From Streptacidiphilus jiangxiensis (GTDB lineage Bacteria; Actinomycetota; Actinomycetes; Streptomycetales; Streptomycetaceae), in NCBI RefSeq assembly GCF_900109465.1, contig NZ_FOAZ01000012.1:124001-188000 (forward strand): a stretch of DNA of 64,000 nt, read 5' to 3'. The position numbers and the translations under genes were made by a program. Positions 1-64,000 of the stretch are shown in pieces (positions within the stretch are counted from its first letter, which is position 1; the number at the start of each line of letters is the position of its first letter). The notes beneath the pieces are model-generated. The model made no database searches. It saw nothing but the letters and a program-made list of their open reading frames with translations, and was not told the origin of the DNA.

Positions 1-673
1 CGCAGGCGACGACGTTGCCCTCGTAGATCCGCCCCTTGTCCGCCGCGTAGGCCTCCATGGAGCCATGCCAGTCGAGGTGGTCGGGGGCGATGTTGAGGAC
101 GACCGCCGAGTAGGGGTGGACGCTCGGCGCCCAGTGCAACTGGTAGCTGGAGAGCTCGACCGCGAGGACGTCGTACGGCTCCTCCGCGAGCACCGCCTCC
201 AGCACGGAGACGCCGACGTTGCCGACGGCGGCCGTGCGCCTGCCCGCGGCGGTGAGGATCGAGGCGAGCATCCGGACCGTCGTGGTCTTGCCGTTGGTGC
301 CGGTGATGGCGAGCCAGGGTGCGGGCTCGCCGGTGGCGGGGTGCGGGCGGCGCAGGCGCCAGGCGAGCTCGACGTCGCCCCAGATCGGGATGTCCAGTTT
401 CTCGGCCACCTGGAAGAGCGGCGAGTACGGCGGCCAACCGGGCGCGGTGACGATCAGGTCGGTCTCGTCGGGCAGGGAGTCACCGTCGCCCAGGCGCACG
501 GTGACGCCGAGGGCGCGTAGCTCCTCGGCCTGGGCCTGCTGCCGTGGGCCGTCACCGCCGTCGACGACGGTGACCACCGCGCCGAGGCCGTGCAGCACCT
601 TGGCCGCCGGGACGCCGGAGACGCCCAGCCCGGCCACCGTGACGTGCAGGTTCTCCCAGTTCATCTGGTCCAT
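1..673 (-). CDS. murD: MurD, UDP-N-acetylmuramoylalanine-D-glutamate ligase (partial, C-terminus off the window)
   Basis: This is the cytoplasmic Mur ligase that adds D-Glu to UDP-MurNAc-L-Ala. Reading the minus strand from the ATG at 673 gives a Rossmann-like start (VTVAGLGVSG), then the ATP-binding loop GTNGKTTT around residues 124-131, an ELSSYQL segment and the NIAPDHLDWHGS segment typical of MurD. About 224 residues are present and the rest lies left of base 1. A second in-frame ATG at 664 is better spaced from the upstream GGTGAGG, so the true start may be three codons shorter. It begins 17 bases after mraY and is part of the dcw operon. The family assignment is very secure; only the start and the missing end are uncertain. 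Confidence 0.95.
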   Translation of the reverse strand, partial: MDQMNWENLHVTVAGLGVSGVPAAKVLHGLGAVVTVVDGGDGPRQQAQAEELRALGVTVRLGDGDSLPDETDLIVTAPGWPPYSPLFQVAEKLDIPIWGDVELAWRLRRPHPATGEPAPWLAITGTNGKTTTVRMLASILTAAGRRTAAVGNVGVSVLEAVLAEEPYDVLAVELSSYQLHWAPSVHPYSAVVLNIAPDHLDWHGSMEAYAADKGRIYEGNVVAC

Positions 674-690
674 GCCCTCACCGCTGTCGG

Positions 691-1752
691 TCAAGATGTG
701 ACCCAGCCAGCGTAGAAGAGGCCGAGGCCGACGGCGACGCACAGTCCCTGAATGATCCAGAAGCGCACCACGATGAGCACCTCCGACCACCCCTTCAACT
801 CGAAGTGGTGTTGGAGTGGTGCCATCTTGAAGACGCGCTTGCCGGTCATCCGGAACGAACTCACCTGGATGATGACGGACAGGGTGATCAGCACGAAGAG
901 GCCGCCCAGGATGGCGAGCAGCATCTCGGTGTGGGAGCAGATCGCCAGACCGGCCAGCGCGCCACCGAGGGCGAGGGACCCGGTGTCACCCATGAAGATC
1001 TTGGCGGGCGAGGTGTTCCACCACAGGAAGCCGAAGCAGGCGCCCATCAGCGCGGCCGCGACGACCGCGAGGTCGAGCGGGTCGCGGACCTGGTAGCACT
1101 GCGCGCCGGCGGTGATCGCGGAGCCGCAGTTCTGGCCGTACTCCCAGATGCCGATGAAGACGTAGGCGCCGAAGACCATCACCGAGGCGCCCGTGGCCAG
1201 GCCGTCCAGACCGTCGGTGAGGTTCACGCCGTTGGACATGGCCAGGATCATGAAGATCGCCCAGATGGCGAACAGCACCGGGCCGAGCGACCAGCCGAAG
1301 TCGGTCACGAAGGAGAGCTTCGTGGAGGCGGGCGTGGTACCGGAGTGGTCCGGGAAGCGCAGCGCACCCACCGCGAAGACGATGCCGACGATCAGCTGCC
1401 CGGCCATCTTGGCCTTGGCGCGCAGACCGAGCGAGCGCTGCTTGACGATCTTGATGTAGTCGTCCAGGAAGCCGACCAGGCCCATGCCCGCGAACAGGAA
1501 CAGCACCAGCAGGCCCGAGGCGGTGAACTCGGTCCCCATGATCAGGTGCGTGAGCAGGTAGGCGACCAGCGTCGCCAGGATGAAGGCGATACCACCCATG
1601 GTGGGCGTGCCGCGCTTGCTGTGGTGCGCCTGCGGGCCGTCGTCGCGGATCATCTGGCCGTAGCCGTGGCGGGCCAGGATCCGGATCAGGATGGGAGTGC
1701 CGACCAGCGAGAGGAACAGGCCGAACGCCGCGGCGAAGAGGATCGCCTTCAT
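691..1752 (-). CDS. mraY: MraY, phospho-N-acetylmuramoyl-pentapeptide transferase
   Basis: This integral membrane enzyme transfers phospho-MurNAc-pentapeptide to undecaprenyl phosphate to make lipid I. The 353-residue product has about ten hydrophobic segments. It carries the family signatures TPTMGG near residue 50, FLDDYIK near 97, [10 protein letters not shown] near 175, and the late [10 protein letters not shown] motif. Its ATG at 1752 overlaps the murF stop as TGATG, which implies translational coupling and decides the start over a TTG one codon upstream. Length and motifs match the family with nothing missing. Confidence 0.97.
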
Positions 1753-3173
1753 CAACGCCCTGCCTCCCCGTTGGCGTCCTGCGCAAGCAGGGCCGCAGCC
1801 ACCTTCTCCAGGCCCACCGAACGGGACGCCTTCACCAGGACCACGTCCCCCGGTCGGACCTGCTCACGGAGCAGCTCGATCGCGCTATCCGCGTCGGGCA
1901 CCAGCACCGATTCCTCACCCCACGAACCTTCGTTCCTCGCGCCAAGCTCCATGCAGGCCGCTTCCCGGCCGCCCACCGCGACCAGGGTCGCGATGTTGAG
2001 CCGGACCGCGAGCCGGCCCACCGCATCGTGCTCGGCGAGGGAGTCCTCGCCGAGTTCCCGCATCTCCCCGAGGACCGCCCAGGTGCGGCGGGCGTCGGGG
2101 CCCCTCCCGCCGATCGCGGCGAGCGCGCGCAGGGCGGCCCGCATCGAGTCGGGGTTGGCGTTGTACGCGTCGTTGATCACGGTGACGCCGTCCGGGCGCT
2201 CCGTGAGCTCCATCCGCCACTTGGACAGGCTCCCGGACCCGCTCAGCGCGGCGGCGATCTTCTCGACGCCCAGCCCGCACTCGGTCGCGACCGCGGCGGC
2301 GGCGAGGGCGTTCGTCACGTGGTGCTCACCGTAGAGCTTCAGGGCCACCGGTGCGGAACCGGAGGGTGTGCTCAAGGTGAACGAGGCACGCTGCAGCTCG
2401 TCGAAACGGACATCCACGGCACGCACGACCGCGTCCTCGGCCTCGCCGTAGAAGACGACGCGGGCGGCGGTGCGCGCGGCCATGCCGCGGACCAGCGGGT
2501 CGTCGCCGTTCAGCACGGCGACGCCGTCGGCGGGCAGGGACTCGACCAGCTCGCCCTTGGCCTCGGCGATGCCCTCGCGGCTGCCGAACTCGCCCAGGTG
2601 GGCGGTGCCGACGTTGATGACCAGGCCCACCTTGGGGCGGGTGATCCCGCACAGCTCGGCGATGTGGCCCTTGCCGCGGGCGCCCATCTCCAGCACCAGG
2701 AACTCGGTGTCCTGCTGCGCCTTCAGGGCGGTCAGCGGGAAGCCGATCTCGTTGTTGAACGAGCCCTCGGTGTAGACGGTGGTTCCCTGGGCGCCGAGCA
2801 CCTGGGCGATCAGGTCCTTGGTGCTGGTCTTGCCGGTGGAGCCGGTCAGCGCGACGACGGTGGTGTCGGTCAGCCGCGCGGTGACGGCGCGGGCCAGCTT
2901 GGCCATGGCGTCGAGCACGTCGTCGACGACGACGGCGGGCACGCCGACCGGGCGGCTCGCGAGAACGCCGGCGGCACCGGACTCGGTGACGACGCGTTCG
3001 GCGAAGTCGTGGCCGTCGACCCGCTCGCCGGCCACGGCGACGAACAGCGCGCCGGACGAGACCTGGCGCGAGTCGTGCACCACCGGACCGGTGACCCGCG
3101 CCTGCGGGTCCGGTACGTCAACGAGCGTCCCTCCGGTGGCCTCGGCCACCTCCGCGAGGGTCAGGGGGATCAC
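1752..3173 (-). CDS. murF: MurF, UDP-MurNAc-tripeptide D-alanyl-D-alanine ligase
   Basis: MurF adds D-Ala-D-Ala to the UDP-MurNAc-tripeptide in the cytoplasm. The 473-residue product has the N-terminal MurF/MurE-type domain, the ATP loop [11 protein letters not shown] around residue 112, the NEIGFPLT segment and a C-terminal Mur ligase domain ending in [12 protein letters not shown]. It starts with GTG at 3173, 6 bases after the murE stop. GAGGAG, which overlaps that stop, is a good ribosome site about 9 bases away. It is coupled to mraY by a TGATG overlap. Confidence 0.97.
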
Positions 3174-3179
3174 GTGGCT

Positions 3180-4838
3180 CTACTCCTCGACGTCCCTGGG
3201 GGTGGACTGTGCGGTGTTGCTGCGACCTGCTGCGTCGCTGATGGCGTCGTGCAGGACGACGCGGTCGTCGAACGGGCGGACCTCGCCCTTGGCGTACTGG
3301 CCGACCTCGTGGCCCTTGCCGGCCACCAGGATCGAGTCCCCCGCGTGGGCGCGGGCGACGGCCTCGGCGATCGCGCGGGCGCGGTCGGGCTCGACCAGTA
3401 CCGCGCCGCGCTCGGCCTCCGGCACCTCGACGGCGCCGGAGAGCATCGCGGCCAGGATCGCCAGCGGGTCCTCGGTGCGGGGGTTGTCGCTGGTCAGGAT
3501 GGCGGTGTCGGCGTAGCGGGCGGCGATGGCGCCCATCGGGCCGCGCTTGAAGGGGTCGCGGTCGCCGCCGCAGCCGATGACGACCAGCACCTGGCCCTTG
3601 GTGACCTCGCGCAGCGAGCGCAGCGCGCCCTCCAGGGCGTCCGGCTTGTGCGCGTAGTCGACCACGGCGAGGTAGGGCTGTCCGGCGTCGACCTGCTCCA
3701 TCCGGCCCGGCACGCCCGGCACCGCGGCGACGCCGGCGACGGCCTCCTCCAGCGGAAGTCCGGCGGTGACGGCGGCGGCGATGGCGGCCAGCGCGTTGGC
3801 CACGTTGAACGGGCCCGGCAGCGGCGAGGAGGCGTCGGCGGCCAGGCCGTTCGGGCCGACCACGCGGAAGTGCGAGCCGGCGTGGCCCAGCTGCACCTGC
3901 TCGGCGCGCCAGTCGGCGGCCGGGTCTCCTGAGGCGGAGTAGGTGACGACGGGGATCTCGGCCTCGCCTGCCAGGCGGCGGCCGTAGCGGTCGTCGATGT
4001 TGACGACGCCCACGCGAGCCCGGCGCGCGGTGAACAGCTGCGCCTTGGCCCGGTAGTAGTCGTCCATGTCGGGGTGGAAGTCGAGGTGCTCGGGCGTGAG
4101 GTTGTTGAAGACCGCCACGTCGTAGACCACGCCGTCGACCCGGCCGAAGACCAGGGCGTGGCTGGAGACCTCCATGGCGACCGCGTCCGCGCCCGCCTCG
4201 CGCATCATCGCGAGGACGGCGTGCAGGTCGGTGGCCTCGGGGGTGGTGCGCTCGCTCTTGATGCGCGTCTCGCCGACCCGCATCTCGACGGTGCCGAGCA
4301 GGCCGGGGGTGCGGCCGGCGCCGCGCAGCGCGCCCTCGATCAGGTAGGCGGTGGTGGTCTTGCCGCTGGTGCCGGTGACGCCGATGGAGAGCAGCTGCTC
4401 GGCGGCGCGGCCGTAGATCGCGGCCGCCAGCTCGCCGACGCGGGCGCGCGGCTGCTCGACGACGAGCAGCGGGACGCCGGCGTCGGCGGCGCGATCGGCA
4501 CCCGAGGGGTCGGTCAGCAGCGCGACGGCGCCGGCGGCGACGGCCTGGGGCGCGAAGTCGGCGCCGTGGGCGTTGGCTCCGGGCAGCGCGGCGTAGATGT
4601 CCCCCGGTCGGACGGCACGGGAGTCGTGGGTGATGCCGGTGACCAGCGCATCGGGTGCTCCTGCCGCGTCCACTCCGAGCAGCGCGGCGACCTGCGCGAG
4701 GGCGAGGCCGTCGGTGGCGCGGGGACGGAGCAGGGGCTGATCACGATGGGGCACGGCGGTGAGGTTACCCGTACCGGTGCTGTCGGAGCCAAGTGGGGAG
4801 TTCATTGCCATGTGCATGCCGCCGTCCGTGCTGGTCAT
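3180..4838 (-). CDS. murE: MurE, UDP-MurNAc-L-Ala-D-Glu diaminopimelate ligase
   Basis: MurE adds diaminopimelate to UDP-MurNAc-L-Ala-D-Glu; in streptomycetes this is LL-DAP (family knowledge, not visible here). The product is about 552 residues. It shows the ATP loop GVTGTSGKTTT, the TPEATDL and MEVSSHAL segments, and the DNPR motif (TSDNPRTEDP) that marks DAP-adding rather than Lys-adding enzymes. The reading frame is open further upstream but would enter ftsI. I chose the ATG at 4838; an ATG at 4817 behind GGACGG is an alternative. The N-terminal 40-50 residues are not conserved, so the start is the only doubt. Confidence 0.95.
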   Translation of the reverse strand: MTSTDGGMHMAMNSPLGSDSTGTGNLTAVPHRDQPLLRPRATDGLALAQVAALLGVDAAGAPDALVTGITHDSRAVRPGDIYAALPGANAHGADFAPQAVAAGAVALLTDPSGADRAADAGVPLLVVEQPRARVGELAAAIYGRAAEQLLSIGVTGTSGKTTTAYLIEGALRGAGRTPGLLGTVEMRVGETRIKSERTTPEATDLHAVLAMMREAGADAVAMEVSSHALVFGRVDGVVYDVAVFNNLTPEHLDFHPDMDDYYRAKAQLFTARRARVGVVNIDDRYGRRLAGEAEIPVVTYSASGDPAADWRAEQVQLGHAGSHFRVVGPNGLAADASSPLPGPFNVANALAAIAAAVTAGLPLEEAVAGVAAVPGVPGRMEQVDAGQPYLAVVDYAHKPDALEGALRSLREVTKGQVLVVIGCGGDRDPFKRGPMGAIAARYADTAILTSDNPRTEDPLAILAAMLSGAVEVPEAERGAVLVEPDRARAIAEAVARAHAGDSILVAGKGHEVGQYAKGEVRPFDDRVVLHDAISDAAGRSNTAQSTPRDVEE

Positions 4839-4878
4839 GTGAGGGTATCGCCATCCCAGGGGTTGTCTGTGCGCCACG

Positions 4879-7389
4879 TCACCAGTTGACCGGCAGGTTC
4901 GCCGCCGGGGCGCCGGTCGGCGGGACATCGAGCGTCTTCAGTGCGAACTCCATCACCTGCTTGAAGACCGGCCCGCACAGCTGCCCGCCGAAGTGGGCGC
5001 CCACCGGCTTCTGGATCACGCAGGAGACCGTCAGCCGCGGCTTGTCCGCCGGCGCGAAGCCGATGAAGGACGCGGTGTAGCCGCTGTAGCCGTCACCGGT
5101 GGCCCTGTTCGCGGTGCCGGTCTTGCCCGCCACCAGGTAGCCCGGGATCTGCGCCATGGTGCCGGTGCCCTGCTCGCTGCCGACCACCGACTGCAGCATC
5201 TCGGCCAACTGCTTGGCCACGTCCGCGCTCACCACCCGGGTGCTGTCCGGCGCGGGGGTGGGCGTGTAGCGGCCGTCCGGTCCGGTGATCCCCTCCACCA
5301 GCGTCGGCGCGACCCGCACGCCGCCGTTGGCGATCGTCGAGTAGACCGAGGTGGTCTGCAGCGCGTTGACGGCCAGGCCCTGGCCGAAGGGGATGGTGTA
5401 CTGCTGCGAGCCGTTCCACCTCTGCGGCAGCGGCAGGATGCCCTGCGTCTCGCCCGGGAACCCCAGCCCCGAGGGGCGGCCGATGCCGAACTTGGTCAGG
5501 TAGTCGTAGAGCACCTGGTTGGCCTGGCTCTGCGTGGAGCCCAGGTGCTCCGCCGCGAGGATGGTGCCGATGTTCGACGACTGCGCCAGCACGCCGTTCA
5601 GCGTCAGCTGCTCGGTGCCGTGCGCCACGTCGTCGTGGAAGACCCGGTCCGCGCGCGGCAGCGCGCCCGGCACGGTCACGTGCGTCTCCGGCGTCGCCAC
5701 GTTCTGCTGCAGCACCGCCGCCATGGTCATCAGCTTGCTGACCGAGCCCGGCTCGTAGGCGTCGCTGAGGGCGGTGTTGCCGATCGCGTTCGGGTCGGCG
5801 TGGGCGAGGTCGTTCGGGTCGAAGCCGGGCGCCGTCGCCATGGCCAGCACCCGACCCGTCTGGACGTCCTGGACGATGACGTAGCCGCCCTCGGCCTGGC
5901 TCTTGGCCACCTGTGCGGAGATCGCCTGCTGCGCCTCCCACTGGATGTCCCGGTTCAGCGTCAGCCGCAGGCTCGACCCGGGCACCGGCGCGGTCTCGTG
6001 CTGGCCGCCCGCGGTCGGCACCTCGCGGCCGTTCGCCTGTGCGTACACCTGCTTGCCGTCGACGCCCTTCAGCAGCCTCTCGTACTGCTGCTCCAGCCCG
6101 CCCGAGCCGATCCCGTCCGCGTTGACGAAGCCCAGCACGTTGGCGGCGAGTCCCCCGTCCGGGTAGACGCGCTTGTCGTGCCGGGCGTGGAAGACCGCTG
6201 CGATCGGGTTGGCGCAGGCGTCGTCGACGCGGCCGTCGGCGCCCGCCTTCAGTGCGAGGGTGTTCTCCGCCAGGCAGTGGCCGGAGCCGGCCTTGTTCGC
6301 CAACCGGTTGTCCAGCGCGTTGATCTGGTTCCAGGTCTGCGGGGTCTGCTGCTTGGCGATCAGACGGTACATGTCCGTCTTCGGGTTCTTCGCGGTCAGC
6401 GCCTGCTGCAGCTTCTGCTGATCCTGTCCGAGGATCGGCGCGAGCAGCGCGGCGGCCTGCGCCGGTCCGTCGGTGACGTGCAGTTGCTCGGGCGTGAGCA
6501 TGGTCGGGTCGGCGGTGATGTCGTAGGCCGTCACCGTGGTCGCCAGCACGTCGCCGGCGGCGTCGGTGATGGTGCCGCGCTGGGCCGCCAGCGGCGTCGA
6601 GACGTACCGGTTGGCGCTGGCCTCCTCGGCGAGCGCGGTGGAGTCCAGGAACTGCAGCTGCACCAGCCGCCCGGCGAACAGCGCGAACACCGTCCCGAGC
6701 GCCAGCCACATCACCCGCAGCCGCTTGCGCGGCTCCCCCAACCGCAGGGCGGCCCCGCCCGGCGCAGGCCGCCTCGGCGCCGGCGGCCTCGGCCGCACCG
6801 GCGCCCGTCCGGGCGCCTCCGACCGCGACGCGACCCGCACCGCACCGCCGCTGCGCTGGGCGCCCTGCCCACGGGCTGCCCGCTCGTCCCCGGCCCGCCG
6901 CGGCGCGGGCGCCCGCCCGCCGGAGGCGGAGCCGCTGCGCGAGCGCGAGGAGTCGGCGGCGGACGACCGGCCGCTGCGCCCGCTGTCCACCCCGGCGCCG
7001 CCGGAGCCGCGCGCGGCACGGTCCGCGTCCCGCGAGGCGGAGCCGCTGCGCCCGCCGTCCCCGCCCGCGCGCGGGCCGCTGCCGGAGGCGGGGCCGGGGC
7101 GGCGCGGGGCGGTCGGACCGGAGCGACGGGTGAGCTCCGCCGCCTCGTCCCAGCCGACGCTGTCGGCGCTCCGCGCGGCGCGCCCGGACTCCCCGCGTGG
7201 AGGGCGGGGCTGACGGGCCGCGTCGCGACTGCTCCCGGCGCGCGGAGCGCCGCCGGAGTCAGAACCGCGGGAACCCCCGCGCGGGGCGCGGGGCTTCGGT
7301 GCCTGGGCGTCGCGGTCAGGGCGGGGGCGGCGCGGGGAGGCACCGTCACGGCTGCGGTCGCGGTCAGGGTCGCGGGGAGGCTGGGGCAT
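4879..7389 (-). CDS. ftsI: FtsI/PbpB, septal class B penicillin-binding protein with a long disordered N-terminus
   Basis: This is the division-specific transpeptidase that cross-links septal peptidoglycan. The 836-residue product has a cytoplasmic N-terminus of about 220 residues made almost entirely of Arg, Gly, Ser, Pro and Ala. A single membrane anchor follows (LRVMWLALGTVFALFAG), then the PBP dimerisation domain and the transpeptidase domain. The active-site motifs are intact: Ser549-x-x-Lys552, Ser604-Ser-Asn606 and Lys756-Thr-Gly758. Most Streptomyces FtsI proteins I know of are roughly 650 residues, so the extra length is in the disordered tail. ATG at 7389 follows GGAGCG at 8 bases. 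It lies 15 bases after ftsL in the dcw operon. Confidence 0.95.
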   Translation of the reverse strand: MPQPPRDPDRDRSRDGASPRRPRPDRDAQAPKPRAPRGGSRGSDSGGAPRAGSSRDAARQPRPPRGESGRAARSADSVGWDEAAELTRRSGPTAPRRPGPASGSGPRAGGDGGRSGSASRDADRAARGSGGAGVDSGRSGRSSAADSSRSRSGSASGGRAPAPRRAGDERAARGQGAQRSGGAVRVASRSEAPGRAPVRPRPPAPRRPAPGGAALRLGEPRKRLRVMWLALGTVFALFAGRLVQLQFLDSTALAEEASANRYVSTPLAAQRGTITDAAGDVLATTVTAYDITADPTMLTPEQLHVTDGPAQAAALLAPILGQDQQKLQQALTAKNPKTDMYRLIAKQQTPQTWNQINALDNRLANKAGSGHCLAENTLALKAGADGRVDDACANPIAAVFHARHDKRVYPDGGLAANVLGFVNADGIGSGGLEQQYERLLKGVDGKQVYAQANGREVPTAGGQHETAPVPGSSLRLTLNRDIQWEAQQAISAQVAKSQAEGGYVIVQDVQTGRVLAMATAPGFDPNDLAHADPNAIGNTALSDAYEPGSVSKLMTMAAVLQQNVATPETHVTVPGALPRADRVFHDDVAHGTEQLTLNGVLAQSSNIGTILAAEHLGSTQSQANQVLYDYLTKFGIGRPSGLGFPGETQGILPLPQRWNGSQQYTIPFGQGLAVNALQTTSVYSTIANGGVRVAPTLVEGITGPDGRYTPTPAPDSTRVVSADVAKQLAEMLQSVVGSEQGTGTMAQIPGYLVAGKTGTANRATGDGYSGYTASFIGFAPADKPRLTVSCVIQKPVGAHFGGQLCGPVFKQVMEFALKTLDVPPTGAPAANLPVNW

Positions 7390-7404
7390 GGTTCGGTCGC
7401 TCCG

Positions 7405-7965
7405 TCAGTGGCCGGACGGGGTCGGGTGGGGGGACGCGGGCCTGGCGTCGGTGTGGGCGGTCGCCGTGTGCGGGGCCGGGCTGCCGGACGTGTGCGGCGC
7501 GGCCGGGTGACCGGAGGCCGTCGTCGACGGCGAGCCGTTCGGGGACGCGGAGCCGGACGACGTCGGCGCCGAGGACGCCGGAGGCGTCGGCAGCGGGCTC
7601 GGCGCGGCCGGGAGCGCGCTCGGGTCGCCGAGGACCTTGCCGTTGTCGGTGACGAACGCCGGGTTCCCCGCGGGGACCATGCCCATCTGCCGGGCCCGCG
7701 CGGCCAGCGCGTCCGGCGCGGACCAGCCGTCGATCTGCTGCTGCAGCCCCTGCTGCTCGTTGGTCAGCTGCGTCGTCTGCCGCTGCAGTTTCTGCACCGT
7801 GAAGGAGTCCTGGCTCAGCGCCGTGTTCAGCATGAGCAGCGCTACCAGCCCACCGGCCAGCAGCACCATCACCAGCGCGGCGAACGGCCCGCGCCCGGCC
7901 CGCCGGCCGGCGCCCGGACGCCGCGCGGGTCCTCCGGGTCGTGCGGTTCCCCTCCCGACTGCCAC
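7405..7965 (-). CDS. ftsL: FtsL-like septum formation protein with a Pro/Ser/Thr/His-rich tail
   Basis: A small bitopic membrane protein in the position of ftsL between rsmH and ftsI. The 186 residues comprise a basic Arg/Gly-rich cytoplasmic start and one membrane segment at about residues 28-48. A Gln-rich coiled-coil stretch follows (SFTVQKLQRQTTQLTNEQQ), then the short ARQMGMVPAGNPAF segment common to actinobacterial FtsL. The last 75-80 residues are an unusual low-complexity Pro, Ser, Thr, Ala, His tail predicted outside the membrane. FtsL normally pairs with DivIC/FtsB and FtsQ in the divisome. It starts with GTG at 7965 behind GAGGGGAG. Confidence 0.88.
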   Translation of the reverse strand: MAVGRGTARPGGPARRPGAGRRAGRGPFAALVMVLLAGGLVALLMLNTALSQDSFTVQKLQRQTTQLTNEQQGLQQQIDGWSAPDALAARARQMGMVPAGNPAFVTDNGKVLGDPSALPAAPSPLPTPPASSAPTSSGSASPNGSPSTTASGHPAAPHTSGSPAPHTATAHTDARPASPHPTPSGH

Positions 7966-7998
7966 GTGCGCGCTCCCCTCAGTGCCGTCGTGACCGCC

Positions 7999-8970
7999 TC
8001 AGCGGCCGCTTCGCTCCCGGACCCGCTCCGCCGCCCGCATCCGGACGGGCTTGGCCCGGCGGTTCTCCGCGACCTCCTCCTCCGTCGGCAGCTCCGCGCC
8101 GCGGGTCAGCAGCTTGAACCGAGGCTGGTGCTCCTCCGGCACGATCGGCAGGCCGGGCGGCGCGGTGGACGCCGCACCCTCGGCAAGGAAACCCTTGACG
8201 AGCTTGTCCTCCAGCGAGTGGTAGGAGAGCACGACGATCCGGCCGCCGACCGCCAGCGCGGAAAGCGCCGCCGGGATGGCCCGCTCCAGCACCGACAGCT
8301 CGCCGTTGACCTCGATCCGCAGCGCCTGGAAGGTGCGCTTCGCGGGGTTGCCCCCGGTCCTGCGCGTCGCCGCGGGGATCGCGTTGCGCACCAACTCCAC
8401 CAGACGCGCGCTGTTGCTGAACGGTTCCTTCTCGCGCTCGCGCAGGATGACCGAGGCGATCTTCCCGGCGAACCGCTCCTCGCCGTAGACCTTGAGGATG
8501 CGGGCGAGCTCGCCGTGCGAGTAGGTGTTCAGCACCTCCGCCGCGCTGATGCCGACGGTCTGGTCCATCCGCATGTCCAGCGGCGCGTCCTGCGCGTAGG
8601 CGAAGCCGCGGTCGGCCTCGTCCAGCTGCATGCTGGAGACGCCGAGGTCGAACAGGATGCCCTGGATCCGCTCGATGCCGAGCCCGGCCAGTACCTCGGG
8701 CAGCTCGTCGTAGACCGCGTGCACGAGCGTGGCGCGGTCGCCGAAGGGCGCGAGGCGCTCGCCGGCCAGGCGCAGCGCCTCCGGGTCGCGGTCGATGGCG
8801 ACCAGCCGGACCTCGGGGAACTCGCGCAGCAGCGCCTCGCTGTGACCGCCGAGGCCGAGCGTCGTGTCGACGACGACGGACCCCGGAGCGGCGAGCGCCG
8901 GGGCCAGCACCTCCAGGGTGCGCCGGAGCAGTACCGGGACGTGCTTCGCGTTGTCCGCGGCGGAGCTCAT
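7999..8970 (-). CDS. rsmH: RsmH (MraW), 16S rRNA (cytosine1402-N4)-methyltransferase
   Basis: RsmH methylates N4 of C1402 in the decoding site of 16S rRNA using S-adenosylmethionine. The 323-residue product begins [14 protein letters not shown] and has the SAM-binding [14 protein letters not shown] segment near residue 35. It also has the family blocks [17 protein letters not shown] and [11 protein letters not shown], and ends in the basic [15 protein letters not shown] region. I placed the start at ATG 8970 because GAGAGG lies 6 bases upstream; the frame is open for 9 more codons. It is the first gene of the dcw operon here. Confidence 0.96.
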
Positions 8971-9399
8971 CGGGGGCCTCTCTACTGTGGCCCGCACCGT
9001 CTGGTCCCCGCCCGCTCGCCCGACGGGCGTCGACCCTCTGGCGCCGGGGAAGGGGCGTCAGCGGGCGGCCTCGCACGGGGCCGAGCGGGTGGAGGCCGGA
9101 AGGTACGGGCCCGCAAGCTGTTCGTTCATGTGCGCCGTCGCCGACGTTGTCATCGCCGCCGGCGTCGTCGCCGGTACGGAGCGTCGCTTCTGACACTCCC
9201 TCGACGTCGCGCCACTCTACTCCACGGCACCCCTTGGTCAATCGAACGGCACGGCGCTCGCCCCGTCCGGGTGAACCGGGAAACCGCTGGTCAGCGCAGA
9301 TGCGCGGACGCCGGGGGGCGTGCGCCCCGCCCGGGCGCGCCCCCGGCGCGGCGCCGCCGCACCCTTCCACCGGGACGGAATCCCATTACCGTCATATGT
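8971..9399. other. Intergenic region upstream of rsmH: long leader, no mraZ
   Basis: About 430 bases separate the divergent rsmH and carbonic anhydrase genes. No MraZ-like coding region, which often precedes rsmH in other bacteria, is readable in any frame. On the minus strand a promoter at 9214-9241 would give a leader of roughly 235 bases before rsmH. Inside it a 31-codon open frame runs from ATG 9153 to TGA 9058, without an obvious ribosome site; I do not claim it is translated. Nothing else is recognisable. Confidence 0.6.
9214..9241 (-). promoter_or_regulatory. Probable housekeeping promoter of the rsmH-ftsL-ftsI-mur operon
   Basis: On the minus strand TTGACC (9241-9236) and TAGAGT (9219-9214) are separated by 16 bases. 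They match the actinobacterial principal-sigma consensus TTGAC/TAGNNT. Transcription would begin near 9207, some 235 bases before the rsmH start. Confidence 0.7.
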
Positions 9400-9921
9400 A
9401 TGACCACGACGCCTACGCCCCGCACCGGCGAGTCGATCATCGACAGCTTCGTCGCCCGCAACCGCGAGTACGCCGAGCGCTATCGGGACGGCGGCATGGA
9501 CGCCCGTCCGGTCCAGCGCGTCGCCGTGGTCGCCTGCATGGACGCCCGCCTCGACGTGCACGCCGCGCTCGGACTCGAGCTCGGCGACTGCCACATCATC
9601 CGCAACGCCGGCGGCGTGGTCACCGACGACACGATCCGCTCGCTGACCGTCAGCCAGCGGGCCCTCGGCACCCGCTCGATCGCCCTGATCCACCACACGG
9701 GCTGCGGCCTGCTGAACCTGACCGAGGACTTCCGGGTGGAACTGGAGACGGAGGTGGGCATCCGCCCGTCCTGGGCACTGGAGTCCTTCACCGACCTCGA
9801 CCAGGACGTCCGCCAGTCCATGGCGCGCGTCCGTACCTCGCCGTTCCTGCTCCACCACGAGGACATCCGCGGCTTCGTCTTCGACGTCGCCACCGGGCTG
9901 CTGCGCGAGGTCCATCCCTGA
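9400..9921 (+). CDS. Beta-class carbonic anhydrase
   Basis: This zinc enzyme interconverts CO2 and bicarbonate. The 173-residue product has the beta-CA zinc site: the CMDARLD segment near residue 47 supplies Cys plus the Asp/Arg dyad, and HHTGCG near residue 100 supplies His and Cys. It also contains IRNAGGVVTDDTIRSL and ends RGFVFDVATGLLREVHP. This closely resembles my memory of the short mycobacterial CanA (Rv1284) type. The ATG at 9400 has no clear ribosome site, so a leaderless transcript is possible. It stands alone, diverging from the dcw operon. Confidence 0.93.
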   Translation: MTTTPTPRTGESIIDSFVARNREYAERYRDGGMDARPVQRVAVVACMDARLDVHAALGLELGDCHIIRNAGGVVTDDTIRSLTVSQRALGTRSIALIHHTGCGLLNLTEDFRVELETEVGIRPSWALESFTDLDQDVRQSMARVRTSPFLLHHEDIRGFVFDVATGLLREVHP

Positions 9922-10108
9922 TCCAGCTTCGGCGGGTCATGATCTTTACGGCAAATCGCCCCTTGTCAGCCAGTCGAGTGACGCAAACGCGGCGCACAGG
10001 GAACAATGCCTTCGAGCGCCCCCACCGGACGACGTGGTCGGGCCGCTCAACGGGGATCCCGTCGGCCACAGGCCGTCGGGTGGACGGGACGGGCCGAGGA
10101 GCTGCCGG

Positions 10109-11158
10109 GTGACGACCTTCGACAACCGCTTCGACGATCTGCGCAGAGCCGAGCACCAGGGGCCGGACGGGCACAACCCGCCGCAACCGGTCGCCCCGGG
10201 GGCCGGCCTCGCGGAGCTCGACGCGGTCGTGGGGCGCATCCGCGCCTCCGTGGAGAGCGTGCTGGAAGGCAAGCCCGAGGCGGTCCACCTGGCCCTCACC
10301 GTGCTGCTGGCCGAGGGCCACCTGCTGATCGAGGACGTGCCGGGCGTCGGCAAGACCATGCTGGCCAAGGCGCTCGCACGGTCCATCGACTGCACCGTGC
10401 GGCGCATCCAGTTCACCCCGGACCTGCTGCCCTCCGACATCACCGGCACCAACGTCTTCGACCAGAACCGGCGCGAGTTCGAGTTCAAGCCGGGCGCGAT
10501 CTTCGCGCAGATCGTCGTCGGCGACGAGATCAACCGGGCCTCGCCGAAGACCCAGTCGGCGCTGCTGGAGTCGATGGAGGAGAAGCAGGTCACCATCGAC
10601 GGCGTCAGCTACCAGCTGCCCGCGCCGTTCATGGTGGTGGCCACGCAGAACCCCATCGAGATGGAGGGCACCTACCCCCTCCCCGAGGCCCAGCGCGACC
10701 GCTTCATGGCGCGGATCTCGATCGGCTACCCGAGCCCCGACGCCGAACTGCAGATGCTGGACGTGCACGGCGGCGCCAACCCGCTCGCCCACCTGCAGCC
10801 GGTGGCCCACACCGACGACGTGCTCAAGCTCATCGACGTGGTCCGCAGGATCCACGTCGCCGAGGACCTGCGCCGCTACGCCGTGGCCCTGGTATCCGCC
10901 ACCCGCACCAGCGCGGAGCTGCGGCTCGGCGCCTCACCGCGCGCGACCCTGCACCTGCTGCGCGCCGCCCGGGCCACCGCCGCGCTGGACGGGCGCGAGT
11001 ACGTGATCCCCGACGACCTGCAGCGGCTCGCCGTCCCGGTGCTCGCGCACCGGGTGCTGCCGACCGCCGAGACCCAGCTGGGCCGGCGCACCGCCGAGGA
11101 CGTGGTCCGCGACCTCGTCCGCAGCGTCCCGATCCCGCAACTCACCGGGGGGCGCTGA
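10109..11158 (+). CDS. MoxR-family AAA+ ATPase
   Basis: A 349-residue MoxR-type AAA+ ATPase, a family thought to act as a chaperone with partner DUF58/von Willebrand-type proteins. Walker A is GVGKTMLAKAL near residue 88, Walker B is VVGDEINRA, and sensor 1 is VVATQNPIEMEGTYPLPEAQ with the arginine-finger region just after. The GTG at 10109 is preferred because GAGGAG lies 7 bases upstream, although the frame is open to 10034. It is separated by 3 bases from the DUF58 gene, giving the classic MoxR-DUF58-transglutaminase operon. Confidence 0.95.
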   Translation: MTTFDNRFDDLRRAEHQGPDGHNPPQPVAPGAGLAELDAVVGRIRASVESVLEGKPEAVHLALTVLLAEGHLLIEDVPGVGKTMLAKALARSIDCTVRRIQFTPDLLPSDITGTNVFDQNRREFEFKPGAIFAQIVVGDEINRASPKTQSALLESMEEKQVTIDGVSYQLPAPFMVVATQNPIEMEGTYPLPEAQRDRFMARISIGYPSPDAELQMLDVHGGANPLAHLQPVAHTDDVLKLIDVVRRIHVAEDLRRYAVALVSATRTSAELRLGASPRATLHLLRAARATAALDGREYVIPDDLQRLAVPVLAHRVLPTAETQLGRRTAEDVVRDLVRSVPIPQLTGGR

Positions 11159-11161
11159 GCC

Positions 11162-12634
11162 GTGCCGCCACGGGCTGTGCCGCAGAACGAGCGGCGTGAA
11201 CCGGGCGCCGTCCGGCTGGCCCTGCACGGACTGACCACCAGGGGCCGCTGCTTCCTCGCAGCGGGGCTGACGGCTGTCCTCTGCGCCTACCTGCTCGGGC
11301 AGTTCGCCCTGCTGCAGGTGGGCCTGCTGCTGGCCGCGCTGCCGCTGGGCAGCGTCGCGATGCTGGTCCGCACCCGTTACCGGGTCGCCAGCGGACGTTC
11401 GCTGACGCCCTCGCGCACCCCGGCCGGTCAGGAGGCGCGGGTCAGCCTGCGGGTCGACAACGTCTCGCGGGTCCGCACCGGCCTGCTCCTGCTGGAGGAC
11501 CGGGTGCCCTACGTGCTCGGGCCGCGTCCGCGCTTCGTGCTGGACCGGATCGAGCCGCGCGGCTACCGCGAGGTGTCCTACCGGGTCCGCTCCGACCTGC
11601 GCGGACGCTACCCGCTGGGGCCGCTGCAGCTGCGACTCGGCGACCCGTTCGGGCTCTGCGAGCTGACCCGCTCGTTCACCGCCTCCGACCTGCTCACCGT
11701 GGTCCCCCAGGTGCAGGCACTCCCGGCGGTCAAGGTGCTCGGCGAGTGGTCGGGCTTCGGCGACAGCCAGGCCCGCGCGGTCGCGCTGGCCGGCGACGAC
11801 GACGTGGTGCCGCGCGAGTACCGGCACGGCGACGACCTGCGCCGGGTGCACTGGCGCTCCACCGCCAAGTACGGCGAGCTGATGGTCCGGCGCGAGGAGC
11901 AGCCGCTGCGCCACCACGCCACCGTGCTGCTGGACACCCGCTACCGCGGTCACCGCGGCTCGGGCCCCGCCTCCTCGTTCGAGTGGGCCGTCAGCGCCGC
12001 CGCCTCCGTCGCACTGCACCTGCTGGAGCGCGGCTACGAGGTCCGCCTGCTGACCGACACCGGCGAGCAGTCCACCGCCTACGGCTCGCCCGCGTCCGCG
12101 AGCGCCTCGCTCACGGGCGGCGGCACGACCGAGGCAGCCGGGCTGATGCTGGACCGGCTCGCGGTGGTCGAGCTCTCCGAAGGCGCCGGCCTGTCCCCGG
12201 CCGAGAACGTGCTGCGTCTGGGCGGCGAGGGCCTGCTCGTCGCGATCCTCGGCACCATGGACGACGAACAGCTGGCGGAGCTCTCCCGGCTGCGCCGTCG
12301 CGCCGGCTCGGCCGTGGCGCTGCTGCTGGACGCCGACAGCTGGACCCTGCTTCGCGGCCTCGGCAGCGGCGGGGGCAACGGTGGCGGGAACGGCAACGGC
12401 TCGGACCTCGACGCGAGGGACGGCGAGGCGGGCCCGGCCGAACCAGGCCCGACCGAGAACGTGGACACCCGCCGCGAGCGGCACGAGCGGCTGCTGCGCC
12501 AGGCCGGCTGGCGGGTCCTCACCGCCGGCAGCGGCGACTCGCTGCCGGAACTGTGGCGGCTGCTGGCCCGCAGCGGCGGCGCCGCACCGGCCCGCCCGAC
12601 CGCACCGGCCGCCACGACTGACGGGGGATCGTGA
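11162..12634 (+). CDS. DUF58 domain membrane protein
   Basis: A 490-residue protein with two N-terminal membrane helices (about residues 28-62) and a DUF58 domain. The domain is marked by the segment DVVPREYRHGDDLRRVHWRSTAKYGELMVRREEQP near residues 215-250, followed by a vWA-like fold. DUF58 proteins are the usual partners of MoxR ATPases, but the biochemical role is not established. A Gly/Asn-rich linker (GSGGGNGGGNGNGS) precedes the C-terminal 70 residues. It starts with GTG at 11162, 3 bases after moxR, and its TGA lies 1 base before the next ATG, so the three genes are probably co-translated. Confidence 0.92.
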   Translation: MPPRAVPQNERREPGAVRLALHGLTTRGRCFLAAGLTAVLCAYLLGQFALLQVGLLLAALPLGSVAMLVRTRYRVASGRSLTPSRTPAGQEARVSLRVDNVSRVRTGLLLLEDRVPYVLGPRPRFVLDRIEPRGYREVSYRVRSDLRGRYPLGPLQLRLGDPFGLCELTRSFTASDLLTVVPQVQALPAVKVLGEWSGFGDSQARAVALAGDDDVVPREYRHGDDLRRVHWRSTAKYGELMVRREEQPLRHHATVLLDTRYRGHRGSGPASSFEWAVSAAASVALHLLERGYEVRLLTDTGEQSTAYGSPASASASLTGGGTTEAAGLMLDRLAVVELSEGAGLSPAENVLRLGGEGLLVAILGTMDDEQLAELSRLRRRAGSAVALLLDADSWTLLRGLGSGGGNGGGNGNGSDLDARDGEAGPAEPGPTENVDTRRERHERLLRQAGWRVLTAGSGDSLPELWRLLARSGGAAPARPTAPAATTDGGS

Positions 12635-12635
12635 G

Positions 12636-15002
12636 ATGAACGGGCGGACCCGGATCGCCGTGACCGCCGCGACGGCCACCGTGCTCACCGCACTGTGCCT
12701 GTGGCCGCTGGTCACGCCGAGCAGCTGGATCGTCGTCACCGCCGGACTGCTGGCCCTGATCGTCGCCACCGGCGCGGGCGCCCGGCGGCTCGCCATGCCA
12801 CGACCGGTCGTGATCCTGCTGCAGCTGCTGGTGGGCGTGCTGCTGATCACCTTCGCGTTCGCGTCCGGCGCGGCGGTGGGCCGGATCCTGCCCGGCCCCG
12901 AGGCGGTCCGGCAGCTGGGCAGCGACCTCGCCTCCGGCGTGGACGACATGTCCCACTTCGCGACGCCCGCGCCCGCGACGGTGGGCCTGCGGCTGCTGCT
13001 GACCCTCGCCGTGCTCGGCATCGGCCTGCTGGTGGACGCCGTCGCGGTGACCTACCAGCGGGTGGCCCTGGCGGGCCTGCCGCTGCTGGCGCTGTACGCG
13101 GTCGGCACCGGCATCCACCCCGCCGGACCGGTCTGGTTCTTCTTCCTGGTGGCCACCTTCGGCTACCTGGCACTGCTGATGGCCGAGGGCCGCGACCGGG
13201 TCGCCCGCTGGGGCCGGATCTTCTACGGAAACAGCGGCGCCGACGACGGCACCAGCCCGCTCACCTCCTCCGGACTGCGCATCGCCTCCGTGGCGGTGGC
13301 CGGCGGACTGCTGCTGCCGCTGGTACTTCCGTCCGTCGGCGCCGGCCTGATCAGCGGCCTCGGCCACGGCAACGGGACCGGCGACGGCGGCGTGATCACC
13401 GCCGTCAACCCGCTGGCCTCCCTCGCCCAGAGCCTGCAGCAGGCCACCAACGAGCCCGTGCTCACCTACACCACCACCGCGGCCTCCGTCGGCGACCAGT
13501 ACCTGCGGATCGTCGACCTCGACCAGTTCAACGGCGTCTCCTGGACCACCAGCCCGCACCGCGCGGTCGCCCTGCCGTCCCCTCTCGGCACGCCCGCCGA
13601 GCTGAACAAGGACGTCCCGGCGGACGCCGTGAACACCCGGATCGTCACCGAGTCCTCCTACGGCCAGCAGTGGCTGCCGATGCCCTATCCGGCCACCGAC
13701 CTCGCCGTGCAGGGCAACTGGCGCTGGGAGCCCGAGGGCCGCACCATCATCGGCGCCGACAACCAGACCGCCGCGAGCCTGGTCTACCAGGTGCGCAGCC
13801 TGGCCCTGCACCCCTCGGCGGACGAGCTGCGGCAGGCCCCGCCGGCCCCGAAGGGCCTCGCGAAGACCTACACCTACCTCCCGTCCGACCTGCCGCAGGT
13901 GGTCGCCGAACAGGCACGGCAGGTGACCCGCGGCGCCTCCGACGACTTCGACCGGGCCGTGCTGCTGCAGAACTGGTTCTCCTCCACGGGCGGGTTCAGC
14001 TACGACACCAACGTTCCGGTGGACGCGGCCCCCAACGCCCTGGCCGACTTCCTCGCCCGCAAGAAGGGCTTCTGCGTCCACTACGCGTCGGCGATGGCGG
14101 CGATGGCCCGCTCGCTCGGCATCCCCGCCCGGGTCGTGGTCGGCTTCACCCCCGGTGACCAGAACCCCGACGGCTCCTGGACGGTCAGCACCCACGACGC
14201 CCACGCCTGGCCGGAGCTGTACTTCACCGGCGTGGGCTGGCTGCGCTTCGAGCCGACCCCGCGCGGCGGCACCGTCCCGCCGGACTACAGCACCCAGAGC
14301 ACCTCGCCCGGCAGCACCGCGGCCCCGACGGCCGGCCCGACCGCGGGCGCACAGCCGACCGGCGGCGCGCACAGCCACGCCACCTGCCCGCCGCAGGCGC
14401 TGCGGGCGGGCGACTGCGGCCTGACCAACCCCCTGGGCGGTGCCCCGGCACAGTCCGCGCTCTCCCCCGACTCGCCGCTGCTGCTGGCGGTCTGGTCGCT
14501 GGCCGGTCTGCTGCTGGCGCTGCTGATCGCGCCGATGCTGTGGCGCTCGCGCACCCGCCGCTCCAGGCTGCGGCGCGGCCCGGCCGGCCTGACCGACCAG
14601 CAGGTGCTGGCCGCGTGGCGGGAGCTGATCGACACCGCCTGGGACCACGGCATCCCGCCGGACGACGCGGAGACCCCACGCCACACCGCGGCCCGGATCA
14701 GCGAGCTCGGCGACCTCGGCCCCGGCCCCAGCGCCGCCGCCGGCCGGCTGGCGCTCGCGACCGAGCAGGTCCTGTACGCCCCCGCCGTCTCCACGCCGCT
14801 GTCGCTGCGTCAGGACGTGCGGGAGGTCCGCGAGGGCCTGGCCGCCGCCGCGGACCGCCGGACCCGGCTGCGCGCGGTGCTGCTGCCGCCGTCGGCGGCA
14901 CGACGCTTCCGCCTGCTGCCGCGCCGGATCCGCGCCGCGGTCTCCGCCTGGACGCGCGACAGGGCCGCAGCGCTGCGGCGCAGGCTGCGGCCCCGGTCGT
15001 GA
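12636..15002 (+). CDS. Transglutaminase-like membrane protein (TgpA-type, with DUF4129 tail)
   Basis: A 788-residue membrane protein. About six N-terminal helices (residues 5-240) anchor an extracytoplasmic transglutaminase-like domain with the catalytic Cys in KKGFCVHYASAMAAMARSLGIPARVV and the His in STHDAHAWPELYF. A Pro/Thr/Gly-rich linker, another membrane helix (LLLAVWSLAGLLLALLIAPML) and a cytoplasmic C-terminal DUF4129-like region follow. The substrate is unknown; such proteins may remodel or cross-link envelope proteins. ATG at 12636 sits just after the DUF58 stop with GGGGGA upstream. Its 3-prime end faces the SGNH hydrolase gene 14 bases away. Confidence 0.93.
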   Translation: MNGRTRIAVTAATATVLTALCLWPLVTPSSWIVVTAGLLALIVATGAGARRLAMPRPVVILLQLLVGVLLITFAFASGAAVGRILPGPEAVRQLGSDLASGVDDMSHFATPAPATVGLRLLLTLAVLGIGLLVDAVAVTYQRVALAGLPLLALYAVGTGIHPAGPVWFFFLVATFGYLALLMAEGRDRVARWGRIFYGNSGADDGTSPLTSSGLRIASVAVAGGLLLPLVLPSVGAGLISGLGHGNGTGDGGVITAVNPLASLAQSLQQATNEPVLTYTTTAASVGDQYLRIVDLDQFNGVSWTTSPHRAVALPSPLGTPAELNKDVPADAVNTRIVTESSYGQQWLPMPYPATDLAVQGNWRWEPEGRTIIGADNQTAASLVYQVRSLALHPSADELRQAPPAPKGLAKTYTYLPSDLPQVVAEQARQVTRGASDDFDRAVLLQNWFSSTGGFSYDTNVPVDAAPNALADFLARKKGFCVHYASAMAAMARSLGIPARVVVGFTPGDQNPDGSWTVSTHDAHAWPELYFTGVGWLRFEPTPRGGTVPPDYSTQSTSPGSTAAPTAGPTAGAQPTGGAHSHATCPPQALRAGDCGLTNPLGGAPAQSALSPDSPLLLAVWSLAGLLLALLIAPMLWRSRTRRSRLRRGPAGLTDQQVLAAWRELIDTAWDHGIPPDDAETPRHTAARISELGDLGPGPSAAAGRLALATEQVLYAPAVSTPLSLRQDVREVREGLAAAADRRTRLRAVLLPPSAARRFRLLPRRIRAAVSAWTRDRAAALRRRLRPRS

Positions 15003-15016
15003 GCTCGTGGTGCTGA

Positions 15017-16684
15017 CTACCCGTGCAGGTAGACGATGCCGAGCTTGGTCAGCTGCCACAGCTGGCCGTCGGCGCCGGTGTCGGGCTGCAGGGTGGTGAT
15101 CGGGTTGCCGGCCGAGTCGGTCGCGGCGCTGCTGCCGAGGGTGATCACCATGGGCGTGCTGCCTGAATTGAGGCTGGCCGAGTCGGCGATCTTGTAGTAG
15201 CCGTTGCCGGCCGACTCCAGCACCCAGTGCTGGTTGGCGCCGCCGTTGCAGCCCCACTGCTCCAGCTTCGTGCCGGCGGCGGTGGAGGCACCGGTGGCGT
15301 CCAGGCACATGTTCCGGTTGCCGCTGAAGTCCAGCTCGTAGCTGCCGCCGGACTTGATCTCGAGGACGAAGGACTGGTTCAGCCCGCCGTCGACGGGATA
15401 GGTGATCGCCGGGCGGCCGTTGGTGCTGTCGCCGTAGCTGCCACCGCCGGAGAAGTCGAGCATCTGACCGCTCGCCTTGTTGGCCAGCTGGTACCAGGCG
15501 CCGTCCTCGGGCACGTCACCGAAGGAGGCGACGCCCGGAGTCAGCGGCATGATCGTGGTGCCGTCCTGCTGGTCGAGGGTGCAGTAGGCCTCCTGCTGGC
15601 CCGGGTTGTCGTAGAACTCCCCGAGGCAGTTGCCCTCCGCCTTGTAGCCGGCGACGCGCGGGTGGTACGACTGCCGCACCTCGTCCGTGCACAGTCCGAG
15701 CACGCCGATCGACTGGTCGCAGCCGTTGCGGGTGTTCTCGCTGAGGTCGATCACGTCGCCGTTGATGTACTCGTACGGCGAGCTGGTCCACTCGGCGCAG
15801 ACCTCGTGGCCGTAGGAGACCCGGCGCTGGTCCAGGAAGCGAACCCCCGGCACGGCCTCGGATGCCGCCCGCTCGGTGTCGTCGAGGGTCGGCACCACCC
15901 AGTTGTGCGCCCAGGCGGCGTCCTCGGGGAAGCCGGGGCAGCCCTGGGCGACCTTGGTCGCGTAGAGGTTGCTGCGGATGTCCGGGGTGATCGGGGTGAA
16001 GTACGAGTTCAGCACCAGCTGGTAGTCGGAGTCGGCGTACCCGGCGTTGCGCATGGTCTGCCGGATGTCCGTGAGCGCCGCCTCGATCTTCGGCAGCACC
16101 GCCTTGGCGCGGGCGCTGACGGCCGCGCTGCCGATGGTGTCGCGGCAGCCCTTGGACTGCGGGATCGGGAAGTAGGCGGTCAGGCAACTGACCACGATCC
16201 CGGTGAAGTCGAAGTCGTCGTTGGCGCCGATGGTCACCACGACCATCTTGACGTCGTAGTTGGCCGCGGTCTGCGCCAGCTGGACGTCCTGCTTGGGCTC
16301 GCCGTAGTCGCCGCTGCCGCCGCCCGTGGTCTGGGCGAGCGTCGGGTCGGAGGTGAGGTCGCCGGTCTGCGCACCGGAACAGGCGAGGTCGATGGGGGTG
16401 ACCCCGCTGACTCCGGTGTCGAAGATGACGGACTCGCTGTGGCGGTGACAGAAGTTCTTGGGTCCGTCGGTGCCGGCCATGTAGGCGTCGCCCGTGTCGG
16501 TGCCCGCTCCTTCGCCGGAGATGGCGCTGTCACCGAGGGAGACGATCGCCGCGGGGCGGCTGTCCAGCGGGCTGGTGCCCGTGGCGGCGGCGGCCGGCTG
16601 GGTCGCCGCCGTGCCGAGTGCTCCGACGAGCGCGGAGACGGCAAGGGCCGCGAAGGTGGCCCTGGCCCTGACTGATCTGGTCAC
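15017..16684 (-). CDS. Secreted SGNH/GDSL hydrolase with C-terminal ricin-type beta-trefoil lectin domain
   Basis: A 555-residue secreted protein. A signal peptide of about 34 residues (basic RSVRAR, hydrophobic core, AAAA cleavage region) leads to an SGNH hydrolase domain. That domain has block I VSLGDSAISGEG, a GANDDFDF block III and the late SYHP block V that supplies the catalytic His. A ricin-B-type domain of about 150 residues follows, with two repeats ending in QSFVLE and QHWVLE. Likely substrates are esters on polysaccharides or lipids; none can be deduced. Start GTG at 16684 follows AGGAG at 6 bases. No operon partner is evident. Confidence 0.9.
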   Translation of the reverse strand: MTRSVRARATFAALAVSALVGALGTAATQPAAAATGTSPLDSRPAAIVSLGDSAISGEGAGTDTGDAYMAGTDGPKNFCHRHSESVIFDTGVSGVTPIDLACSGAQTGDLTSDPTLAQTTGGGSGDYGEPKQDVQLAQTAANYDVKMVVVTIGANDDFDFTGIVVSCLTAYFPIPQSKGCRDTIGSAAVSARAKAVLPKIEAALTDIRQTMRNAGYADSDYQLVLNSYFTPITPDIRSNLYATKVAQGCPGFPEDAAWAHNWVVPTLDDTERAASEAVPGVRFLDQRRVSYGHEVCAEWTSSPYEYINGDVIDLSENTRNGCDQSIGVLGLCTDEVRQSYHPRVAGYKAEGNCLGEFYDNPGQQEAYCTLDQQDGTTIMPLTPGVASFGDVPEDGAWYQLANKASGQMLDFSGGGSYGDSTNGRPAITYPVDGGLNQSFVLEIKSGGSYELDFSGNRNMCLDATGASTAAGTKLEQWGCNGGANQHWVLESAGNGYYKIADSASLNSGSTPMVITLGSSAATDSAGNPITTLQPDTGADGQLWQLTKLGIVYLHG

Positions 16685-16793
16685 ACAATGCTCCTGAGGG
16701 TGGACGGGGAGTGCCCGGATCGCCCATCAGGCTAGGTACTGACCAGTAAGTAAACAAGAGTCGTGCTCATGTTTTCTGGCGCGGACACAGCGA

Positions 16794-16823
16794 AGGCGGG
16801 CCCCGGAACTCCGGGACCCGCCT
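16794..16823 (-). terminator. Hairpin terminator after the DUF3040 gene
   Basis: AGGCGGG plus CCCCGG on one side pairs with CCGGG plus ACCCGCCT around an AACT loop, leaving one mismatch. It lies about 33 bases beyond the TAG at 16856. There is no clear T-run, as is common in these genomes. Confidence 0.65.
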
Positions 16824-16855
16824 GTCGATACGTTTTTGCGCCAGAAGCCGTCCGG

Positions 16856-17260
16856 CTAGAAGCCGCCGCCGCGGCCCTGCTGCTCCTGACGGTGCTGCCA
16901 GCGCTGTTCCATCCGGTCCACCAGGCTGCCGCCGCGCTTGCGGCGCTTCGCGACCGGTGCGCCGGTACGCGGATCGACCAGGGCCAGTCGCGGGATCCGC
17001 CGCCAGGCGGTGACCCCGAAGACGGCACCCGCCAACATCAGCACGAAACCGCCGACGCTCACCCATTGCTGATGCAGGAAGAGGCCTCCCATCAGCAGAC
17101 CGAGGCCCACCACGAAGCCCGCCGCGGACCCGTAGACGGCCCGGCGGGTGCGTGTGCGCAGACCCGTGCCCTCAAGAGCCGAAGCGAACTTCGGGTCCTC
17201 GGCGTACAGCGCGCGCTCCATCTGCTCAAGCAGACGCTGCTCGTGGTCCGAGAGCGGCAC
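16856..17260 (-). CDS. DUF3040 small membrane protein
   Basis: A 134-residue protein beginning PLSDHEQRLLEQMERALYAEDPKFASAL, which is the hallmark of the actinobacterial DUF3040 family. Two membrane helices follow (about residues 45-88), with a basic Arg/Gln/Gly-rich C-terminus. Function is unknown. The GTG at 17260 is chosen because a run of GAGGAGGACGAG lies immediately upstream; the open frame continues 45 codons further but without the family similarity. It is a single gene on the minus strand between dinB and its own hairpin terminator. Confidence 0.88.
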   Translation of the reverse strand: MPLSDHEQRLLEQMERALYAEDPKFASALEGTGLRTRTRRAVYGSAAGFVVGLGLLMGGLFLHQQWVSVGGFVLMLAGAVFGVTAWRRIPRLALVDPRTGAPVAKRRKRGGSLVDRMEQRWQHRQEQQGRGGGF

Positions 17261-17400
17261 CTCGTCCTCCTCCTCTGGCCGCCAGGGGGCGTGTAGCCGC
17301 CCTCGGGGCGCCCACCCCGCCGCACTGCTGAATTTGATGTTGCCTGTATGCCCCGGGCGCCCGGCCGTCATGCTTGCTGGCTTTACCCGAATCATACGGT

Positions 17401-18663
17401 TTACCCGGGGCTTTTGGGCTGCCGAGGAGCATGTGCGGTAGCTCTCTGCGGACGGCCGTGACCCCGTCGTTCCGACCGGTCAACGACCTCGGCCCCGGAG
17501 AAGTTTCCCGCCTGCGGCGATCTGGTGATCAAGCTGGCCGGGCGGACCGCGGCGGCACCGAACTTCGCCTGGACCCGGTCCATGGTGCGCTCCAGCTCCG
17601 CCCACCCCACCTCGCGCTCCCCCAGCGCCAGCTGGGTCGGCCGCGCACCTCCGTCCAGCCCCTCGACCCGCAACCCCACCAGCCGGATCCGCGCCCTGGC
17701 CGGCACCAGCCCCGCGAAGAGCGGGACCGCCGCCGCGAAGATGTCGTGCGCCAGGTCCACCGGCTCCGGCAGGGTGCGCGAACGGGTGACGGTCCGCAGG
17801 TCCGCGAACCGCACCTTGACCGTGACGGTCCGGGCCGCGAGCCCCCCGGCCCGTAGCCGGGCCGCGTTCTGCCCCGCGAGGCCCAGCAACGTCGTGTGGA
17901 TCACCTCGTGGTCCCCCGAGACGTCCGCGGGGAAGGTCCGCTCTCCGCCCAGGCTCCGCTCGGCGCGCTGCGGCACCACCGGCCGCGGGTCCTCGCCGCG
18001 CGCGGAGGCCGTCAACAGGTCGCCCGCCGCGGCCCCCACGATCCGCCGCAGGGTGTCGCGGGGAGTGTCGGCGAGGTCGCCGACGGTGAGCAGCCCGAAG
18101 CGGGTCAACGCGTCGGCGGTCTTCGGCCCGACCCCCGGCAGACGGTTCGCGGCGAGGGGACGCAGGAACGCCTCCACCTCGTCCGCGGCCACGACCAACA
18201 GGCCATCCGGCTTCGCCGCGACGGACGCCAGCTTGGCGACGAGCTTGTTCGGCCCGACGCCGACCGACAGCGCGAGGTCCTGCTCGTCCCGCACCCGCCC
18301 ACGCAGCAGCTCCGCGAGGGCGCGGGGCTTGATCCCGACCCCGGCGAGGTCGAGGTACGCCTCGTCCATCGAGACGGGCTCGACCCGACGGGCGAAGGAG
18401 TGCAGCACCGCCATCACGTTGGCGGACACGACGGCGTACTCGTCCATGTCCGGCGGCACCATCACCAACTCCGGACAGAGCCGCCGCGCGCGCACGGTGG
18501 GCATGCCGCCTCCGACGCCGTACGCGCGGGCCTCATAGCTCGCCGACATCACAACACCCCGAGGCCCGGCCCCACCGACGGCAACGGGCCTCCCCTTCAG
18601 CTCCGGCCTGCGGCGCTGCTCGACGGCGGCGTAGAACGCATCCAGATCCGCGTGCACGATCAC
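17401..18663 (-). CDS. dinB: DNA polymerase IV (Y-family, DinB)
   Basis: A 420-residue translesion DNA polymerase. The catalytic carboxylates are present in HADLDAFYAAVEQ at the N-terminus and in SMDEAYLDLAG near residue 98. The helix-hairpin-helix LPGVGPKTADALTRFG and a little-finger domain follow. It therefore looks active, unlike ImuB proteins, which lack these residues. The start is GTG at 18663 with GGGAG upstream; a second GTG two codons later is possible. It lies downstream of the dnaE2 cassette but is separated from it by a repeat-rich 228-base gap. No SOS box was seen directly upstream, so it may be transcribed independently. Confidence 0.93.
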   Translation of the reverse strand: MIVHADLDAFYAAVEQRRRPELKGRPVAVGGAGPRGVVMSASYEARAYGVGGGMPTVRARRLCPELVMVPPDMDEYAVVSANVMAVLHSFARRVEPVSMDEAYLDLAGVGIKPRALAELLRGRVRDEQDLALSVGVGPNKLVAKLASVAAKPDGLLVVAADEVEAFLRPLAANRLPGVGPKTADALTRFGLLTVGDLADTPRDTLRRIVGAAAGDLLTASARGEDPRPVVPQRAERSLGGERTFPADVSGDHEVIHTTLLGLAGQNAARLRAGGLAARTVTVKVRFADLRTVTRSRTLPEPVDLAHDIFAAAVPLFAGLVPARARIRLVGLRVEGLDGGARPTQLALGEREVGWAELERTMDRVQAKFGAAAVRPASLITRSPQAGNFSGAEVVDRSERRGHGRPQRATAHAPRQPKSPG

Positions 18664-18795
18664 GAGCGATCGCTCCCGCAGGAAGCTGCGCTACCCAGGG
18701 GCGCGAGGCTGTGCCGATCTGCGGCTCCGCCGCGCGGGCGCGCCAAGCCCGCAGATCCGCTCCCACAGGAAACTGCACCACCCAGGGGCGCGAGG
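18664..18795. repeat. Two 38-bp direct repeats flanking a 9-bp inverted repeat
   Basis: Bases 18671-18708 and 18758-18795 are direct copies matching at 34 of 38 positions, both containing ACCCAGGGGCGCGAGG. Between them GATCTGCGG (18716-18724) and CCGCAGATC (18749-18757) form a perfect 9-bp inverted repeat. The second copy runs into the left arm of the larger palindromic element at 18784. Together they fill the gap upstream of dinB. Confidence 0.75.
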
Positions 18796-18887
18796 AACTG
18801 CGCGACAAGCCACCCACGCAGGTAGAGCCCCGAACGCGCAGGGCCATCCGCACGTCGGTGGTTTCTCGCGCAGTTCCCCGCGCCCCT
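18784..18887. repeat. Interspersed palindromic element, copy A
   Basis: The 22-bp left arm AGGGGCGCGAGGAACTGCGCGA (18784-18805, given as family motif) and the right arm at 18866-18887 are near-perfect inverse complements with one difference. They enclose about 60 bases with weaker internal dyads. The element ends 5 bases from the methyltransferase stop at 18892. Elements of this sequence are common in Streptomyces genomes and probably act as terminators. Copies B and C are at 37281 and 44251. Confidence 0.85.
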
Positions 18888-18891
18888 GATT

Positions 18892-19629
18892 TCAGCTGAG
18901 CTCGGCGAGAACGTGCAGCTGGGTTGCCACCGCGTGGAAGGACGGGTCAGCGGACGCGGCCTGTTCCAGAGCGAGGAGCGACTCCAGCGCGCCCGGCTCC
19001 GTGTCGACCAGGACGCCCGGGACGAGGTCGGCGAAAATGCGGACGCCGTGGACGGACAGGACCGAGAGGCCCGCGCCGTCGGCCAGCTCCTGGAGCTCGC
19101 CGCCCGTGAAACGGCGCGGCGCGTCGGCCTTCTGGATGCCGGAGAGCGCCGCGCGGGCCTCCGCGAAGTGGCCCGAGAGGGCGCGGGCCAGGACCGCGCC
19201 GTTGCGGTTGGCAGCGAGCAGGCTGACCAGACCGCCCGGCCGCAGCACGGCCGTGAGCTCGCGCAGCGACTCCGCGGGGTCGTCGACGAACTCCAGGACG
19301 CCGTGGCAGAGCACCGCGTCCATGCTGCCGCCGGCAACCTGCTGGGCGAGGGTGTCGGTGTCACCCTGTATGGCGCGGATCTGGCCGGTGACACCGGCCT
19401 CCGCCGCGCGCCGTTCCAGGGCGAAGAGAGCGTCGGGGCTGGGGTCGACGACGGTGACGCGGTGGCCGAGGCTCGCGACGGGGACGGCGAAGTTGCCGGT
19501 GCCGCCACCCGTGTCGAGCACGTCGAGGACGGGGCGTCCGAGAGCCTCCGCCTGCCGGTCCAGCGCCGCGCGCAGGACCTCCCACACCACGGCGGTCCGC
19601 AACGCGCTACGGGGACGGGTCGGGTGCAC
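18892..19629 (-). CDS. Class I SAM-dependent methyltransferase
   Basis: A 245-residue methyltransferase with the SAM-binding motif I VLDTGGGTGNFAVPVA near residue 37, motif II VVDPSP, and motif IV DAVLCHGVLEFVDDP, all in normal order. The substrate is unknown. GTG at 19629 is chosen because GAGGAG lies 8 bases upstream; the frame remains open 14 codons further. It is 70 bases downstream of dnaE2 and may be the last gene of the SOS-headed cassette. The same juxtaposition is not something I know to be functionally linked. Confidence 0.88.
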   Translation of the reverse strand: MHPTRPRSALRTAVVWEVLRAALDRQAEALGRPVLDVLDTGGGTGNFAVPVASLGHRVTVVDPSPDALFALERRAAEAGVTGQIRAIQGDTDTLAQQVAGGSMDAVLCHGVLEFVDDPAESLRELTAVLRPGGLVSLLAANRNGAVLARALSGHFAEARAALSGIQKADAPRRFTGGELQELADGAGLSVLSVHGVRIFADLVPGVLVDTEPGALESLLALEQAASADPSFHAVATQLHVLAELS

Positions 19630-19699
19630 GGAGCAGCTCCTCGGGTCGAATGGCCTGACCGACAGGCCCACCCTATTGCCTTCCGCCGCTGCTGGGGGC

Positions 19700-22600
19700 T
19701 CACCCGGGGCTCCCCGGGCTGGTGTGCCAGAGCTTGCGCGGGGCGTCCGCCGCGGGCACGCCGGGCGGCTTGAGGTCGGCGTAGGGGGACATCCGGAACC
19801 CGCTCGGGTGGACCATCACCCTCCGCGCCGGCGCCTCCTCCTGCTCGGGCACGACGGCCAGCACGGCCCGCACCGCGTCCACGCCCTGCGCGCGCCACAG
19901 CTCGTGCAGCGCCGTCAGCTCCCACGCGGCCGTCGCGGTCAACGAGACGCCGCGCGGGCCGGTGCGGCGGACGACGCCGCGGACCAGCAGCAGCCAGGAG
20001 TGGAAGACGGTGGAGGCGTAGTGCTGCTGCGCGTCCTCGAACATGGCGAAGTCCAGGGGTCCGCTCGCGTCGTCCAGGGTCGCGAAGACGACGCGGACGC
20101 CGGTGCGCACCGGCGGGGTCTGCGTGGCGACCTTGACCCCGGCGATCAGGATCTCGCTCCGGTTGCGCTGCCGCAGCAGCTCGCTTGCGCGCACCACGCC
20201 CAGCTCGGCGAGGAACGGCAGGTAGGGGCTGAGCAGATGGGCGCTGTGGTCCAGCCCCAGCGCCTCGATCTCGCCGCGGATCACATCCGTGTCGGTCGGC
20301 ACCGGCAGCGCTGTCGGGCCGGTCTCCCGCTCCTCCGCCAACTCCAACTGGGACGGCAGCGGCCGCCGCGGCCCCTTCGGCTTGGGGTCGGTCGCGGCGT
20401 GCAGCAGCAGGTCCCGCCGGGTGAGGCCCGGGTGCAGCGTGTCCAGCGCTCCCGCCAGCACCAGGTTCTCCAGGGTCGGCTGGTCCGGCTCGGCGCGGCG
20501 GCGGAGGTCGGGCAGGCTCGCGTAGGGCGCGCCCTCGCGCTCGCGCACGATGCGGGCGATCTCGGCGTCACTGATGCCCTTGACGTCCGCGAGACCGATC
20601 CGCAGCGCGTCGCGCCCGTCCGGCGTCCGCTCCAGTGTGTAGTCGGCGACGGAGTCGTTGACGCTGGGCGGCAGCACCGGGACGCCGAACTGGCGGGCGT
20701 CGTCGAGGATCAGCCGCTTGGGGTACATGCCCGGGTCGTGGGTGAGCAGCCCGGCGTAGAAGGCGGCCGGGTGGTGGGTCTTCAGCCAGGCGGACTGGTA
20801 GGTGGGCAGCGCGAAGGCACCCGCGTGGGCCTTGCAGAAACCGAAGGAGGCGAAGGCCTTGAGGATCTCCCAGACCCGCTCGACCACCGGCCGCGGATAG
20901 CCGCGCTTGTCGGCGGCGAGGCAGAACCAGTCGCCGATCGCCTGCTGGCCCTTGATCGTGCCGAGCACCCGCCGCGCCTGGTCGGCCCGGTCGTAGCCGC
21001 AGCCCGTCATCGTGGCGATGATCCGGATCACCTGCTCGTGGAAGACGACCACGCCCTCGGTCTCGGCGAGGATCCCGCGCAGGTCCTCGTGGACGAAGAC
21101 CGGGTCGGCCCAGCCGTGGCGGGCGTTGAGGAAGGGAGTGACCATGTCGCTCTTGACCGGGCCCGGCCGGAACAGCGAGATGTCGATGATCAGGTCGCCG
21201 AAGGTCTGCGGCGCGAACTTGCCGATCAGCTCCCGCTGGCCGGGCGACTCGATCTGGAAGCAGCCGAGCGTCCGGGTGGAGCGGATCAGCTCGAAGGTCT
21301 CCTCGTCGTCCAGCGGCACCGCGTCCAGGTCGATCCGCTCGCCGCGCACCCGCTCGGTCTCACTCAGCGCGTGGGCCATCGCCGACTGCATCCGCACGCC
21401 GAGCACGTCCAGCTTGAGCAGGCCGATGGCCTCGACGTCGTCCTTGTCGTACTGGCTCATCGGGTAGCCCTGGGCGCTCGTCTCGACCGGGGTGCGGTCG
21501 CGCAGACGGCGGTCGGAGAGCAGCACGCCGCTGGGGTGCAGGGCGATGTGGCGGGGCAGGCCGTCGAGCTTCTCGACGATGTCGAACAGGGCGGTGAAGA
21601 CGCCCTCCTCCAGCCGGGAGTGCCGCAGTTCGGGCAGGTCGCGCATGGCCGCCCGCGCGTCGCGGGCGCGGATGTGCGGGAACGCCTTGGCCACGGCGTC
21701 GATCTCGGCGGGCGGCAGGCCGAGCGCCGCGCCCGCGTCACGGACGGCGTGGCGGACCCGGTAGGTCTCCAGCATCGCCACGCACAGCGTCCGGTCGGAG
21801 CCGAAGCGGTCCAGGATCAGGTCGTAGACCTCGGTGCGGCGGGCGGACTCGACGTCGACGTCGATGTCGGGGAGCGAGAGGCGCTTCTCGGAGAGGAAAC
21901 GCTCCATCAGCAGCCCGTGCTCGAGCGGCTCGACGCCGGAGATGCCGAGCAGGTGGTTGACCAGGCTGCCCGCGCCGGAGCCGCGCGCCGCGCAGCGGAT
22001 GCCGGCGGCGCGGGTGAGGTCGACGACCTCGGCGACGGTGAGGAAGTAGGGCTCGTAGCCGAGCTTGTTGATCAGCGCGAGCTCCTGCTCCAGCCGACCG
22101 GTGACCTTCTCGCTCGGACGCCCGTAGCGGCGGGTGGCACCCGCCTCGCAGCGGGCGCGCAGCTCGCGGATCGCGCCCTCGCGGGTGGTGCCGAGCACGC
22201 TGGGCTCGGGCATGTGCATGGAGCCGAGGCCGATGTCGTGGCCCTGGGGGTCGAGCAGGCAGCGCTCGGCGATCCGGCGGGTCTGCGCGAGCAGTTCGCG
22301 GGCCTCGGCGGCGGTGTCGCACAGGTCGTGGGCGAGCGCCGCCATCTCCGGACCGGATTTCAGGTACCCCTCGGCGTTGACCCGGTCGCGGGAGCTCAGC
22401 TCCAGCGGGACCAGGCGACGGGAGGCGTCCAGCACGTCGGCGACGGGCGCGTCCTCGGGCGCGAGGTAGCGGGCGGCGTTGGTCAGCACGGCCGGGACGC
22501 CGGCCTCGCGGGCCAGACGCAGCAGTCGCTGGGCGACGCCGCGTGAGGCGGGGTGGCCGGGCGGCGCGAGGTGGTGCACCACCTCGATCACCACGGCCTC

Positions 22601-23119
22601 CCCGCACAGGGTGCGCCAGCGCAGCAGCTCGGTCCTGGCCTCGGCCATCCGCCCGGCGGCGGCCGCGCGCCCGACGGCGGAGCCGGGCCCGAGCAGCACG
22701 TAGAGCCGGTCGGCGGCGGCCGCGACCTGCTGCGCGGCCAGCACCGGACGGGCCCTGCGCTCGACGTCCTCCCCGTGCGCGGCGCTGACCAGGCGGCACA
22801 GCGCGGCATAGCCGGCCCGTCCGCCCCGGGCCAGCACGACCGCGCGCGGCGGCCGCGCGGCGTCGGCGGCGGCGCGGTCCAGGCCCTCGGCCCCGGACTC
22901 GCAGGCGAGGTCGGCGCCGAGGACGGGCGCGATGCCCGCCTTGACGCAGGCCTGCACGAAGCGGACCGCGCCGTAGAGGCCGTCCCGGTCGGTCAGGGCG
23001 AGCGCCCGCATGCCGAACGAGGCGGCGTGCTCGGCGAGGGCCGCGGGCGTCGCGGTGCCGTAGCGCAGCGAGTAGCTGGAGGCCGTGTGCAGATGCACGA
23101 AGGAGTCCGTGGGGCTCAT
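19700..23119 (-). CDS. dnaE2: Error-prone DNA polymerase III alpha subunit (DnaE2/ImuC type)
   Basis: A 1139-residue C-family polymerase. It has an N-terminal PHP domain starting FVHLHTASSYSLRYG and the polymerase palm with the three catalytic aspartates in SLPDIDVDVES. The fingers follow, then an HhH region (LADVKGISDAEI) and a C-terminal OB-fold (VKVATQTPPVRTGVRVVFATLDD). DnaE2 proteins perform mutagenic translesion synthesis after DNA damage. The assignment to DnaE2 rather than replicative DnaE1 rests on the shorter length and the SOS-regulated neighbours. ATG at 23119 follows GAGGGAG at 9 bases. It lies 80 bases after the HEPN-domain gene. Confidence 0.88.
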   Translation of the reverse strand: MSPTDSFVHLHTASSYSLRYGTATPAALAEHAASFGMRALALTDRDGLYGAVRFVQACVKAGIAPVLGADLACESGAEGLDRAAADAARPPRAVVLARGGRAGYAALCRLVSAAHGEDVERRARPVLAAQQVAAAADRLYVLLGPGSAVGRAAAAGRMAEARTELLRWRTLCGEAVVIEVVHHLAPPGHPASRGVAQRLLRLAREAGVPAVLTNAARYLAPEDAPVADVLDASRRLVPLELSSRDRVNAEGYLKSGPEMAALAHDLCDTAAEARELLAQTRRIAERCLLDPQGHDIGLGSMHMPEPSVLGTTREGAIRELRARCEAGATRRYGRPSEKVTGRLEQELALINKLGYEPYFLTVAEVVDLTRAAGIRCAARGSGAGSLVNHLLGISGVEPLEHGLLMERFLSEKRLSLPDIDVDVESARRTEVYDLILDRFGSDRTLCVAMLETYRVRHAVRDAGAALGLPPAEIDAVAKAFPHIRARDARAAMRDLPELRHSRLEEGVFTALFDIVEKLDGLPRHIALHPSGVLLSDRRLRDRTPVETSAQGYPMSQYDKDDVEAIGLLKLDVLGVRMQSAMAHALSETERVRGERIDLDAVPLDDEETFELIRSTRTLGCFQIESPGQRELIGKFAPQTFGDLIIDISLFRPGPVKSDMVTPFLNARHGWADPVFVHEDLRGILAETEGVVVFHEQVIRIIATMTGCGYDRADQARRVLGTIKGQQAIGDWFCLAADKRGYPRPVVERVWEILKAFASFGFCKAHAGAFALPTYQSAWLKTHHPAAFYAGLLTHDPGMYPKRLILDDARQFGVPVLPPSVNDSVADYTLERTPDGRDALRIGLADVKGISDAEIARIVREREGAPYASLPDLRRRAEPDQPTLENLVLAGALDTLHPGLTRRDLLLHAATDPKPKGPRRPLPSQLELAEERETGPTALPVPTDTDVIRGEIEALGLDHSAHLLSPYLPFLAELGVVRASELLRQRNRSEILIAGVKVATQTPPVRTGVRVVFATLDDASGPLDFAMFEDAQQHYASTVFHSWLLLVRGVVRRTGPRGVSLTATAAWELTALHELWRAQGVDAVRAVLAVVPEQEEAPARRVMVHPSGFRMSPYADLKPPGVPAADAPRKLWHTSPGSPG

Positions 23120-23199
23120 CTCGTGTGCTCCCTCTGGGCGTTCTGGGCTCAAGGCGTTGTGGGCCCCTCCCGCTCCCGCCGGCTGTCTGCTTCTCCTGC

Positions 23200-23766
23200 T
23201 CACCCCGTACGGGGCATCCCCTCCTCCCCGCTGCGGGCCTGCGGCACCGTGTTCGCCGCGCCCGCGCCGCGGGCGATCAGCCGCTGCACCATCCGCAGGA
23301 AGAGCGCGGTGTTGCGGATCAGGTCGTCCGCGTCGCGGGCGCTGGCGGCGGAGGCGATCCCGGCCTCCGCCGCGGCCCGCTTGGGCGCGCCGGCCGCGTA
23401 GTAGAGCGCCCACTCCGCGAGCTCCGGCGCGACCTCGGGCAGGACCTCCCAGGCGCTGCGGATCCGCTTGCGCCCCCGCGGGTTCTCCTCCGGCCGCCCG
23501 CGCAGCGCGAGCACGGCGGCGGAGGCGCGCAGGGCCGCGAGGTGGGCGGCCGCGTACCGCTCCAACGGGCCCTCCAGCTCGCGCGCCTCGGCCAGCCCGC
23601 GCTGTGCCTGCGCGAGCAGGTCCACCGCGGCGGGCGGGGCGCCGGCGCGGCGCAGCACCGGATGGATGTCCGACGCCGGGCGGTAGGGCATGCCCGACCC
23701 GCCCGTTGCACTCGGCAGGGGCAACTGCAGCACCTGCGCCTGTGGCTTGTCCGTGGTCTCCCTCAT
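23200..23766 (-). CDS. SAV_6107-type HEPN domain protein
   Basis: A 188-residue all-helical protein. From about residue 30 it reads SDIHPVLRRAGAPPAAVDLLAQAQRGL, followed by ERYAAAHLAALRASAAVLA and RIRSAWEVLPEVAPELAEWA. I recognise this as the SAV_6107 family of HEPN-like proteins found beside dnaE2 in actinomycetes. Its role is unknown; HEPN folds include RNases and toxins, but I see no clear RX4-6H catalytic motif here. ATG at 23766 follows GGGAGG. It sits between DUF6504 and dnaE2 in the same direction, suggesting a part in damage tolerance. Confidence 0.8.
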   Translation of the reverse strand: MRETTDKPQAQVLQLPLPSATGGSGMPYRPASDIHPVLRRAGAPPAAVDLLAQAQRGLAEARELEGPLERYAAAHLAALRASAAVLALRGRPEENPRGRKRIRSAWEVLPEVAPELAEWALYYAAGAPKRAAAEAGIASAASARDADDLIRNTALFLRMVQRLIARGAGAANTVPQARSGEEGMPRTG

Positions 23767-23799
23767 GACGTACGCCCTCCCGGTCAGTCCGTAGCCGTA

Positions 23800-24105
23800 T
23801 CAGTCAGTCGTTCGAGTGAGGGTCCAGCGGTCGGCGCCGCGGTCGAAGGTGAGGTCGTAGACGCCGGGGGCGAAGCAGCGGCCGGGGCTGGCCTCGACCC
23901 GCCACACCTCCCGCTCCGTCCGGTCCAGCGCCTGCCCGGCGATCCGCGTGGCGTGGGCCGAGCGGACCTCCTCCCACCAGGCGCCGCTCTCCTTCCAGTG
24001 CCCGAGCACCTCGCGCACCGCGTACACCTTGTCGTGCCAGAGGAAGTGGGTGGGCAAGCCCGTACCGCCGCGCACCTCGATCAGGTCCGCACGCCTCCTG
24101 CTCAT
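23800..24105 (-). CDS. DUF6504 small protein, first gene of the SOS-headed cassette
   Basis: A 101-residue protein, MSRRRADLIEVRGG followed by PTHFLWHDKVYAVREVLGHWKESGAWWEE and ending FDRGADRWTLTRT. This fits the DUF6504 family, a beta-rich fold usually linked to actinobacterial polymerase genes. The function is unknown. The ATG at 24105 is set by an excellent AAGGAGGAGG ribosome site; a longer frame extends upstream through the SOS box and is not used. It is followed after 33 bases by the HEPN gene, so the two and dnaE2 probably form one transcript. Confidence 0.82.
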   Translation of the reverse strand: MSRRRADLIEVRGGTGLPTHFLWHDKVYAVREVLGHWKESGAWWEEVRSAHATRIAGQALDRTEREVWRVEASPGRCFAPGVYDLTFDRGADRWTLTRTTD

Positions 24106-24130
24106 CGCGTCCTCCTCCTTGCGACCTCGT

Positions 24131-24146
24131 TCGAACTTTCGTTCGA
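24131..24146 (-). promoter_or_regulatory. LexA (SOS) box
   Basis: TCGAACTTTCGTTCGA is a perfect match to the actinobacterial SOS box TCGAAC-N4-GTTCGA and lies 26 bases upstream of the DUF6504 start. LexA binding here would repress the DUF6504-HEPN-dnaE2 operon until DNA damage. Confidence 0.9.
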
Positions 24147-24205
24147 ACATCTCCAGAGTAACCCGACCGGGCCCTCGTTCGCCATGCTCCACCGCACCAC
24201 TGACA

Positions 24206-24247
24206 AAGCCGGGCGGACGGCCACTGACGTGGTCGTCCGCCCGGCTT
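24206..24247 (-). terminator. Terminator hairpin of the methyltransferase gene at 24264
   Basis: AAGCCGGGCGGACG (24206-24219) is perfectly complementary to 24234-24247, and the stem extends inward with CCAC/GTGG around a short loop. It lies 17 bases past the methyltransferase stop on the minus strand. Confidence 0.85.
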
Positions 24248-24263
24248 CCGGGGTCTGGTGCGG

Positions 24264-24959
24264 TTACCCGACGGGCAGCGCCCTGACCCAGACGTGGTCC
24301 GGCGTGAGGTAGGCGTCCAGAGCCAGGCCCGCCTCGGCGAGAACCTGTTCGAACGCGGCGTCCGGGAGGTGGCGGGTCCGGAAGAACTGGCTCCACTCGG
24401 CATCGGGGAAGAGGTAGTCGACCCGGTTGGCGCGCAGACCCGGCTCGATCTCCTCGGAGGAGGCGATCCGCATCCGGCCGACGCCGTCGCGCATCACGCC
24501 CTCGCGCGGGACCACGTCGTAGAAGCCCTCCCCCTCGCGCTGGAAGAGGACCACCCCGTCCGCGGCGACGTGCCGCAGGCAGGTCGCCAGCAGGCCCGCG
24601 CGCACGGCCAGGTCACCGGTGTTGATCAGGAAGGAGCCCAGCAGCACCACGTCGAACCGCTCGCCCAGGTCCAGCTTCTCGATGGAGGAGAGCACCGTCC
24701 GCGCGCCGCGCACGTGCGCCAGCATCTCCGGACTCTCGTCCACCGCCGTGACCGCGAAGCCGCGCTCCACCAACGGGTGGGTCACCCGACCGACGCCGCA
24801 GCCCAGTTCGAGGATGTTCGCGCCCGGACGCGGCGCCTGGCCGGCGACCACGTCCGGCTCCTCACCCACGAGCAGTCTCGTGTACAGCTCCACCGCGCAC
24901 CCGTCCGGCGTGATCGCGCCCGGCCCCGTCCCGCTGTGCCCCACTCGAATCGTTCGCAT
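24264..24959 (-). CDS. Class I SAM-dependent methyltransferase
   Basis: A 231-residue methyltransferase. Motif I is NILELGCGVGRVTHPLVERG near residue 50, motif II is VTAVDESPEML, and motif IV is FDVVLLGSFLIN. The N-terminus reads TPDGCAVELYTRLL, a pattern I associate with streptomycete methyltransferases of unknown substrate. It overlaps the upstream yczE-type gene by 98 bases in another frame, which is unusually long; a later start is possible because no clear ribosome site precedes ATG 24959. A strong hairpin ends the transcript. Confidence 0.82.
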   Translation of the reverse strand: MRTIRVGHSGTGPGAITPDGCAVELYTRLLVGEEPDVVAGQAPRPGANILELGCGVGRVTHPLVERGFAVTAVDESPEMLAHVRGARTVLSSIEKLDLGERFDVVLLGSFLINTGDLAVRAGLLATCLRHVAADGVVLFQREGEGFYDVVPREGVMRDGVGRMRIASSEEIEPGLRANRVDYLFPDAEWSQFFRTRHLPDAAFEQVLAEAGLALDAYLTPDHVWVRALPVG

Positions 24960-25536
24960 GGGGAACAGTCAACAGCGGCAGGAAGAACTGCACCAGGGGA
25001 CCGATCGCCAGCGCGTAGGCGACCGTCCCGACGCCGACCTGACCGCCCATCAGCCAGCCGACCACCAGCACCGAGAGCTCGATCACGGTGCGCACCAGGC
25101 GCAGCGAGCCGCCGGTGCGACGGGCGAAACCCGTCATCAGACCGTCGCGCGGGCCCGGACCGAAGCGGGCGCCGATGTAGAGGCCGCCCGCGAGACCGTT
25201 GGCGAGGATGCCGCCGGCCAGCATCGCCGCCCGCACGGGCAGGCCGTGCAGGGTGGGCAGCAGCGCGAGGCCCGCGTCCACGGTGAGGCCGATGACGAAG
25301 ACGTTGCTGATCGTGCCGAGCCCGGGCCGCTGCCGCAGCGGGATCCAGAGCAGCAGCACCGCCGCGCCGATGATCATCGACACGGTGCCGTAGGAGAGCG
25401 GCACATGCCGGTCGATCCCCTGGTTGAGGACGTCCCACGGAGCGAGCCCCAGCGACGCCCGGAGCATCATCGCCATGCTGAAGCCGTACAGCGCGAGGCC
25501 CAGATAGAGCTGGACCAGACGGCGTGCGAGGACCAC
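24862..25536 (-). CDS. yczE: YczE/YyaS/YitT-family membrane protein
   Basis: A 224-residue integral membrane protein with about five to six helices. It includes QLYLGLALYGFSMAMMLRASLGLAPWDVLNQG near the start, which is characteristic of YczE, and LYIGARFGPGPRDGLMTG later. The function of YczE is unknown. GTG at 25536 is preferred because GGAGGGAGGGG lies just upstream; an ATG at 25587 is less likely. It diverges from a MocR-type regulator, an arrangement known as the YczR/YczE pair, so its expression is probably controlled by that neighbour. Confidence 0.85.
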   Translation of the reverse strand: MVLARRLVQLYLGLALYGFSMAMMLRASLGLAPWDVLNQGIDRHVPLSYGTVSMIIGAAVLLLWIPLRQRPGLGTISNVFVIGLTVDAGLALLPTLHGLPVRAAMLAGGILANGLAGGLYIGARFGPGPRDGLMTGFARRTGGSLRLVRTVIELSVLVVGWLMGGQVGVGTVAYALAIGPLVQFFLPLLTVPHANDSSGAQRDGAGRDHAGRVRGGAVHETARG

Positions 25537-25600
25537 GGTGGCCCCTCCCTCCTCGGTTGCTTCTTGCCTTTCGGCGGCCGTTGGCATCACTCTGGAGGAG

Positions 25601-25642
25601 ATTGGACTGCCCTTCCATAGCCAATTTCCGAGAAGTGGACTG
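25601..25642. promoter_or_regulatory. Putative YczR operator between the divergent yczE and yczR genes
   Basis: GGACTG occurs as a direct repeat at 25604-25609 and 25637-25642, 33 bases apart. ATTGG at 25601-25605 is inverted as CCAAT at 25621-25625. MocR-type regulators generally bind combinations of direct and inverted half-sites between divergent genes, so this is a reasonable operator; the exact footprint is inference. Confidence 0.5.
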
Positions 25643-25649
25643 ACCGACC

Positions 25650-27143
25650 ATGCCACCCTCTTCCCGTGCGGCCATGGGCGCCGCCCAGCTCGACCGCGCC
25701 CTCGGCGACTGGCAGCGTGCCGACGCCGGACCCGCCTACCGCGCCCTCGCCGGTGGCCTGCGCACGCTGGTCCTGGACGGGCGGGTACCGGTGGAGACCC
25801 GACTGCCCGCCGAGCGGGAGCTGTCCACCACCCTCGGCGTGAGCCGCACCACCGTGGCGGCCGCCTACGAGCTGCTGCGCACCGAGGGCTTCCTCTCCAG
25901 CCGCCGGGGGGCGGGCAGTTGGACGGCCCTGCCGGCCGGGCGGCCGATGCCCGCGGGCGGCCTCTCGCCGCACACGGCCGGCGTCGTGCCGGGCCCGGGA
26001 GAGGTGATCGACCTCGGCGTCGCCGCCATGTCCGCCCCGGAGCCGTGGCTGACCGACGCGATGACGGCCGCCGTCGCCGAGCTGCCCGCCTGGACCCGCA
26101 CCCACGGCGACTTCCCGGCCGGGCTCACCCCGGTGCGGCAGGCCGTCGCCGACAGCTACACCGCCCGAGGCCTGCCCACCGGCCCGGAACAGATCATGAT
26201 CACCACCGGCGCGGCGGGCGGCCTCTCCCTGCTCCTGCGCCAGCTGCTCGGCCCGGCGGAGCGCGTGGCGGTGGAGTCCCCCAGCTACGCCAACGCGCTG
26301 CAGGCCATGCGCTTCGCGGGCGGCCGGGCGGTCCCGGTCCCACTGCTGCGGGAGGGCTGGGACCTGGACGCCTGGGCCCGCACCCTGCGTGACGCCGCGC
26401 CACGCCTGGCCTACCTGATCCCCGACTTCCAGAACCCCACCGGCCTGCTGATGTCCGAGGACGAGCGCCGCGCCCTGGTCGCCGCCGCCCGCTCCACCGG
26501 CACGCTGCTCGTCGCCGACGAGACCATGGTCGAGATGTGCCTCGATCCGGACCTGGCCACCCGCATGCCCCGCCCGCTGGCCGCGTTCGACCGCGGCGGC
26601 AGCGTGGTGACGCTCGGCTCGGCCGGCAAGACCTTCTGGGGCGGCCTGCGGATCGGCTGGATCCGGGCCGCTCCCGAGCTGATCCGCCGCCTGGCCACGG
26701 ACCGGGCCAGCCTGGACGTCTCCTCACCGGTGGTCGAGCAGCTGGCGGTGCGCCACCTGCTCTCGCCCGAAGTGCTGCCCGAGGTCCTGGCGCACCAGCG
26801 CGCCCGGGTCCGCGTCCAGCGCGACGCACTGGTGGAGGCGGTCCGGGAGCTGCTGCCCGGGTGGACCTTCCGGCTGCCGCAGGGCGGTCTGTCGCTCTGG
26901 GTCCGGAACGACGCCGGCCTGTCCGGCAGCGCGCTGGCGACGACGGCGGAACGGCACGGCGTCTGGATCGGCTCGGGGCCGCGCTTCGGCGTGGACGGGG
27001 TGCTGGAACGGTTCGTCCGGCTCCCGTTCTCCCAGCCGCCCGAGGTCTCCCGCGAGGCGGTCCGTCGGCTGGCCACCGCGGCCGCCGCACTGACCGGCGC
27101 GGAGCCGGTCACCGGCCCGGCCGCCGAGGTCCCGCTGCTCTGA
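25650..27143 (+). CDS. MocR-family PLP-dependent transcriptional regulator (YczR-like)
   Basis: A 497-residue fusion of a GntR winged helix and a fold-type I aminotransferase domain. The N-terminal DNA-binding part is marked by RLPAERELSTTLGVSRTTVAAAYELLRTEGF, residues about 52-81. The aminotransferase part has the Asn/Asp region LIPDFQNPTG and the PLP lysine in LGSAGKTFWGGLRIGW near residue 327. It is divergent from yczE and most likely regulates it and itself. MocR proteins sense PLP or amino compounds; no ligand can be assigned. ATG at 25650 has only a weak GAGAAG upstream. Confidence 0.9.
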   Translation: MPPSSRAAMGAAQLDRALGDWQRADAGPAYRALAGGLRTLVLDGRVPVETRLPAERELSTTLGVSRTTVAAAYELLRTEGFLSSRRGAGSWTALPAGRPMPAGGLSPHTAGVVPGPGEVIDLGVAAMSAPEPWLTDAMTAAVAELPAWTRTHGDFPAGLTPVRQAVADSYTARGLPTGPEQIMITTGAAGGLSLLLRQLLGPAERVAVESPSYANALQAMRFAGGRAVPVPLLREGWDLDAWARTLRDAAPRLAYLIPDFQNPTGLLMSEDERRALVAAARSTGTLLVADETMVEMCLDPDLATRMPRPLAAFDRGGSVVTLGSAGKTFWGGLRIGWIRAAPELIRRLATDRASLDVSSPVVEQLAVRHLLSPEVLPEVLAHQRARVRVQRDALVEAVRELLPGWTFRLPQGGLSLWVRNDAGLSGSALATTAERHGVWIGSGPRFGVDGVLERFVRLPFSQPPEVSREAVRRLATAAAALTGAEPVTGPAAEVPLL

Positions 27144-27564
27144 CGGCCGCCTCCCGCGCACGCACGCCGGGAAACGGCAGAGCGGCGCCCCCGCCGGACG
27201 AGCCCCCACTCGCCGGCGGCGCGGACGCCGCTCCTCCCCCGTCTCCCCCGGGCCCCCGTACTCCCCCCAGTGCCGAGGCACGCACGTGCTCCCCACCGGT
27301 CCGGCACCTGCTCCGCCGCCCCGTGTCGGCGGTGCAGTGCCGGGCCCCGGGTGAGCCGGCGCCTTGCCGCCCCGGCCCTTCCCGGTGCCCACTACTTTGC
27401 CGTCGTCGCAGGTCGGGAACCATCCGCCGGGGTACTCAACCCGTTCGGACCACCAGCTGAGTACGCGTACCTAGAGATCTTGGGAGAATGCCCCGCGGCC
27501 CGCTGCGCCCGTCCGCGTAGGCTGTCCCCGCTCAACGACGCATCGACATCCGGGGGATTTCCAC
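27144..27564. other. Non-coding gap with one long hairpin
   Basis: About 420 bases separate the MocR-type gene from the DUF4126 gene. A stem of GGTCCGGCAC (27298-27307) with GTGCCGGGCC (27337-27346), extended inward by CCGCCG/CGGCGG, forms a probable terminator for the upstream gene. The final 150 bases, ending in TAGGCT-like sequence at about 27517, probably contain the promoter of the DUF4126 gene, but I cannot name a convincing -35. No open frame has convincing features. Confidence 0.5.
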
Positions 27565-28173
27565 GTGAGCCTGCTTCCGCTCGTCTTCACCAGCGGCTGG
27601 GCCAGCGGCATCAACGCCTACGCCGTGGTCCTGCTGATGGGCCTGTTCGGCCGCTACGACGGGGTGACCGCCGTGCCGCCGGCCCTGGAGCGGACCGACG
27701 TGCTGATCGTCGCGGGGGTGCTCTTCCTGATCGAGGCCGTCGCGGACAAGATCCCCTACGTCGACTCGCTGTGGGACCTCGTCCACACCGTGATCCGTCC
27801 GATCGCGGGCGCCGTCGTGGCCGCGCTGCTCGCCGGCCACGCCCACGACTCGCTGACCACGCTGGCCGCAGCAGCGATCGGCGGCGGCACCGCGCTGGTC
27901 AGCCACCTGATCAAGGCCGGCGTCCGGATGGGCGTGAACACCTCCCCCGAACCCTTCAGCAACATCGCCGTCAGTCTCACCGAGGACCTCGGGGTCGCCG
28001 GGCTGGTCACCCTCGCACTGTTCCACCCGGTGCCCGCCGCGATCATCGCGGGCTGCCTGCTGGTGGGCGGCGTCGCACTGGTGCTGTTCACGCTCTCCCG
28101 CATCCGGCGCTTCTGGCAGCGCCGCAAGGAGCGCCGCGCCGCCCGCGCCCTGCGGACCGCTCAGGCGGCCTGA
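27565..28173 (+). CDS. DUF4126 membrane protein
   Basis: A 202-residue membrane protein with about five helices. It reads FTSGWASGINAYAVVLLMGLFGRYDG at the start, and EAVADKIPYVDSLWDLVHTVIRPIAGAVVAA in the middle, as in the DUF4126 family. It ends in a basic QRRKERRAARAL tail. Function is unknown. GTG at 27565 follows GGGGGA at 7 bases. Its 3-prime end overlaps the convergent MFS gene by 13 bases. Confidence 0.88.
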   Translation: MSLLPLVFTSGWASGINAYAVVLLMGLFGRYDGVTAVPPALERTDVLIVAGVLFLIEAVADKIPYVDSLWDLVHTVIRPIAGAVVAALLAGHAHDSLTTLAAAAIGGGTALVSHLIKAGVRMGVNTSPEPFSNIAVSLTEDLGVAGLVTLALFHPVPAAIIAGCLLVGGVALVLFTLSRIRRFWQRRKERRAARALRTAQAA

Positions 28174-29642
28174 CCCGGCCGCGGCGGCCGGACGAAGAGC
28201 GCCAGGATCAGGAACGAGCCGACCGCCAGCCCCAGCGAGCAGGTCATCGCGAGCGAGACCCCGTGGGCGAGCGTCGCGTGCAGGCCCGCCACACCCGGGA
28301 GGGTGGAGGGGTGACTGGTGGCGCGGGTGAAGGCGGTGATGCCCACGGCGGTGCCGAGCGAGCCGCCCGCCTGCTGCATGGTCTGCAGCGTGCCGGACGC
28401 CGCGCCGGCCTCCTGCGGCTTGACGCTGCTGAGAATGGTCAGGCTCAGCGGCACCATCGTGAACCCGGCACCCAGGCCGAACAGCAGCAGCGAGGGCAGC
28501 ACACCGGTCGCGTAGGAGGTGTGCGCGTCGACCCGGGTGAGCAGTGCCATGCCCGCGATCAGCAGCAGCGGAGCGCCGAGCAGGAAGGGCCGCGCGCCGA
28601 ACCTCGGGACCAGGCGCGGGGCCAGGCGCGCCCCGGCGAAGATCGGCACCGCGAGGGGCAGGAAGCCGAAGCCCGCCCGCATCGGCGACATGCCGAGCCC
28701 GGTCTGCAGGTACTGGGTGACGAAGAAGAACATGCCGAACATCCCGGCCGCGAGCAGCGCCATGGCCGCGTAGCCGCCTGACCGGACCTTGTCCGTCAGC
28801 AGCGAGAGCGGCAGCAGCGGCTGGGCGACGCGCCGCTCGACCAGCACGAAGACGGTCAGCAGCACCGCGGCGCCGGCGAAGCAGGCCAGCGTCAGGGTGT
28901 CGCCCCAGCCGACCGTGGCGGCGCGGATGAAGCCGTAGACGAGGCCGACCATGCCGCCGGTCGCCGTGGCGGCCCCGGCCAGGTCGAGCCGTCCGGCGTG
29001 CCGCTCGGGCTCCTGGATCACCCGCGGCGCCAGCACCGTCACCAGGACGCCGAAGGGCACGTTGATGAACATGACCCAGCGCCAGGAGAGCCAGGAGGTC
29101 AGCAGCCCGCCGAGGATCAGCCCGACGGTCGCGCCGCCCGCGGACATCGCGGAGAAGAGGCCGATGGCCCGGGCCCGTTCGACCGGGTCACGGAAGGTGC
29201 TGACGATCAGCGCCAACGTGCTGGGCGCCGCGACGGCCGCGCCGACGCCCTGGGCCATGCGCGAGAGCAGCAGCTCGGTCGGGTTCGTGGCCAGGCCACC
29301 GACCAGCGAGGCGAGCGTGAACAGCGCGATCCCCCAGGCCAGCAGGCGCCGCCGCCCGAAGATGTCGCCGGCCCGGCCGCCGAGCAGGAGCAGGCCGCCG
29401 AAGGTCAGCGAGTAGATGTTCATGACCCAGCTCAGCCCGGCCGAGGAGAAGCCGAGGGCGTGCTGGATGCCCGGCAGGGCGATGGTGACGACGGTGGCGT
29501 CCAGGATCACCATCAGCTGGCAGGCGAGGATCACGGCGAGCGCCAGCCGCTGTCGTCGCTGTTGCGGCGGCGAGTCGACCGGGGATTCGGCACGGGTTCT
29601 GCTGGAAGAAGACACAGAAGACACAAGGGTGTTCTCGGACAT
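28161..29642 (-). CDS. MFS multidrug exporter, DHA2 (14-helix) family
   Basis: A 493-residue transporter of the EmrB/QacA drug:H+ antiporter type. The first helix carries LDATVVTIALPGIQHALGFS (motif D1-like) and the loop after helix two carries GGRAGDIFGRRRLLAWG (motif A). A motif C-like GGATVGLILGGLL and about 14 hydrophobic segments follow. The ATG at 29642 is chosen from position relative to the operators; the frame is open 37 codons further but crosses them. It is divergent from a TetR regulator with two palindromes between, so induction by the exported compound is likely. The substrate is unknown. Confidence 0.9.
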   Translation of the reverse strand: MSENTLVSSVSSSSRTRAESPVDSPPQQRRQRLALAVILACQLMVILDATVVTIALPGIQHALGFSSAGLSWVMNIYSLTFGGLLLLGGRAGDIFGRRRLLAWGIALFTLASLVGGLATNPTELLLSRMAQGVGAAVAAPSTLALIVSTFRDPVERARAIGLFSAMSAGGATVGLILGGLLTSWLSWRWVMFINVPFGVLVTVLAPRVIQEPERHAGRLDLAGAATATGGMVGLVYGFIRAATVGWGDTLTLACFAGAAVLLTVFVLVERRVAQPLLPLSLLTDKVRSGGYAAMALLAAGMFGMFFFVTQYLQTGLGMSPMRAGFGFLPLAVPIFAGARLAPRLVPRFGARPFLLGAPLLLIAGMALLTRVDAHTSYATGVLPSLLLFGLGAGFTMVPLSLTILSSVKPQEAGAASGTLQTMQQAGGSLGTAVGITAFTRATSHPSTLPGVAGLHATLAHGVSLAMTCSLGLAVGSFLILALFVRPPRPGQAA

Positions 29643-29697
29643 GGCTCCGCCCTGGAGTGCATGGAGAATGGATGCGAAGATAGGCAGGGAACGCAAA

Positions 29698-29712
29698 CGG
29701 AGGTATCCTCCG
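29698..29712. promoter_or_regulatory. TetR operator 1
   Basis: CGGAGG-TAT-CCTCCG is a perfect 6+3+6 palindrome. Its centre lies 33 bases (about three helical turns) from that of the second palindrome. Both share the half-site CGGAG and lie between the divergent MFS and TetR genes. Confidence 0.75.
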
Positions 29713-29729
29713 GTTCCGGGAACAACGAT

Positions 29730-29746
29730 ACGGAGACTGTCTCCGT
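29730..29746. promoter_or_regulatory. TetR operator 2
   Basis: ACGGAGAC-T-GTCTCCGT is a perfect 8+1+8 palindrome located 19 bases before the TetR start codon, so binding should also autoregulate tetR. Confidence 0.8.
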
Positions 29747-29765
29747 TTAGCAAGGGATCGAGGAG

Positions 29766-30341
29766 ATGACGGCCGAGACGCGCGCTCCGCGCCCCATGCG
29801 TGCCGACGCGCGCCGCAACTACGAGAAGCTCGTGGCCGTCGCGACCGAGTCCTTCCTCGCCAACGGCCCCGAGGCCTCACTCGACGAGATCGCCAAGCGC
29901 GCCGGCGTCGGTCCGGGCACCCTCTACCGGCACTTCCCCAACCGGGAGGCCCTGCTCGACGCGGTCTGCGTGCAGTGGGCCGACTCCGTCGCCGCCGACG
30001 CGGCCCCCCTGCTGTCCGCGGAGGACCCGACCGCGGCGCTGAGCGAGTGGCTGGTCCGGCTCGTCGACCACGTCGGCGCGTTCAAGGGCCTCGCCTCGGC
30101 CCTGCTGCTCAGCAGCGAACGCAAGCACGACACCGCCTGGGTGCTGCACCACACCTCGGAGGAGCTGGTGGAGCGCGCCAAGGCGGCCGGCGGCATCCGC
30201 CCCGACGTCACCACCTCCGAGCTGATGCAGCTCACCAGCGGCATCACCTACGCCTGCAGCAACGCCAAGCAGTCGGGAAAGACCGTCAGCGCGCCGGAGC
30301 GGCTGATCGGCCTGATCATGGACGGCGTCAGGACCCGCTGA
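29766..30341 (+). CDS. TetR-family transcriptional regulator
   Basis: A 191-residue regulator. The N-terminal helix-turn-helix is RRNYEKLVAVATESFLANGPEASLDEIAKRAGVGPGTLYRHFPNREALLDAV, residues about 18-70, typical of TetR. The C-terminal helical domain should bind a ligand. It is the probable repressor of the divergent DHA2 exporter through the palindromes at 29698 and 29730. AAGGGA lies 8 bases upstream of ATG 29766; AGGAG directly abuts the codon. It overlaps the small convergent gene by 14 bases. Confidence 0.92.
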   Translation: MTAETRAPRPMRADARRNYEKLVAVATESFLANGPEASLDEIAKRAGVGPGTLYRHFPNREALLDAVCVQWADSVAADAAPLLSAEDPTAALSEWLVRLVDHVGAFKGLASALLLSSERKHDTAWVLHHTSEELVERAKAAGGIRPDVTTSELMQLTSGITYACSNAKQSGKTVSAPERLIGLIMDGVRTR

Positions 30342-30513
30342 GGTCGCCGTCGGCGGGCTTGCGCGACAGCGCCGCGACGGCGGCGGCCAGCGCCAGCGTC
30401 GCCTCCACCTGCGCCACCTGCACGTGGTACTCGCGGGTGTGCGTCAGGCTCGACGCCCGTGACTCCGCCAGGGCCCGGAACGCCAGCTGCTCGTGGTACT
30501 CGAAGTCCGCCAT
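30328..30513 (-). CDS. Small conserved hypothetical protein, 61 residues
   Basis: The product is ADFEYHEQLAFRALAESRA followed by SSLTHTREYHVQVAQVEATLALAAAVAAL and a short charged tail, mostly helical. I do not know a function. The composition (high third-position GC, Glu/Ala-rich helices) looks coding and I believe similar short proteins occur in other streptomycetes, but this was not searched. ATG at 30513 follows GGATG. It is convergent to and slightly overlaps the tetR gene. Confidence 0.6.
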   Translation of the reverse strand: MADFEYHEQLAFRALAESRASSLTHTREYHVQVAQVEATLALAAAVAALSRKPADGDLSGS

Positions 30514-30591
30514 GCACCGCATCCTAAGGGCCGCAGCTCAGGACCCCCTCCAGCGCCTCGGGGCACCCGCCGGCGCATAGGATCGGTGCCC

Positions 30592-32031
30592 ATGGCAAGG
30601 ATCGTGGTCATCGGCGCAGGAATGGGCGGGCTCGCCGCCGCGGCACGGCTGGCGACGGTCGGCCACAAGGTCACCCTGTGCGAGGCCGCGCCGACCCACG
30701 GCGGGATGCTCGGGTGGTACGAGCGCGACGGCTTCCGATTCGACACCGGCCCGACCCTGCTCACCCTCCCCGCCGTCTACCGCGACCTGATGCTGAAGAC
30801 CGGCCGCACCCGACTGGAGGACGAGGTCGAGCTGCGCTCCGTCGACCCCGGCAGCGCGCACCTGCTGCCGGACGGCACCCGCGTCACCCTCGCCAACGCC
30901 TCGCTCGCCCGGGTCGAGAGCGCCCTCGGCGCCGCGCTCGGCGCGGACGCGGGCGTGCGCTGGGCCGCGATGCTGGAACGCGGCCGCGGCGTCTGGGAGG
31001 CGACCCGCCGCCCGCTGCTGGAGGAGCCGCTCCCCGACGACCCGTCACCGCTGCACCGCGACCCGTACGTTCCCGCGCGCCGCGGTCTGCTCGCCCGCGC
31101 CCCGCGCACCCTCGCCGACGTCGCCCGCCGCGAACTGCGTGACGCCCGGCTGACCGCACTGCTGGACGAGTACGCCCTGCGCTTCGGCCTCGACCCCGAG
31201 CGGGTGCCCGCCTCACTGACCTGGCTGCCGTACATGGAGCAGAGCTTCGGTGTCTGGTACGTCACCGGCGGCCTGCGGGCGCTGGCGGACGCGGTGCTGC
31301 GGCGCTGCCAGGCGCGCCGCGTCGACCTGCGCTTCGGCACCCGCGTGGAGCAGGTGGTCACGGGAGGCAGCCTCGGCGAGGAGCGCGCGACCGGCGTGCT
31401 GCTGGCCGACGGGAGCGTCCTCGACGCCGACGTCGTGATCGACAACCGCGCCCCCACCGGTGTCACGGGTGCGCCCGGCCGGTTCACGCTGCTGCTCGCG
31501 CTGCGCGGTGAGCGCCCGGACGGCGTCCCGCACCGGACCGTCGTCCACGCGCCCGACCGCGCCGACGAGCTCGACGCGCTCTTCGGACGCGCCCCGCGCC
31601 CGTGCGAGCAGCCCACGCTGCAACTGCTCCGCCCCGACGACGCGACCCTCGCCCCGGCCGGCCACGAGGCCGCTGTGGTCACCGTCACCGTGCCGCCGCA
31701 GGGGCCCGTGGACTGGACCGACCCCGCCCGCGTCTCCGCCTACGCCGACGCCGTCCTGACCCACGCCCTCCGGGCCGCACCCGAGCTGGGCGACCGGCTG
31801 CTGTGGCGGCACGCCCGCACCCCGGCGGACACCGCGGCCGAGACGGGCGCGCCCGGCGGCTCCGTCCCGCCGCCCTCCCTGCCCGGCGCGGACGGCGCGT
31901 TCCTCGCCCCGCCCAACACGGACGCCCTGCCGGGCCTCTTCCACGTCGGCGGCGGCACCCACCCGGGCGGCGGACTGGCCCGCGTCGGCATGTCGGCGAC
32001 GGTCGTCGCCGGCCTGGTCGGCACGCCCTGA
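30592..32031 (+). CDS. CrtI/phytoene desaturase-family FAD-dependent oxidoreductase
   Basis: A 479-residue flavoprotein. The FAD dinucleotide fold opens the protein (RIVVIGAGMGGLAAAARLATVGHKVTLCEA), followed by GGMLGWYERDGFRFDTGPTLLTLP, which is characteristic of CrtI-type desaturases. The C-terminus has the second FAD contact LFHVGGGTHPGGGLARVGMSA. It is not inside a carotenoid cluster here, so the substrate may be something other than a carotene. The ATG at 30592 is set by the fold start; the frame is open upstream without similarity. It is convergent with the Tyr/Gln-rich gene. Confidence 0.85.
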   Translation: MARIVVIGAGMGGLAAAARLATVGHKVTLCEAAPTHGGMLGWYERDGFRFDTGPTLLTLPAVYRDLMLKTGRTRLEDEVELRSVDPGSAHLLPDGTRVTLANASLARVESALGAALGADAGVRWAAMLERGRGVWEATRRPLLEEPLPDDPSPLHRDPYVPARRGLLARAPRTLADVARRELRDARLTALLDEYALRFGLDPERVPASLTWLPYMEQSFGVWYVTGGLRALADAVLRRCQARRVDLRFGTRVEQVVTGGSLGEERATGVLLADGSVLDADVVIDNRAPTGVTGAPGRFTLLLALRGERPDGVPHRTVVHAPDRADELDALFGRAPRPCEQPTLQLLRPDDATLAPAGHEAAVVTVTVPPQGPVDWTDPARVSAYADAVLTHALRAAPELGDRLLWRHARTPADTAAETGAPGGSVPPPSLPGADGAFLAPPNTDALPGLFHVGGGTHPGGGLARVGMSATVVAGLVGTP

Positions 32032-32044
32032 GGCGGCGAAGGGA

Positions 32045-32839
32045 TCAGCCCTGCGGGTGCTGGGTGTAGTACCCGGCCTGCTCGTAGTCGTAGCCCTCGT
32101 GCCCGGACTGCTGCGGCTGCTCGTACGTCCCGTACGGCTGCTGCGGCTGCTCGTAGGCGGCGGCGTACTGCTGCTGGTACTCGGGGTACTGCTGGTACTG
32201 CGGCGCGTACGACTGCTCGTACTGCTGCTCGTACTGTGGCTCGTACGACTGCTGGTACGGCGCGTACTCCTGGTACTGCTGCTGGTACGGCTGCGCGTAG
32301 GGGTCGCCGTACGGGACGGCCTGCGGATCGGCGTAGGCGACCTGCTGCTCGGCGGTGTAGGCGTAGTACGCCGCCTGCTGCTGCTCCTGCTCGGGCTGGG
32401 TGTAGTACACGCTGTCGCCCTGGTGGACCGCCGTCGCCTCCACGGCCTGGGGCAGCGGCTCCGGCGCCTGCTCGGCCACGCGTTCCGGCTGCGGCGTCGG
32501 CTCCGGACGGGCCGCGCGCGAGCGGCCCTCGGGGGCGGGCGCGGACTCCTCCGCGCCGAAGAGGCGGCCGACGACGGGCACGCTCTCGGGCGCGACCAGC
32601 GACCAGTGCGACGCCCCGGCGGACCGCTTCACCGCCCGGGTGGCCAGGGCCTGCCCGGCGCCGAAGGCGACCACGCCGGCACCGATCAGCGGCAGCGACC
32701 GCTGCGCCACGCCGGCGACCAGGACCAGGAAGCCGACCAGCGCCAGCGCACGCCAGTGCAACGGCGCCCGGCGCTGCAGCAGCAGCTCGCCGAGCAGCCA
32801 CAGGGCGACCACCGCGAACGCGGCGTACAGGAGCGTCAC
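32045..32839 (-). CDS. Membrane protein with a long Tyr/Gln-rich tail
   Basis: I do not recognise a function. About 264 residues: three N-terminal membrane helices (LLYAAFAVVALWLLGELLL, LALVGFLVLVAGVA, LPLIGAGVVAFGAG), a charged linker, and a C-terminal half dominated by Tyr, Gln, Pro and Glu. That half has irregular repeats such as YEPQYEQQYEQSYAPQYQQY, ending YYTQHPQG. The tail is predicted disordered and prion-like in composition. GTG at 32839 behind GAGAGGTGG is my choice; the frame is open to a GTG at 32872. It lies 57 bases downstream of metF, which it may follow on the same transcript. Confidence 0.7.
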   Translation of the reverse strand: MTLLYAAFAVVALWLLGELLLQRRAPLHWRALALVGFLVLVAGVAQRSLPLIGAGVVAFGAGQALATRAVKRSAGASHWSLVAPESVPVVGRLFGAEESAPAPEGRSRAARPEPTPQPERVAEQAPEPLPQAVEATAVHQGDSVYYTQPEQEQQQAAYYAYTAEQQVAYADPQAVPYGDPYAQPYQQQYQEYAPYQQSYEPQYEQQYEQSYAPQYQQYPEYQQQYAAAYEQPQQPYGTYEQPQQSGHEGYDYEQAGYYTQHPQG

Positions 32840-32896
32840 CTCGGGCACCACCTCTCGAACGGTGGAGGACACCGTACCCGTTCGCGGTGGGCGCGT

Positions 32897-33814
32897 TCAG
32901 CCCTGCGGGGTAAGACCCAGGTTCTGGTAGATCTCCGAGGTCACCGTCGAGAAGTTCATCGTCATGAAGTGCAGCCCCGGCGTGCCCTCGTCGAGCAGGC
33001 GGCGGCACATGTCCGTCGCGTACTCGATGCCGATCGCCCGGACCGCCGCCGGGTCGTCCGCGTGGGCGAGCATCCGGTCGCGCAGCTGCGGCGGGAACCA
33101 CGCCGTCGACAGCGTCGGGATCCGGTCCAGTGACCGGATGCTGGTCACCGGCATGATCTCCGGGATGATCGGCACCTCGCAGCCGGCCGCGGCCACGCGG
33201 TCGCGGAAGCGCAGGTAGAGGTCGACGTCGAAGAACATCTGGGTGATTGCGTAGTCCGCGCCCGCCCGGATCTTCTGCACGAAGTGGTGGATGTCCTCGT
33301 CCCAGTCCGTGGACCGCGGGTGCCGCTCGGGGAAGGCCGCGACGCCGACGCAGAAGTCGCCGGACTCCTTGATCAGCCCCACCAGCTCCGAGGCGTAGTT
33401 CACACCCTTCGGATGCGCCACCCACTCGCCCAGCGGGTCGCCCGGCGGGTCGCCGCGCAGCGCCAGCACGTTGCGCACGCCCTGGTCGGCGTAGCAGCCG
33501 AGGATGTTGCGCAGCTCGGCCACGGTGTGGTCGACCGCCGTCAGGTGCGCGACGGGCGTCAGCGTCGTCTCGGCGGCGATCCGGCCGGTGATGTTGATGG
33601 TGCGGCCACGGGTCGAGCCGCCGGCACCGTAGGTCACGCAGACGAAGGTCGGCGCGAGCGACTCCAGCCGGCGGATCGCCGTCCACAGCCCCGCCTCCGC
33701 CTGCGGCGAGCGCGGCGGCATGAACTCGAAGGAGTAGGACTTGGCCCCGGACGCCAGAAGGTCGCGGATCGACACGGCGCGGTCCGGGCGGGTGCTGGGA
33801 GTTCCGAGAGCCAT
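32897..33814 (-). CDS. metF: Methylenetetrahydrofolate reductase
   Basis: This FAD enzyme reduces 5,10-methylene-THF to 5-methyl-THF for methionine synthesis. The 305-residue product shows SFEFMPPRS near residue 28 with the conserved Glu, [26 protein letters not shown] and [12 protein letters not shown], in family order and normal length. ATG at 33814 starts the protein. It stands divergent from the polyprenyl synthase gene, a neighbour pair I recall from other streptomycetes. Confidence 0.95.
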
Positions 33815-33970
33815 GCTCGAAGGTTATCCGCGATCCGGACACTCCTTGAAACACCTGTCCGCTCCTTGGGACGGGACGCCGGGAGCGGCCACGCGAGGCG
33901 GCTGCCCCGTCCGGAGGGACGGGAGTCGCTCGCGTTACGCTGTTGGTCCCCGTACCAGTCGGAGTCCCCG

Positions 33971-35236
33971 GTGTCGCTCGCTCAGTCCGCCCCCGCGCCC
34001 GTCGTCGGCAACCCCGTCGACGCGGAGTGGCTGCGAACCCGGGTCGACGGCGCGCTGGACACCTTCCTCGCCGACCAGGAGCGGACCCTGCTGGCGATCT
34101 CGCCGCAGCTGGCCCCCGTCTGCGGCACGGTCCGCGACTTCCTGCTGGACGGCGGGAGCGAGCCGAAGGGCGCGCCGATGCCGCAACGACGAGGGCCAAG
34201 CGAGACTGGGACCACCTGCGACTCCGCCGCGCGGGCGCAGCGCCTGAGGAGCGAAGGCATCGGGCCAGGAGCGCACGGAGGCGAGCGACCAACAGGCCGC
34301 AAACGCCTGCGGGCGGCGTTCTGCTACTGGGGGTGGCGCGGCGCGGGGGGTGCGGCGGACGAGCCCGGTGCGGTGGCCGCGGCGGCGGCGCTGGAGCTGC
34401 TCCAGGCCAGCGCGCTCGTGCACGACGACCTCATGGACCACAGCGACACCCGGCGCGGCCTGCCCTCGGTGCACCGCCGCTTCGAGTCCCTCCACCGCGG
34501 CTCCGGCTGGCGCGGCGACGCCGCGCAGTTCGGCAGCGCCAGCGCGGTGCTGGTCGGTGACCTGCTGCTGGTCTGGTGCGACGCGCTCTTCTCCGACAGC
34601 GGCCTGCCCCGCGACGCCGTGCGCCGCGCCAAGCCGCTGCTCGACCTGATGCGCACCGAGGTGATGGCGGGCCAGTACCTCGACATGCTGGAACCCGCCG
34701 CGAACTGGCCCGACTCCGGGCAGGGCGCGGTGGACCGCGCCCGCACGGTGATCGAGTACAAGTCCGCGAAGTACACCGTGCAGCGCCCGCTCCAGCTCGG
34801 CGGCCTGCTCGCGGACGCCTGCGCCGACCTCACCGAGGCCTACGGCGCGTTCGGCCTGCCGCTGGGCGAGGCCTTCCAGCTCCGCGACGACCTGCTCGGC
34901 GTCTACGGCGACCCCGCCGTCACCGGCAAGCCGGCCGGGGACGACCTGCGCGAGGGCAAGCGGACCCTGCTGGTCGCCGAGACCCTCGCCTCCTGCGGGG
35001 CCGCGGATGCCCGCATGCTGGACGACCTGCTGGGCTCCCCCGAGCTCGACGCGGACGGCGTCGAGCGGCTGCGCGCGATCATCACCCGGAGCGGCGCCCC
35101 GCGCCGCATCGAGCAGCGGATCAAGGTCCTGCGCGAGGCCGCGCTGACGGCGCTGGACTGCGCGCCGATCCGCGAGCCGAGGGCCCGCGAGATCCTGACC
35201 CGCCTCGCCGACGCCGCGACCGCCCGCCGCCACTGA
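33971..35236 (+). CDS. Polyprenyl (isoprenoid) diphosphate synthase with an in-frame insertion
   Basis: A 421-residue trans-prenyltransferase. The first aspartate-rich motif is HDDLMDHSDTRRG and the second is FQLRDDLLGVYGDP, with EYKSAKYTVQRP between, so the catalytic set is present. Product chain length cannot be told. The IPP-binding motif normally read as GGKRLRP is split: DGG at about residue 62 is followed by 48 extra codons (34157-34300) before KRLRAAFCYWGW. The insert has atypical codons and no counterpart in the family as I know it. GTG at 33971 is the likely start; the frame is open far upstream over metF. Activity of the interrupted protein is uncertain. Confidence 0.85.
   Translation: MSLAQSAPAPVVGNPVDAEWLRTRVDGALDTFLADQERTLLAISPQLAPVCGTVRDFLLDGGSEPKGAPMPQRRGPSETGTTCDSAARAQRLRSEGIGPGAHGGERPTGRKRLRAAFCYWGWRGAGGAADEPGAVAAAAALELLQASALVHDDLMDHSDTRRGLPSVHRRFESLHRGSGWRGDAAQFGSASAVLVGDLLLVWCDALFSDSGLPRDAVRRAKPLLDLMRTEVMAGQYLDMLEPAANWPDSGQGAVDRARTVIEYKSAKYTVQRPLQLGGLLADACADLTEAYGAFGLPLGEAFQLRDDLLGVYGDPAVTGKPAGDDLREGKRTLLVAETLASCGAADARMLDDLLGSPELDADGVERLRAIITRSGAPRRIEQRIKVLREAALTALDCAPIREPRAREILTRLADAATARRH
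34157..34300 (+). other. In-frame insertion inside the polyprenyl synthase gene
   Basis: These 144 bases lie between the DGG and KRLR codons of the substrate-binding motif. Twelve of the 48 codons end in A or T, including CAA, three CGA, three CCA and ACA, far more than in the flanks. CCGATGCC (34175-34182) is inverted as GGCATCGG (34256-34263), so the segment is partly palindromic. It keeps the frame and has no stop codon. This resembles a mobile palindromic element that has been tolerated in a protein; the origin is inference. Confidence 0.65.
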
Positions 35237-35267
35237 CCCCGTCCGCTGCCCCGGTCCGCGCCGGGCC

Positions 35268-37199
35268 TCAGGGCCGCTGCGGCGGCCCGGCCAGCGGGGT
35301 GCGCACCGGCGCGGCCAGGCCCACGAAGACCACCAGCTCGTGCCCGCCGGGGTTGGTCTGAATCGGCACCGTCCGCCAGTTGTTGGTCAGCCAGACGTTG
35401 CCCGACGGGTCGATCTGCACGCCGGTGTTCCGGACCAGCCCGTCGCTGCCGTAGCCGGTCGCGGCCGGGGAGATCGGCTGCCCCGTCCGGTAGCCCGGCG
35501 GGCAGGAGGCCACCCGGGCGCCGCACAGCTCCGCGAGCCGCTGCCCGCCGAAGTTCGCCACCCAGACGTGGTCGTCCCCGTCGACCGCCACGCCCCACGG
35601 CAGCACCAGCCCGCCGTTGGTGAACGGCGCGGGTTCCGTCGTCCCGTCCGGCCGGATCATCACCACACCCGGTCGCCGCCCGCCGACGGGGGGCTTGCCC
35701 AGCGCCGCGGCCAGGTCCGCCGTGGTGCCGCCCTCGCAGGGCACCGGCAGGACCTGGTCGTCCGCGACCCACAGGTTGCCCTCGCTGTCGGAGGCGATGC
35801 CGAGCGGCCGGTGCAGGCCCGGCGGGGTCACCGTCCGCAGCGGCCGACCGTCCGGCGCGAGCTCCACCACGTTGTCGCTGCCGTTGCCGGTCACCCAGGC
35901 CCGGCCCCACGGGTCGATCGCGATGTCGAACGGCTTGACCAGACCGGTACCGCCGAGCGCCAGGTGGCGCGCCGCCGCCGGATGCCCGTCCGGGATGCGG
36001 GTGACACTGCGGTTCCCGCAGTTCGCGATCCAGATGTTCCCCGACCGGTCGGCCACGGTCCCCTGCGGCTGGCTGATGCCGCCGAAGCGCCAGCCCGTCG
36101 CGGGCGAGAGCGCCCGCCCGTCCGCGGCGAACTCGGAGACGGAGCGGTCGTGGCGGCTCGCGTCCACCGGGCAGCCCCTGCCCTGGAAGCCGAAGTTGGA
36201 CACCCAGGAACGCCCCGCCCGGTCGACCGCGATGCCGAAACCGGCCCCGTAGAGCCCTCCACCCGGGTAGGGCGCGCCGGGCAGGTCGGATCCGGTGGGC
36301 GACAGCGCGAGCGCCGTGCGCCCGCCGCAGACGGGCCGCAGCGGGTTCGACGCGAACGGGTAGTTGTTGCTCACCCAGGCGTTGCCTGCGGCGTCGAAGG
36401 CGATGTTGCCCGGTCCGTTGACCTCGTGGCCGTTGCCGTCGTACCGCAGGGCCAGCGTCCAGGCGTCCGGCGCGGCGCCGAGGGCCGGCCGGTACACCGG
36501 CTCGGTCCGGGCCAACGCGAACAGCGCGGCCACCTGGTGGCCGGGCGTGCGCGCGATGTCGGCGACGGCCTGGAAGCTGTCCGCGGGACGCGCCTGGCCG
36601 GGCGGCTGGGCGAGCCGCAGCAGGGCGTCGCAGTCGTGACCGCGCGCGCAGGTCGCGAGCAGGTCCGCGAGGGTGTTGAACGCGGCCAGGGTCGAGGTCT
36701 GCGACCCGTTCGGCGGCGCGGCGAGCAGCGGCGCGATGCCGCCGGTCCGGACGTCGGCGAGGTTGTGCGAGATCGCTGCGGCGTTCGGCAGCCCCGGGCT
36801 CGGGCCCGCGACCTCGCTGTCGCGCGTGAACTGCGCGAAGGCGTACGCCGCGGCAACGGTGGTCCGCTCGTTCACCACGACGTCGGACCCGTCGCCCAGC
36901 GTGGCTGCGAACCGCAGTCCGGCTCCGCCGTCGGCGGTCAGGTACAGCACCGCGCCGCGATCGGCGGGCGGGCGGTAGTCCAGCCGGAACCGTCCGTCCG
37001 CCCCCGTGCAGGCGCGGGCCAGCACCCGCGGGTGCGCGGTCCCGGCCTCCAGCAGCGTCACCTGCATCCCTGGCAACGGCGTCGCACCACTGCGGACGAC
37101 ACCGTCCTGCACGGCCTCGCGCGGAGCGCCGGCGGCTCCGCCGGCTGCGAGGCAGGCCAGGAGCGTGGAAACCAGGACGAGCTGACGGCGACGGCGCAT
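35268..37199 (-). CDS. Secreted NHL/SMP-30-like beta-propeller protein
   Basis: A 643-residue exported protein. A signal peptide (RRRRQLVLVSTLLACLAAGGAAG) leads to a short carboxypeptidase-regulatory-like domain (ACTGADGRFRLDYRPP), a helical region, and then a C-terminal beta-propeller of about 380 residues. The propeller has repeats containing AFDAAGNAWVSNNY, AVDRAGRSWVSNFG, ADRSGNIWIANCG, AIDPWGRAWVTGNG, SEGNLWVADD, DGDDHVWVANFG and IDPSGNVWLTNNW. No catalytic residues were identified, so a binding or structural role is as likely as an enzymatic one. ATG 37199 starts the signal peptide. It is convergent with the polyprenyl synthase gene. Confidence 0.85.
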   Translation of the reverse strand: MRRRRQLVLVSTLLACLAAGGAAGAPREAVQDGVVRSGATPLPGMQVTLLEAGTAHPRVLARACTGADGRFRLDYRPPADRGAVLYLTADGGAGLRFAATLGDGSDVVVNERTTVAAAYAFAQFTRDSEVAGPSPGLPNAAAISHNLADVRTGGIAPLLAAPPNGSQTSTLAAFNTLADLLATCARGHDCDALLRLAQPPGQARPADSFQAVADIARTPGHQVAALFALARTEPVYRPALGAAPDAWTLALRYDGNGHEVNGPGNIAFDAAGNAWVSNNYPFASNPLRPVCGGRTALALSPTGSDLPGAPYPGGGLYGAGFGIAVDRAGRSWVSNFGFQGRGCPVDASRHDRSVSEFAADGRALSPATGWRFGGISQPQGTVADRSGNIWIANCGNRSVTRIPDGHPAAARHLALGGTGLVKPFDIAIDPWGRAWVTGNGSDNVVELAPDGRPLRTVTPPGLHRPLGIASDSEGNLWVADDQVLPVPCEGGTTADLAAALGKPPVGGRRPGVVMIRPDGTTEPAPFTNGGLVLPWGVAVDGDDHVWVANFGGQRLAELCGARVASCPPGYRTGQPISPAATGYGSDGLVRNTGVQIDPSGNVWLTNNWRTVPIQTNPGGHELVVFVGLAAPVRTPLAGPPQRP

Positions 37200-37280
37200 G
37201 ACCGCACTGTCACCCCTCCCGTCACGGGCCCCGGGACGGCACACGCTCGCTGGGAGGAATATCAGCCGGTTGCACTACCC

Positions 37281-37383
37281 AGGGGCGCGGGGAACTGCGC
37301 GAGCAACCACCGGCGTGCGGATGGTCCCCCGGCAACAGGTCCATCCGCGCAGATTGGCTTGTCGCGCAGTTCCTCGCGCCCCT
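37281..37383. repeat. Interspersed palindromic element, copy B
   Basis: The left arm (37281-37302) and right arm (37362-37383) are complementary over 21 of 22 positions and enclose a second dyad, GCGGATGG (37317-37324)/CCATCCGC (37341-37348). The right end CCCCTAAAG contains the complement of the thiE TAG stop codon (37382-37384). Sequence upstream of the left arm (TGCACTACCC) matches the flank of copy A, so the conserved unit is longer than the arms. Confidence 0.88.
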
Positions 37384-38029
37384 AAAGAGCCTCCCGGACC
37401 CGGCGCGCAAGCGACTGCGCCGCTGCGAAGGGGTCCTTCGCCCGGGTCAGGGCCCGGACGACGACGATGCGGCGTGCGCCCGCGTCCAGGACCGCGTCGA
37501 GGTTGGCTTCCTCGATGCCGCCGATCGCGAACCACGGCCGGTCCGTGGCCTGCTTGGCCGCGTACTCCACCAGGCCCAGGCCGGGGGCGTGGCGCCCGGG
37601 CTTGGTCGGGGTGGGCCAGACAGGGCCGGTGCAGAAGTAGTCCACGCCGGGCTCGGTCAGCGCGACGTCCACCTCGGACTCGGCATGGCAACTGCGGCCG
37701 ATGATCACGTCGTCACCGAGGATCGCGCGGGCGACCGGGACGGGGAGGTCGTCCTGGCCGAGGTGCAGCACGTCGGGGCGGGCGCCGAAGGCGACGTCCG
37801 CACGGTCGTTGACGGACAGCAGGCGGCCGTGGCGGCGGCAGGCGTCGGCGAGGACCTCCAGCGCGGCGAGCTCCTGCCGGGCCTCCAGGCCCTTGTCGCG
37901 GAGCTGGACGATGTCCACACCGCCGGCGAGGACCGCGTCGAGGAACTCGGCGAGGTCGCCCTGCTCACGGCGGGCGTCCGTGCACAGGTAGAGCCGGGCG
38001 TCGGCGAGCGCGGCGCGCGCGCTGCTCAC
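37382..38029 (-). CDS. thiE: Thiamine-phosphate synthase
   Basis: ThiE joins HMP pyrophosphate and thiazole phosphate to give thiamine phosphate. The 215-residue TIM-barrel product has [42 protein letters not shown] and WFAIGGI, all standard phosphate and pyrophosphate contacts. GTG at 38029 overlaps the stop of the upstream DNA-binding protein gene as GTGA, so the two are probably coupled. It is 11 kb from the riboswitch-controlled thiO-thiS-thiG operon, and no riboswitch precedes it. Its TAG stop lies inside repeat copy B. Confidence 0.95.
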
Positions 38030-38391
38030 AGGGCCATCGCCTGGGCGCGGCGCTTGACCTCCGTGCCGCGGTTCTCGCTCAGCGCCTGGATGGGCGTGCC
38101 GGGCAGGGAGGGGTCATCGGTGAAGAGCCACTCCAGGGACTCCTCCTTGGTGAACCCGCAGTCCTTGAGCACGGTCAGGGTGCCGACGACGCCCTTGACG
38201 GGTCCGTCCTCGGCGATGAACGCGGCCGGGACCATCAGGATCTTGTTCTCGCCACGACGCACCGCCGGAAGCGTGCCGTCGTTGACCATGTCGCGGATCT
38301 TGGTGATCGCGACCCCCCACTTCTCGGAGATGTCGGGGAGGTACATCCACTCCGGAACCAGGGCGTCGATCTTGGCATCAATCTCACTCAC
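38026..38391 (-). CDS. Rv2175c-family DNA-binding protein
   Basis: A 121-residue protein with an N-terminal winged/MerR-like helix-turn-helix ([33 protein letters not shown]) and a C-terminal domain with [24 protein letters not shown]. It matches the mycobacterial Rv2175c family, which is a phosphorylation target of a PASTA kinase in that genus. A PASTA kinase lies elsewhere in this window. The targets are unknown. GTG at 38391 begins the conserved part; no close ribosome site is seen. It is translationally coupled to thiE. Confidence 0.85.
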
Positions 38392-38433
38392 GTCAACAGA
38401 CTGCCACCTCCGACCTCGAAAGCGCACGCCGCG

Positions 38434-39279
38434 TCACTGCTCGGACTGCCGAGCGTCCCAGCGTCGCTCCAGCCGCTCCAGTCGTTCGTTCAGCTGTTTG
38501 ACCTCGTGCAGCAGGGTGTGGAACTGCTCGACCTGCCGGTCGCGCTCCTCCTCCTTCGACACCTGGTCGTCCTCGCGCCGGGAGAGCTGGACCAGCCAGC
38601 TGGCCACGGAGGCGGTCACCATGCTCAGCGTCGCGATGCCGCTGATCATGAGGACCGAGGCGATCAGCCGCCCGGCCGTGGTCACCGGCACGTAGTCGCC
38701 GTAGCCGACCGTCGCGATCGTCACCAGCGCCCACCACAGCGACTCGCCGAAGGTGAGGATGTCGGCGCCGGGCGCGTTCCGCTCGGCGAGCCATTCCGTG
38801 TAAGCCCCGACGATCAGCACGGTGACGAATACCCCGCCCGTGTAGGTCGCGGCCAGCAGGCTGCGGTTGCGCCGCAGGCCGCGCGCCATCAGTGCGAAGA
38901 CCCCGACCACGCGCAGGGCGCCCAACGGCCGAAACATCGGCAGCGCCACCATGACCAGGTCGAGCCGGTGGCTGCGGAAGAAGTCCCGGCGGTACTGCGC
39001 CAGCCAGAACTTCACCGCGTAGTCGACGCAGAAGACCAGCCAGATGACCCCCTCCGCGGCCCAGACGACGCCCAACTGGTCGCGGCTGAGCGTGCTGTCG
39101 AATGCGGGCACCAGCATCAGGACGAGGAAGGCGCAGCCCAGCACCAGCAGGGGGACCTGGGTGGCCCGGTTCCACCGCGTGAACCGGTGCCCCTGGTCCA
39201 CCTGCTCGTCCGGCGGCGGGGGCGGCGAGTCCGGCGGGGGAACGGACGGCTCGTCAGCCGCCCTGAGAGGATCGAACAT
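38434..39279 (-). CDS. Voltage-gated-like potassium channel
   Basis: A 281-residue ion channel subunit. A Pro-rich cytoplasmic start precedes about six membrane helices; helix S4-like sequence is FRPLGALRVVGVFALMARGLRRNRSLL with several Arg. The pore loop is SLWWALVTIATVGYGDYVPVT, with the full TVGYGD selectivity filter. A C-terminal coiled coil (EEERDRQVEQFHTLLHEVKQLNERLERLERRW) probably assembles the tetramer. ATG 39279 has no ribosome site, and CATAGT lies near position -10, so it may be leaderless. It is transcribed alone. Confidence 0.9.
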   Translation of the reverse strand: MFDPLRAADEPSVPPPDSPPPPPDEQVDQGHRFTRWNRATQVPLLVLGCAFLVLMLVPAFDSTLSRDQLGVVWAAEGVIWLVFCVDYAVKFWLAQYRRDFFRSHRLDLVMVALPMFRPLGALRVVGVFALMARGLRRNRSLLAATYTGGVFVTVLIVGAYTEWLAERNAPGADILTFGESLWWALVTIATVGYGDYVPVTTAGRLIASVLMISGIATLSMVTASVASWLVQLSRREDDQVSKEEERDRQVEQFHTLLHEVKQLNERLERLERRWDARQSEQ

Positions 39280-39305
39280 ATGCCGCAAACACTATGCTTT
39301 CGGCC

Positions 39306-39704
39306 TCAGTCCAGCACGGCGATGCCCTCCAACTCGACGAGCGCGGGCTCGTCCCAGAGCCGGACCACGCCGATCAGCGCCATCGCGGGGTAGTCGCGTC
39401 CCGCCCTGGCCCGCCAGACCCGGCCGATGTCGGCGGCGTGGGCGCGGTAGTCCTCCGGATCGGTCGCGTAGACGGTCAGGCGGGCGAGCTGGGCGGGCGT
39501 GCCGCCCGCCGCGGCCAGCGCCTCCAGCAGGTTGCCGAGCGCCCGGTCGAACTGCTCGACCACGTCCGCGCCGACCACCGCGCCCTTCTCGTCGAGCGCG
39601 GTCTGCCCGGCCAGGAACACCAGCGTGCCGCCGGTCGCGGTGACCGCATGGCTGAAGCCGCTGGGCTCGGCGAGCCCCGGCGGGTTGATCCGACGCAGCG
39701 TCAT
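39306..39704 (-). CDS. RidA/YjgF-family protein of the anthranilate locus
   Basis: A 132-residue RidA-like protein, with LVFLAGQTALDEKGAVV, QFDRALGNLLEALAAAGG, and a C-terminal VVRLWDEPALVELEGIAVLD. RidA family members hydrolyse reactive enamines and imines. In a 2-aminobenzoate pathway this would release ammonia from amino-substituted CoA intermediates, which is inference from context. ATG at 39704 overlaps the SDR stop as ATGA, so it is the last gene of the acyl-CoA dehydrogenase-SDR-RidA operon. The exact catalytic residues (a conserved Arg/Glu pair in RidA) were not aligned here. Confidence 0.88.
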   Translation of the reverse strand: MTLRRINPPGLAEPSGFSHAVTATGGTLVFLAGQTALDEKGAVVGADVVEQFDRALGNLLEALAAAGGTPAQLARLTVYATDPEDYRAHAADIGRVWRARAGRDYPAMALIGVVRLWDEPALVELEGIAVLD

Positions 39705-40459
39705 GACTGGACTCCTCCTCCGTCGACGGTGATGCCCTGACCGTTCAGGGCCTCGTTCTCCAGCAGCAGCCGGACCACCGCCGCCACCTCCTCGGGACGG
39801 ATCAGCCGCCCGATCGGCTGCATCCGGGCCAGCGCGGCCCGCGCCTGCTCCTCGCCGCGGCCGGTGCGGGCGGCGATCGCCGCGACCGTCGCGTCCGTCA
39901 TCGGCGTGTCGACGTAGCCGGGGCAGACGGCGTTGACGGTGACGCCGCTGCCCGCCAGCTCGGCGGCGGCGGAGCGGACCAGGCCGAGCACGCCGTGCTT
40001 GGCCGCGGTGTAGGCCGCGACGTACGGAGCGCCCGTCTTCGCCGCGACCGAGGCCACCACGACGATCCGCCCCCACCCGGCCGCCTGCATGGACGGCACC
40101 GCGCGGCGGACGCACCGGAAGGGCGCGGTGAGGTTCAGCGCGAGCTGCTGCTCCCACAGCTCGTCGCTCGTCCCGGTCAGCTTGGCGGAGGCTCCCGCAC
40201 CCGCCGCCGCGACCAGCACCTCGGCCGGCCCCCACGCCCCCTCGACACGGCCGAACAGCTCGTCGGCGGCGTCGGGCGCGGTCAGGTCGACCGGAACGGT
40301 CAGCACCGGCCCGGGCAGCACCTTCGCGGTGCGGTCCAGCGCCTCGCGGTCGCGCGCGGCGAGCACGACCCGGTGACCGGCGGCGGAGAGATCCGCGGCG
40401 ACCGCCGCGCCGATCCCCTTGCTGCCGCCGGTCACCACGCAGATCCTGCTCACGCTCAT
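39701..40459 (-). CDS. SDR-family dehydrogenase, probable hydroxyacyl-CoA dehydrogenase of the anthranilate locus
   Basis: A 252-residue short-chain dehydrogenase with the NAD(P) motif VVTGGSKGIGAAVA, VAAAGAG, catalytic Ser in VVVASVAAK, and Tyr-x-x-x-Lys in AAYTAAKHG. The tail QGITVDGGG is standard. In this locus it would oxidise a 3-hydroxyacyl-CoA or ring-opened hydroxy intermediate. It overlaps its neighbours on both sides by ATGA, showing tight coupling to the acyl-CoA dehydrogenase upstream and RidA downstream. Confidence 0.9.
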   Translation of the reverse strand: MSVSRICVVTGGSKGIGAAVAADLSAAGHRVVLAARDREALDRTAKVLPGPVLTVPVDLTAPDAADELFGRVEGAWGPAEVLVAAAGAGASAKLTGTSDELWEQQLALNLTAPFRCVRRAVPSMQAAGWGRIVVVASVAAKTGAPYVAAYTAAKHGVLGLVRSAAAELAGSGVTVNAVCPGYVDTPMTDATVAAIAARTGRGEEQARAALARMQPIGRLIRPEEVAAVVRLLLENEALNGQGITVDGGGVQS

Positions 40460-41625
40460 CGGTACAGCTCCCGGGCGACGATGCTCAGCTGGACCTCGGA
40501 GGCGCCCTCGTAGATCCGCGGCGCCCGCACCTCCCGGTAGAGCCGCTCCAGCAGGTGCCCGCGCTGCAGCGCGCGGGCACCGTGCAGCTGGACGGCCGAG
40601 TCGACGACGTACTGGGCCGCCTCGGTGGCGAACAGCTTGGCCATGGCCGCCCGCCCCGTCGGGCCGTGCAGCCCCGGCTCCCCCGTCCCCCCGTTCGCGT
40701 CGTACGCGGCCGCCGCGGCGTAGACGAGCAGACGGGCGGCCTCGGTGCGGGTGGCCATCTCGGCGAGCCGGTGGCCGACGGACTGCAGGTCGCGCAGCGG
40801 CCCACCGAAGGCCTCGCGGGCGCCGGCGTGGGCCACCGCCGCATCCAGGGCCGCCTGGGCCATGCCGACGGCGAACGCGCCGACGCTGGGCCGGAACAGG
40901 TCCAGGGTGCGCATGGCCACCCGGAAGCCGCCGCCCACCTCACCCAGCAGGTCCTGCGGTCCGACGGGGACGCCGTCGAAACGGAGCCGGCCGATCGGGT
41001 GCGGGGAGATCATGTCGAGCGGTTCGCCGCTGAGCCCCGGCCGGTCGGCGGGGACGAGGAAGGCGCTGACGCCGCGCGCGCCCGCGCCGGGACCCGTCCG
41101 GGCGAAGACGGTGTACAGGTCGGCCTCGGGAGCATTGGAGATCCAGCACTTCTCGCCGCTCAGCCGCCAGCCGCCGTCCGCGCCCTCCGGCACCGCCTCC
41201 AGGGCCAGCGCCGCCGCGTCCGAGCCCGCCCCGGACTCGGACAGCGCGAACGCCGCGACCGCGCGGCCCGAGGCGACCTCCGGCAGCCAGCCTGCCCGCT
41301 GGGCCTCGGTGCCGCTCTGCACCACCGGGTAGAAGCCGAGGCCCTGCAGCGCCAACGCGGTCTCCGCCTCGGTGCTGACCTGGGCGAGCGACTCGCGCAG
41401 CAGGCACAGGTCCAGCGCGGCGGCCGAGCGCCCGCCGTCGGGGAAGAGCCGGGCGAGCAGCCCCAGCCGACCCAGCTCGGCCAGCAACGCGCGGTTGACC
41501 CGCGGCTCACCGGGCGCCGGGTCGTCCTTGTGCGCGAGCGGCAGCAGGCGTTCCTCCGCCTGCTGCCGGACCTGGGCGCAGAACCTCCGCTGCTCCTGGT
41601 CCAGCGCGAACGCCGTCCTCGTCAT
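40456..41625 (-). CDS. Acyl-CoA dehydrogenase of the anthranilate locus
   Basis: A 389-residue FAD acyl-CoA dehydrogenase. It has FALSESGAGSDAAA, EKCWISNAPEADLYTVFARTGPG, and the catalytic Glu in PRIYEGASEVQLSIVARELYR near the C-terminus. The family normally oxidises acyl-CoA thioesters at C2-C3; here it probably acts after ring dearomatisation. ATG 41625 follows GAGGGAG at 5 bases. It is the first gene of a three-gene operon and diverges from the CoA ligase, with the shared operator-like motif between them. Confidence 0.92.
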   Translation of the reverse strand: MTRTAFALDQEQRRFCAQVRQQAEERLLPLAHKDDPAPGEPRVNRALLAELGRLGLLARLFPDGGRSAAALDLCLLRESLAQVSTEAETALALQGLGFYPVVQSGTEAQRAGWLPEVASGRAVAAFALSESGAGSDAAALALEAVPEGADGGWRLSGEKCWISNAPEADLYTVFARTGPGAGARGVSAFLVPADRPGLSGEPLDMISPHPIGRLRFDGVPVGPQDLLGEVGGGFRVAMRTLDLFRPSVGAFAVGMAQAALDAAVAHAGAREAFGGPLRDLQSVGHRLAEMATRTEAARLLVYAAAAAYDANGGTGEPGLHGPTGRAAMAKLFATEAAQYVVDSAVQLHGARALQRGHLLERLYREVRAPRIYEGASEVQLSIVARELYR

Positions 41626-41668
41626 CGCAGCTCCCTCCTCACGACTCCCCTATTCATATCGCGGATGG

Positions 41669-41696
41669 TTGACTGTCGTCACCAACGCGCTAGCCT
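41669..41696 (+). promoter_or_regulatory. Promoter and operator-like motif (site 3) of the 2-aminobenzoate-CoA ligase gene
   Basis: TTGACT (41669-41674) and TAGCCT (41691-41696) are 16 bases apart. Between them 41673-41689 contains TCGTCAC followed by CAACGCG, which matches the TCGTCACGAACACG core seen upstream of the enoyl-CoA hydratase gene. A protein bound there would block RNA polymerase. Confidence 0.6.
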
Positions 41697-41748
41697 CGTG
41701 CTGGATCCACCGGTCCTGTTAGGTCGAGGTGAGGGGGTACCACCCGCC

Positions 41749-43380
41749 ATGCACCTGCTCCCCTCCGCCCACGTCGACACCTTCGCGCGCGACCATCTGC
41801 CGCCCGCGACCACGTGGCCGGAACTCCGCTTCGACCTGCCCGAGCTGCTCTGCCCGGACCGGCTGAACTGTGGCGCCGAACTGCTCGACGCGACCATCGC
41901 CCGGTTCGGCGCCGACGGCCCGGACCGACCCTGCCTGCGCCTGGAGGACGGCGGCGTCTGGTCCTACGGCGAGCTGCGCGAGCAGACCGACCGGATCGCG
42001 ACCGTGCTCACCGAGGAGCTCGGCGTCGTCCCCGGCAACCGGGTGCTGCTGCGCGGCGCCACCACCCCGTGGCTGGTGGCCTGCTGGCTCGCCGTCATGA
42101 AGGTCGGCGCGGTCGCCGTCACGGTGCTGGCCGCGCAGCGGCGCACCGAGCTGGCCACCATCATCGAGATCGCGCAGGTCGGACACGCGCTGTGCGACGC
42201 CCGCGTGCTGGACGAGCTCGTCGCGGTCGACGCACCGGGGCTGCGCGTCACCCCCTACGGCGGCACCGGCGACGACGACCTGCTGGCCCGCGCCGCCGCC
42301 GCGTCCGCCGCGCCGTTCCCGGCCGTCGACACCTCCGCCGACGACGTGGCGCTGATCGCCTTCACCTCCGGGACCACCGGACGGCCCAAGGGCTGCATGC
42401 ACTTCCACCGCGACGTCCTGGCCATCGCGGACACCTTCTCCACCCACGTGCTGCGGCCCACGCCCGACGACGTCTTCGCCGGGACGCCGCCGCTCGGCTT
42501 CACCTTCGGGCTCGGCGGGCTGGTCGTCTTCCCCCTGCGCGTGGGCGCCTCCGCGCTGCTGCTGGAACAGCCCTCCCCGGCAGCCCTGCCCGCCGCGATC
42601 GAGCGTCACCGGGTCAGCGTCCTGTTCACCGCGCCGACCGCCTACCGGGTGCTGCTCGACCAGTCCGGCGAGGCCGACCTCTCCTCGCTGCGCCGCTGCG
42701 TCTCCGCCGGGGAGAACCTGCCCGCGGCCACCTGGGAGGCCTTCCACGCCCGCACCGGCCTGCCGCTCATCAACGGCATCGGCGCGACGGAGATGCTGCA
42801 CATCTTCATCTCCGCCGCCGACGCCGACGCCCGCCCCGGCAGCACCGGCTTCCCCGTCCCCGGCTTCCGCGCCCGCGTCGTCGACCCGGCCACCGGCGCG
42901 GAGGTGCCGGACGGCACCCCCGGCCTGCTGGCCGTCCAGGGCCCGACCGGCTGCCGCTACCTCGACGACCCACGGCAGGCCCAGTACGTCCAGGACGGCT
43001 GGAACCTCACCGGTGACACGTACATCCGCGACACCGACGGACGTTTCCGCTACCAGGCCCGCGCCGACGACATGATCATCTCCGCGGGCTACAACATCGC
43101 CGGCCCCGAGGTCGAGGAGGCGCTGATGCGCCACCCCGAGGTCCGCGAGGCCGCCGTCATCGGCGTGCCCGACGAGTCCCGCGGACAGGTGGTCAAGGCC
43201 TTCGTGGTCCTCACCGAGGGTGTCCCCGCGGACGAGGGAACAGCAAAGACGTTGCAGGACTTCGTGAAGGCGACGATCAGCGCCTACAAGTACCCCCGGC
43301 AGGTCGAGTTCCGCGAGTCGCTGCCGCGAACGCCGACGGGCAAACTCCAGCGTTTCCGGCTGCGCGATCCCGATCTTTAG
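41749..43380 (+). CDS. abmG: 2-Aminobenzoate-CoA ligase (AMP-forming)
   Basis: A 543-residue ANL-superfamily ligase. The P-loop is IAFTSGTTGRPKGCMHFHRD near residue 202, motif A5 is INGIGATEMLHIF, then GRFRYQARADDMIISAGYNIAGPEVE, and the C-terminal catalytic Lys is in PRTPTGKLQRFRL. The sequence is of the benzoate/2-aminobenzoate-CoA ligase type. Specificity for 2-aminobenzoate is inferred mainly from the adjacent monooxygenase/reductase. ATG 41749 follows GAGGGGG. Ten bases separate it from the PaaX-type gene downstream. Confidence 0.85.
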   Translation: MHLLPSAHVDTFARDHLPPATTWPELRFDLPELLCPDRLNCGAELLDATIARFGADGPDRPCLRLEDGGVWSYGELREQTDRIATVLTEELGVVPGNRVLLRGATTPWLVACWLAVMKVGAVAVTVLAAQRRTELATIIEIAQVGHALCDARVLDELVAVDAPGLRVTPYGGTGDDDLLARAAAASAAPFPAVDTSADDVALIAFTSGTTGRPKGCMHFHRDVLAIADTFSTHVLRPTPDDVFAGTPPLGFTFGLGGLVVFPLRVGASALLLEQPSPAALPAAIERHRVSVLFTAPTAYRVLLDQSGEADLSSLRRCVSAGENLPAATWEAFHARTGLPLINGIGATEMLHIFISAADADARPGSTGFPVPGFRARVVDPATGAEVPDGTPGLLAVQGPTGCRYLDDPRQAQYVQDGWNLTGDTYIRDTDGRFRYQARADDMIISAGYNIAGPEVEEALMRHPEVREAAVIGVPDESRGQVVKAFVVLTEGVPADEGTAKTLQDFVKATISAYKYPRQVEFRESLPRTPTGKLQRFRLRDPDL

Positions 43381-43390
43381 AGTGACCTGT

Positions 43391-44251
43391 ATGACAAGCA
43401 GCGAGGCCGCCCTCGAAGATGACCAGTCCGCGCGTGAACACACACCGGGCTCGCTGCTCGTCACCTTCTTCGGCGCCCACGGCCGCGACCTCGGCGGCTG
43501 GATCGCCGTCGGCGACCTGATCCGGCTGCTCGCCGCGCTCGGCGTGGACGCGCAGCCGGTCCGCTCGGCGGTCTCCCGGCTCAAGCGGCGCGGCTTCCTC
43601 GTCCCCGAGTCCCTGGGCGGCGCCGCCGGCTACACGCTCTCCGAACCGGCCCGCGAACTGCTGGCCGACGGCGACCGCCGCATCTACGCCCACCGCGCGC
43701 CCAGGCTCGCGGACGGCTGGGTGCTGGCGCTGTTCTCCGTCCCGGAGAGCGAGCGCCACAAGCGGCACGTGCTGCGCAGCCGGCTGGCCCGCCTCGGCTT
43801 CGGTACAGCCGCGCCCGGCGTCTGGATCGCCCCCGCGCACCTCTACGAAGAGACCCGCCACGTCCTGACCCGGCTCGAGCTCGCCGCGTACACGGACCTG
43901 TTCCGCGCCGAGCACCTCGCGTTCGACGCGACGGCGGAGTCGGTGCGCCGCTGGTGGGACCTGCCGGCGCTGGCGCGCTGCCACGAGGAGTTCCTCGAGG
44001 TCCACGAGCCCGTGCTGACGCGGTGGAACCGCACCCGCGGCGCGGTCTCCCTGCCGGACGCCTTCGCCGACCACCTCCGCGCGGTGGACAGCTGGCGGCG
44101 GCTGCCGTACCTGGACCCGGGCCTGCCCCCCGAGCTCCTCCCCGCGTCCTGGCCCGGCGGCCGGGCGGCCCGCGTCTTCCAGGAACTGGACGCCCGCCTG
44201 GGCGCTGCCGCGCGGGATTACGTTCGCACGACGGTTGCTGGCAACGCCTGA
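43391..44251 (+). CDS. PaaX-family transcriptional regulator, probable repressor of the anthranilate locus
   Basis: A 286-residue regulator. The N-terminal winged helix reads GSLLVTFFGAHGRDLGGWIAVGDLIRLLAALGVDAQPVRSAVSRLKRRGF, matching PaaX, and the central domain has DGWVLALFSVPESERHKRHVLRSRLARLGFG. PaaX represses phenylacetyl-CoA genes and is relieved by the CoA ester, so a 2-aminobenzoyl-CoA effector is a reasonable guess. It is the second gene after the CoA ligase. I chose ATG 43391; an in-frame GTG at 43382 is possible. Its TGA ends at the first base of repeat copy C. Confidence 0.88.
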   Translation: MTSSEAALEDDQSAREHTPGSLLVTFFGAHGRDLGGWIAVGDLIRLLAALGVDAQPVRSAVSRLKRRGFLVPESLGGAAGYTLSEPARELLADGDRRIYAHRAPRLADGWVLALFSVPESERHKRHVLRSRLARLGFGTAAPGVWIAPAHLYEETRHVLTRLELAAYTDLFRAEHLAFDATAESVRRWWDLPALARCHEEFLEVHEPVLTRWNRTRGAVSLPDAFADHLRAVDSWRRLPYLDPGLPPELLPASWPGGRAARVFQELDARLGAAARDYVRTTVAGNA

Positions 44252-44353
44252 GGGGCGCGAGGAACTGCGCGAGCAACCACCCTGTGTGGATGGCCCTGCG
44301 CGTTGAGGACCATCCGCTCATCAGTGGTTTGTCGCGCAGTTCCTGGCGCCCCT
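44251..44353. repeat. Interspersed palindromic element, copy C
   Basis: Arms at 44251-44272 and 44332-44353 are complementary at 21 of 22 positions, with an internal dyad GGATGG/CCATCC (44288-44293 and 44310-44315). It exactly fills the space between two convergent genes: the left end touches the TGA of paaX and the right end carries the TAG stop (44352-44354) of the monooxygenase gene. Confidence 0.88.
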
Positions 44354-46592
44354 AAAGACGTCTGCCCGTCTGCGGGCGCCTGCTGCCCGCCGCGTACTGC
44401 ACCGGCCACTCCACCCCCGGCCCCGACCACTCCTGCTCCGCCGCGGCGTGCAGCGTCCACGCCGGGTCGTACAGGTGCGGGCGGCCCAGGGCGACCAGAT
44501 CCGCGCGGCCGGCGAGGAGCAGGGAGTTGACGTCGTCCCAGGAGGAGACCGCGCCGACGGCGATGACCGGCACGCGCACGCGGTTGCGGATCGCGTCCGC
44601 GAAGGGGGTCTGGTAGGAGCGGCCGAAGGCGGGCCGCTCGTGGGAGACGACCTGGCCGGTGGAGACGTCGATCGCGTCGGCGCCGTGCGCGGCGAACGCC
44701 GCGGCGATGACGACGGCCTCCTCCGTGTCGTTGCCGCCCTCCGCCCAGTCCGTGGCCGAGATGCGGACCGTCATCGGGCGGTCCCCGGGCCACACCGCGC
44801 GCATCGCGTCGAAGACCTCGAGCGGCCAGCGCAGCCTGTTCTCCAGTGGACCGCCGTACTCGTCCTCACGCCGGTTCGCCAGCGGGGAGAGGAAGGAGGA
44901 GAGCAGGTAGCCGTGGGCGCAGTGCAGCTCCAGCAGGTCGAAGCCCGCCTCCGCGCCCCGGCGGGCCGCCGCCACGAACTGCTCCTTCAGCTCGCCCAGC
45001 TGCTCGCGTGTCAGCGCCGCCGGAACCTGGCCGCCGTCGGGGCGGTAGGCCAGCGGCGAGGGCCCCACCAGCGGCCAGGCCTGTTCCGCCGGCAGGGGAT
45101 CGTCCATGCCCTCCCACATCAGCTTCGTCGCGCCCTTGCGGCCCGAGTGACCGAGCTGGAGGCCGATCGCCGCACCGCTGCGCTCGTGGACGAACCCGGT
45201 GATGCGCGCCCAGGCGTCCCGCTGCTCGTCGTTCCACAGGCCCGTGCAGCCGAGGGTGATCCGGCCCTCAGGGGCGACACAGACCATCTCCGTCATCACC
45301 AGCCCTGCCCCGCCCAACGCCCGCGAGCCGAGGTGGACGAGGTGGAAGTCGTCCGGCAGGCCGTCCTGCGCGGAGTACATGTCCATCGGGGAGACCACCA
45401 CGCGGTTGCGCAGCGTCAGGCCGCGCAGGCGGAACGGGGTGAACATCGGCGGCGTCCCGGCCGCCGCGAACTCCTGCTCCGCCTCCGCGACGTAGCCCGG
45501 GTCGCGCAGCCGCAGGTTGTCGTGGGTGATCCGGCGGCTGCGGGTCAGCAGGTTGAAGGCCAGCTGCCAGCCGGGCTGGTCGAGGTACTGCTCCAGGTTC
45601 TCGAACCACTCCAGGCTCGCCTGCGCCGCACGCTGCGTCGAGGCGACGACCGGGCGGCGCTCCTCCTCGTACGCGGCCAGCGCCTGCGGCACCGACGCGT
45701 GCGTGTGCAGCGCGTCCGCCAGCGCCACCGCGTCCTCCATGGCGAGCTTGGTGCCGGAGCCGATCGAGAAGTGCGCGGTGTGGGCGGCGTCCCCGAGCAG
45801 CACCGTGGTGCCGTCGCTCCAGGTGACGTTGCGGACGGTGGTGAAGGCGATCCAGCGCGAGTCGTTGCCGCGCAGCGCGTGCCCGCGCAGGGTGTCGGCG
45901 AAGAGCTTCTCGCAGGCCGCGACGGACTCCTGCTCGTCCATCCGGTCCAGCCCGGCGCGACGCCACACGTCCTCGCGCATCTCGACGATGACCGTGCTGC
46001 CCGCGTCCGAGTAGGGGTAGCCGTGCAGCTGCATCACGCCGTGCTCGGTGCGCAGCACGTGGAACTGGAAGGCGTCGAAGACCAGGTCGGTGCCGAGCCA
46101 GATGTAGCGGCAGTGCCGCTCGTCCAGCTCCGGCCGGTACACCTCGGCCGCGGCGGCTCGGGTACGCGAGCGCACACCGTCGGCCGCCACGACCACGTCG
46201 TGGCTGCGGGCGAGCTCGGCGGCGGGCGGCGCCTCCTCCTGGAAGCGCAGCTCGACGCCGAGGACCCGGCACCGCTCCTGCAGCAGGCCGAGCAGGCGCC
46301 GCCTGCTGGTCGCGGCGAAGCCGTGCCCGCCGGAGGTGAAGACCTGTCCGCCGGGCAGGTGGACGTCGATGTCGTCCCAGCGGGCGAAACCGGCGGCCAG
46401 CTCGGCGTAGAGCTCGGGATCGGCCTCCTCGATGCCGCCGAGCGTCTCGTCGGAGAGCACCACGCCGAAGCCGAAGGTGTCCTCGGGCGCGTTGCGCTCC
46501 CAGACGGTGACCTGGTGCTCCGGCTGTCGCCGCTTGACCAGCGCGGCGAAGTAGAGCCCCCCGGGCCCGCCGCCGATGACCGCGATCCGCAC
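44352..46592 (-). CDS. abmA: Bifunctional 2-aminobenzoyl-CoA monooxygenase/reductase (salicylyl-CoA 5-hydroxylase-like)
   Basis: A 746-residue fusion. The N-terminal half (about 1-370) is a FAD aromatic monooxygenase with VIGGGPGGLYFAALVKRR and TTVLLGDAAHTAHFSIGSGTKLAMEDA. The C-terminal half is an Old Yellow Enzyme-type reductase with RLRGLTLRNRVVVSPMDMYSA, LQLGHSGRKG and the catalytic region LELHCAHGYLLSSFLSPLANRREDEYGG. This fusion hydroxylates and then dearomatises 2-aminobenzoyl-CoA using O2 and NAD(P)H. Databases often call it salicylyl-CoA 5-hydroxylase/oxidoreductase. GTG 46592 follows AGGAGG, which overrides longer alternatives. Confidence 0.9.
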   Translation of the reverse strand: MRIAVIGGGPGGLYFAALVKRRQPEHQVTVWERNAPEDTFGFGVVLSDETLGGIEEADPELYAELAAGFARWDDIDVHLPGGQVFTSGGHGFAATSRRRLLGLLQERCRVLGVELRFQEEAPPAAELARSHDVVVAADGVRSRTRAAAAEVYRPELDERHCRYIWLGTDLVFDAFQFHVLRTEHGVMQLHGYPYSDAGSTVIVEMREDVWRRAGLDRMDEQESVAACEKLFADTLRGHALRGNDSRWIAFTTVRNVTWSDGTTVLLGDAAHTAHFSIGSGTKLAMEDAVALADALHTHASVPQALAAYEEERRPVVASTQRAAQASLEWFENLEQYLDQPGWQLAFNLLTRSRRITHDNLRLRDPGYVAEAEQEFAAAGTPPMFTPFRLRGLTLRNRVVVSPMDMYSAQDGLPDDFHLVHLGSRALGGAGLVMTEMVCVAPEGRITLGCTGLWNDEQRDAWARITGFVHERSGAAIGLQLGHSGRKGATKLMWEGMDDPLPAEQAWPLVGPSPLAYRPDGGQVPAALTREQLGELKEQFVAAARRGAEAGFDLLELHCAHGYLLSSFLSPLANRREDEYGGPLENRLRWPLEVFDAMRAVWPGDRPMTVRISATDWAEGGNDTEEAVVIAAAFAAHGADAIDVSTGQVVSHERPAFGRSYQTPFADAIRNRVRVPVIAVGAVSSWDDVNSLLLAGRADLVALGRPHLYDPAWTLHAAAEQEWSGPGVEWPVQYAAGSRRPQTGRRL

Positions 46593-46621
46593 AGCCGCCT
46601 CCTCTTGTGCCGTGTCTGTGG

Positions 46622-46652
46622 CCATCGTAACGAGGACGCTATGCGCTGTCAC
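46622..46652 (-). promoter_or_regulatory. Operator-like motif (site 1) over the promoter of the monooxygenase/reductase gene
   Basis: Bases 46622-46647 form a 26-base motif CCATCGTNACGANNACGNTATGCGCT shared with 47542-47567. The core TCGTAACGA is palindromic. On the minus strand GTGACA (46652-46647) and TACGAT (46629-46624) are 17 bases apart, so the motif spans from -35 to -10. Confidence 0.65.
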
Positions 46653-46685
46653 CGCCCCGCCCGACGGCCCGCCCAACAGCCCTGC

Positions 46686-47516
46686 TCACCGGCCCTGCCA
46701 CTTCGGCGGGCGCTTGCCGGTGAACGCGGCGTGGAACTCGGCGTAGTCGCCGCTCTTCATCAGCAGCGCCTGCGTCATCGCCTCCAGCTCGACCGAGGCC
46801 GCGAGGCTCATGTCCAGCTCCTGCGTCAGCAACGCCTTGGTCTGCGCGAGCGCGAAGGCCGGCCCCTCGGCGAGGCGGCGCGCGAGCGCGCCGGCGGTGG
46901 CGTCCAGCTCCTCGTCCTCGACCAGCTCGCTGACCAGCCCGTACCGGTCGGCGGTGACGGCGTCGACGGTGTCGCCCAGCATCAGCAACTTGGTGGCGTG
47001 CCCGAGCCCCACGATGCGCGGCAGCAGGTAGGCCGCACCCATGTCCGCCCCGGCCAGCCCGACCTTGGTGAACAGGAACGCGAACCGCGCGGACCGCGCC
47101 ACCACCCGGAAGTCCGCGGCCAGCGCGAGCACCGAACCAGCCCCCGCGGCGATCCCGTGGATCGCCGCGACGATCGGGATCGGACACTCCCGCATCGCCC
47201 GGACGACCTGCCCCGTCATCCGGGTGAAGTCGAGCAGCTGGTCCGGCCGCATCTCCAGGGTCGCGCCGATGATCTCGTTCACGTCCCCGCCGGAGCAGAA
47301 GCCCCGGCCCTCCCCGCGCAGCAGGACCGCACGGGTGTCCCCGCGCTGCGGCAGCTCCGCGAGGAGGTCGCGCAGGTCGGCGTAGGACTCGAAGGTGAGG
47401 GCGTTGAGCTTGTCCGGTCGGTCCAGCGTGACCGTCAGGACGCCCGCCTCGTCGCGGGCCAGGCGGAAGTGCCGCCACTCCTCGGTGAACGGCACGGATC
47501 CACGGAACGGACTCAT
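46686..47516 (-). CDS. Enoyl-CoA hydratase/isomerase of the anthranilate locus
   Basis: A 276-residue crotonase. It has LDRPDKLNALTFESY, the oxyanion-hole segment GRGFCSGGDVNEIIGATLE near residue 70, and HGIAAGAGSVLALAADFRV; FTGKRPPKWQGR closes the protein. In this locus it probably hydrates the alicyclic or ring-opened enoyl-CoA. The glutamate positions of classical ECH were not verified by alignment. ATG 47516 follows GGAGG at about 9 bases. It lies upstream of the monooxygenase gene in the same direction, each having its own promoter motif. Confidence 0.9.
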   Translation of the reverse strand: MSPFRGSVPFTEEWRHFRLARDEAGVLTVTLDRPDKLNALTFESYADLRDLLAELPQRGDTRAVLLRGEGRGFCSGGDVNEIIGATLEMRPDQLLDFTRMTGQVVRAMRECPIPIVAAIHGIAAGAGSVLALAADFRVVARSARFAFLFTKVGLAGADMGAAYLLPRIVGLGHATKLLMLGDTVDAVTADRYGLVSELVEDEELDATAGALARRLAEGPAFALAQTKALLTQELDMSLAASVELEAMTQALLMKSGDYAEFHAAFTGKRPPKWQGR

Positions 47517-47541
47517 GGCAGGCGACCTCCCCGATTCTCGA

Positions 47542-47567
47542 CCATCGTCACGAACACGATATGCGCT
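47542..47567 (-). promoter_or_regulatory. Operator-like motif (site 2) upstream of the enoyl-CoA hydratase gene
   Basis: CCATCGTCACGAACACGATATGCGCT matches site 1 at 46622-46647 at most positions and shares TCGTCAC-N-AACNCG with site 3 at 41673. It lies 26 bases before the start codon, where a promoter would be expected. Confidence 0.65.
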
Positions 47568-47646
47568 CGGACCGACAGGAGGGAACGGTCGCCGACCGGA
47601 TGTGTCGTGCATACTGCAAGGACATCCGGACACGAAGGAGTCGAGC

Positions 47647-47832
47647 ATGCGTTATGCGCTGATCGCCGTGGTCCTGGCCGCGACCTGCGCGCTGGCATGG
47701 ATCACCTCGCCCACGACCCTGGCCGCACTGGCGGTCGTCGCACCGATCGTGCTGATCACCGTGGTGGCCGTCCTGGCGGCGCGCCCTCTGGGCGACGAGG
47801 ACGCCGCCCCCGGCAATCGACGGGTGGCGTGA
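47647..47832 (+). CDS. Small two-helix membrane protein, 61 residues
   Basis: The product has two hydrophobic helices (YALIAVVLAATCALAWITS and LAALAVVAPIVLITVVAVLAA) and a short charged tail. I do not recognise a family. It looks real because AAGGAG lies 6 bases before ATG 47647 and CATACT, a fair -10, lies about 30 bases further upstream. It is convergent with the flavoprotein gene, the stops being 4 bases apart. Confidence 0.6.
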   Translation: MRYALIAVVLAATCALAWITSPTTLAALAVVAPIVLITVVAVLAARPLGDEDAAPGNRRVA

Positions 47833-47836
47833 GCGG

Positions 47837-49003
47837 CTAGACGCCCGCTGCCTTGAGCTGGATGCCCGGGTCGGCCGCCTTCGTGGGATCGATCAGCGCT
47901 CCCGCGTCGATCAACTTCCGCCCCTGGGCCAGGTCCCGGGGCTTGTCCACCGTCAGGACCGCTTCCAGGCGGCCCTTCCGGAGCCACAGGACGGTGTCCT
48001 CGCCGCGGGCGACCTGCTCGGCGGCGGGATCGATCACCCCGGCGACCTGGACCATGTGGTCGAACTGCTCGGACCAGAAGTACGGCACCGGGTCGTAGAC
48101 CAGCTCGCCGCCGAGGATGTTCGCGGCCACCACGCGCGCGCCCTGGAGCGCGTTGTCCCAGTGGTGCACCGCGAGCCTGCGACCGTAGCGCGCGGACGGG
48201 AACGACGCGCAGTCGCCCACCGCGAACACCTCGTCCCGCCCGGCCCGCAGCCGCGCGTCCGCGCGCACCGCGCCGCGGTCGTCCAGGGGGATGCCGGATC
48301 CGGCCAGCCACGCGTTGTCGGGGCGGGCGCCGATGCCGACGACGACCACGTCCGCCGGGAGCTCGCGCCCGTCGGTCAGCTGCACGGACCCGGTGGTGAC
48401 GCCGCCGACCGCCGACGCCGTCAGCAGCCGGGCGCCGGCCGCCGCGTACCACGCGCGCGTGCGCTCGCCGAACTCCGTCGGCAGCGCTCCGGCCAGCGGG
48501 GAGCCGGCCGCCTCGACGACGGTCACCTCGCAGCCCAGCTGCCGGGCGACGGTCGCCGCCTCGGCGCCGATCCAGCCCGCGCCGACCACGACCACGCGCG
48601 TGCCCGGGCGCAGCGCGGCCCGCAGGGCGAGCGCGTCGTCCTGGGTGCGCAGCAGGAACGCCGACGCGGGCAGGCCGGGCAGGGTGATCGGGGCGGCGCC
48701 CGTCGCGAGGACGAGGTGCTCGTAGCCGAGGTCCCCGGCGTCCGTCCGGATCGTCCGCGCCTCGGCGTCCAGCGAGAGCGCCCGGCGGCCGAGCGCCAGC
48801 CCGATACCCAGCTCGTCGAAGTCGATCTCGAACCGGGAGTGCTCGGCCCGCCCCAGCAACACGTCCTTGGAGAGCGGCGGACGGTCGTACGGCGGGTGCG
48901 GCTCCGCGCCGAGCAACGTGAGCGAACCGGTGTACCCCTGCTCGCGCAGGGCCACCGCTGTCTGCACCCCGGCCATTCCGGCCCCGACGATCACAACAGC
49001 CAT
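47837..49003 (-). CDS. FAD/NAD-dependent ferredoxin or rubredoxin reductase-like oxidoreductase
   Basis: A 388-residue pyridine nucleotide-disulfide family flavoprotein lacking the redox CxxxxC. The FAD motif is VVIVGAGMAGVQTAVALREQGY, followed by PPYDRPPLSKDVLLG, the NAD motif VVVVGAGWIGAEAATVARQLG, and EVFAVGDCASF as second FAD contact. Such proteins reduce ferredoxins or rubredoxins for oxygenases or P450s. Its partner is not in this window; the monooxygenase next door does not obviously need one. ATG 49003. It is divergent from the thi operon. Confidence 0.87.
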   Translation of the reverse strand: MAVVIVGAGMAGVQTAVALREQGYTGSLTLLGAEPHPPYDRPPLSKDVLLGRAEHSRFEIDFDELGIGLALGRRALSLDAEARTIRTDAGDLGYEHLVLATGAAPITLPGLPASAFLLRTQDDALALRAALRPGTRVVVVGAGWIGAEAATVARQLGCEVTVVEAAGSPLAGALPTEFGERTRAWYAAAGARLLTASAVGGVTTGSVQLTDGRELPADVVVVGIGARPDNAWLAGSGIPLDDRGAVRADARLRAGRDEVFAVGDCASFPSARYGRRLAVHHWDNALQGARVVAANILGGELVYDPVPYFWSEQFDHMVQVAGVIDPAAEQVARGEDTVLWLRKGRLEAVLTVDKPRDLAQGRKLIDAGALIDPTKAADPGIQLKAAGV

Positions 49004-49035
49004 TCGGCCACTGTATAGAGTGGGTCGAGAACTAG

Positions 49036-49124
49036 ACGCGGGAGCCCGGAGCACCGGGCTGAGAGGGAGGCTGGGGCGCCTCCGACCGTCCGAACCTGAT
49101 CCGGGTCATTCCGGCGAAGGGAGT
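49036..49124 (+). promoter_or_regulatory. TPP riboswitch (THI element) controlling thiO-thiS-thiG
   Basis: The conserved aptamer parts are present in order: the 5-prime P1/P2 strand GGGAGCCC, the CTGAGAGGG box, a variable hairpin (GGAGGC/GCCTCC), and ACCTGATCCGGGTCATTCCGGCGAAGGGAG. The last seven bases, AAGGGAG at 49117-49123, also serve as the ribosome site of thiO, so TPP binding should hide it and stop translation. TAGAGT at about 49016 is a likely -10 upstream. Confidence 0.95.
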
Positions 49125-49132
49125 GCAGCATC

Positions 49133-51335
<2,203 letters not shown>

Positions 51336-51427
51336 CGCCCTCCCTTCTGACCTGCGCTCTTCTGACGCCGCCGTCACACTTCTGCGACGGATCGGGTGGA
51401 GGCGCAGGCGGAGGTTCCGCGTCCCCC

Positions 51428-51433
51428 TACACT
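51428..51433 (+). promoter_or_regulatory. -10 element of the PASTA kinase gene, leaderless arrangement
   Basis: TACACT ends 7 bases before the GTG at 51441, which would place transcription start at or next to the start codon. No ribosome site is present apart from AGG touching the GTG, and the -35 is weak. Confidence 0.5.
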
Positions 51434-51440
51434 CCTCAGG

Positions 51441-53363
51441 GTGGACGTAACGCTGCAGGACCCCCTTATCGGGCGCGTGCTCGACGGCCGGTACCGGGTC
51501 GAGCAGCGGATCGCCGTGGGCGGCATGGCCACGGTCTACCGGGGCGTGGACACCCGCCTGGACCGGGTCGTCGCCCTCAAGGTGATGCACCCCGGCTTCG
51601 CCGCCGACCCGGAGTTCGTCGAGCGTTTCATCCGCGAGGCCAAGGCCGTCGCGAAGCTCTCGCACCCGAACGTCGTCGGCGTCTTCGACCAGGGCGAGGA
51701 CCACACCGCCGCGCCGCCCGTGGTCTTCCTGGCCATGGAGTACGTGCCCGGGTGGACCCTGCGCGACCTCCTGCGCGACCGTGGCGCGCTGAGCCCGCGC
51801 ACCGCGCTGGACATCCTGGAGCCGGTGCTGGCCGCGCTCGGCGCCGCGCACCGGGCGGGTCTGGTGCACCGGGACGTGAAGCCGGAGAACGTGCTGCTGA
51901 CCGAGGACGGCCGCGTCAAGGTCGCCGACTTCGGGCTGGTCCGCGCCGTCAACGGGCAGACCGCGGCGACCACGCAGCAGGTCATGGGCACCGTCTCCTA
52001 CCTCGCGCCCGAGCAGATCGAGCGCGGCGCGGCCGATCCGCGCACCGACGTGTACGCGTGCGGCGTGCTGCTCTACGAGATGCTGACGGGGGCCAAGCCG
52101 CACACCGGCGAGAGCCCGATGCACGTCATCTACCAGCACCTGAGCACGGACGTGCCGCCGCCGTCGGAGCGCGTGCCCGGGCTGGCCGAGCAGCTGGACG
52201 CGATCACGCTCGCCTCGACCTCGCGCGACGCGAGCCGCCGCCCGGCCGACGCGGTCGAGCTGCTGGCCGCGCTGCAGCACATCCGCCGCGGGCTGACACC
52301 CGCACAGCTGGACGCCGAGCCCGGCACGCCGGGCCCGCAGGGTTCGCCGACGACCGTGCTGCCGCCGGTCGAGCGGACCTCGATCATGGACCCGGCGCTG
52401 CTGCGGGAGCTGCCCGCCGACTTCGTGATGCCGCGCCACGAGGAGCCGGAGCGGCCGCCCGTCGTGCGCCGTCGCCGGGGCGGCCGGCCGCGCTGGGTGC
52501 TGCCGACCGGTGTGGTCCTGGTGCTGGCGGTCCTGCTCGCCGGGCTGACCTGGGCGCTCAACGGCGGCCTGTACACCAGCGTGCCGGGGGTGCTGGGCGA
52601 GCCGCAGCAGACGGCGATGCAGACGCTGCAGCACGCCGGCTTCACCGTCCAGGTCACGCAGGACTTCTCGGCGACGGTGCCGAAGGGCTCGGTCATCGGC
52701 ACCGACCCCGGCCCGGGCGCGCACGTGCGCAAGGACGCGACGGTCACCGTGGACGTGTCGAAGGGCGCGCAGCGTCCGACCGTGCCGACGCTGGCCGGCA
52801 AGTCCGTCGACGACGCGATCAAGGCGCTGCAGCAGGCCGGGCTCGCGGTCGGCAGCCGACAGCAGCAGGGTGACGCGACGATCCCGGCCGGGTCCGTCGT
52901 CGGCACCGACCCGGCGGCCGGCACCCAGGTGGCGGCGAACACGCCGGTCAACCTGATCATCAGCTCCGGTCCGCAGCCGGTCGACCTGCCGGACGTCACC
53001 GGCGAGAGCATCGACCAGGCCACCTCGGACCTGCAGCAGGCGGGCTTCCAGGTCAGGATCGCCCCCGACCAGGTCTTCTCCGACCAGGACGCGGGCACCG
53101 TCGCCTCGATGAGCCCGCCCGCGGGCCAGTCCCAGCAGGGCGTCACGGTGACCCTGACGATCTCCAAGGGCCAGCAGCAGGCCACCGTCCCCGACGTCAC
53201 CGGCCTCAGCGAGAAGGACGCGCAGCGCAAGCTCAAGCAGGCCGGGTTCAAGGTCCGTTCGCTGGGCTTCTCGCTGTTCGGCACGCCGACCGTGCACAGC
53301 CAGAACCCGGGCGGCAACGGCCAGGCCGCCCTGGGCAGCACCGTCACCATCTGGGTCTACTGA
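51441..53363 (+). CDS. Membrane Ser/Thr protein kinase with four PASTA domains (PknB type)
   Basis: A 640-residue kinase. The catalytic domain (about 12-275) has the glycine loop RIAVGGMATVYRG, Lys in VALKVMHP, catalytic LVHRDVKPENVLL, VADFGLVRA and YLAPEQ. After a linker there is one membrane helix at about 353-373 and four extracellular PASTA repeats that start near GVLGEPQQTAMQ, TLAGKSVDDAIK, DVTGESIDQATS and DVTGLSEKDAQR. PASTA kinases sense muropeptides or lipid II and regulate wall growth and development. GTG 51441 is the start. The TGA overlaps the next ATG (TGATG). Confidence 0.94.
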   Translation: MDVTLQDPLIGRVLDGRYRVEQRIAVGGMATVYRGVDTRLDRVVALKVMHPGFAADPEFVERFIREAKAVAKLSHPNVVGVFDQGEDHTAAPPVVFLAMEYVPGWTLRDLLRDRGALSPRTALDILEPVLAALGAAHRAGLVHRDVKPENVLLTEDGRVKVADFGLVRAVNGQTAATTQQVMGTVSYLAPEQIERGAADPRTDVYACGVLLYEMLTGAKPHTGESPMHVIYQHLSTDVPPPSERVPGLAEQLDAITLASTSRDASRRPADAVELLAALQHIRRGLTPAQLDAEPGTPGPQGSPTTVLPPVERTSIMDPALLRELPADFVMPRHEEPERPPVVRRRRGGRPRWVLPTGVVLVLAVLLAGLTWALNGGLYTSVPGVLGEPQQTAMQTLQHAGFTVQVTQDFSATVPKGSVIGTDPGPGAHVRKDATVTVDVSKGAQRPTVPTLAGKSVDDAIKALQQAGLAVGSRQQQGDATIPAGSVVGTDPAAGTQVAANTPVNLIISSGPQPVDLPDVTGESIDQATSDLQQAGFQVRIAPDQVFSDQDAGTVASMSPPAGQSQQGVTVTLTISKGQQQATVPDVTGLSEKDAQRKLKQAGFKVRSLGFSLFGTPTVHSQNPGGNGQAALGSTVTIWVY

Positions 53364-53953
53364 TGTCTCCGGTTACCGCGGTGACGATCTGGCACCTGGA
53401 GCAGCCGTCCGCCTCCGTCCTGCCGGGCGAGCCCGTGCCGGCCCCGGCCGGGCTGGACCTGGCCGTGGTGCGGGCCGAGGCGATCGGCCCCGAGTTCGCC
53501 CGGTTCCTCTACACCGCCGTCGGCGGGGTCTGGAACTGGACCGACCGGCTCGGCTGGAGCCACGCCGACTGGGAGAAGTGGCTCGCGGTCGAGGGCACGG
53601 AGACCTGGGTGGCCTGGGTCGGCGGCTCCCCCGCCGGCTACGTGCAGCTGGCGCCGCACGACGAGGGCGTGGTCGAGGTCGTGTACTTCGGCCTGCTGCC
53701 CGCGTTCATCGGCCGCGGCCTCGGCGGCCATCTCCTCGACCTCGGCCTGCGCCGCGCCTGGGACCTGGCCGAGCGTCACCCGGCACTCCCGGCCACGCGC
53801 AAGGTGATCGTAGAGACGTGCTCGCTCGACGGCCCGGCGGCGCTGCGCAACTACCACGCGCGCGGCTTCGCTCTCGCGCGCACGGAGACGGTGGACAAGC
53901 TCGTCGGCGAGGCCCCAGGGCCCTGGCCGGGCTCGGGCTTCTCGCTCGGCTGA
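53363..53953 (+). CDS. GNAT-family N-acetyltransferase coupled to the kinase gene
   Basis: A 196-residue GNAT protein. Motif A is VVYFGLLPAFIGRGLGGHLLDLGLRRAWDL near residue 110, with the RGLGG acetyl-CoA loop, and the late ETCSLDGPAALRNYHARGF block B. The substrate is unknown. Its ATG shares a base with the kinase stop (TGATG), so it should be made together with the kinase. No membrane segment was seen, so it acts in the cytoplasm. Confidence 0.88.
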   Translation: MSPVTAVTIWHLEQPSASVLPGEPVPAPAGLDLAVVRAEAIGPEFARFLYTAVGGVWNWTDRLGWSHADWEKWLAVEGTETWVAWVGGSPAGYVQLAPHDEGVVEVVYFGLLPAFIGRGLGGHLLDLGLRRAWDLAERHPALPATRKVIVETCSLDGPAALRNYHARGFALARTETVDKLVGEAPGPWPGSGFSLG

Positions 53954-53986
53954 GCCGGACGGACACGGGCGCACCGCTCGCCGCGC

Positions 53987-54220
53987 GTGGAGGTACCGCC
54001 GACCGTCGCCGACGCGATCGCCTTCGGCTCCGCCGCGCTGCCGCTCGGCGCCCGGGCCGTCGCCGTCTCCCGTCAGGTCGACGCGGTGCCGACGGCGCTG
54101 ACGTTCGGTCAGTACGCGCCCGGCCTGGTCCTGCTCGCGCTCGGCCCGGCCGTCGGGGTGTGGCTCCGGCGACGACACCGGCCGCCCGCGCCTCAGCCGC
54201 TGCTGTCCGCGGCGGCCTGA
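53987..54220 (+). CDS. Hypothetical small protein, 77 residues, doubtful
   Basis: From GTG 53987 the frame encodes a peptide with one hydrophobic stretch (YAPGLVLLALGPAVGVWL) followed by Arg-rich and Pro/Ala-rich residues. Third positions are nearly all G or C, as in real genes, but there is no good ribosome site and no family I recognise. It overlaps the end of the convergent acetyltransferase by 28 bases. It could be a decayed fragment of a larger membrane protein. Confidence 0.3.
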   Translation: MEVPPTVADAIAFGSAALPLGARAVAVSRQVDAVPTALTFGQYAPGLVLLALGPAVGVWLRRRHRPPAPQPLLSAAA

Positions 54221-54747
54221 CACTCCATCCGCCACACCACCGTCTCCCGGCCCGGCTCCGGATCCGCCCGCCGTTCCACCTCGGCGAAGCCGAGCCGCGC
54301 CGGGACCGCGCCACTGGCGTGGTTGAGCGCATCGTGGTGGATCTCCACCCGCGTGGTCCCGGGCAGCGCGAACGCCTGCCGGGTGAGCGCGGCCGCCGCC
54401 ATGGTGACCAGCCCGCGCCCACCGCCGCCCTGGTGGATCCAGTAGCCGATCTCCCAGCCGCCCTCGCCGATCCGCGCCATCATCGAACAGGACCCGAGCA
54501 CCGGCGCGTCGACGGCACCCTCCCGGATCGCGTAGTTGTAGGCGGCCCCGGAGGCCCAGTCCGCGTCGGCCTGCGCGAGATAGCTCGCGATGCCCTCGCG
54601 TGAGTGCGTGCGCGCCCAGGGCATGAACGGCTTCAGCCGCTCCAGCGCCCCGTCGACGAGCAGGGTCAGCTCGTCGAGCTGGTCCCCCCGCCACCGGGTG
54701 AGGACGACACGCTCGTGGGTGAGGATCTCTTCGGCGCCGTGTTCCAT
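54193..54747 (-). CDS. GNAT-family N-acetyltransferase, RimJ/RimL type
   Basis: A 184-residue acetyltransferase with LTRWRGDQLDELTLLV at the start, the RimL-like SCSMMARIGEGGWEIGYWIHQGGGGRGLVTMAAAALT acetyl-CoA region near residue 90, and RVEIHHDALNHASGAVPARLGFAEVER. Possible targets are ribosomal protein N-termini or small molecules; none can be assigned. ATG 54747 follows GGGAAG at 9 bases; the frame is open 12 codons further upstream. Confidence 0.87.
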   Translation of the reverse strand: MEHGAEEILTHERVVLTRWRGDQLDELTLLVDGALERLKPFMPWARTHSREGIASYLAQADADWASGAAYNYAIREGAVDAPVLGSCSMMARIGEGGWEIGYWIHQGGGGRGLVTMAAAALTRQAFALPGTTRVEIHHDALNHASGAVPARLGFAEVERRADPEPGRETVVWRMECQAAADSSG

Positions 54748-54802
54748 GTCGGGATACTTCCCGACCCGCTCCCACCTCGGCAAACGGATATCCAGAACCG
54801 AA

Positions 54803-54832
54803 CTGACAGACGGGTGTTCGAGGGCCTACAGT
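54803..54832 (+). promoter_or_regulatory. Promoter of the PH-domain membrane protein gene
   Basis: CTGACA (54803-54808) and TACAGT (54827-54832) are separated by 18 bases. The GTG start at 54841 lies 8 bases past the -10, so the transcript is probably leaderless; no ribosome site is visible. Confidence 0.6.
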
Positions 54833-54840
54833 CCTGCGGC

Positions 54841-55740
54841 GTGGAAGAGCTCTGGTTCCGCGAGGGTGCTGCCTCGCGTCGACTCCTGTGGTGGCGGTTC
54901 AGCCCCGCACTGGCACTGATCGCCTACCGGCTTCTGACGGTCCGGCGCGTCGACACCGCGTTCTGGATCGGCGTGGCCTTGCTCGTGCCGGCCGGTGCCA
55001 GCGTGGTGACGAAGTGGACGGCCTGGACGCGGGTGGGCCAGGAGGGCATCCGCATCCGCTGGTACCTCGGCCGGGGTCGGCTCATCCCCTGGTCCCAGGT
55101 CCGCTCGGTCTACCTGAACGAGTACCGCGCCTTCCCCGGGGTGAAGAGTGTCCGGGTGCTGCGCACCAACGGGCGCCGACCGATGCTGCCCACGCTCGTC
55201 ACGAACGCGTCCTCGGCGACGCCGGAGCTGCTTGCGCAGTTCGCTCACGTCACCGCTTGGTGGGAGCTGTGCACCCCGGAGTCCTCGCGGCTGGCCTCGC
55301 CGCCGCGACGGCGCTACCGCTTCCGCCGCTCCGGGACGTGGCAGGCCGCCGCGACGCTGGTGATGGTGATCCCCCTGGTCGGGACCTGTGCACAGCTCTC
55401 CGACGACCTCGGCAAGGGCCAGGGCTGGGTCGGGTACGACATCGGGCAGCTGGTGCCCGCCGTCTTCCTCTTCCTCCTGCTCGCCTTCTGGACCGGCTCG
55501 CTGGTTCGGGCGTGGCTGCTCGAGCGCACGGTCCGCTTCCGCTGGTGGGTCCCGCTGCTGGCACTCAGCATGCTGCCCATAGCCCAGGTGGGCAGCCGGG
55601 TCTCCGGCGCCGACGCGCAGGTCCACCTCACCGACTACGTGCCCAGCGCGCTCACGTTCGCGGCCGGACTCGCGGTGACCGCCCTGATCGGTGTGCTGCG
55701 CGACCGCAGGGCCACCGTCGTGCCGGGCGCCGCCGTCTAG
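54841..55740 (+). CDS. PH-domain-like membrane protein
   Basis: A 299-residue protein. Two N-terminal hydrophobic segments precede a bacterial PH-like domain, with WTRVGQEGIRIRWYLGRGRLIPWSQVRSVYLNEYRAFPGVKSVRVL at about 60-105. Three or four further membrane helices follow (VMVIPLVGTCAQL, LVPAVFLFLLLAFWTG, WVPLLALSMLPIAQVG, ALTFAAGLAVTALIGVL). The bPH2 pattern with the Trp-Ser-Gln-Val motif is common in actinobacteria; the function is unknown. GTG 54841 is likely leaderless. Its TAG stop overlaps the convergent gene's TAG within one CTAG. Confidence 0.75.
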   Translation: MEELWFREGAASRRLLWWRFSPALALIAYRLLTVRRVDTAFWIGVALLVPAGASVVTKWTAWTRVGQEGIRIRWYLGRGRLIPWSQVRSVYLNEYRAFPGVKSVRVLRTNGRRPMLPTLVTNASSATPELLAQFAHVTAWWELCTPESSRLASPPRRRYRFRRSGTWQAAATLVMVIPLVGTCAQLSDDLGKGQGWVGYDIGQLVPAVFLFLLLAFWTGSLVRAWLLERTVRFRWWVPLLALSMLPIAQVGSRVSGADAQVHLTDYVPSALTFAAGLAVTALIGVLRDRRATVVPGAAV

Positions 55741-56369
55741 GGCTCCGGGCCGTCGCCCGGGGACTCCTGGTAGGTGTAGCGCTGCTCGCGCCAGGGGTCG
55801 CCGAGGTTGTGGTAGCCGCGTTCCTCCCAGAAGCCGCGGCGGTCGGCGGTCATGTACTCCACCGCGCGGACCCACTTGGGGCCCTTCCACGCGTACAGGT
55901 GCGGGACGACGAGGCGGACCGGGAAGCCGTGCTCGACGGTGAGGGGGTCGCCGTCGCGATGGGTGGCGAGCAGGGTCGACGGGTCGGCGAAGTCGGCAAG
56001 GCGGAGGTTGGAGCTGAAGCCGTACTCGGCCCAGACCATGACGTGGGTGACCTCCGGTGCCGGTGGGACCAGCTCCAGCAGCGTGGCCGTGGAGACGCCG
56101 CCCCAGCGGTTGCCGAGCATGCTGAACCGGGTCACGCAGTGGAAGTCGCCGGTGACCTCGGTCCGCGGCAGCGTCGTGAACTCCTCGAAGGTCCAGCTGT
56201 GCTTCTCGCCGTCCGCGGTGGCGCCGAAGACCTGGAGCTCCCAGGTGGCCGGCTTGAAGCGCGGGATCGGTCCGTAGTGGAGCACCGGCCAGCCGCGTTG
56301 CAGGCGCTGGCCCGGAGGTAGCCCCCGGGCCTCTGAGGCTGCAGCCTGCTCGTTTTCGGACCGACCCAT
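55737..56369 (-). CDS. Sulfite oxidase-like molybdopterin-dependent oxidoreductase
   Basis: A 210-residue protein of the oxidoreductase molybdopterin-binding family. The putative Mo-ligand Cys is in VTGDFHCVTRFSMLGNRWGGVS near residue 78, and GFPVRLVVPHLYAWKGPKWVRAVEYMTADRRGFWEERGYH matches the family tail. There is no signal peptide or Tat motif, so it is probably cytoplasmic. The natural substrate is unknown. ATG 56369 starts it. It is convergent with the PH-domain gene with stops sharing CTAG. Confidence 0.88.
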   Translation of the reverse strand: MGRSENEQAAASEARGLPPGQRLQRGWPVLHYGPIPRFKPATWELQVFGATADGEKHSWTFEEFTTLPRTEVTGDFHCVTRFSMLGNRWGGVSTATLLELVPPAPEVTHVMVWAEYGFSSNLRLADFADPSTLLATHRDGDPLTVEHGFPVRLVVPHLYAWKGPKWVRAVEYMTADRRGFWEERGYHNLGDPWREQRYTYQESPGDGPEP

Positions 56370-56501
56370 GGCTCAATGGTGACAGATGCACAGAGCCGCA
56401 AACGCCACGGGTCGGCTGAGTGTGACCTTGCTGGATTCGCGACGTCCGGAGTGGAACGATGCCTCAGAACCGGACGAAACGGCAGAAAGAGGGCGGGACC
56501 C

Positions 56502-56981
56502 ATGCAGGGCGACCCCGAGGTCATCGAGTTCCTGAACGAGCAGCTGACGGCCGAGCTGACCGCCATCAACCAATACTTCCTGCACGCGAAGATGCAGGAG
56601 AACTTCGGCTGGACGAAGCTCGCGAAGTTCACCCGCTCGGAGTCCATCGACGAGATGAAGCACGCCGAGGTACTGACCGACCGGATCCTCTTCCTGGAGG
56701 GGCTGCCCAACTACCAGCGTCTGTTCCACCTGCGCATCGGGCAGACGGTCAAGGAGATGTTCGAGGCGGACCGGCAGATCGAGGTCGAGGCCATCGACCG
56801 GCTGCGCCGCGGCGTCGTGGTGATGCGCGCCAAGGGGGACGTCACCTCGGCCAACATCTTCGAGTCGATCCTCGCGGACGAGGAGCACCACATCGACTAC
56901 CTCGACACCCAGCTCGAGCTGCTGGAGAAGCTCGGCGAGCCGCTCTACCTCGCGCAGCTCATCGAGCAGCCGGAGAGCTGA
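56502..56981 (+). CDS. bfr: Bacterioferritin
   Basis: This 24-mer-forming ferritin oxidises and stores iron. The 159-residue product has all di-iron ligands: Glu18, Glu51, His54, Glu94, Glu127 and His130, together with the haem-ligand Met52. Length is normal. ATG 56502 follows GAGGG. It is convergent with the bfd gene, whose stop is the adjacent base, so the storage protein and its electron donor face each other. Confidence 0.97.
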   Translation: MQGDPEVIEFLNEQLTAELTAINQYFLHAKMQENFGWTKLAKFTRSESIDEMKHAEVLTDRILFLEGLPNYQRLFHLRIGQTVKEMFEADRQIEVEAIDRLRRGVVVMRAKGDVTSANIFESILADEEHHIDYLDTQLELLEKLGEPLYLAQLIEQPES

Positions 56982-57215
56982 CTACGCGGCCTCGGCCGTC
57001 GCCGGGTGCGGCAGGCCGAGCTTGGCGGCGAGGCGGGCTGTCGGGCACGGGCGCGCGCCCTCGTGGCCCAGCAGCGCCTGGATGCGGCGCACGCAGGAGC
57101 CGCAGTCGGTGCCGGCCTTGCAGCCCTTGGCGACCTGGCGGGGGGTCTTCGCGCCCTCCGCTATCTCCTGACGGACCCGGTCCTCGGTGACGCCGTGGCA
57201 CAGGCACACGTACAT
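56982..57215 (-). CDS. bfd: Bacterioferritin-associated (2Fe-2S) ferredoxin
   Basis: A 77-residue protein with the Bfd cluster ligands Cys4, Cys6, Cys38 and Cys41 (MYVCLCHGVTEDRV and KAGTDCGSC). Bfd reduces the iron core of bacterioferritin so that Fe2+ can leave under iron shortage. The C-terminus has a short extra stretch rich in Ala, Pro and Leu. It is preceded by a probable iron box, which fits induction when iron is low. Confidence 0.93.
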   Translation of the reverse strand: MYVCLCHGVTEDRVRQEIAEGAKTPRQVAKGCKAGTDCGSCVRRIQALLGHEGARPCPTARLAAKLGLPHPATAEAA

Positions 57216-57242
57216 CCTGGGCCCTCCAAGGCTTGGGAGATG

Positions 57243-57261
57243 AGCTAAGGCTTACCTTACT
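57243..57261 (-). promoter_or_regulatory. Putative iron box (DmdR/IdeR) upstream of bfd
   Basis: On the minus strand AGTAAGGTAAGCCTTAGCT contains TAAGG-N4-CCTTA with matching outer TGAG/CTCA flanks. It resembles the actinobacterial iron-box TTAGGTTAGGCTAACCTAA, especially in the first half. It lies 28 bases before the bfd start. Confidence 0.6.
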
Positions 57262-57281
57262 CAGAGGCTCGCGGATGTGGA

Positions 57282-57313
57282 AAGGCCCCTTCGGCCGAAA
57301 CCGAAGGGGCCTT
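57282..57313 (-). terminator. Terminator of the DAHP synthase gene
   Basis: AAGGCCCCTTCGG (57282-57294) and its exact complement (57301-57313) form a 13-bp stem with a 6-base loop. On the minus strand it is followed by TTT. It lies 23 bases past the gene stop. Confidence 0.9.
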
Positions 57314-57335
57314 CATCACACCCGGAGCCGGACGG

Positions 57336-58688
<1,353 letters not shown>

Positions 58689-58786
58689 CTACGTGGTCAC
58701 GCGGACGAAATGGGCGCAGCGCCCGATTGCTGAGACACGTGGTGGACGCATCCCCTCCGGCGCCGGCTTCCGCTACGCTCGTCCTC

Positions 58787-58846
58787 GTGAACGCGCAGCA
58801 GCACGCCTACTCCTGGTGGTGGACCGTCCCCGAGGCGGCCCACTAG
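58787..58846 (+). CDS. trpL: Tryptophan leader peptide, 19 residues
   Basis: GTG 58787 to TAG 58844-58846 encodes VNAQQHAYSWWWTVPEAAH, with three consecutive Trp codons at 58814-58822. TACGCT at 58774-58779 is a fair -10 that would make it leaderless. Ribosome stalling at the Trp codons would favour the antiterminator described next. It controls the fused anthranilate synthase gene that begins 109 bases later. Confidence 0.9.
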   Translation: MNAQQHAYSWWWTVPEAAH

Positions 58847-58892
58847 CTCGCGTACCCACGCAGACTCCAGCGGCCGCCCCTCGGGGCGGCCG
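58829..58892 (+). terminator. Transcription attenuator of the anthranilate synthase gene
   Basis: The terminator hairpin is CGGCCGCCC-CTCG-GGGCGGCCG (58871-58892), a perfect 9-bp stem. Upstream CCGAGGCGGCC (58829-58839), at the end of the leader peptide, can pair with GGCCGCCCCTCGG of the terminator 5-prime arm. That gives an alternative antiterminator stem with a two-base bulge. The T-run after the hairpin is weak (TTCGCGTCT), as usual in this GC range. Confidence 0.8.
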
Positions 58893-58955
58893 TTCGCGTC
58901 TCACGCGGCCTCCCCGAGTGCGGTCACCCGACCCCGACCTCCCGGAAGGCCCACC

Positions 58956-60935
58956 GTGAACCCCGCGAACGCCGTGAACGCCGCGACCGACGTGTCCGCC
59001 CTCGTCGCCCGGCTCACCGAGGCGGGCGAGCCCTTCGCCCTGCTGCACCGCCGCACGCCCCGCCTGGCCCCGGACACCGTGGAACTGCTGATCGGCGAGG
59101 TGGGCACCTACGAGACGCTGGCCGAGCTGCCGCTCCCGGCAGGCGCCCCGGCCTCCGGGCGGCCCGAGCACGACCTGCTGGCGCTGGTCCCCTACCGGCA
59201 GATCCGCGAGCGCGGCTTCGAGGCCCGCGACGACGGCACGCCGCTGCGCGCCCTGAAGGTCCGCGAGTCCTACCGGCTGCCGCTGGCCGAGCTGCGCACG
59301 GCCCTGCCGCAGCGGCCGGTCGACCTCCAGGACGGCCGCTTCGACGTGGACGACTCCGCCTACGCCGCGATCGTGCGCCGGGTCATCGACGAGGAGATCG
59401 GCCGCGGCGAGGGCGCCAACTTCGTCATCCGCCGCGACTTCACCGCGACGCTCACCGACTTCTCCCCCGCCCTCGCGCTCACCCTCTTCCGCCGCCTGCT
59501 GGAGCAGGAGCGCGGTGCCTACTGGACGTTCCTGGTGTACGCCGGGGACGGTCCTGCCGGAGGCGAGCAGTCAGGGTTCTGCCTGGTCGGGGCCAGCCCG
59601 GAGGTGCACGTGCGGCAGGCGGGCGGGACGGTGGTGATGAACCCGATCTCCGGCACCTACCGCTACCCCGCCGCGGGCCCGACCCTCGACTCGCTGCTCG
59701 ACTTCCTGCACGACCCCAAGGAGCTGGAGGAGCTCACCATGGTCGTGGACGAGGAGCTGAAGATGATGTGCCAGGTCGGCGACCTGGGCGGCCAGGTCCT
59801 CGGCCCGCGGCTGAAGGAGATGGCCCACCTCGCCCACACCGAGTACGAGCTGCGCGGCCGCACCTCGCTGGACGTGCGGGAGGTGCTGCGGGAGACGATG
59901 TTCGCCGCGACCGTGACCGGCAGCCCCGTCGAGAACGCGACCCGGGTGATCTCCCGCCACGAGGCCACCGGGCGCGGTTACTACTCCGGCGCCCTCGCCC
60001 TGATCGGCCGGACCGGGGGCGGCGCGCAGACCCTGGACTCCCCCATCCTCATCCGCACCGCGGACATCGACCCGGCGACGGGACGGCTGGCCGTGCGCGT
60101 CGGCGCGACGCTGGTGCGGCACTCCGACCCGGACTCCGAGGTGGCCGAGACCCACGCCAAGGCGGCCGGCGTGCTCGCGGCGATCGGCGCGGTCCCGGCC
60201 CGCGCGCCCCGGGGCGGCGGCGGGGCCCCGCTGCTCGGCGAGAACCACCGCGTGCAGGCCGCGTTGAACGCGCGCCGCAAGAACCTCTCGCCGTTCTGGC
60301 TGCGGATGCAGACGAAGGAGCAGGCCGCGGCCGGCGACGGGCTGGACTGCCTGGTCGTCGACTGTGAGGACACCTTCACCTCGATGCTCGCCCACCTGCT
60401 GCGCTCGCTCGGCCACCGGGTGACCGTGCGGCGTTGGGACACGCCAGGTCTCGCGCAGGCCGTGGCGGCGCACGCGGGCCCGCTGGTGCTCGGTCCCGGC
60501 CCGGGCGACCCGGCGGCGGACGACCCGAAGATGAACACCGTGCGGGAGCTGGTCGCCTCGCTGCTCGCCACCGGCCACCCGCACGGGTTCCTGGCCGTGT
60601 GCCTGAGCCACCAGTTGCTGAGCCAGGCACTGGGTCTGCCGCTGCACCGCAAGGACACCCCGTACCAGGGCGCGCAGGAGCGGATCGCCCTGTTCGGGCA
60701 GGAGCGGACGGTCGGCTTCTACAACACCTTCACCGCCCGCTGCGACGACGAGGCGGCGCTCCGGCTCGCCGAGCGCGGCGTGGAGGTCGCCCGCGACGCG
60801 CTGACCGGCGACGTGCACGCCCTGCGCGGCCCCGGCTTCGCCGGGCTCCAGTTCCACCCGGAGTCGGTGCTGACGCTCGACGGGCTCGCGATCGTCCGCG
60901 AGGCGCTGGGCCGGCTGGTGCCGCAGACGGCCTGA
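58956..60935 (+). CDS. Fused anthranilate synthase (TrpE-TrpG), PhzE-like
   Basis: A 659-residue fusion making anthranilate from chorismate and glutamine. The N-terminal TrpE-type half has MNPISGTYRY, VVDEELKMMCQVG, HTEYELRGRTSLDVREVLRETMFAATVTGSPVENATRVI and GRGYYSGALALIG. The C-terminal amidotransferase (from about residue 445) has PLVLGPGPGDP, the catalytic Cys in AVCLSHQLLSQ and GLQFHPESVL. VCLSHQ instead of VCLGHQ, and no evident N-terminal LLES Trp site, are like PhzE-type enzymes. The Trp leader upstream nevertheless argues for a tryptophan role. GTG 58956 follows GGAAGG. Confidence 0.9.
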   Translation: MNPANAVNAATDVSALVARLTEAGEPFALLHRRTPRLAPDTVELLIGEVGTYETLAELPLPAGAPASGRPEHDLLALVPYRQIRERGFEARDDGTPLRALKVRESYRLPLAELRTALPQRPVDLQDGRFDVDDSAYAAIVRRVIDEEIGRGEGANFVIRRDFTATLTDFSPALALTLFRRLLEQERGAYWTFLVYAGDGPAGGEQSGFCLVGASPEVHVRQAGGTVVMNPISGTYRYPAAGPTLDSLLDFLHDPKELEELTMVVDEELKMMCQVGDLGGQVLGPRLKEMAHLAHTEYELRGRTSLDVREVLRETMFAATVTGSPVENATRVISRHEATGRGYYSGALALIGRTGGGAQTLDSPILIRTADIDPATGRLAVRVGATLVRHSDPDSEVAETHAKAAGVLAAIGAVPARAPRGGGGAPLLGENHRVQAALNARRKNLSPFWLRMQTKEQAAAGDGLDCLVVDCEDTFTSMLAHLLRSLGHRVTVRRWDTPGLAQAVAAHAGPLVLGPGPGDPAADDPKMNTVRELVASLLATGHPHGFLAVCLSHQLLSQALGLPLHRKDTPYQGAQERIALFGQERTVGFYNTFTARCDDEAALRLAERGVEVARDALTGDVHALRGPGFAGLQFHPESVLTLDGLAIVREALGRLVPQTA

Positions 60936-60956
60936 CGACCCGTTCGGGGCCTGCCG

Positions 60957-61430
60957 TCAGGGGCGGCAGGTCTGCCCGGGGTTCGGGTCCAGTTCACGCA
61001 CGCAGCCGGCGGTCGAGGCGAAGGTCTCCAGGCCCACACGGCTGACCACCCGCTCCCGCAGCGCCCCGGCCAGGGCCAGCGCGGCGTCCATGGCGACCCG
61101 CTGGCCCTTGGCCGTCAGCGAGGCGAGGACCACGCGGCGGTCCGCGGCGCTCGGCTGACGCTGCAGCAGCTCCGCGTCCGTCAGCCGGTCGGCGACCTTG
61201 GTGGTGCCGGCGGTGGTGAAGTTCAGGGTGGCGGCGAGCTGGTTCATGGGCGCGGTCTGCTCCGGCGAGGTCAGCAGGAACCAGAGCACCTGGAACTCCG
61301 AGGGCGTGAGGCCCGCCTTCGCCTGGACGTCCGCCAGCAGCTGGTCGGTCAGCCGCCGGAAGCCGGACTGCAGGATGTTCCACTGCTCCAGCAGTTCCAG
61401 GTCCGCCGTGTCCGGACAGTTCTCGGCCAT
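60957..61430 (-). CDS. MarR-family transcriptional regulator
   Basis: A 157-residue MarR-like winged-helix protein with LTPSEFQVLWFLLTSPEQTAPMNQLAATLNFTTAGTTKVADRLTDAELLQRQPSAADRRVVLASLTAKG covering helix-turn-helix and wing. Cys residues occur near the N-terminus (AENCPD) and in the C-terminal AGCVRELDPNPGQTCRP, which might allow redox sensing. It is divergent from a YceI gene and probably represses it and itself through the dyad at 61498. ATG 61430 follows AAGGTCGGGGG. Confidence 0.9.
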   Translation of the reverse strand: MAENCPDTADLELLEQWNILQSGFRRLTDQLLADVQAKAGLTPSEFQVLWFLLTSPEQTAPMNQLAATLNFTTAGTTKVADRLTDAELLQRQPSAADRRVVLASLTAKGQRVAMDAALALAGALRERVVSRVGLETFASTAGCVRELDPNPGQTCRP

Positions 61431-61497
61431 CCCCCGACCTTTCGTACGAATCGACCCGCTCTTGCCCCAGAGTAGCAACGCGAGCTAATGTCTAACC

Positions 61498-61516
61498 AGC
61501 TACTTAATATGTGGCT
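61498..61516. promoter_or_regulatory. Putative MarR operator between marR and yceI
   Basis: AGCTACTTAATATGTGGCT is an imperfect 19-base palindrome (AGC-AC/GT-GCT arms) in a locally AT-rich stretch. More partial copies (GAGCTAA, GCTAGCTA) lie beside it. The position between divergent regulator and target fits a MarR operator. Confidence 0.5.
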
Positions 61517-61543
61517 AGCTATCCAGCGAGAGGTCTCTCCGTC

Positions 61544-62056
61544 ATGTCCGTCTCCCTGCCTTCCGGGCGCTACCAGCTCGACCCCGGCACCTCCGAGGTA
61601 CGTATCCAGCACAGGACGATCTGGGGTCTGGTCACCGTCAAGGGTCGCTTCACCGAGGTGGCCGGCCTCGGGGAGGTCCCCACCGACGGCGGCTCCGCCT
61701 CCGGGACGCTCACGATGACCGCGGCGTCGCTCGACACCGGCCACGCCAAGCGCGACGCCCACCTGCGCTCCGCCGACTTCTTCGACACCGAGCGCTTCCC
61801 CGAGCTGGTCTTCACCGCCGACGAGGCCAAGGCGCAGAGCGACGGCACCGTGGAGATAGCCGGCCGACTGACCGTCCACGGCGTCACCGAGCCGCTGACC
61901 CTCAGCGGCACCGTCACCGGCCGGACGGACCAGGGCGTCACCGTCGCCGTGGAGACCGTCGTCGACCGGGACCGCTTCGGCCTGGGCTGGAACAGGATGG
62001 GCATGCTGAAGGGCCTGACGACGGTCACCGTCAGCGCCACCTTCACACGCGCCTGA
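61544..62056 (+). CDS. YceI-family protein
   Basis: A 170-residue lipocalin-like YceI protein, with GRYQLDPGTSEVRIQHRTIWGLVTVKGRFTEVAG, RDAHLRSADFFDTERFPELVFTA, the VHGVTEPLTL core, and a FGLGWNRMGM tail. YceI proteins bind isoprenoid-like lipids; this one has no signal peptide, so it is probably cytoplasmic. ATG 61544 follows GAGAGG at about 9 bases. It is divergent from the MarR gene, a combination I have seen in other streptomycetes. Confidence 0.9.
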   Translation: MSVSLPSGRYQLDPGTSEVRIQHRTIWGLVTVKGRFTEVAGLGEVPTDGGSASGTLTMTAASLDTGHAKRDAHLRSADFFDTERFPELVFTADEAKAQSDGTVEIAGRLTVHGVTEPLTLSGTVTGRTDQGVTVAVETVVDRDRFGLGWNRMGMLKGLTTVTVSATFTRA

Positions 62057-62083
62057 GCGGCCTGCTCCCGTTACCGCGTCCTG

Positions 62084-62794
62084 CTACCGCTGCTGCTGCT
62101 CGTCCTCGTCCAGCCCCGCCGCGATGGCGTAGCGCACCAGCTCCACCCGGTTGTGCAGCTGGAGCTTGCCCAGGGTGTTCTGGACGTGGTTCTGCACGGT
62201 GCGCGGCGAGAGGACCAACCGGTCGGCGATCGCCTTGTACGGCAGGCCCTTGGCCACCAGGCGCAGGACCTCCGTCTCGCGGTCCGTCAGCTTCGGGGCG
62301 CTGGAGCGGTCCTGGCCCGCCGGAGCGGGCTCGGCCGCGAGGCGGCGGAACTCGCCCAGCACCAGGCCCGCCAGGCCGGGGGTGAAGACCGCGTCCCCGG
62401 CGGCGGTGCGGCGCACCGCGTCGATCAGCTCCTCGCGGCTCGCGGACTTGACCAGGTAGCCGATCGCGCCCGACTTGACCGCTTCCAGCACGTCCCCGTG
62501 CTCCCCGCTCGCGGACAGCACCAGGACGCGCGGCGCCGGCTCGGCCGCCATCAACTGACGGCAGACCTCGACGCCCGGCTTGTCGGGCAGGTTCAGGTCC
62601 AGCACCACGACGCCCGGCCGGCTCGCCCGGCCGCGCTGCACGGCCTCGCGGGCGTCGCCCGCCGTGGCCACCACGTCGAAGCCGGCGTCGGCGAGGTCCC
62701 GGGCCACCGCCTCGCGCCACATCGGATGGTCGTCGACCACCATCACCCGCACGTCGGCACCGACACCCGCCTCGGCGGCGCTCGCCTCGCTCAT
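62084..62794 (-). CDS. LuxR/NarL-family response regulator
   Basis: A 236-residue two-component regulator. The receiver has VMVVDDHPMWREAVARDL, the phospho-Asp in GVVVLDLNLPDKPG, and Lys in GYLVKSASREEL. The C-terminal helix-turn-helix is LTDRETEVLRLVAKGLPYKAIADRLVLSPRTVQNHVQNTLGKLQLHNR. ATG 62794 overlaps the histidine kinase stop as ATGA. By neighbourhood it may correspond to MacR of Streptomyces coelicolor, a guess from memory of synteny that needs a sequence comparison. Confidence 0.93.
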   Translation of the reverse strand: MSEASAAEAGVGADVRVMVVDDHPMWREAVARDLADAGFDVVATAGDAREAVQRGRASRPGVVVLDLNLPDKPGVEVCRQLMAAEPAPRVLVLSASGEHGDVLEAVKSGAIGYLVKSASREELIDAVRRTAAGDAVFTPGLAGLVLGEFRRLAAEPAPAGQDRSSAPKLTDRETEVLRLVAKGLPYKAIADRLVLSPRTVQNHVQNTLGKLQLHNRVELVRYAIAAGLDEDEQQQR

Positions 62795-64000
62795 CGCTTC
62801 CCCTCCCGCTGACCGCTGTGCTGACTGCCGTGCTGACGCTGCTTCGGCACCCGCAGCTCCACCTCGGTGCCCTGACCGGCGGCGGAGAAGAACTCGGCGC
62901 TGCCGCCCAGATCACGCAGGCGGCCGCGGATCGACTGCGACACCCCGAGCCTGCCCTCGCGCTCGGCCTCGGCCAGCCGGGCCGGGTCGAACCCGGGGCC
63001 CTCGTCGCGGACGCTGACGACCACCTGGTCCGGCTCGTCCTCGACCAGGATCCAGGCCTGGGCCTGCTCGCCGACGTGCCGACGGACATTGTCCAACGCG
63101 GCACCGACGGCCGCCGCCAGCTCGCCCGCCGCGGCGTACGGCAACAGCACCTCGGTGCCGGGCTGGGCGAGGCTCACGCGGGAGTCGGAGAGCGGAGCGA
63201 GCAGGGCCCGCAGATCCTGCGGAGTCGTCGGGTCCACGGCGGCCGCGGTGCCCGTGCCACCGGGCGCGGGCCCGTCCGGCGCACTCAGCCCACTCGCGAT
63301 CAGCCGGCGCAGCGCCACCTCCTGCTCCCCGGCCAGCGCGGCGATCTCCGCCGCCTCCCCGCCGAGCTCCGCGCCGCGCCGACTGACCAGGCTCAGCACC
63401 TGGAGCACGCCGTCGTGGATGTCCCTGGCCAGCCGTTCGCGCTCGCGCGTCGCGGCCTGGATCTCCAGGGCGCGGGCCAGCGTCTCCTCACTCTTGCGGG
63501 CCAGGTCTATGACGAAGCCGATGGCCACACCCGCGAGCAGCAGCAGCACGATGTTGTGCAGGTTCGAGGAGTCGAGCTTGCCCGCCTCGATCACGTTCGC
63601 GACGCCGACCACGACCCCGGCGAAGGCCGCCGGCAGCCAGCCGCCGTAGACGGCGAAGCCGAGCACCGCGCTGGCCGCCCGGATCGTGGGCAGGGTGACG
63701 TCCCCGCCGGCGACCCAGTGCGGCGCGTCGAAGGCGCGGGTCAGCAGGATGCCGAGGACGATCAGCGCGAGGTCGACGACCAGCCAGCGGCGGGTGCAGG
63801 TCTCCTTGGACCAGAACACCCTGACCGTGCCGAGGGTCCAGGCCGACAGCACGCCCATGTAGATCCATGCGCCGAGCTGGTTGGTGTAGTGCTGCTCGTG
63901 CTCGGCGTAGCGGCCGATCGCGTAGAGCAGCGTCAGCACGCGGAAGGCGCTGATCGCGATCCACAGCGGCTGTTCGACGGAGAACGAGCCGCCGACGGCG
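62791..64000 (-). CDS. Membrane sensor histidine kinase, HisKA_3 type (partial, N-terminus off the window)
   Basis: At least 402 residues are present, the start lying beyond base 64000. Four or five membrane helices (FRVLTLLYAIGRYAE, WIYMGVLSAWTLGTV, RWLVVDLALIVLGILL, AFAGVVVGVANVI, NIVLLLLAGVAIGFVI) are followed by the phospho-His in ERERLARDIHDGVLQVLSLV. The ATPase domain has GAALDNVRRHVGE and VSVRDEGPGFDPARL, and a basic Gln-rich tail closes it. It is the cognate kinase of the overlapping response regulator gene. The signal is unknown. Confidence 0.93.
   Translation of the reverse strand, partial: AVGGSFSVEQPLWIAISAFRVLTLLYAIGRYAEHEQHYTNQLGAWIYMGVLSAWTLGTVRVFWSKETCTRRWLVVDLALIVLGILLTRAFDAPHWVAGGDVTLPTIRAASAVLGFAVYGGWLPAAFAGVVVGVANVIEAGKLDSSNLHNIVLLLLAGVAIGFVIDLARKSEETLARALEIQAATRERERLARDIHDGVLQVLSLVSRRGAELGGEAAEIAALAGEQEVALRRLIASGLSAPDGPAPGGTGTAAAVDPTTPQDLRALLAPLSDSRVSLAQPGTEVLLPYAAAGELAAAVGAALDNVRRHVGEQAQAWILVEDEPDQVVVSVRDEGPGFDPARLAEAEREGRLGVSQSIRGRLRDLGGSAEFFSAAGQGTEVELRVPKQRQHGSQHSGQREGKR

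Follow-up and report, generated by a model that had tools for sequence, protein, structure and literature searches.

A polyprenyl diphosphate synthase gene with an in-frame insert

The window, a 64,000-nucleotide stretch of the Streptacidiphilus jiangxiensis genome, contains a polyprenyl diphosphate synthase gene whose coding sequence is interrupted in frame by a segment belonging to a family of dispersed repeats (Table 1). Within the 421-residue protein the interruption amounts to exactly 48 extra codons, numbers 63-110, which lie between DGG and KRLR. The original prediction had 48 codons splitting the GGKRLRP motif at this very point, and its limits, 34157-34300, prove exact. These codons are absent from all 37 of the other aligned proteins, four of which hold 2-3 residues in the insert columns. 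In this alignment 29 rows reach left of the site and 8 start at the motif; for 6 of the latter the DNA was followed through the site (L067 and L103 were left out). When the DNA is read across the site, the codons are likewise missing from 13 of 13 other genomes of the genus.

Table 1. Features of the polyprenyl diphosphate synthase gene and its insert (window positions).
Feature	Position	Strand	Evidence
Polyprenyl diphosphate synthase gene, 421 aa, host of the insert	33971..35236	+	Pfam PF00348, E 3.2e-43; AlphaFold fold; PDB 3qqv
In-frame insert, 48 codons, peptide SEPKGAPMPQRRGPSETGTTCDSAARAQRLRSEGIGPGAHGGERPTGR	34157..34300	+	Protein alignment; pLDDT <50 over residues 62-109
Core of the repeat element, GAGCGAGCC ... 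GGCGAGCGA	34156..34288	+	R2 and R1 covariance-model matches; alignments
5' outer stem arm, GGGCGC	34168..34173	+	Consensus structure
3' outer stem arm, GCGCAC (GCGCCC in the family; one pair broken in the window copy)	34271..34276	+	Consensus structure
5' inner stem arm, CCGATGCC (the inverted repeat originally predicted)	34175..34182	+	Family covariation in the stem
3' inner stem arm, GGCATCGG	34256..34263	+	Exact inverted repeat; family covariation
Loop segment common to a second repeat of the genus; absent from compact copies L007 and L008	34214..34238	+	25-base matches, 96% (L009, L012, L013); alignment
Right end of the insert, GAGCGACCAACAGGC, resembled by sister species (there read as a scar)	34283..34297	+	DNA read across the site
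KRLR, remainder of the GGKRLR motif, intact	34301..34312	+	Invariant columns K111, R112, R114

The segment also stands apart in composition. A quarter of its codons had been said to end in A or T, unlike the flanks, and the count bears this out (12 of 48, versus 8 of 373 in the rest of the gene; Fisher p 8e-8). GC content at its second codon position is 0.75, compared with 0.52 in the rest of the gene, and is as high as at its third position. The excess of A/T-ending codons and the equality of second- and third-position GC make the insert unlike evolved coding sequence. No sign of an intein or intron is seen: the insert is 48 residues long, and a Pfam scan at E 0.001 gives polyprenyl_synt alone. 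The 8-bp inverted repeat that had been pointed out in the segment is present exactly at 34175-34182/34256-34263, but it is unremarkable by itself, since such a repeat occurs in 470 of 1276 144-mers sampled along the window.

A dispersed repeat in the Streptomycetaceae

The insert is a decayed member of a palindromic repeat family whose copies, about 107-140 nt long, are dispersed. A covariance model (R2) built from 29 copies, with both the window copy and the second copy from the same genome (L002) excluded, finds the window copy at 34150-34294 with an E value of 2.7e-10 over the 64-kb window, where the next best match has an E value of 0.014. A further model (R1), whose build includes the window copy, matches 34155-34293. 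In the rest of the 9.5-Mb S. jiangxiensis genome (G000, 93 contigs) there is one near-full second copy, L002, which is 79% alike over 128 nt. This copy (1501-1627) overlaps the last codons and the stop of a reading frame that we take to encode a fatty-acid desaturase. Such likeness at the DNA level, together with the R2 match and the foreign codon use of the insert, makes it very improbable that the segment is an ordinary lineage-specific loop unrelated to mobile DNA, even though an in-frame position, a full form in one species only and a constrained host gene would all suit such a loop.

Four short matches to the insert elsewhere in the S. jiangxiensis genome all derive from another repeat. 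Short matches at query positions 27-97 (L003-L006, L009, L012 and L013) were accordingly rejected as copies, being a different repeat. Matches are found in 4 of the 14 genomes of the genus, S. jiangxiensis included; since the match in one of them (G002) belongs to the other repeat alone, true copies are present in three (G000, G004 and G006). The core of this second repeat, CTGCGGCTCCGCCGCGCGGGCGC, occurs in the window at 18703-18741 and in L003, L005, L006, L009, L012 and L013; the loop of the window copy seems to contain a piece of it, as does, with less likeness, the loop of L002.

The repeat also occurs beyond the genus, in numbers that differ between genomes. With the compact copy of G004 as a DNA query (two candidates per genome), at least 52 of 345 Streptomycetaceae genomes matched, from 9 of 17 genera; the R2 model, under stricter filters, finds it in 23 of 61 genomes of the family and in 10 of 17 genera. 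In 12 chosen genomes, with up to 150 candidates scored per genome, R2 counts reach at least 96 (G142), at least 32 (G101), at least 9 (G162), at least 4 (G017) and at least 3 (G206), with at least 2 each in S. jiangxiensis and G006 and at least 1 in G004; in G002, G007, G008 and G009 there were none among the matches listed. The two genomes richest in copies, G142 and G101, are most likely Kitasatospora. Kitasatospora aureofaciens ATCC 10762 has 19 matches, and three other Kitasatospora have 1, 3 and 3. The matches listed on the 8.86-Mb contig C1 of G142, viewed by eye, occupy the inner part of the contig rather than its ends, all but one lying at 2.59-7.28 Mb and one at 7.97 Mb. No match was seen in Yinghuangia seranimata, Streptomyces sp. 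SID3343, one Paractinoplanes or one Micromonospora. A class-wide draw gave matches in 8 of 394 genomes. Four of these genomes belong to other families, and their matches are tentative: those of one group (f17; L241-L243) fall at one like spot with repeated flanks of their own, and that of another (f26) is weak (E 0.0013). L241, L242 and L243, from three genomes of another family, have a hairpin that looks related and is bordered by direct repeats; it lies just before what seems to be the same gene start. A typed consensus had no match at 1e-5 among 72,556 plasmid and 50,697 phage records (BLAST, low-complexity filter on).

Structure of the repeat

In its Kitasatospora form the element extends from about CCCCGAGCCGAAGGGCGC to GCGCCCGGAGGCGAGCGGGCGA, and its ends pair in a long imperfect stem. 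The core has a median length of 106 nt (5-95% range 85-140; 74 copies), and its GC content is about 75%. Over 29 copies 98.1% of the stem cells are paired, and cells in which both partners have changed number 31, compared with 8.3 in shuffles. The covariation score is 0.195 versus 0.090 in shuffles (0 of 500 reach it), a control inflated by related sequences, and slid versions of the structure score at most 0.055, a control that preserves relatedness but favors a structure drawn, like the present one, from the very alignment under test. Rfam has no family at the element at E values up to 1 in 11 loci, L001 included. Separately, a ZMP/ZTP riboswitch lies at L007 2939-3029, above its gathering score, and is unrelated to the repeat.

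Individual copies differ in how well they fold. Compared with shuffles, L002 (z -2.45), L007 (z -2.98) and L008 (z -1.86) fold better. The window copy does not: no excess is found for 34145-34315 as DNA (z -0.10), and 34157-34285 as RNA folds worse than shuffles (z +2.25, with 200 of 200 shuffles as good). Because it folds no better than shuffles, unlike the three other copies, the window copy is probably decayed as a hairpin. Since the insert by itself shows no excess structure, the palindrome is a property established for the family, and it is membership in a repeat family with a covarying stem that makes the insert significant.

Two further properties concern the arrangement and coding capacity of the repeat. 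Copies can form tandem, head-to-tail arrays, as in L120, where four units follow one another with a period of 123. Arrays of up to six units are seen in L120, L191 and L297, with periods of about 121-152 nt in G142 and G162. All six reading frames are open in 43% of 74 copies, compared with 19% of mononucleotide shuffles, and the peptide encoded by the element is of the type RAEGRAGAESDER.

Copies within genes of Kitasatospora

Selection by hand among the R2 matches yielded 55 stretches in G142 and 32 in G101, which hold 89 sites when the units of an array are counted together. According to a GC-frame script, 14 of the 89 sites fall in a coding frame that stays open to either side of the element, 13 in the sense and 1 in the antisense orientation; one of these, L228, barely clears the threshold of the script. 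An in-frame flag at L140, which is outside the 89 sites, was dropped, as the protein looks like a wrong-frame ORF. The script places the remaining 75 sites in intergenic or not clearly genic sequence. At 10 of them there is same-strand coding sequence on both sides with no single open frame, and these may represent neighboring genes or genes broken by the element. Among random segments of the same length from the same loci, 465 of 999 pass the in-frame test, so that, with 14 in-frame sites in 89, the element either tends not to enter genes or is lost from them.

The in-frame copies are biased toward the sense orientation (binomial p 0.0018). The other sites differ from this set when scored against the gene 5' of the element (15 sense, 28 antisense; Fisher p 1.6e-4), and against the gene 3' of the element they are 18 sense and 20 antisense. 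Given the sense bias and the hydrophilic peptide, insertions may be filtered by selection acting on the translated segment; a preference at the insertion step is the alternative. In a Pfam check of 13 of the 14 genes (L307 was left out), domains span the element or are split at it in 7. The element lies within the domain in Tyr_Deacylase (L199), Glyco_hydro_20 (L220) and PNP_UDP_1 (L197, the antisense case), and it lies beside or between two Pfam stretches in Aminotran_1_2 (L174), Condensation (L201), SSF (L231) and PknG_TPR (L180). In the other six genes it is between or outside domains.

Empty and trimmed sites

Empty orthologous sites are found in the three genes compared with orthologs: the window gene, the D-Tyr-tRNA deacylase gene and the GH20 gene. 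The deacylase gene was matched in 26 of 26 genomes searched; among the 17 that were read, G142 is filled and 15 are empty. In G148 (L248) another short insert, perhaps a decayed copy, occupies the place of the G142 element. The GH20 gene was matched in 15 of 17 genomes, of which 14 were read (G703 was left out). At this one site G101 has the full element and G038 an in-frame, internally deleted remnant; G210 has a similar short form with host-like codons, which appears trimmed, and the site is empty in 8 Kitasatospora and 3 more distant genomes. The ends of the element pair partly in the consensus structure, and no clear target-site duplication is visible by eye at the sites compared.

Presence of copies at unrelated sites, together with empty orthologous sites wherever these were compared, argues for movement or copying, and on these grounds the repeat would be mobile. 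An alternative is that it is a structured RNA or regulatory element under selection, which has been locally duplicated rather than mobilized and whose genic copies are by-products. Such an element would account for the compensatory changes in the stem, the tandem arrays and the 75 of 89 sites that are not called genic. However, it is improbable given the same unrelated and empty sites, a copy number that runs from 0 to at least 96 across genomes of the family, and the mixed orientation of copies relative to neighboring genes.

History of the insert in Streptacidiphilus

If the segment were an ancestral loop, distant relatives should carry it with normal codon use. Among the 13 other genomes of the genus read in DNA and the named relatives whose alignment rows cross the site, none does; extra residues (3-4) are present in the four nearest sister species only. 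The outgroups G009 and G004 read SGGKRLR and GGGKRLR. G006, G008 and G002 have four extra codons each and G007 three, so that these species read DERPTGGKR, GERPTGRKR, DGRPTGGKR and SGPTGGKR, respectively, and the right end of the window insert reads GGERPTGRKR. Together with S. jiangxiensis the four sisters constitute one clade (support 91/95 by the gene, 100/100 with metF), within which no order of S. jiangxiensis and G008 is either supported or rejected by the tree of metF plus the gene. A tree that used unchecked flanks, in which S. jiangxiensis fell outside the sisters and G004 beside G008, contrary to the gene tree, and whose tests disfavored a clade of the four sisters (p 0.018), was dropped on the guess that the flanks are partly non-homologous, and metF plus the gene was used instead.

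The extra codons of the sisters resemble the end of the element. The extra bases of G006, GAGCGGCCAACA, are one base off the right end of the window insert. Of 29 aligned copies across the family, 25 have GGAGGCGAG at the right end, 17 have GGAGGCGAGCG followed by A or G, and 5 have the exact end GGAGGCGAGCGA, the full G004 and G006 copies included. Both full copies from other Streptacidiphilus genomes (L114 and L117) show the exact form with a terminal GCGA. Because GGAGGCGAG ends so many copies, and because the exact end is shared with those of G004 and G006, the 3-4 codons are best read, from sequence comparison, as scars of an insertion in the ancestor of the clade. The differences among the sisters would fit more than one deletion, and a single deletion followed by substitutions is also possible. 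Since the sisters seem to retain its trimmed end, the insertion is probably older than S. jiangxiensis, a correction to the original prediction.

Alternatively, the 3-4 residues of the sisters could be the older state, with the element entering the S. jiangxiensis lineage later at that spot, in which case they would not be scars. The tree favors neither order of S. jiangxiensis and G008, a single gain in S. jiangxiensis needs no losses, and the exact end is found in just 5 of 29 copies. Nevertheless, this sequence of events is unlikely in view of the one-base difference between G006 and the insert's right end, the prevalence of the less exact ends and the GCGA form in the genus, and the series from full to trimmed at the GH20 site.

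Constraint on the host enzyme

The GGKRxRP loop, which the insert splits, is expected to bind IPP. Downstream of the insert, dN/dS is 0.145-0.213 between S. jiangxiensis and the sisters and 0.127-0.174 between pairs of sisters, and S. jiangxiensis has no change at positions where six other species agree. Sequence comparison thus indicates that the host gene is still under purifying selection. An AlphaFold prediction from 38 sequences has a mean pLDDT of 85.5, with residues 62-109 and 1-12 below 50 and the rest mostly above 80; low values in the insert are expected, as no other aligned row has it. In the prediction the fold is kept and helices flank the insert on both sides. The best PDB matches are actinobacterial relatives, the C. 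glutamicum GGPP synthase (3qqv) and Rv2173, one of them with IPP bound. On the indirect grounds of dN/dS and the predicted fold, the enzyme may still work with the insert.

A proposed origin of the insert

Taken together, these data argue, with a probability of about 0.86, that the insert derives from a non-autonomous palindromic repeat of Streptacidiphilus and other Streptomycetaceae, which has spread, landed in frame and later been trimmed to a scar in the sister species. The expectation of a palindromic mobile segment accepted in frame is thus borne out by the dispersed copies, the in-frame copies in other genes and the empty orthologous sites, with mobility deduced from the distribution of copies. 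In this process the repeat would spread to new places and sometimes land in frame within coding genes. Because the element is GC-rich, about 107-140 nt long and often without stop codons, translation could pass through it and yield a hydrophilic segment that is probably disordered, and copies that survive in frame would nearly always be sense. The segment would then erode by internal in-frame deletion until a scar of a few residues remains, while its codons (as judged by eye) may drift to host usage. In the window gene the element would have entered in the ancestor of the five-species clade; the 48 codons would have been kept in S. jiangxiensis and cut to 3-4 in the four sisters, an order suggested by the comparison of species. 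The mover is perhaps an enzyme that recognizes the hairpin and acts in trans.

A search for a transposase or autonomous partner in four genomes gave no PF01797 protein in S. jiangxiensis, 1 in G006, 2 in G142 and 1 in G101. No copy lies in the four loci around the PF01797 genes of G006, G142 and G101, which are far from copies. When the sequence between inverted pairs of copies in G142 was inspected for a transposase, L294 showed nothing convincing and L192 a reading frame of ordinary appearance.

A broader proposal is put forward tentatively, at somewhat less than even odds: the element may be widespread, still active and recognized by its hairpin, regularly adding disordered segments to functional proteins, with visible stages that run from a fresh in-frame insertion by way of internal deletion to scars with adapted codons, and many small lineage-specific indels in proteins of actinobacteria may be its fossils.

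Comparison with known systems

Palindromic repeats that code for parts of proteins are known chiefly in Rickettsia and Wolbachia, which have small, AT-rich genomes. The hosts of the Rickettsia palindromic elements (RPEs) are AT-rich obligate intracellular alphaproteobacteria, and Wolbachia belongs to a different phylum from the hosts of the repeat described here. No description of this repeat was found among the matches listed in a literature search, in agreement with the earlier statement that no described counterpart was known in streptomycetes.

Among other small repeats, REP/BIME sequences are, according to PMC3733652, palindromic, mostly extragenic, clustered and sometimes inside ORFs, with REPs of 20-40 bp tagged at one end by GTAG or CGTC. 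Bacterial MITEs (NEMIS, ERIC, RUP) are, according to PMC2229807, small non-autonomous repeats, and ERIC and a 107-bp form of NEMIS occur fused in genes. The repeat could be a REP/BIME or MITE of known type whose transposase (Y1/RAYT or IS) went unrecognized. Its palindrome, tandem arrays and mostly non-genic sites suit this broad class (PMC3733652, PMC2229807), and CGTC is found at any position in 20 of 29 aligned copies with flanks (GTAG in 2 of 29). Nevertheless, such an assignment is doubtful. Its unit measures some 107 nt or more rather than 20-40; in the copies viewed, CGTC appears inside a stem arm rather than at an end; S. jiangxiensis has no Y1_Tnp enzyme, and those of G142, G101 and G006 lie elsewhere, with no copy in the surrounding loci. 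With MITEs, as described in PMC2229807, the repeat shares its small, non-autonomous character and copies within genes, but it may lack clear terminal inverted repeats, a target duplication and a parent IS.

The preferred reading, a separate non-autonomous repeat, finds parallels among elements inside proteins. The Wolbachia protein-coding palindromic repeats are alike, to judge from the title of the report, in being palindromic repeats within proteins. RPEs, as PMC2229807 describes them, are 105-146 bp long, form a long stem-loop and occur both between genes and in frame within them; one host protein, gmk, retains its activity, although its affinity is altered. The likeness to RPEs that had been proposed from the window sequence extends to the size of the palindrome, the covarying stem, the in-frame genic copies and the empty orthologs. 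The repeat differs from RPEs in being GC-rich and actinobacterial, in occurring partly in tandem arrays and in its full, trimmed and empty states. Thus, by analogy of behavior rather than by sequence comparison, it appears to work like an RPE and yet to be a separate GC-rich family.

The same behavior in antibiotic producers that live freely and have large, GC-rich genomes would point to selfish DNA as a general route to new protein segments. The site of the insert is telling, since the substrate motif that it divides belongs to a core enzyme of lipid-precursor synthesis, and the gene appears to be still under selection. As close relatives differ in having full, trimmed or empty sites, the history of insertion and removal is directly testable.
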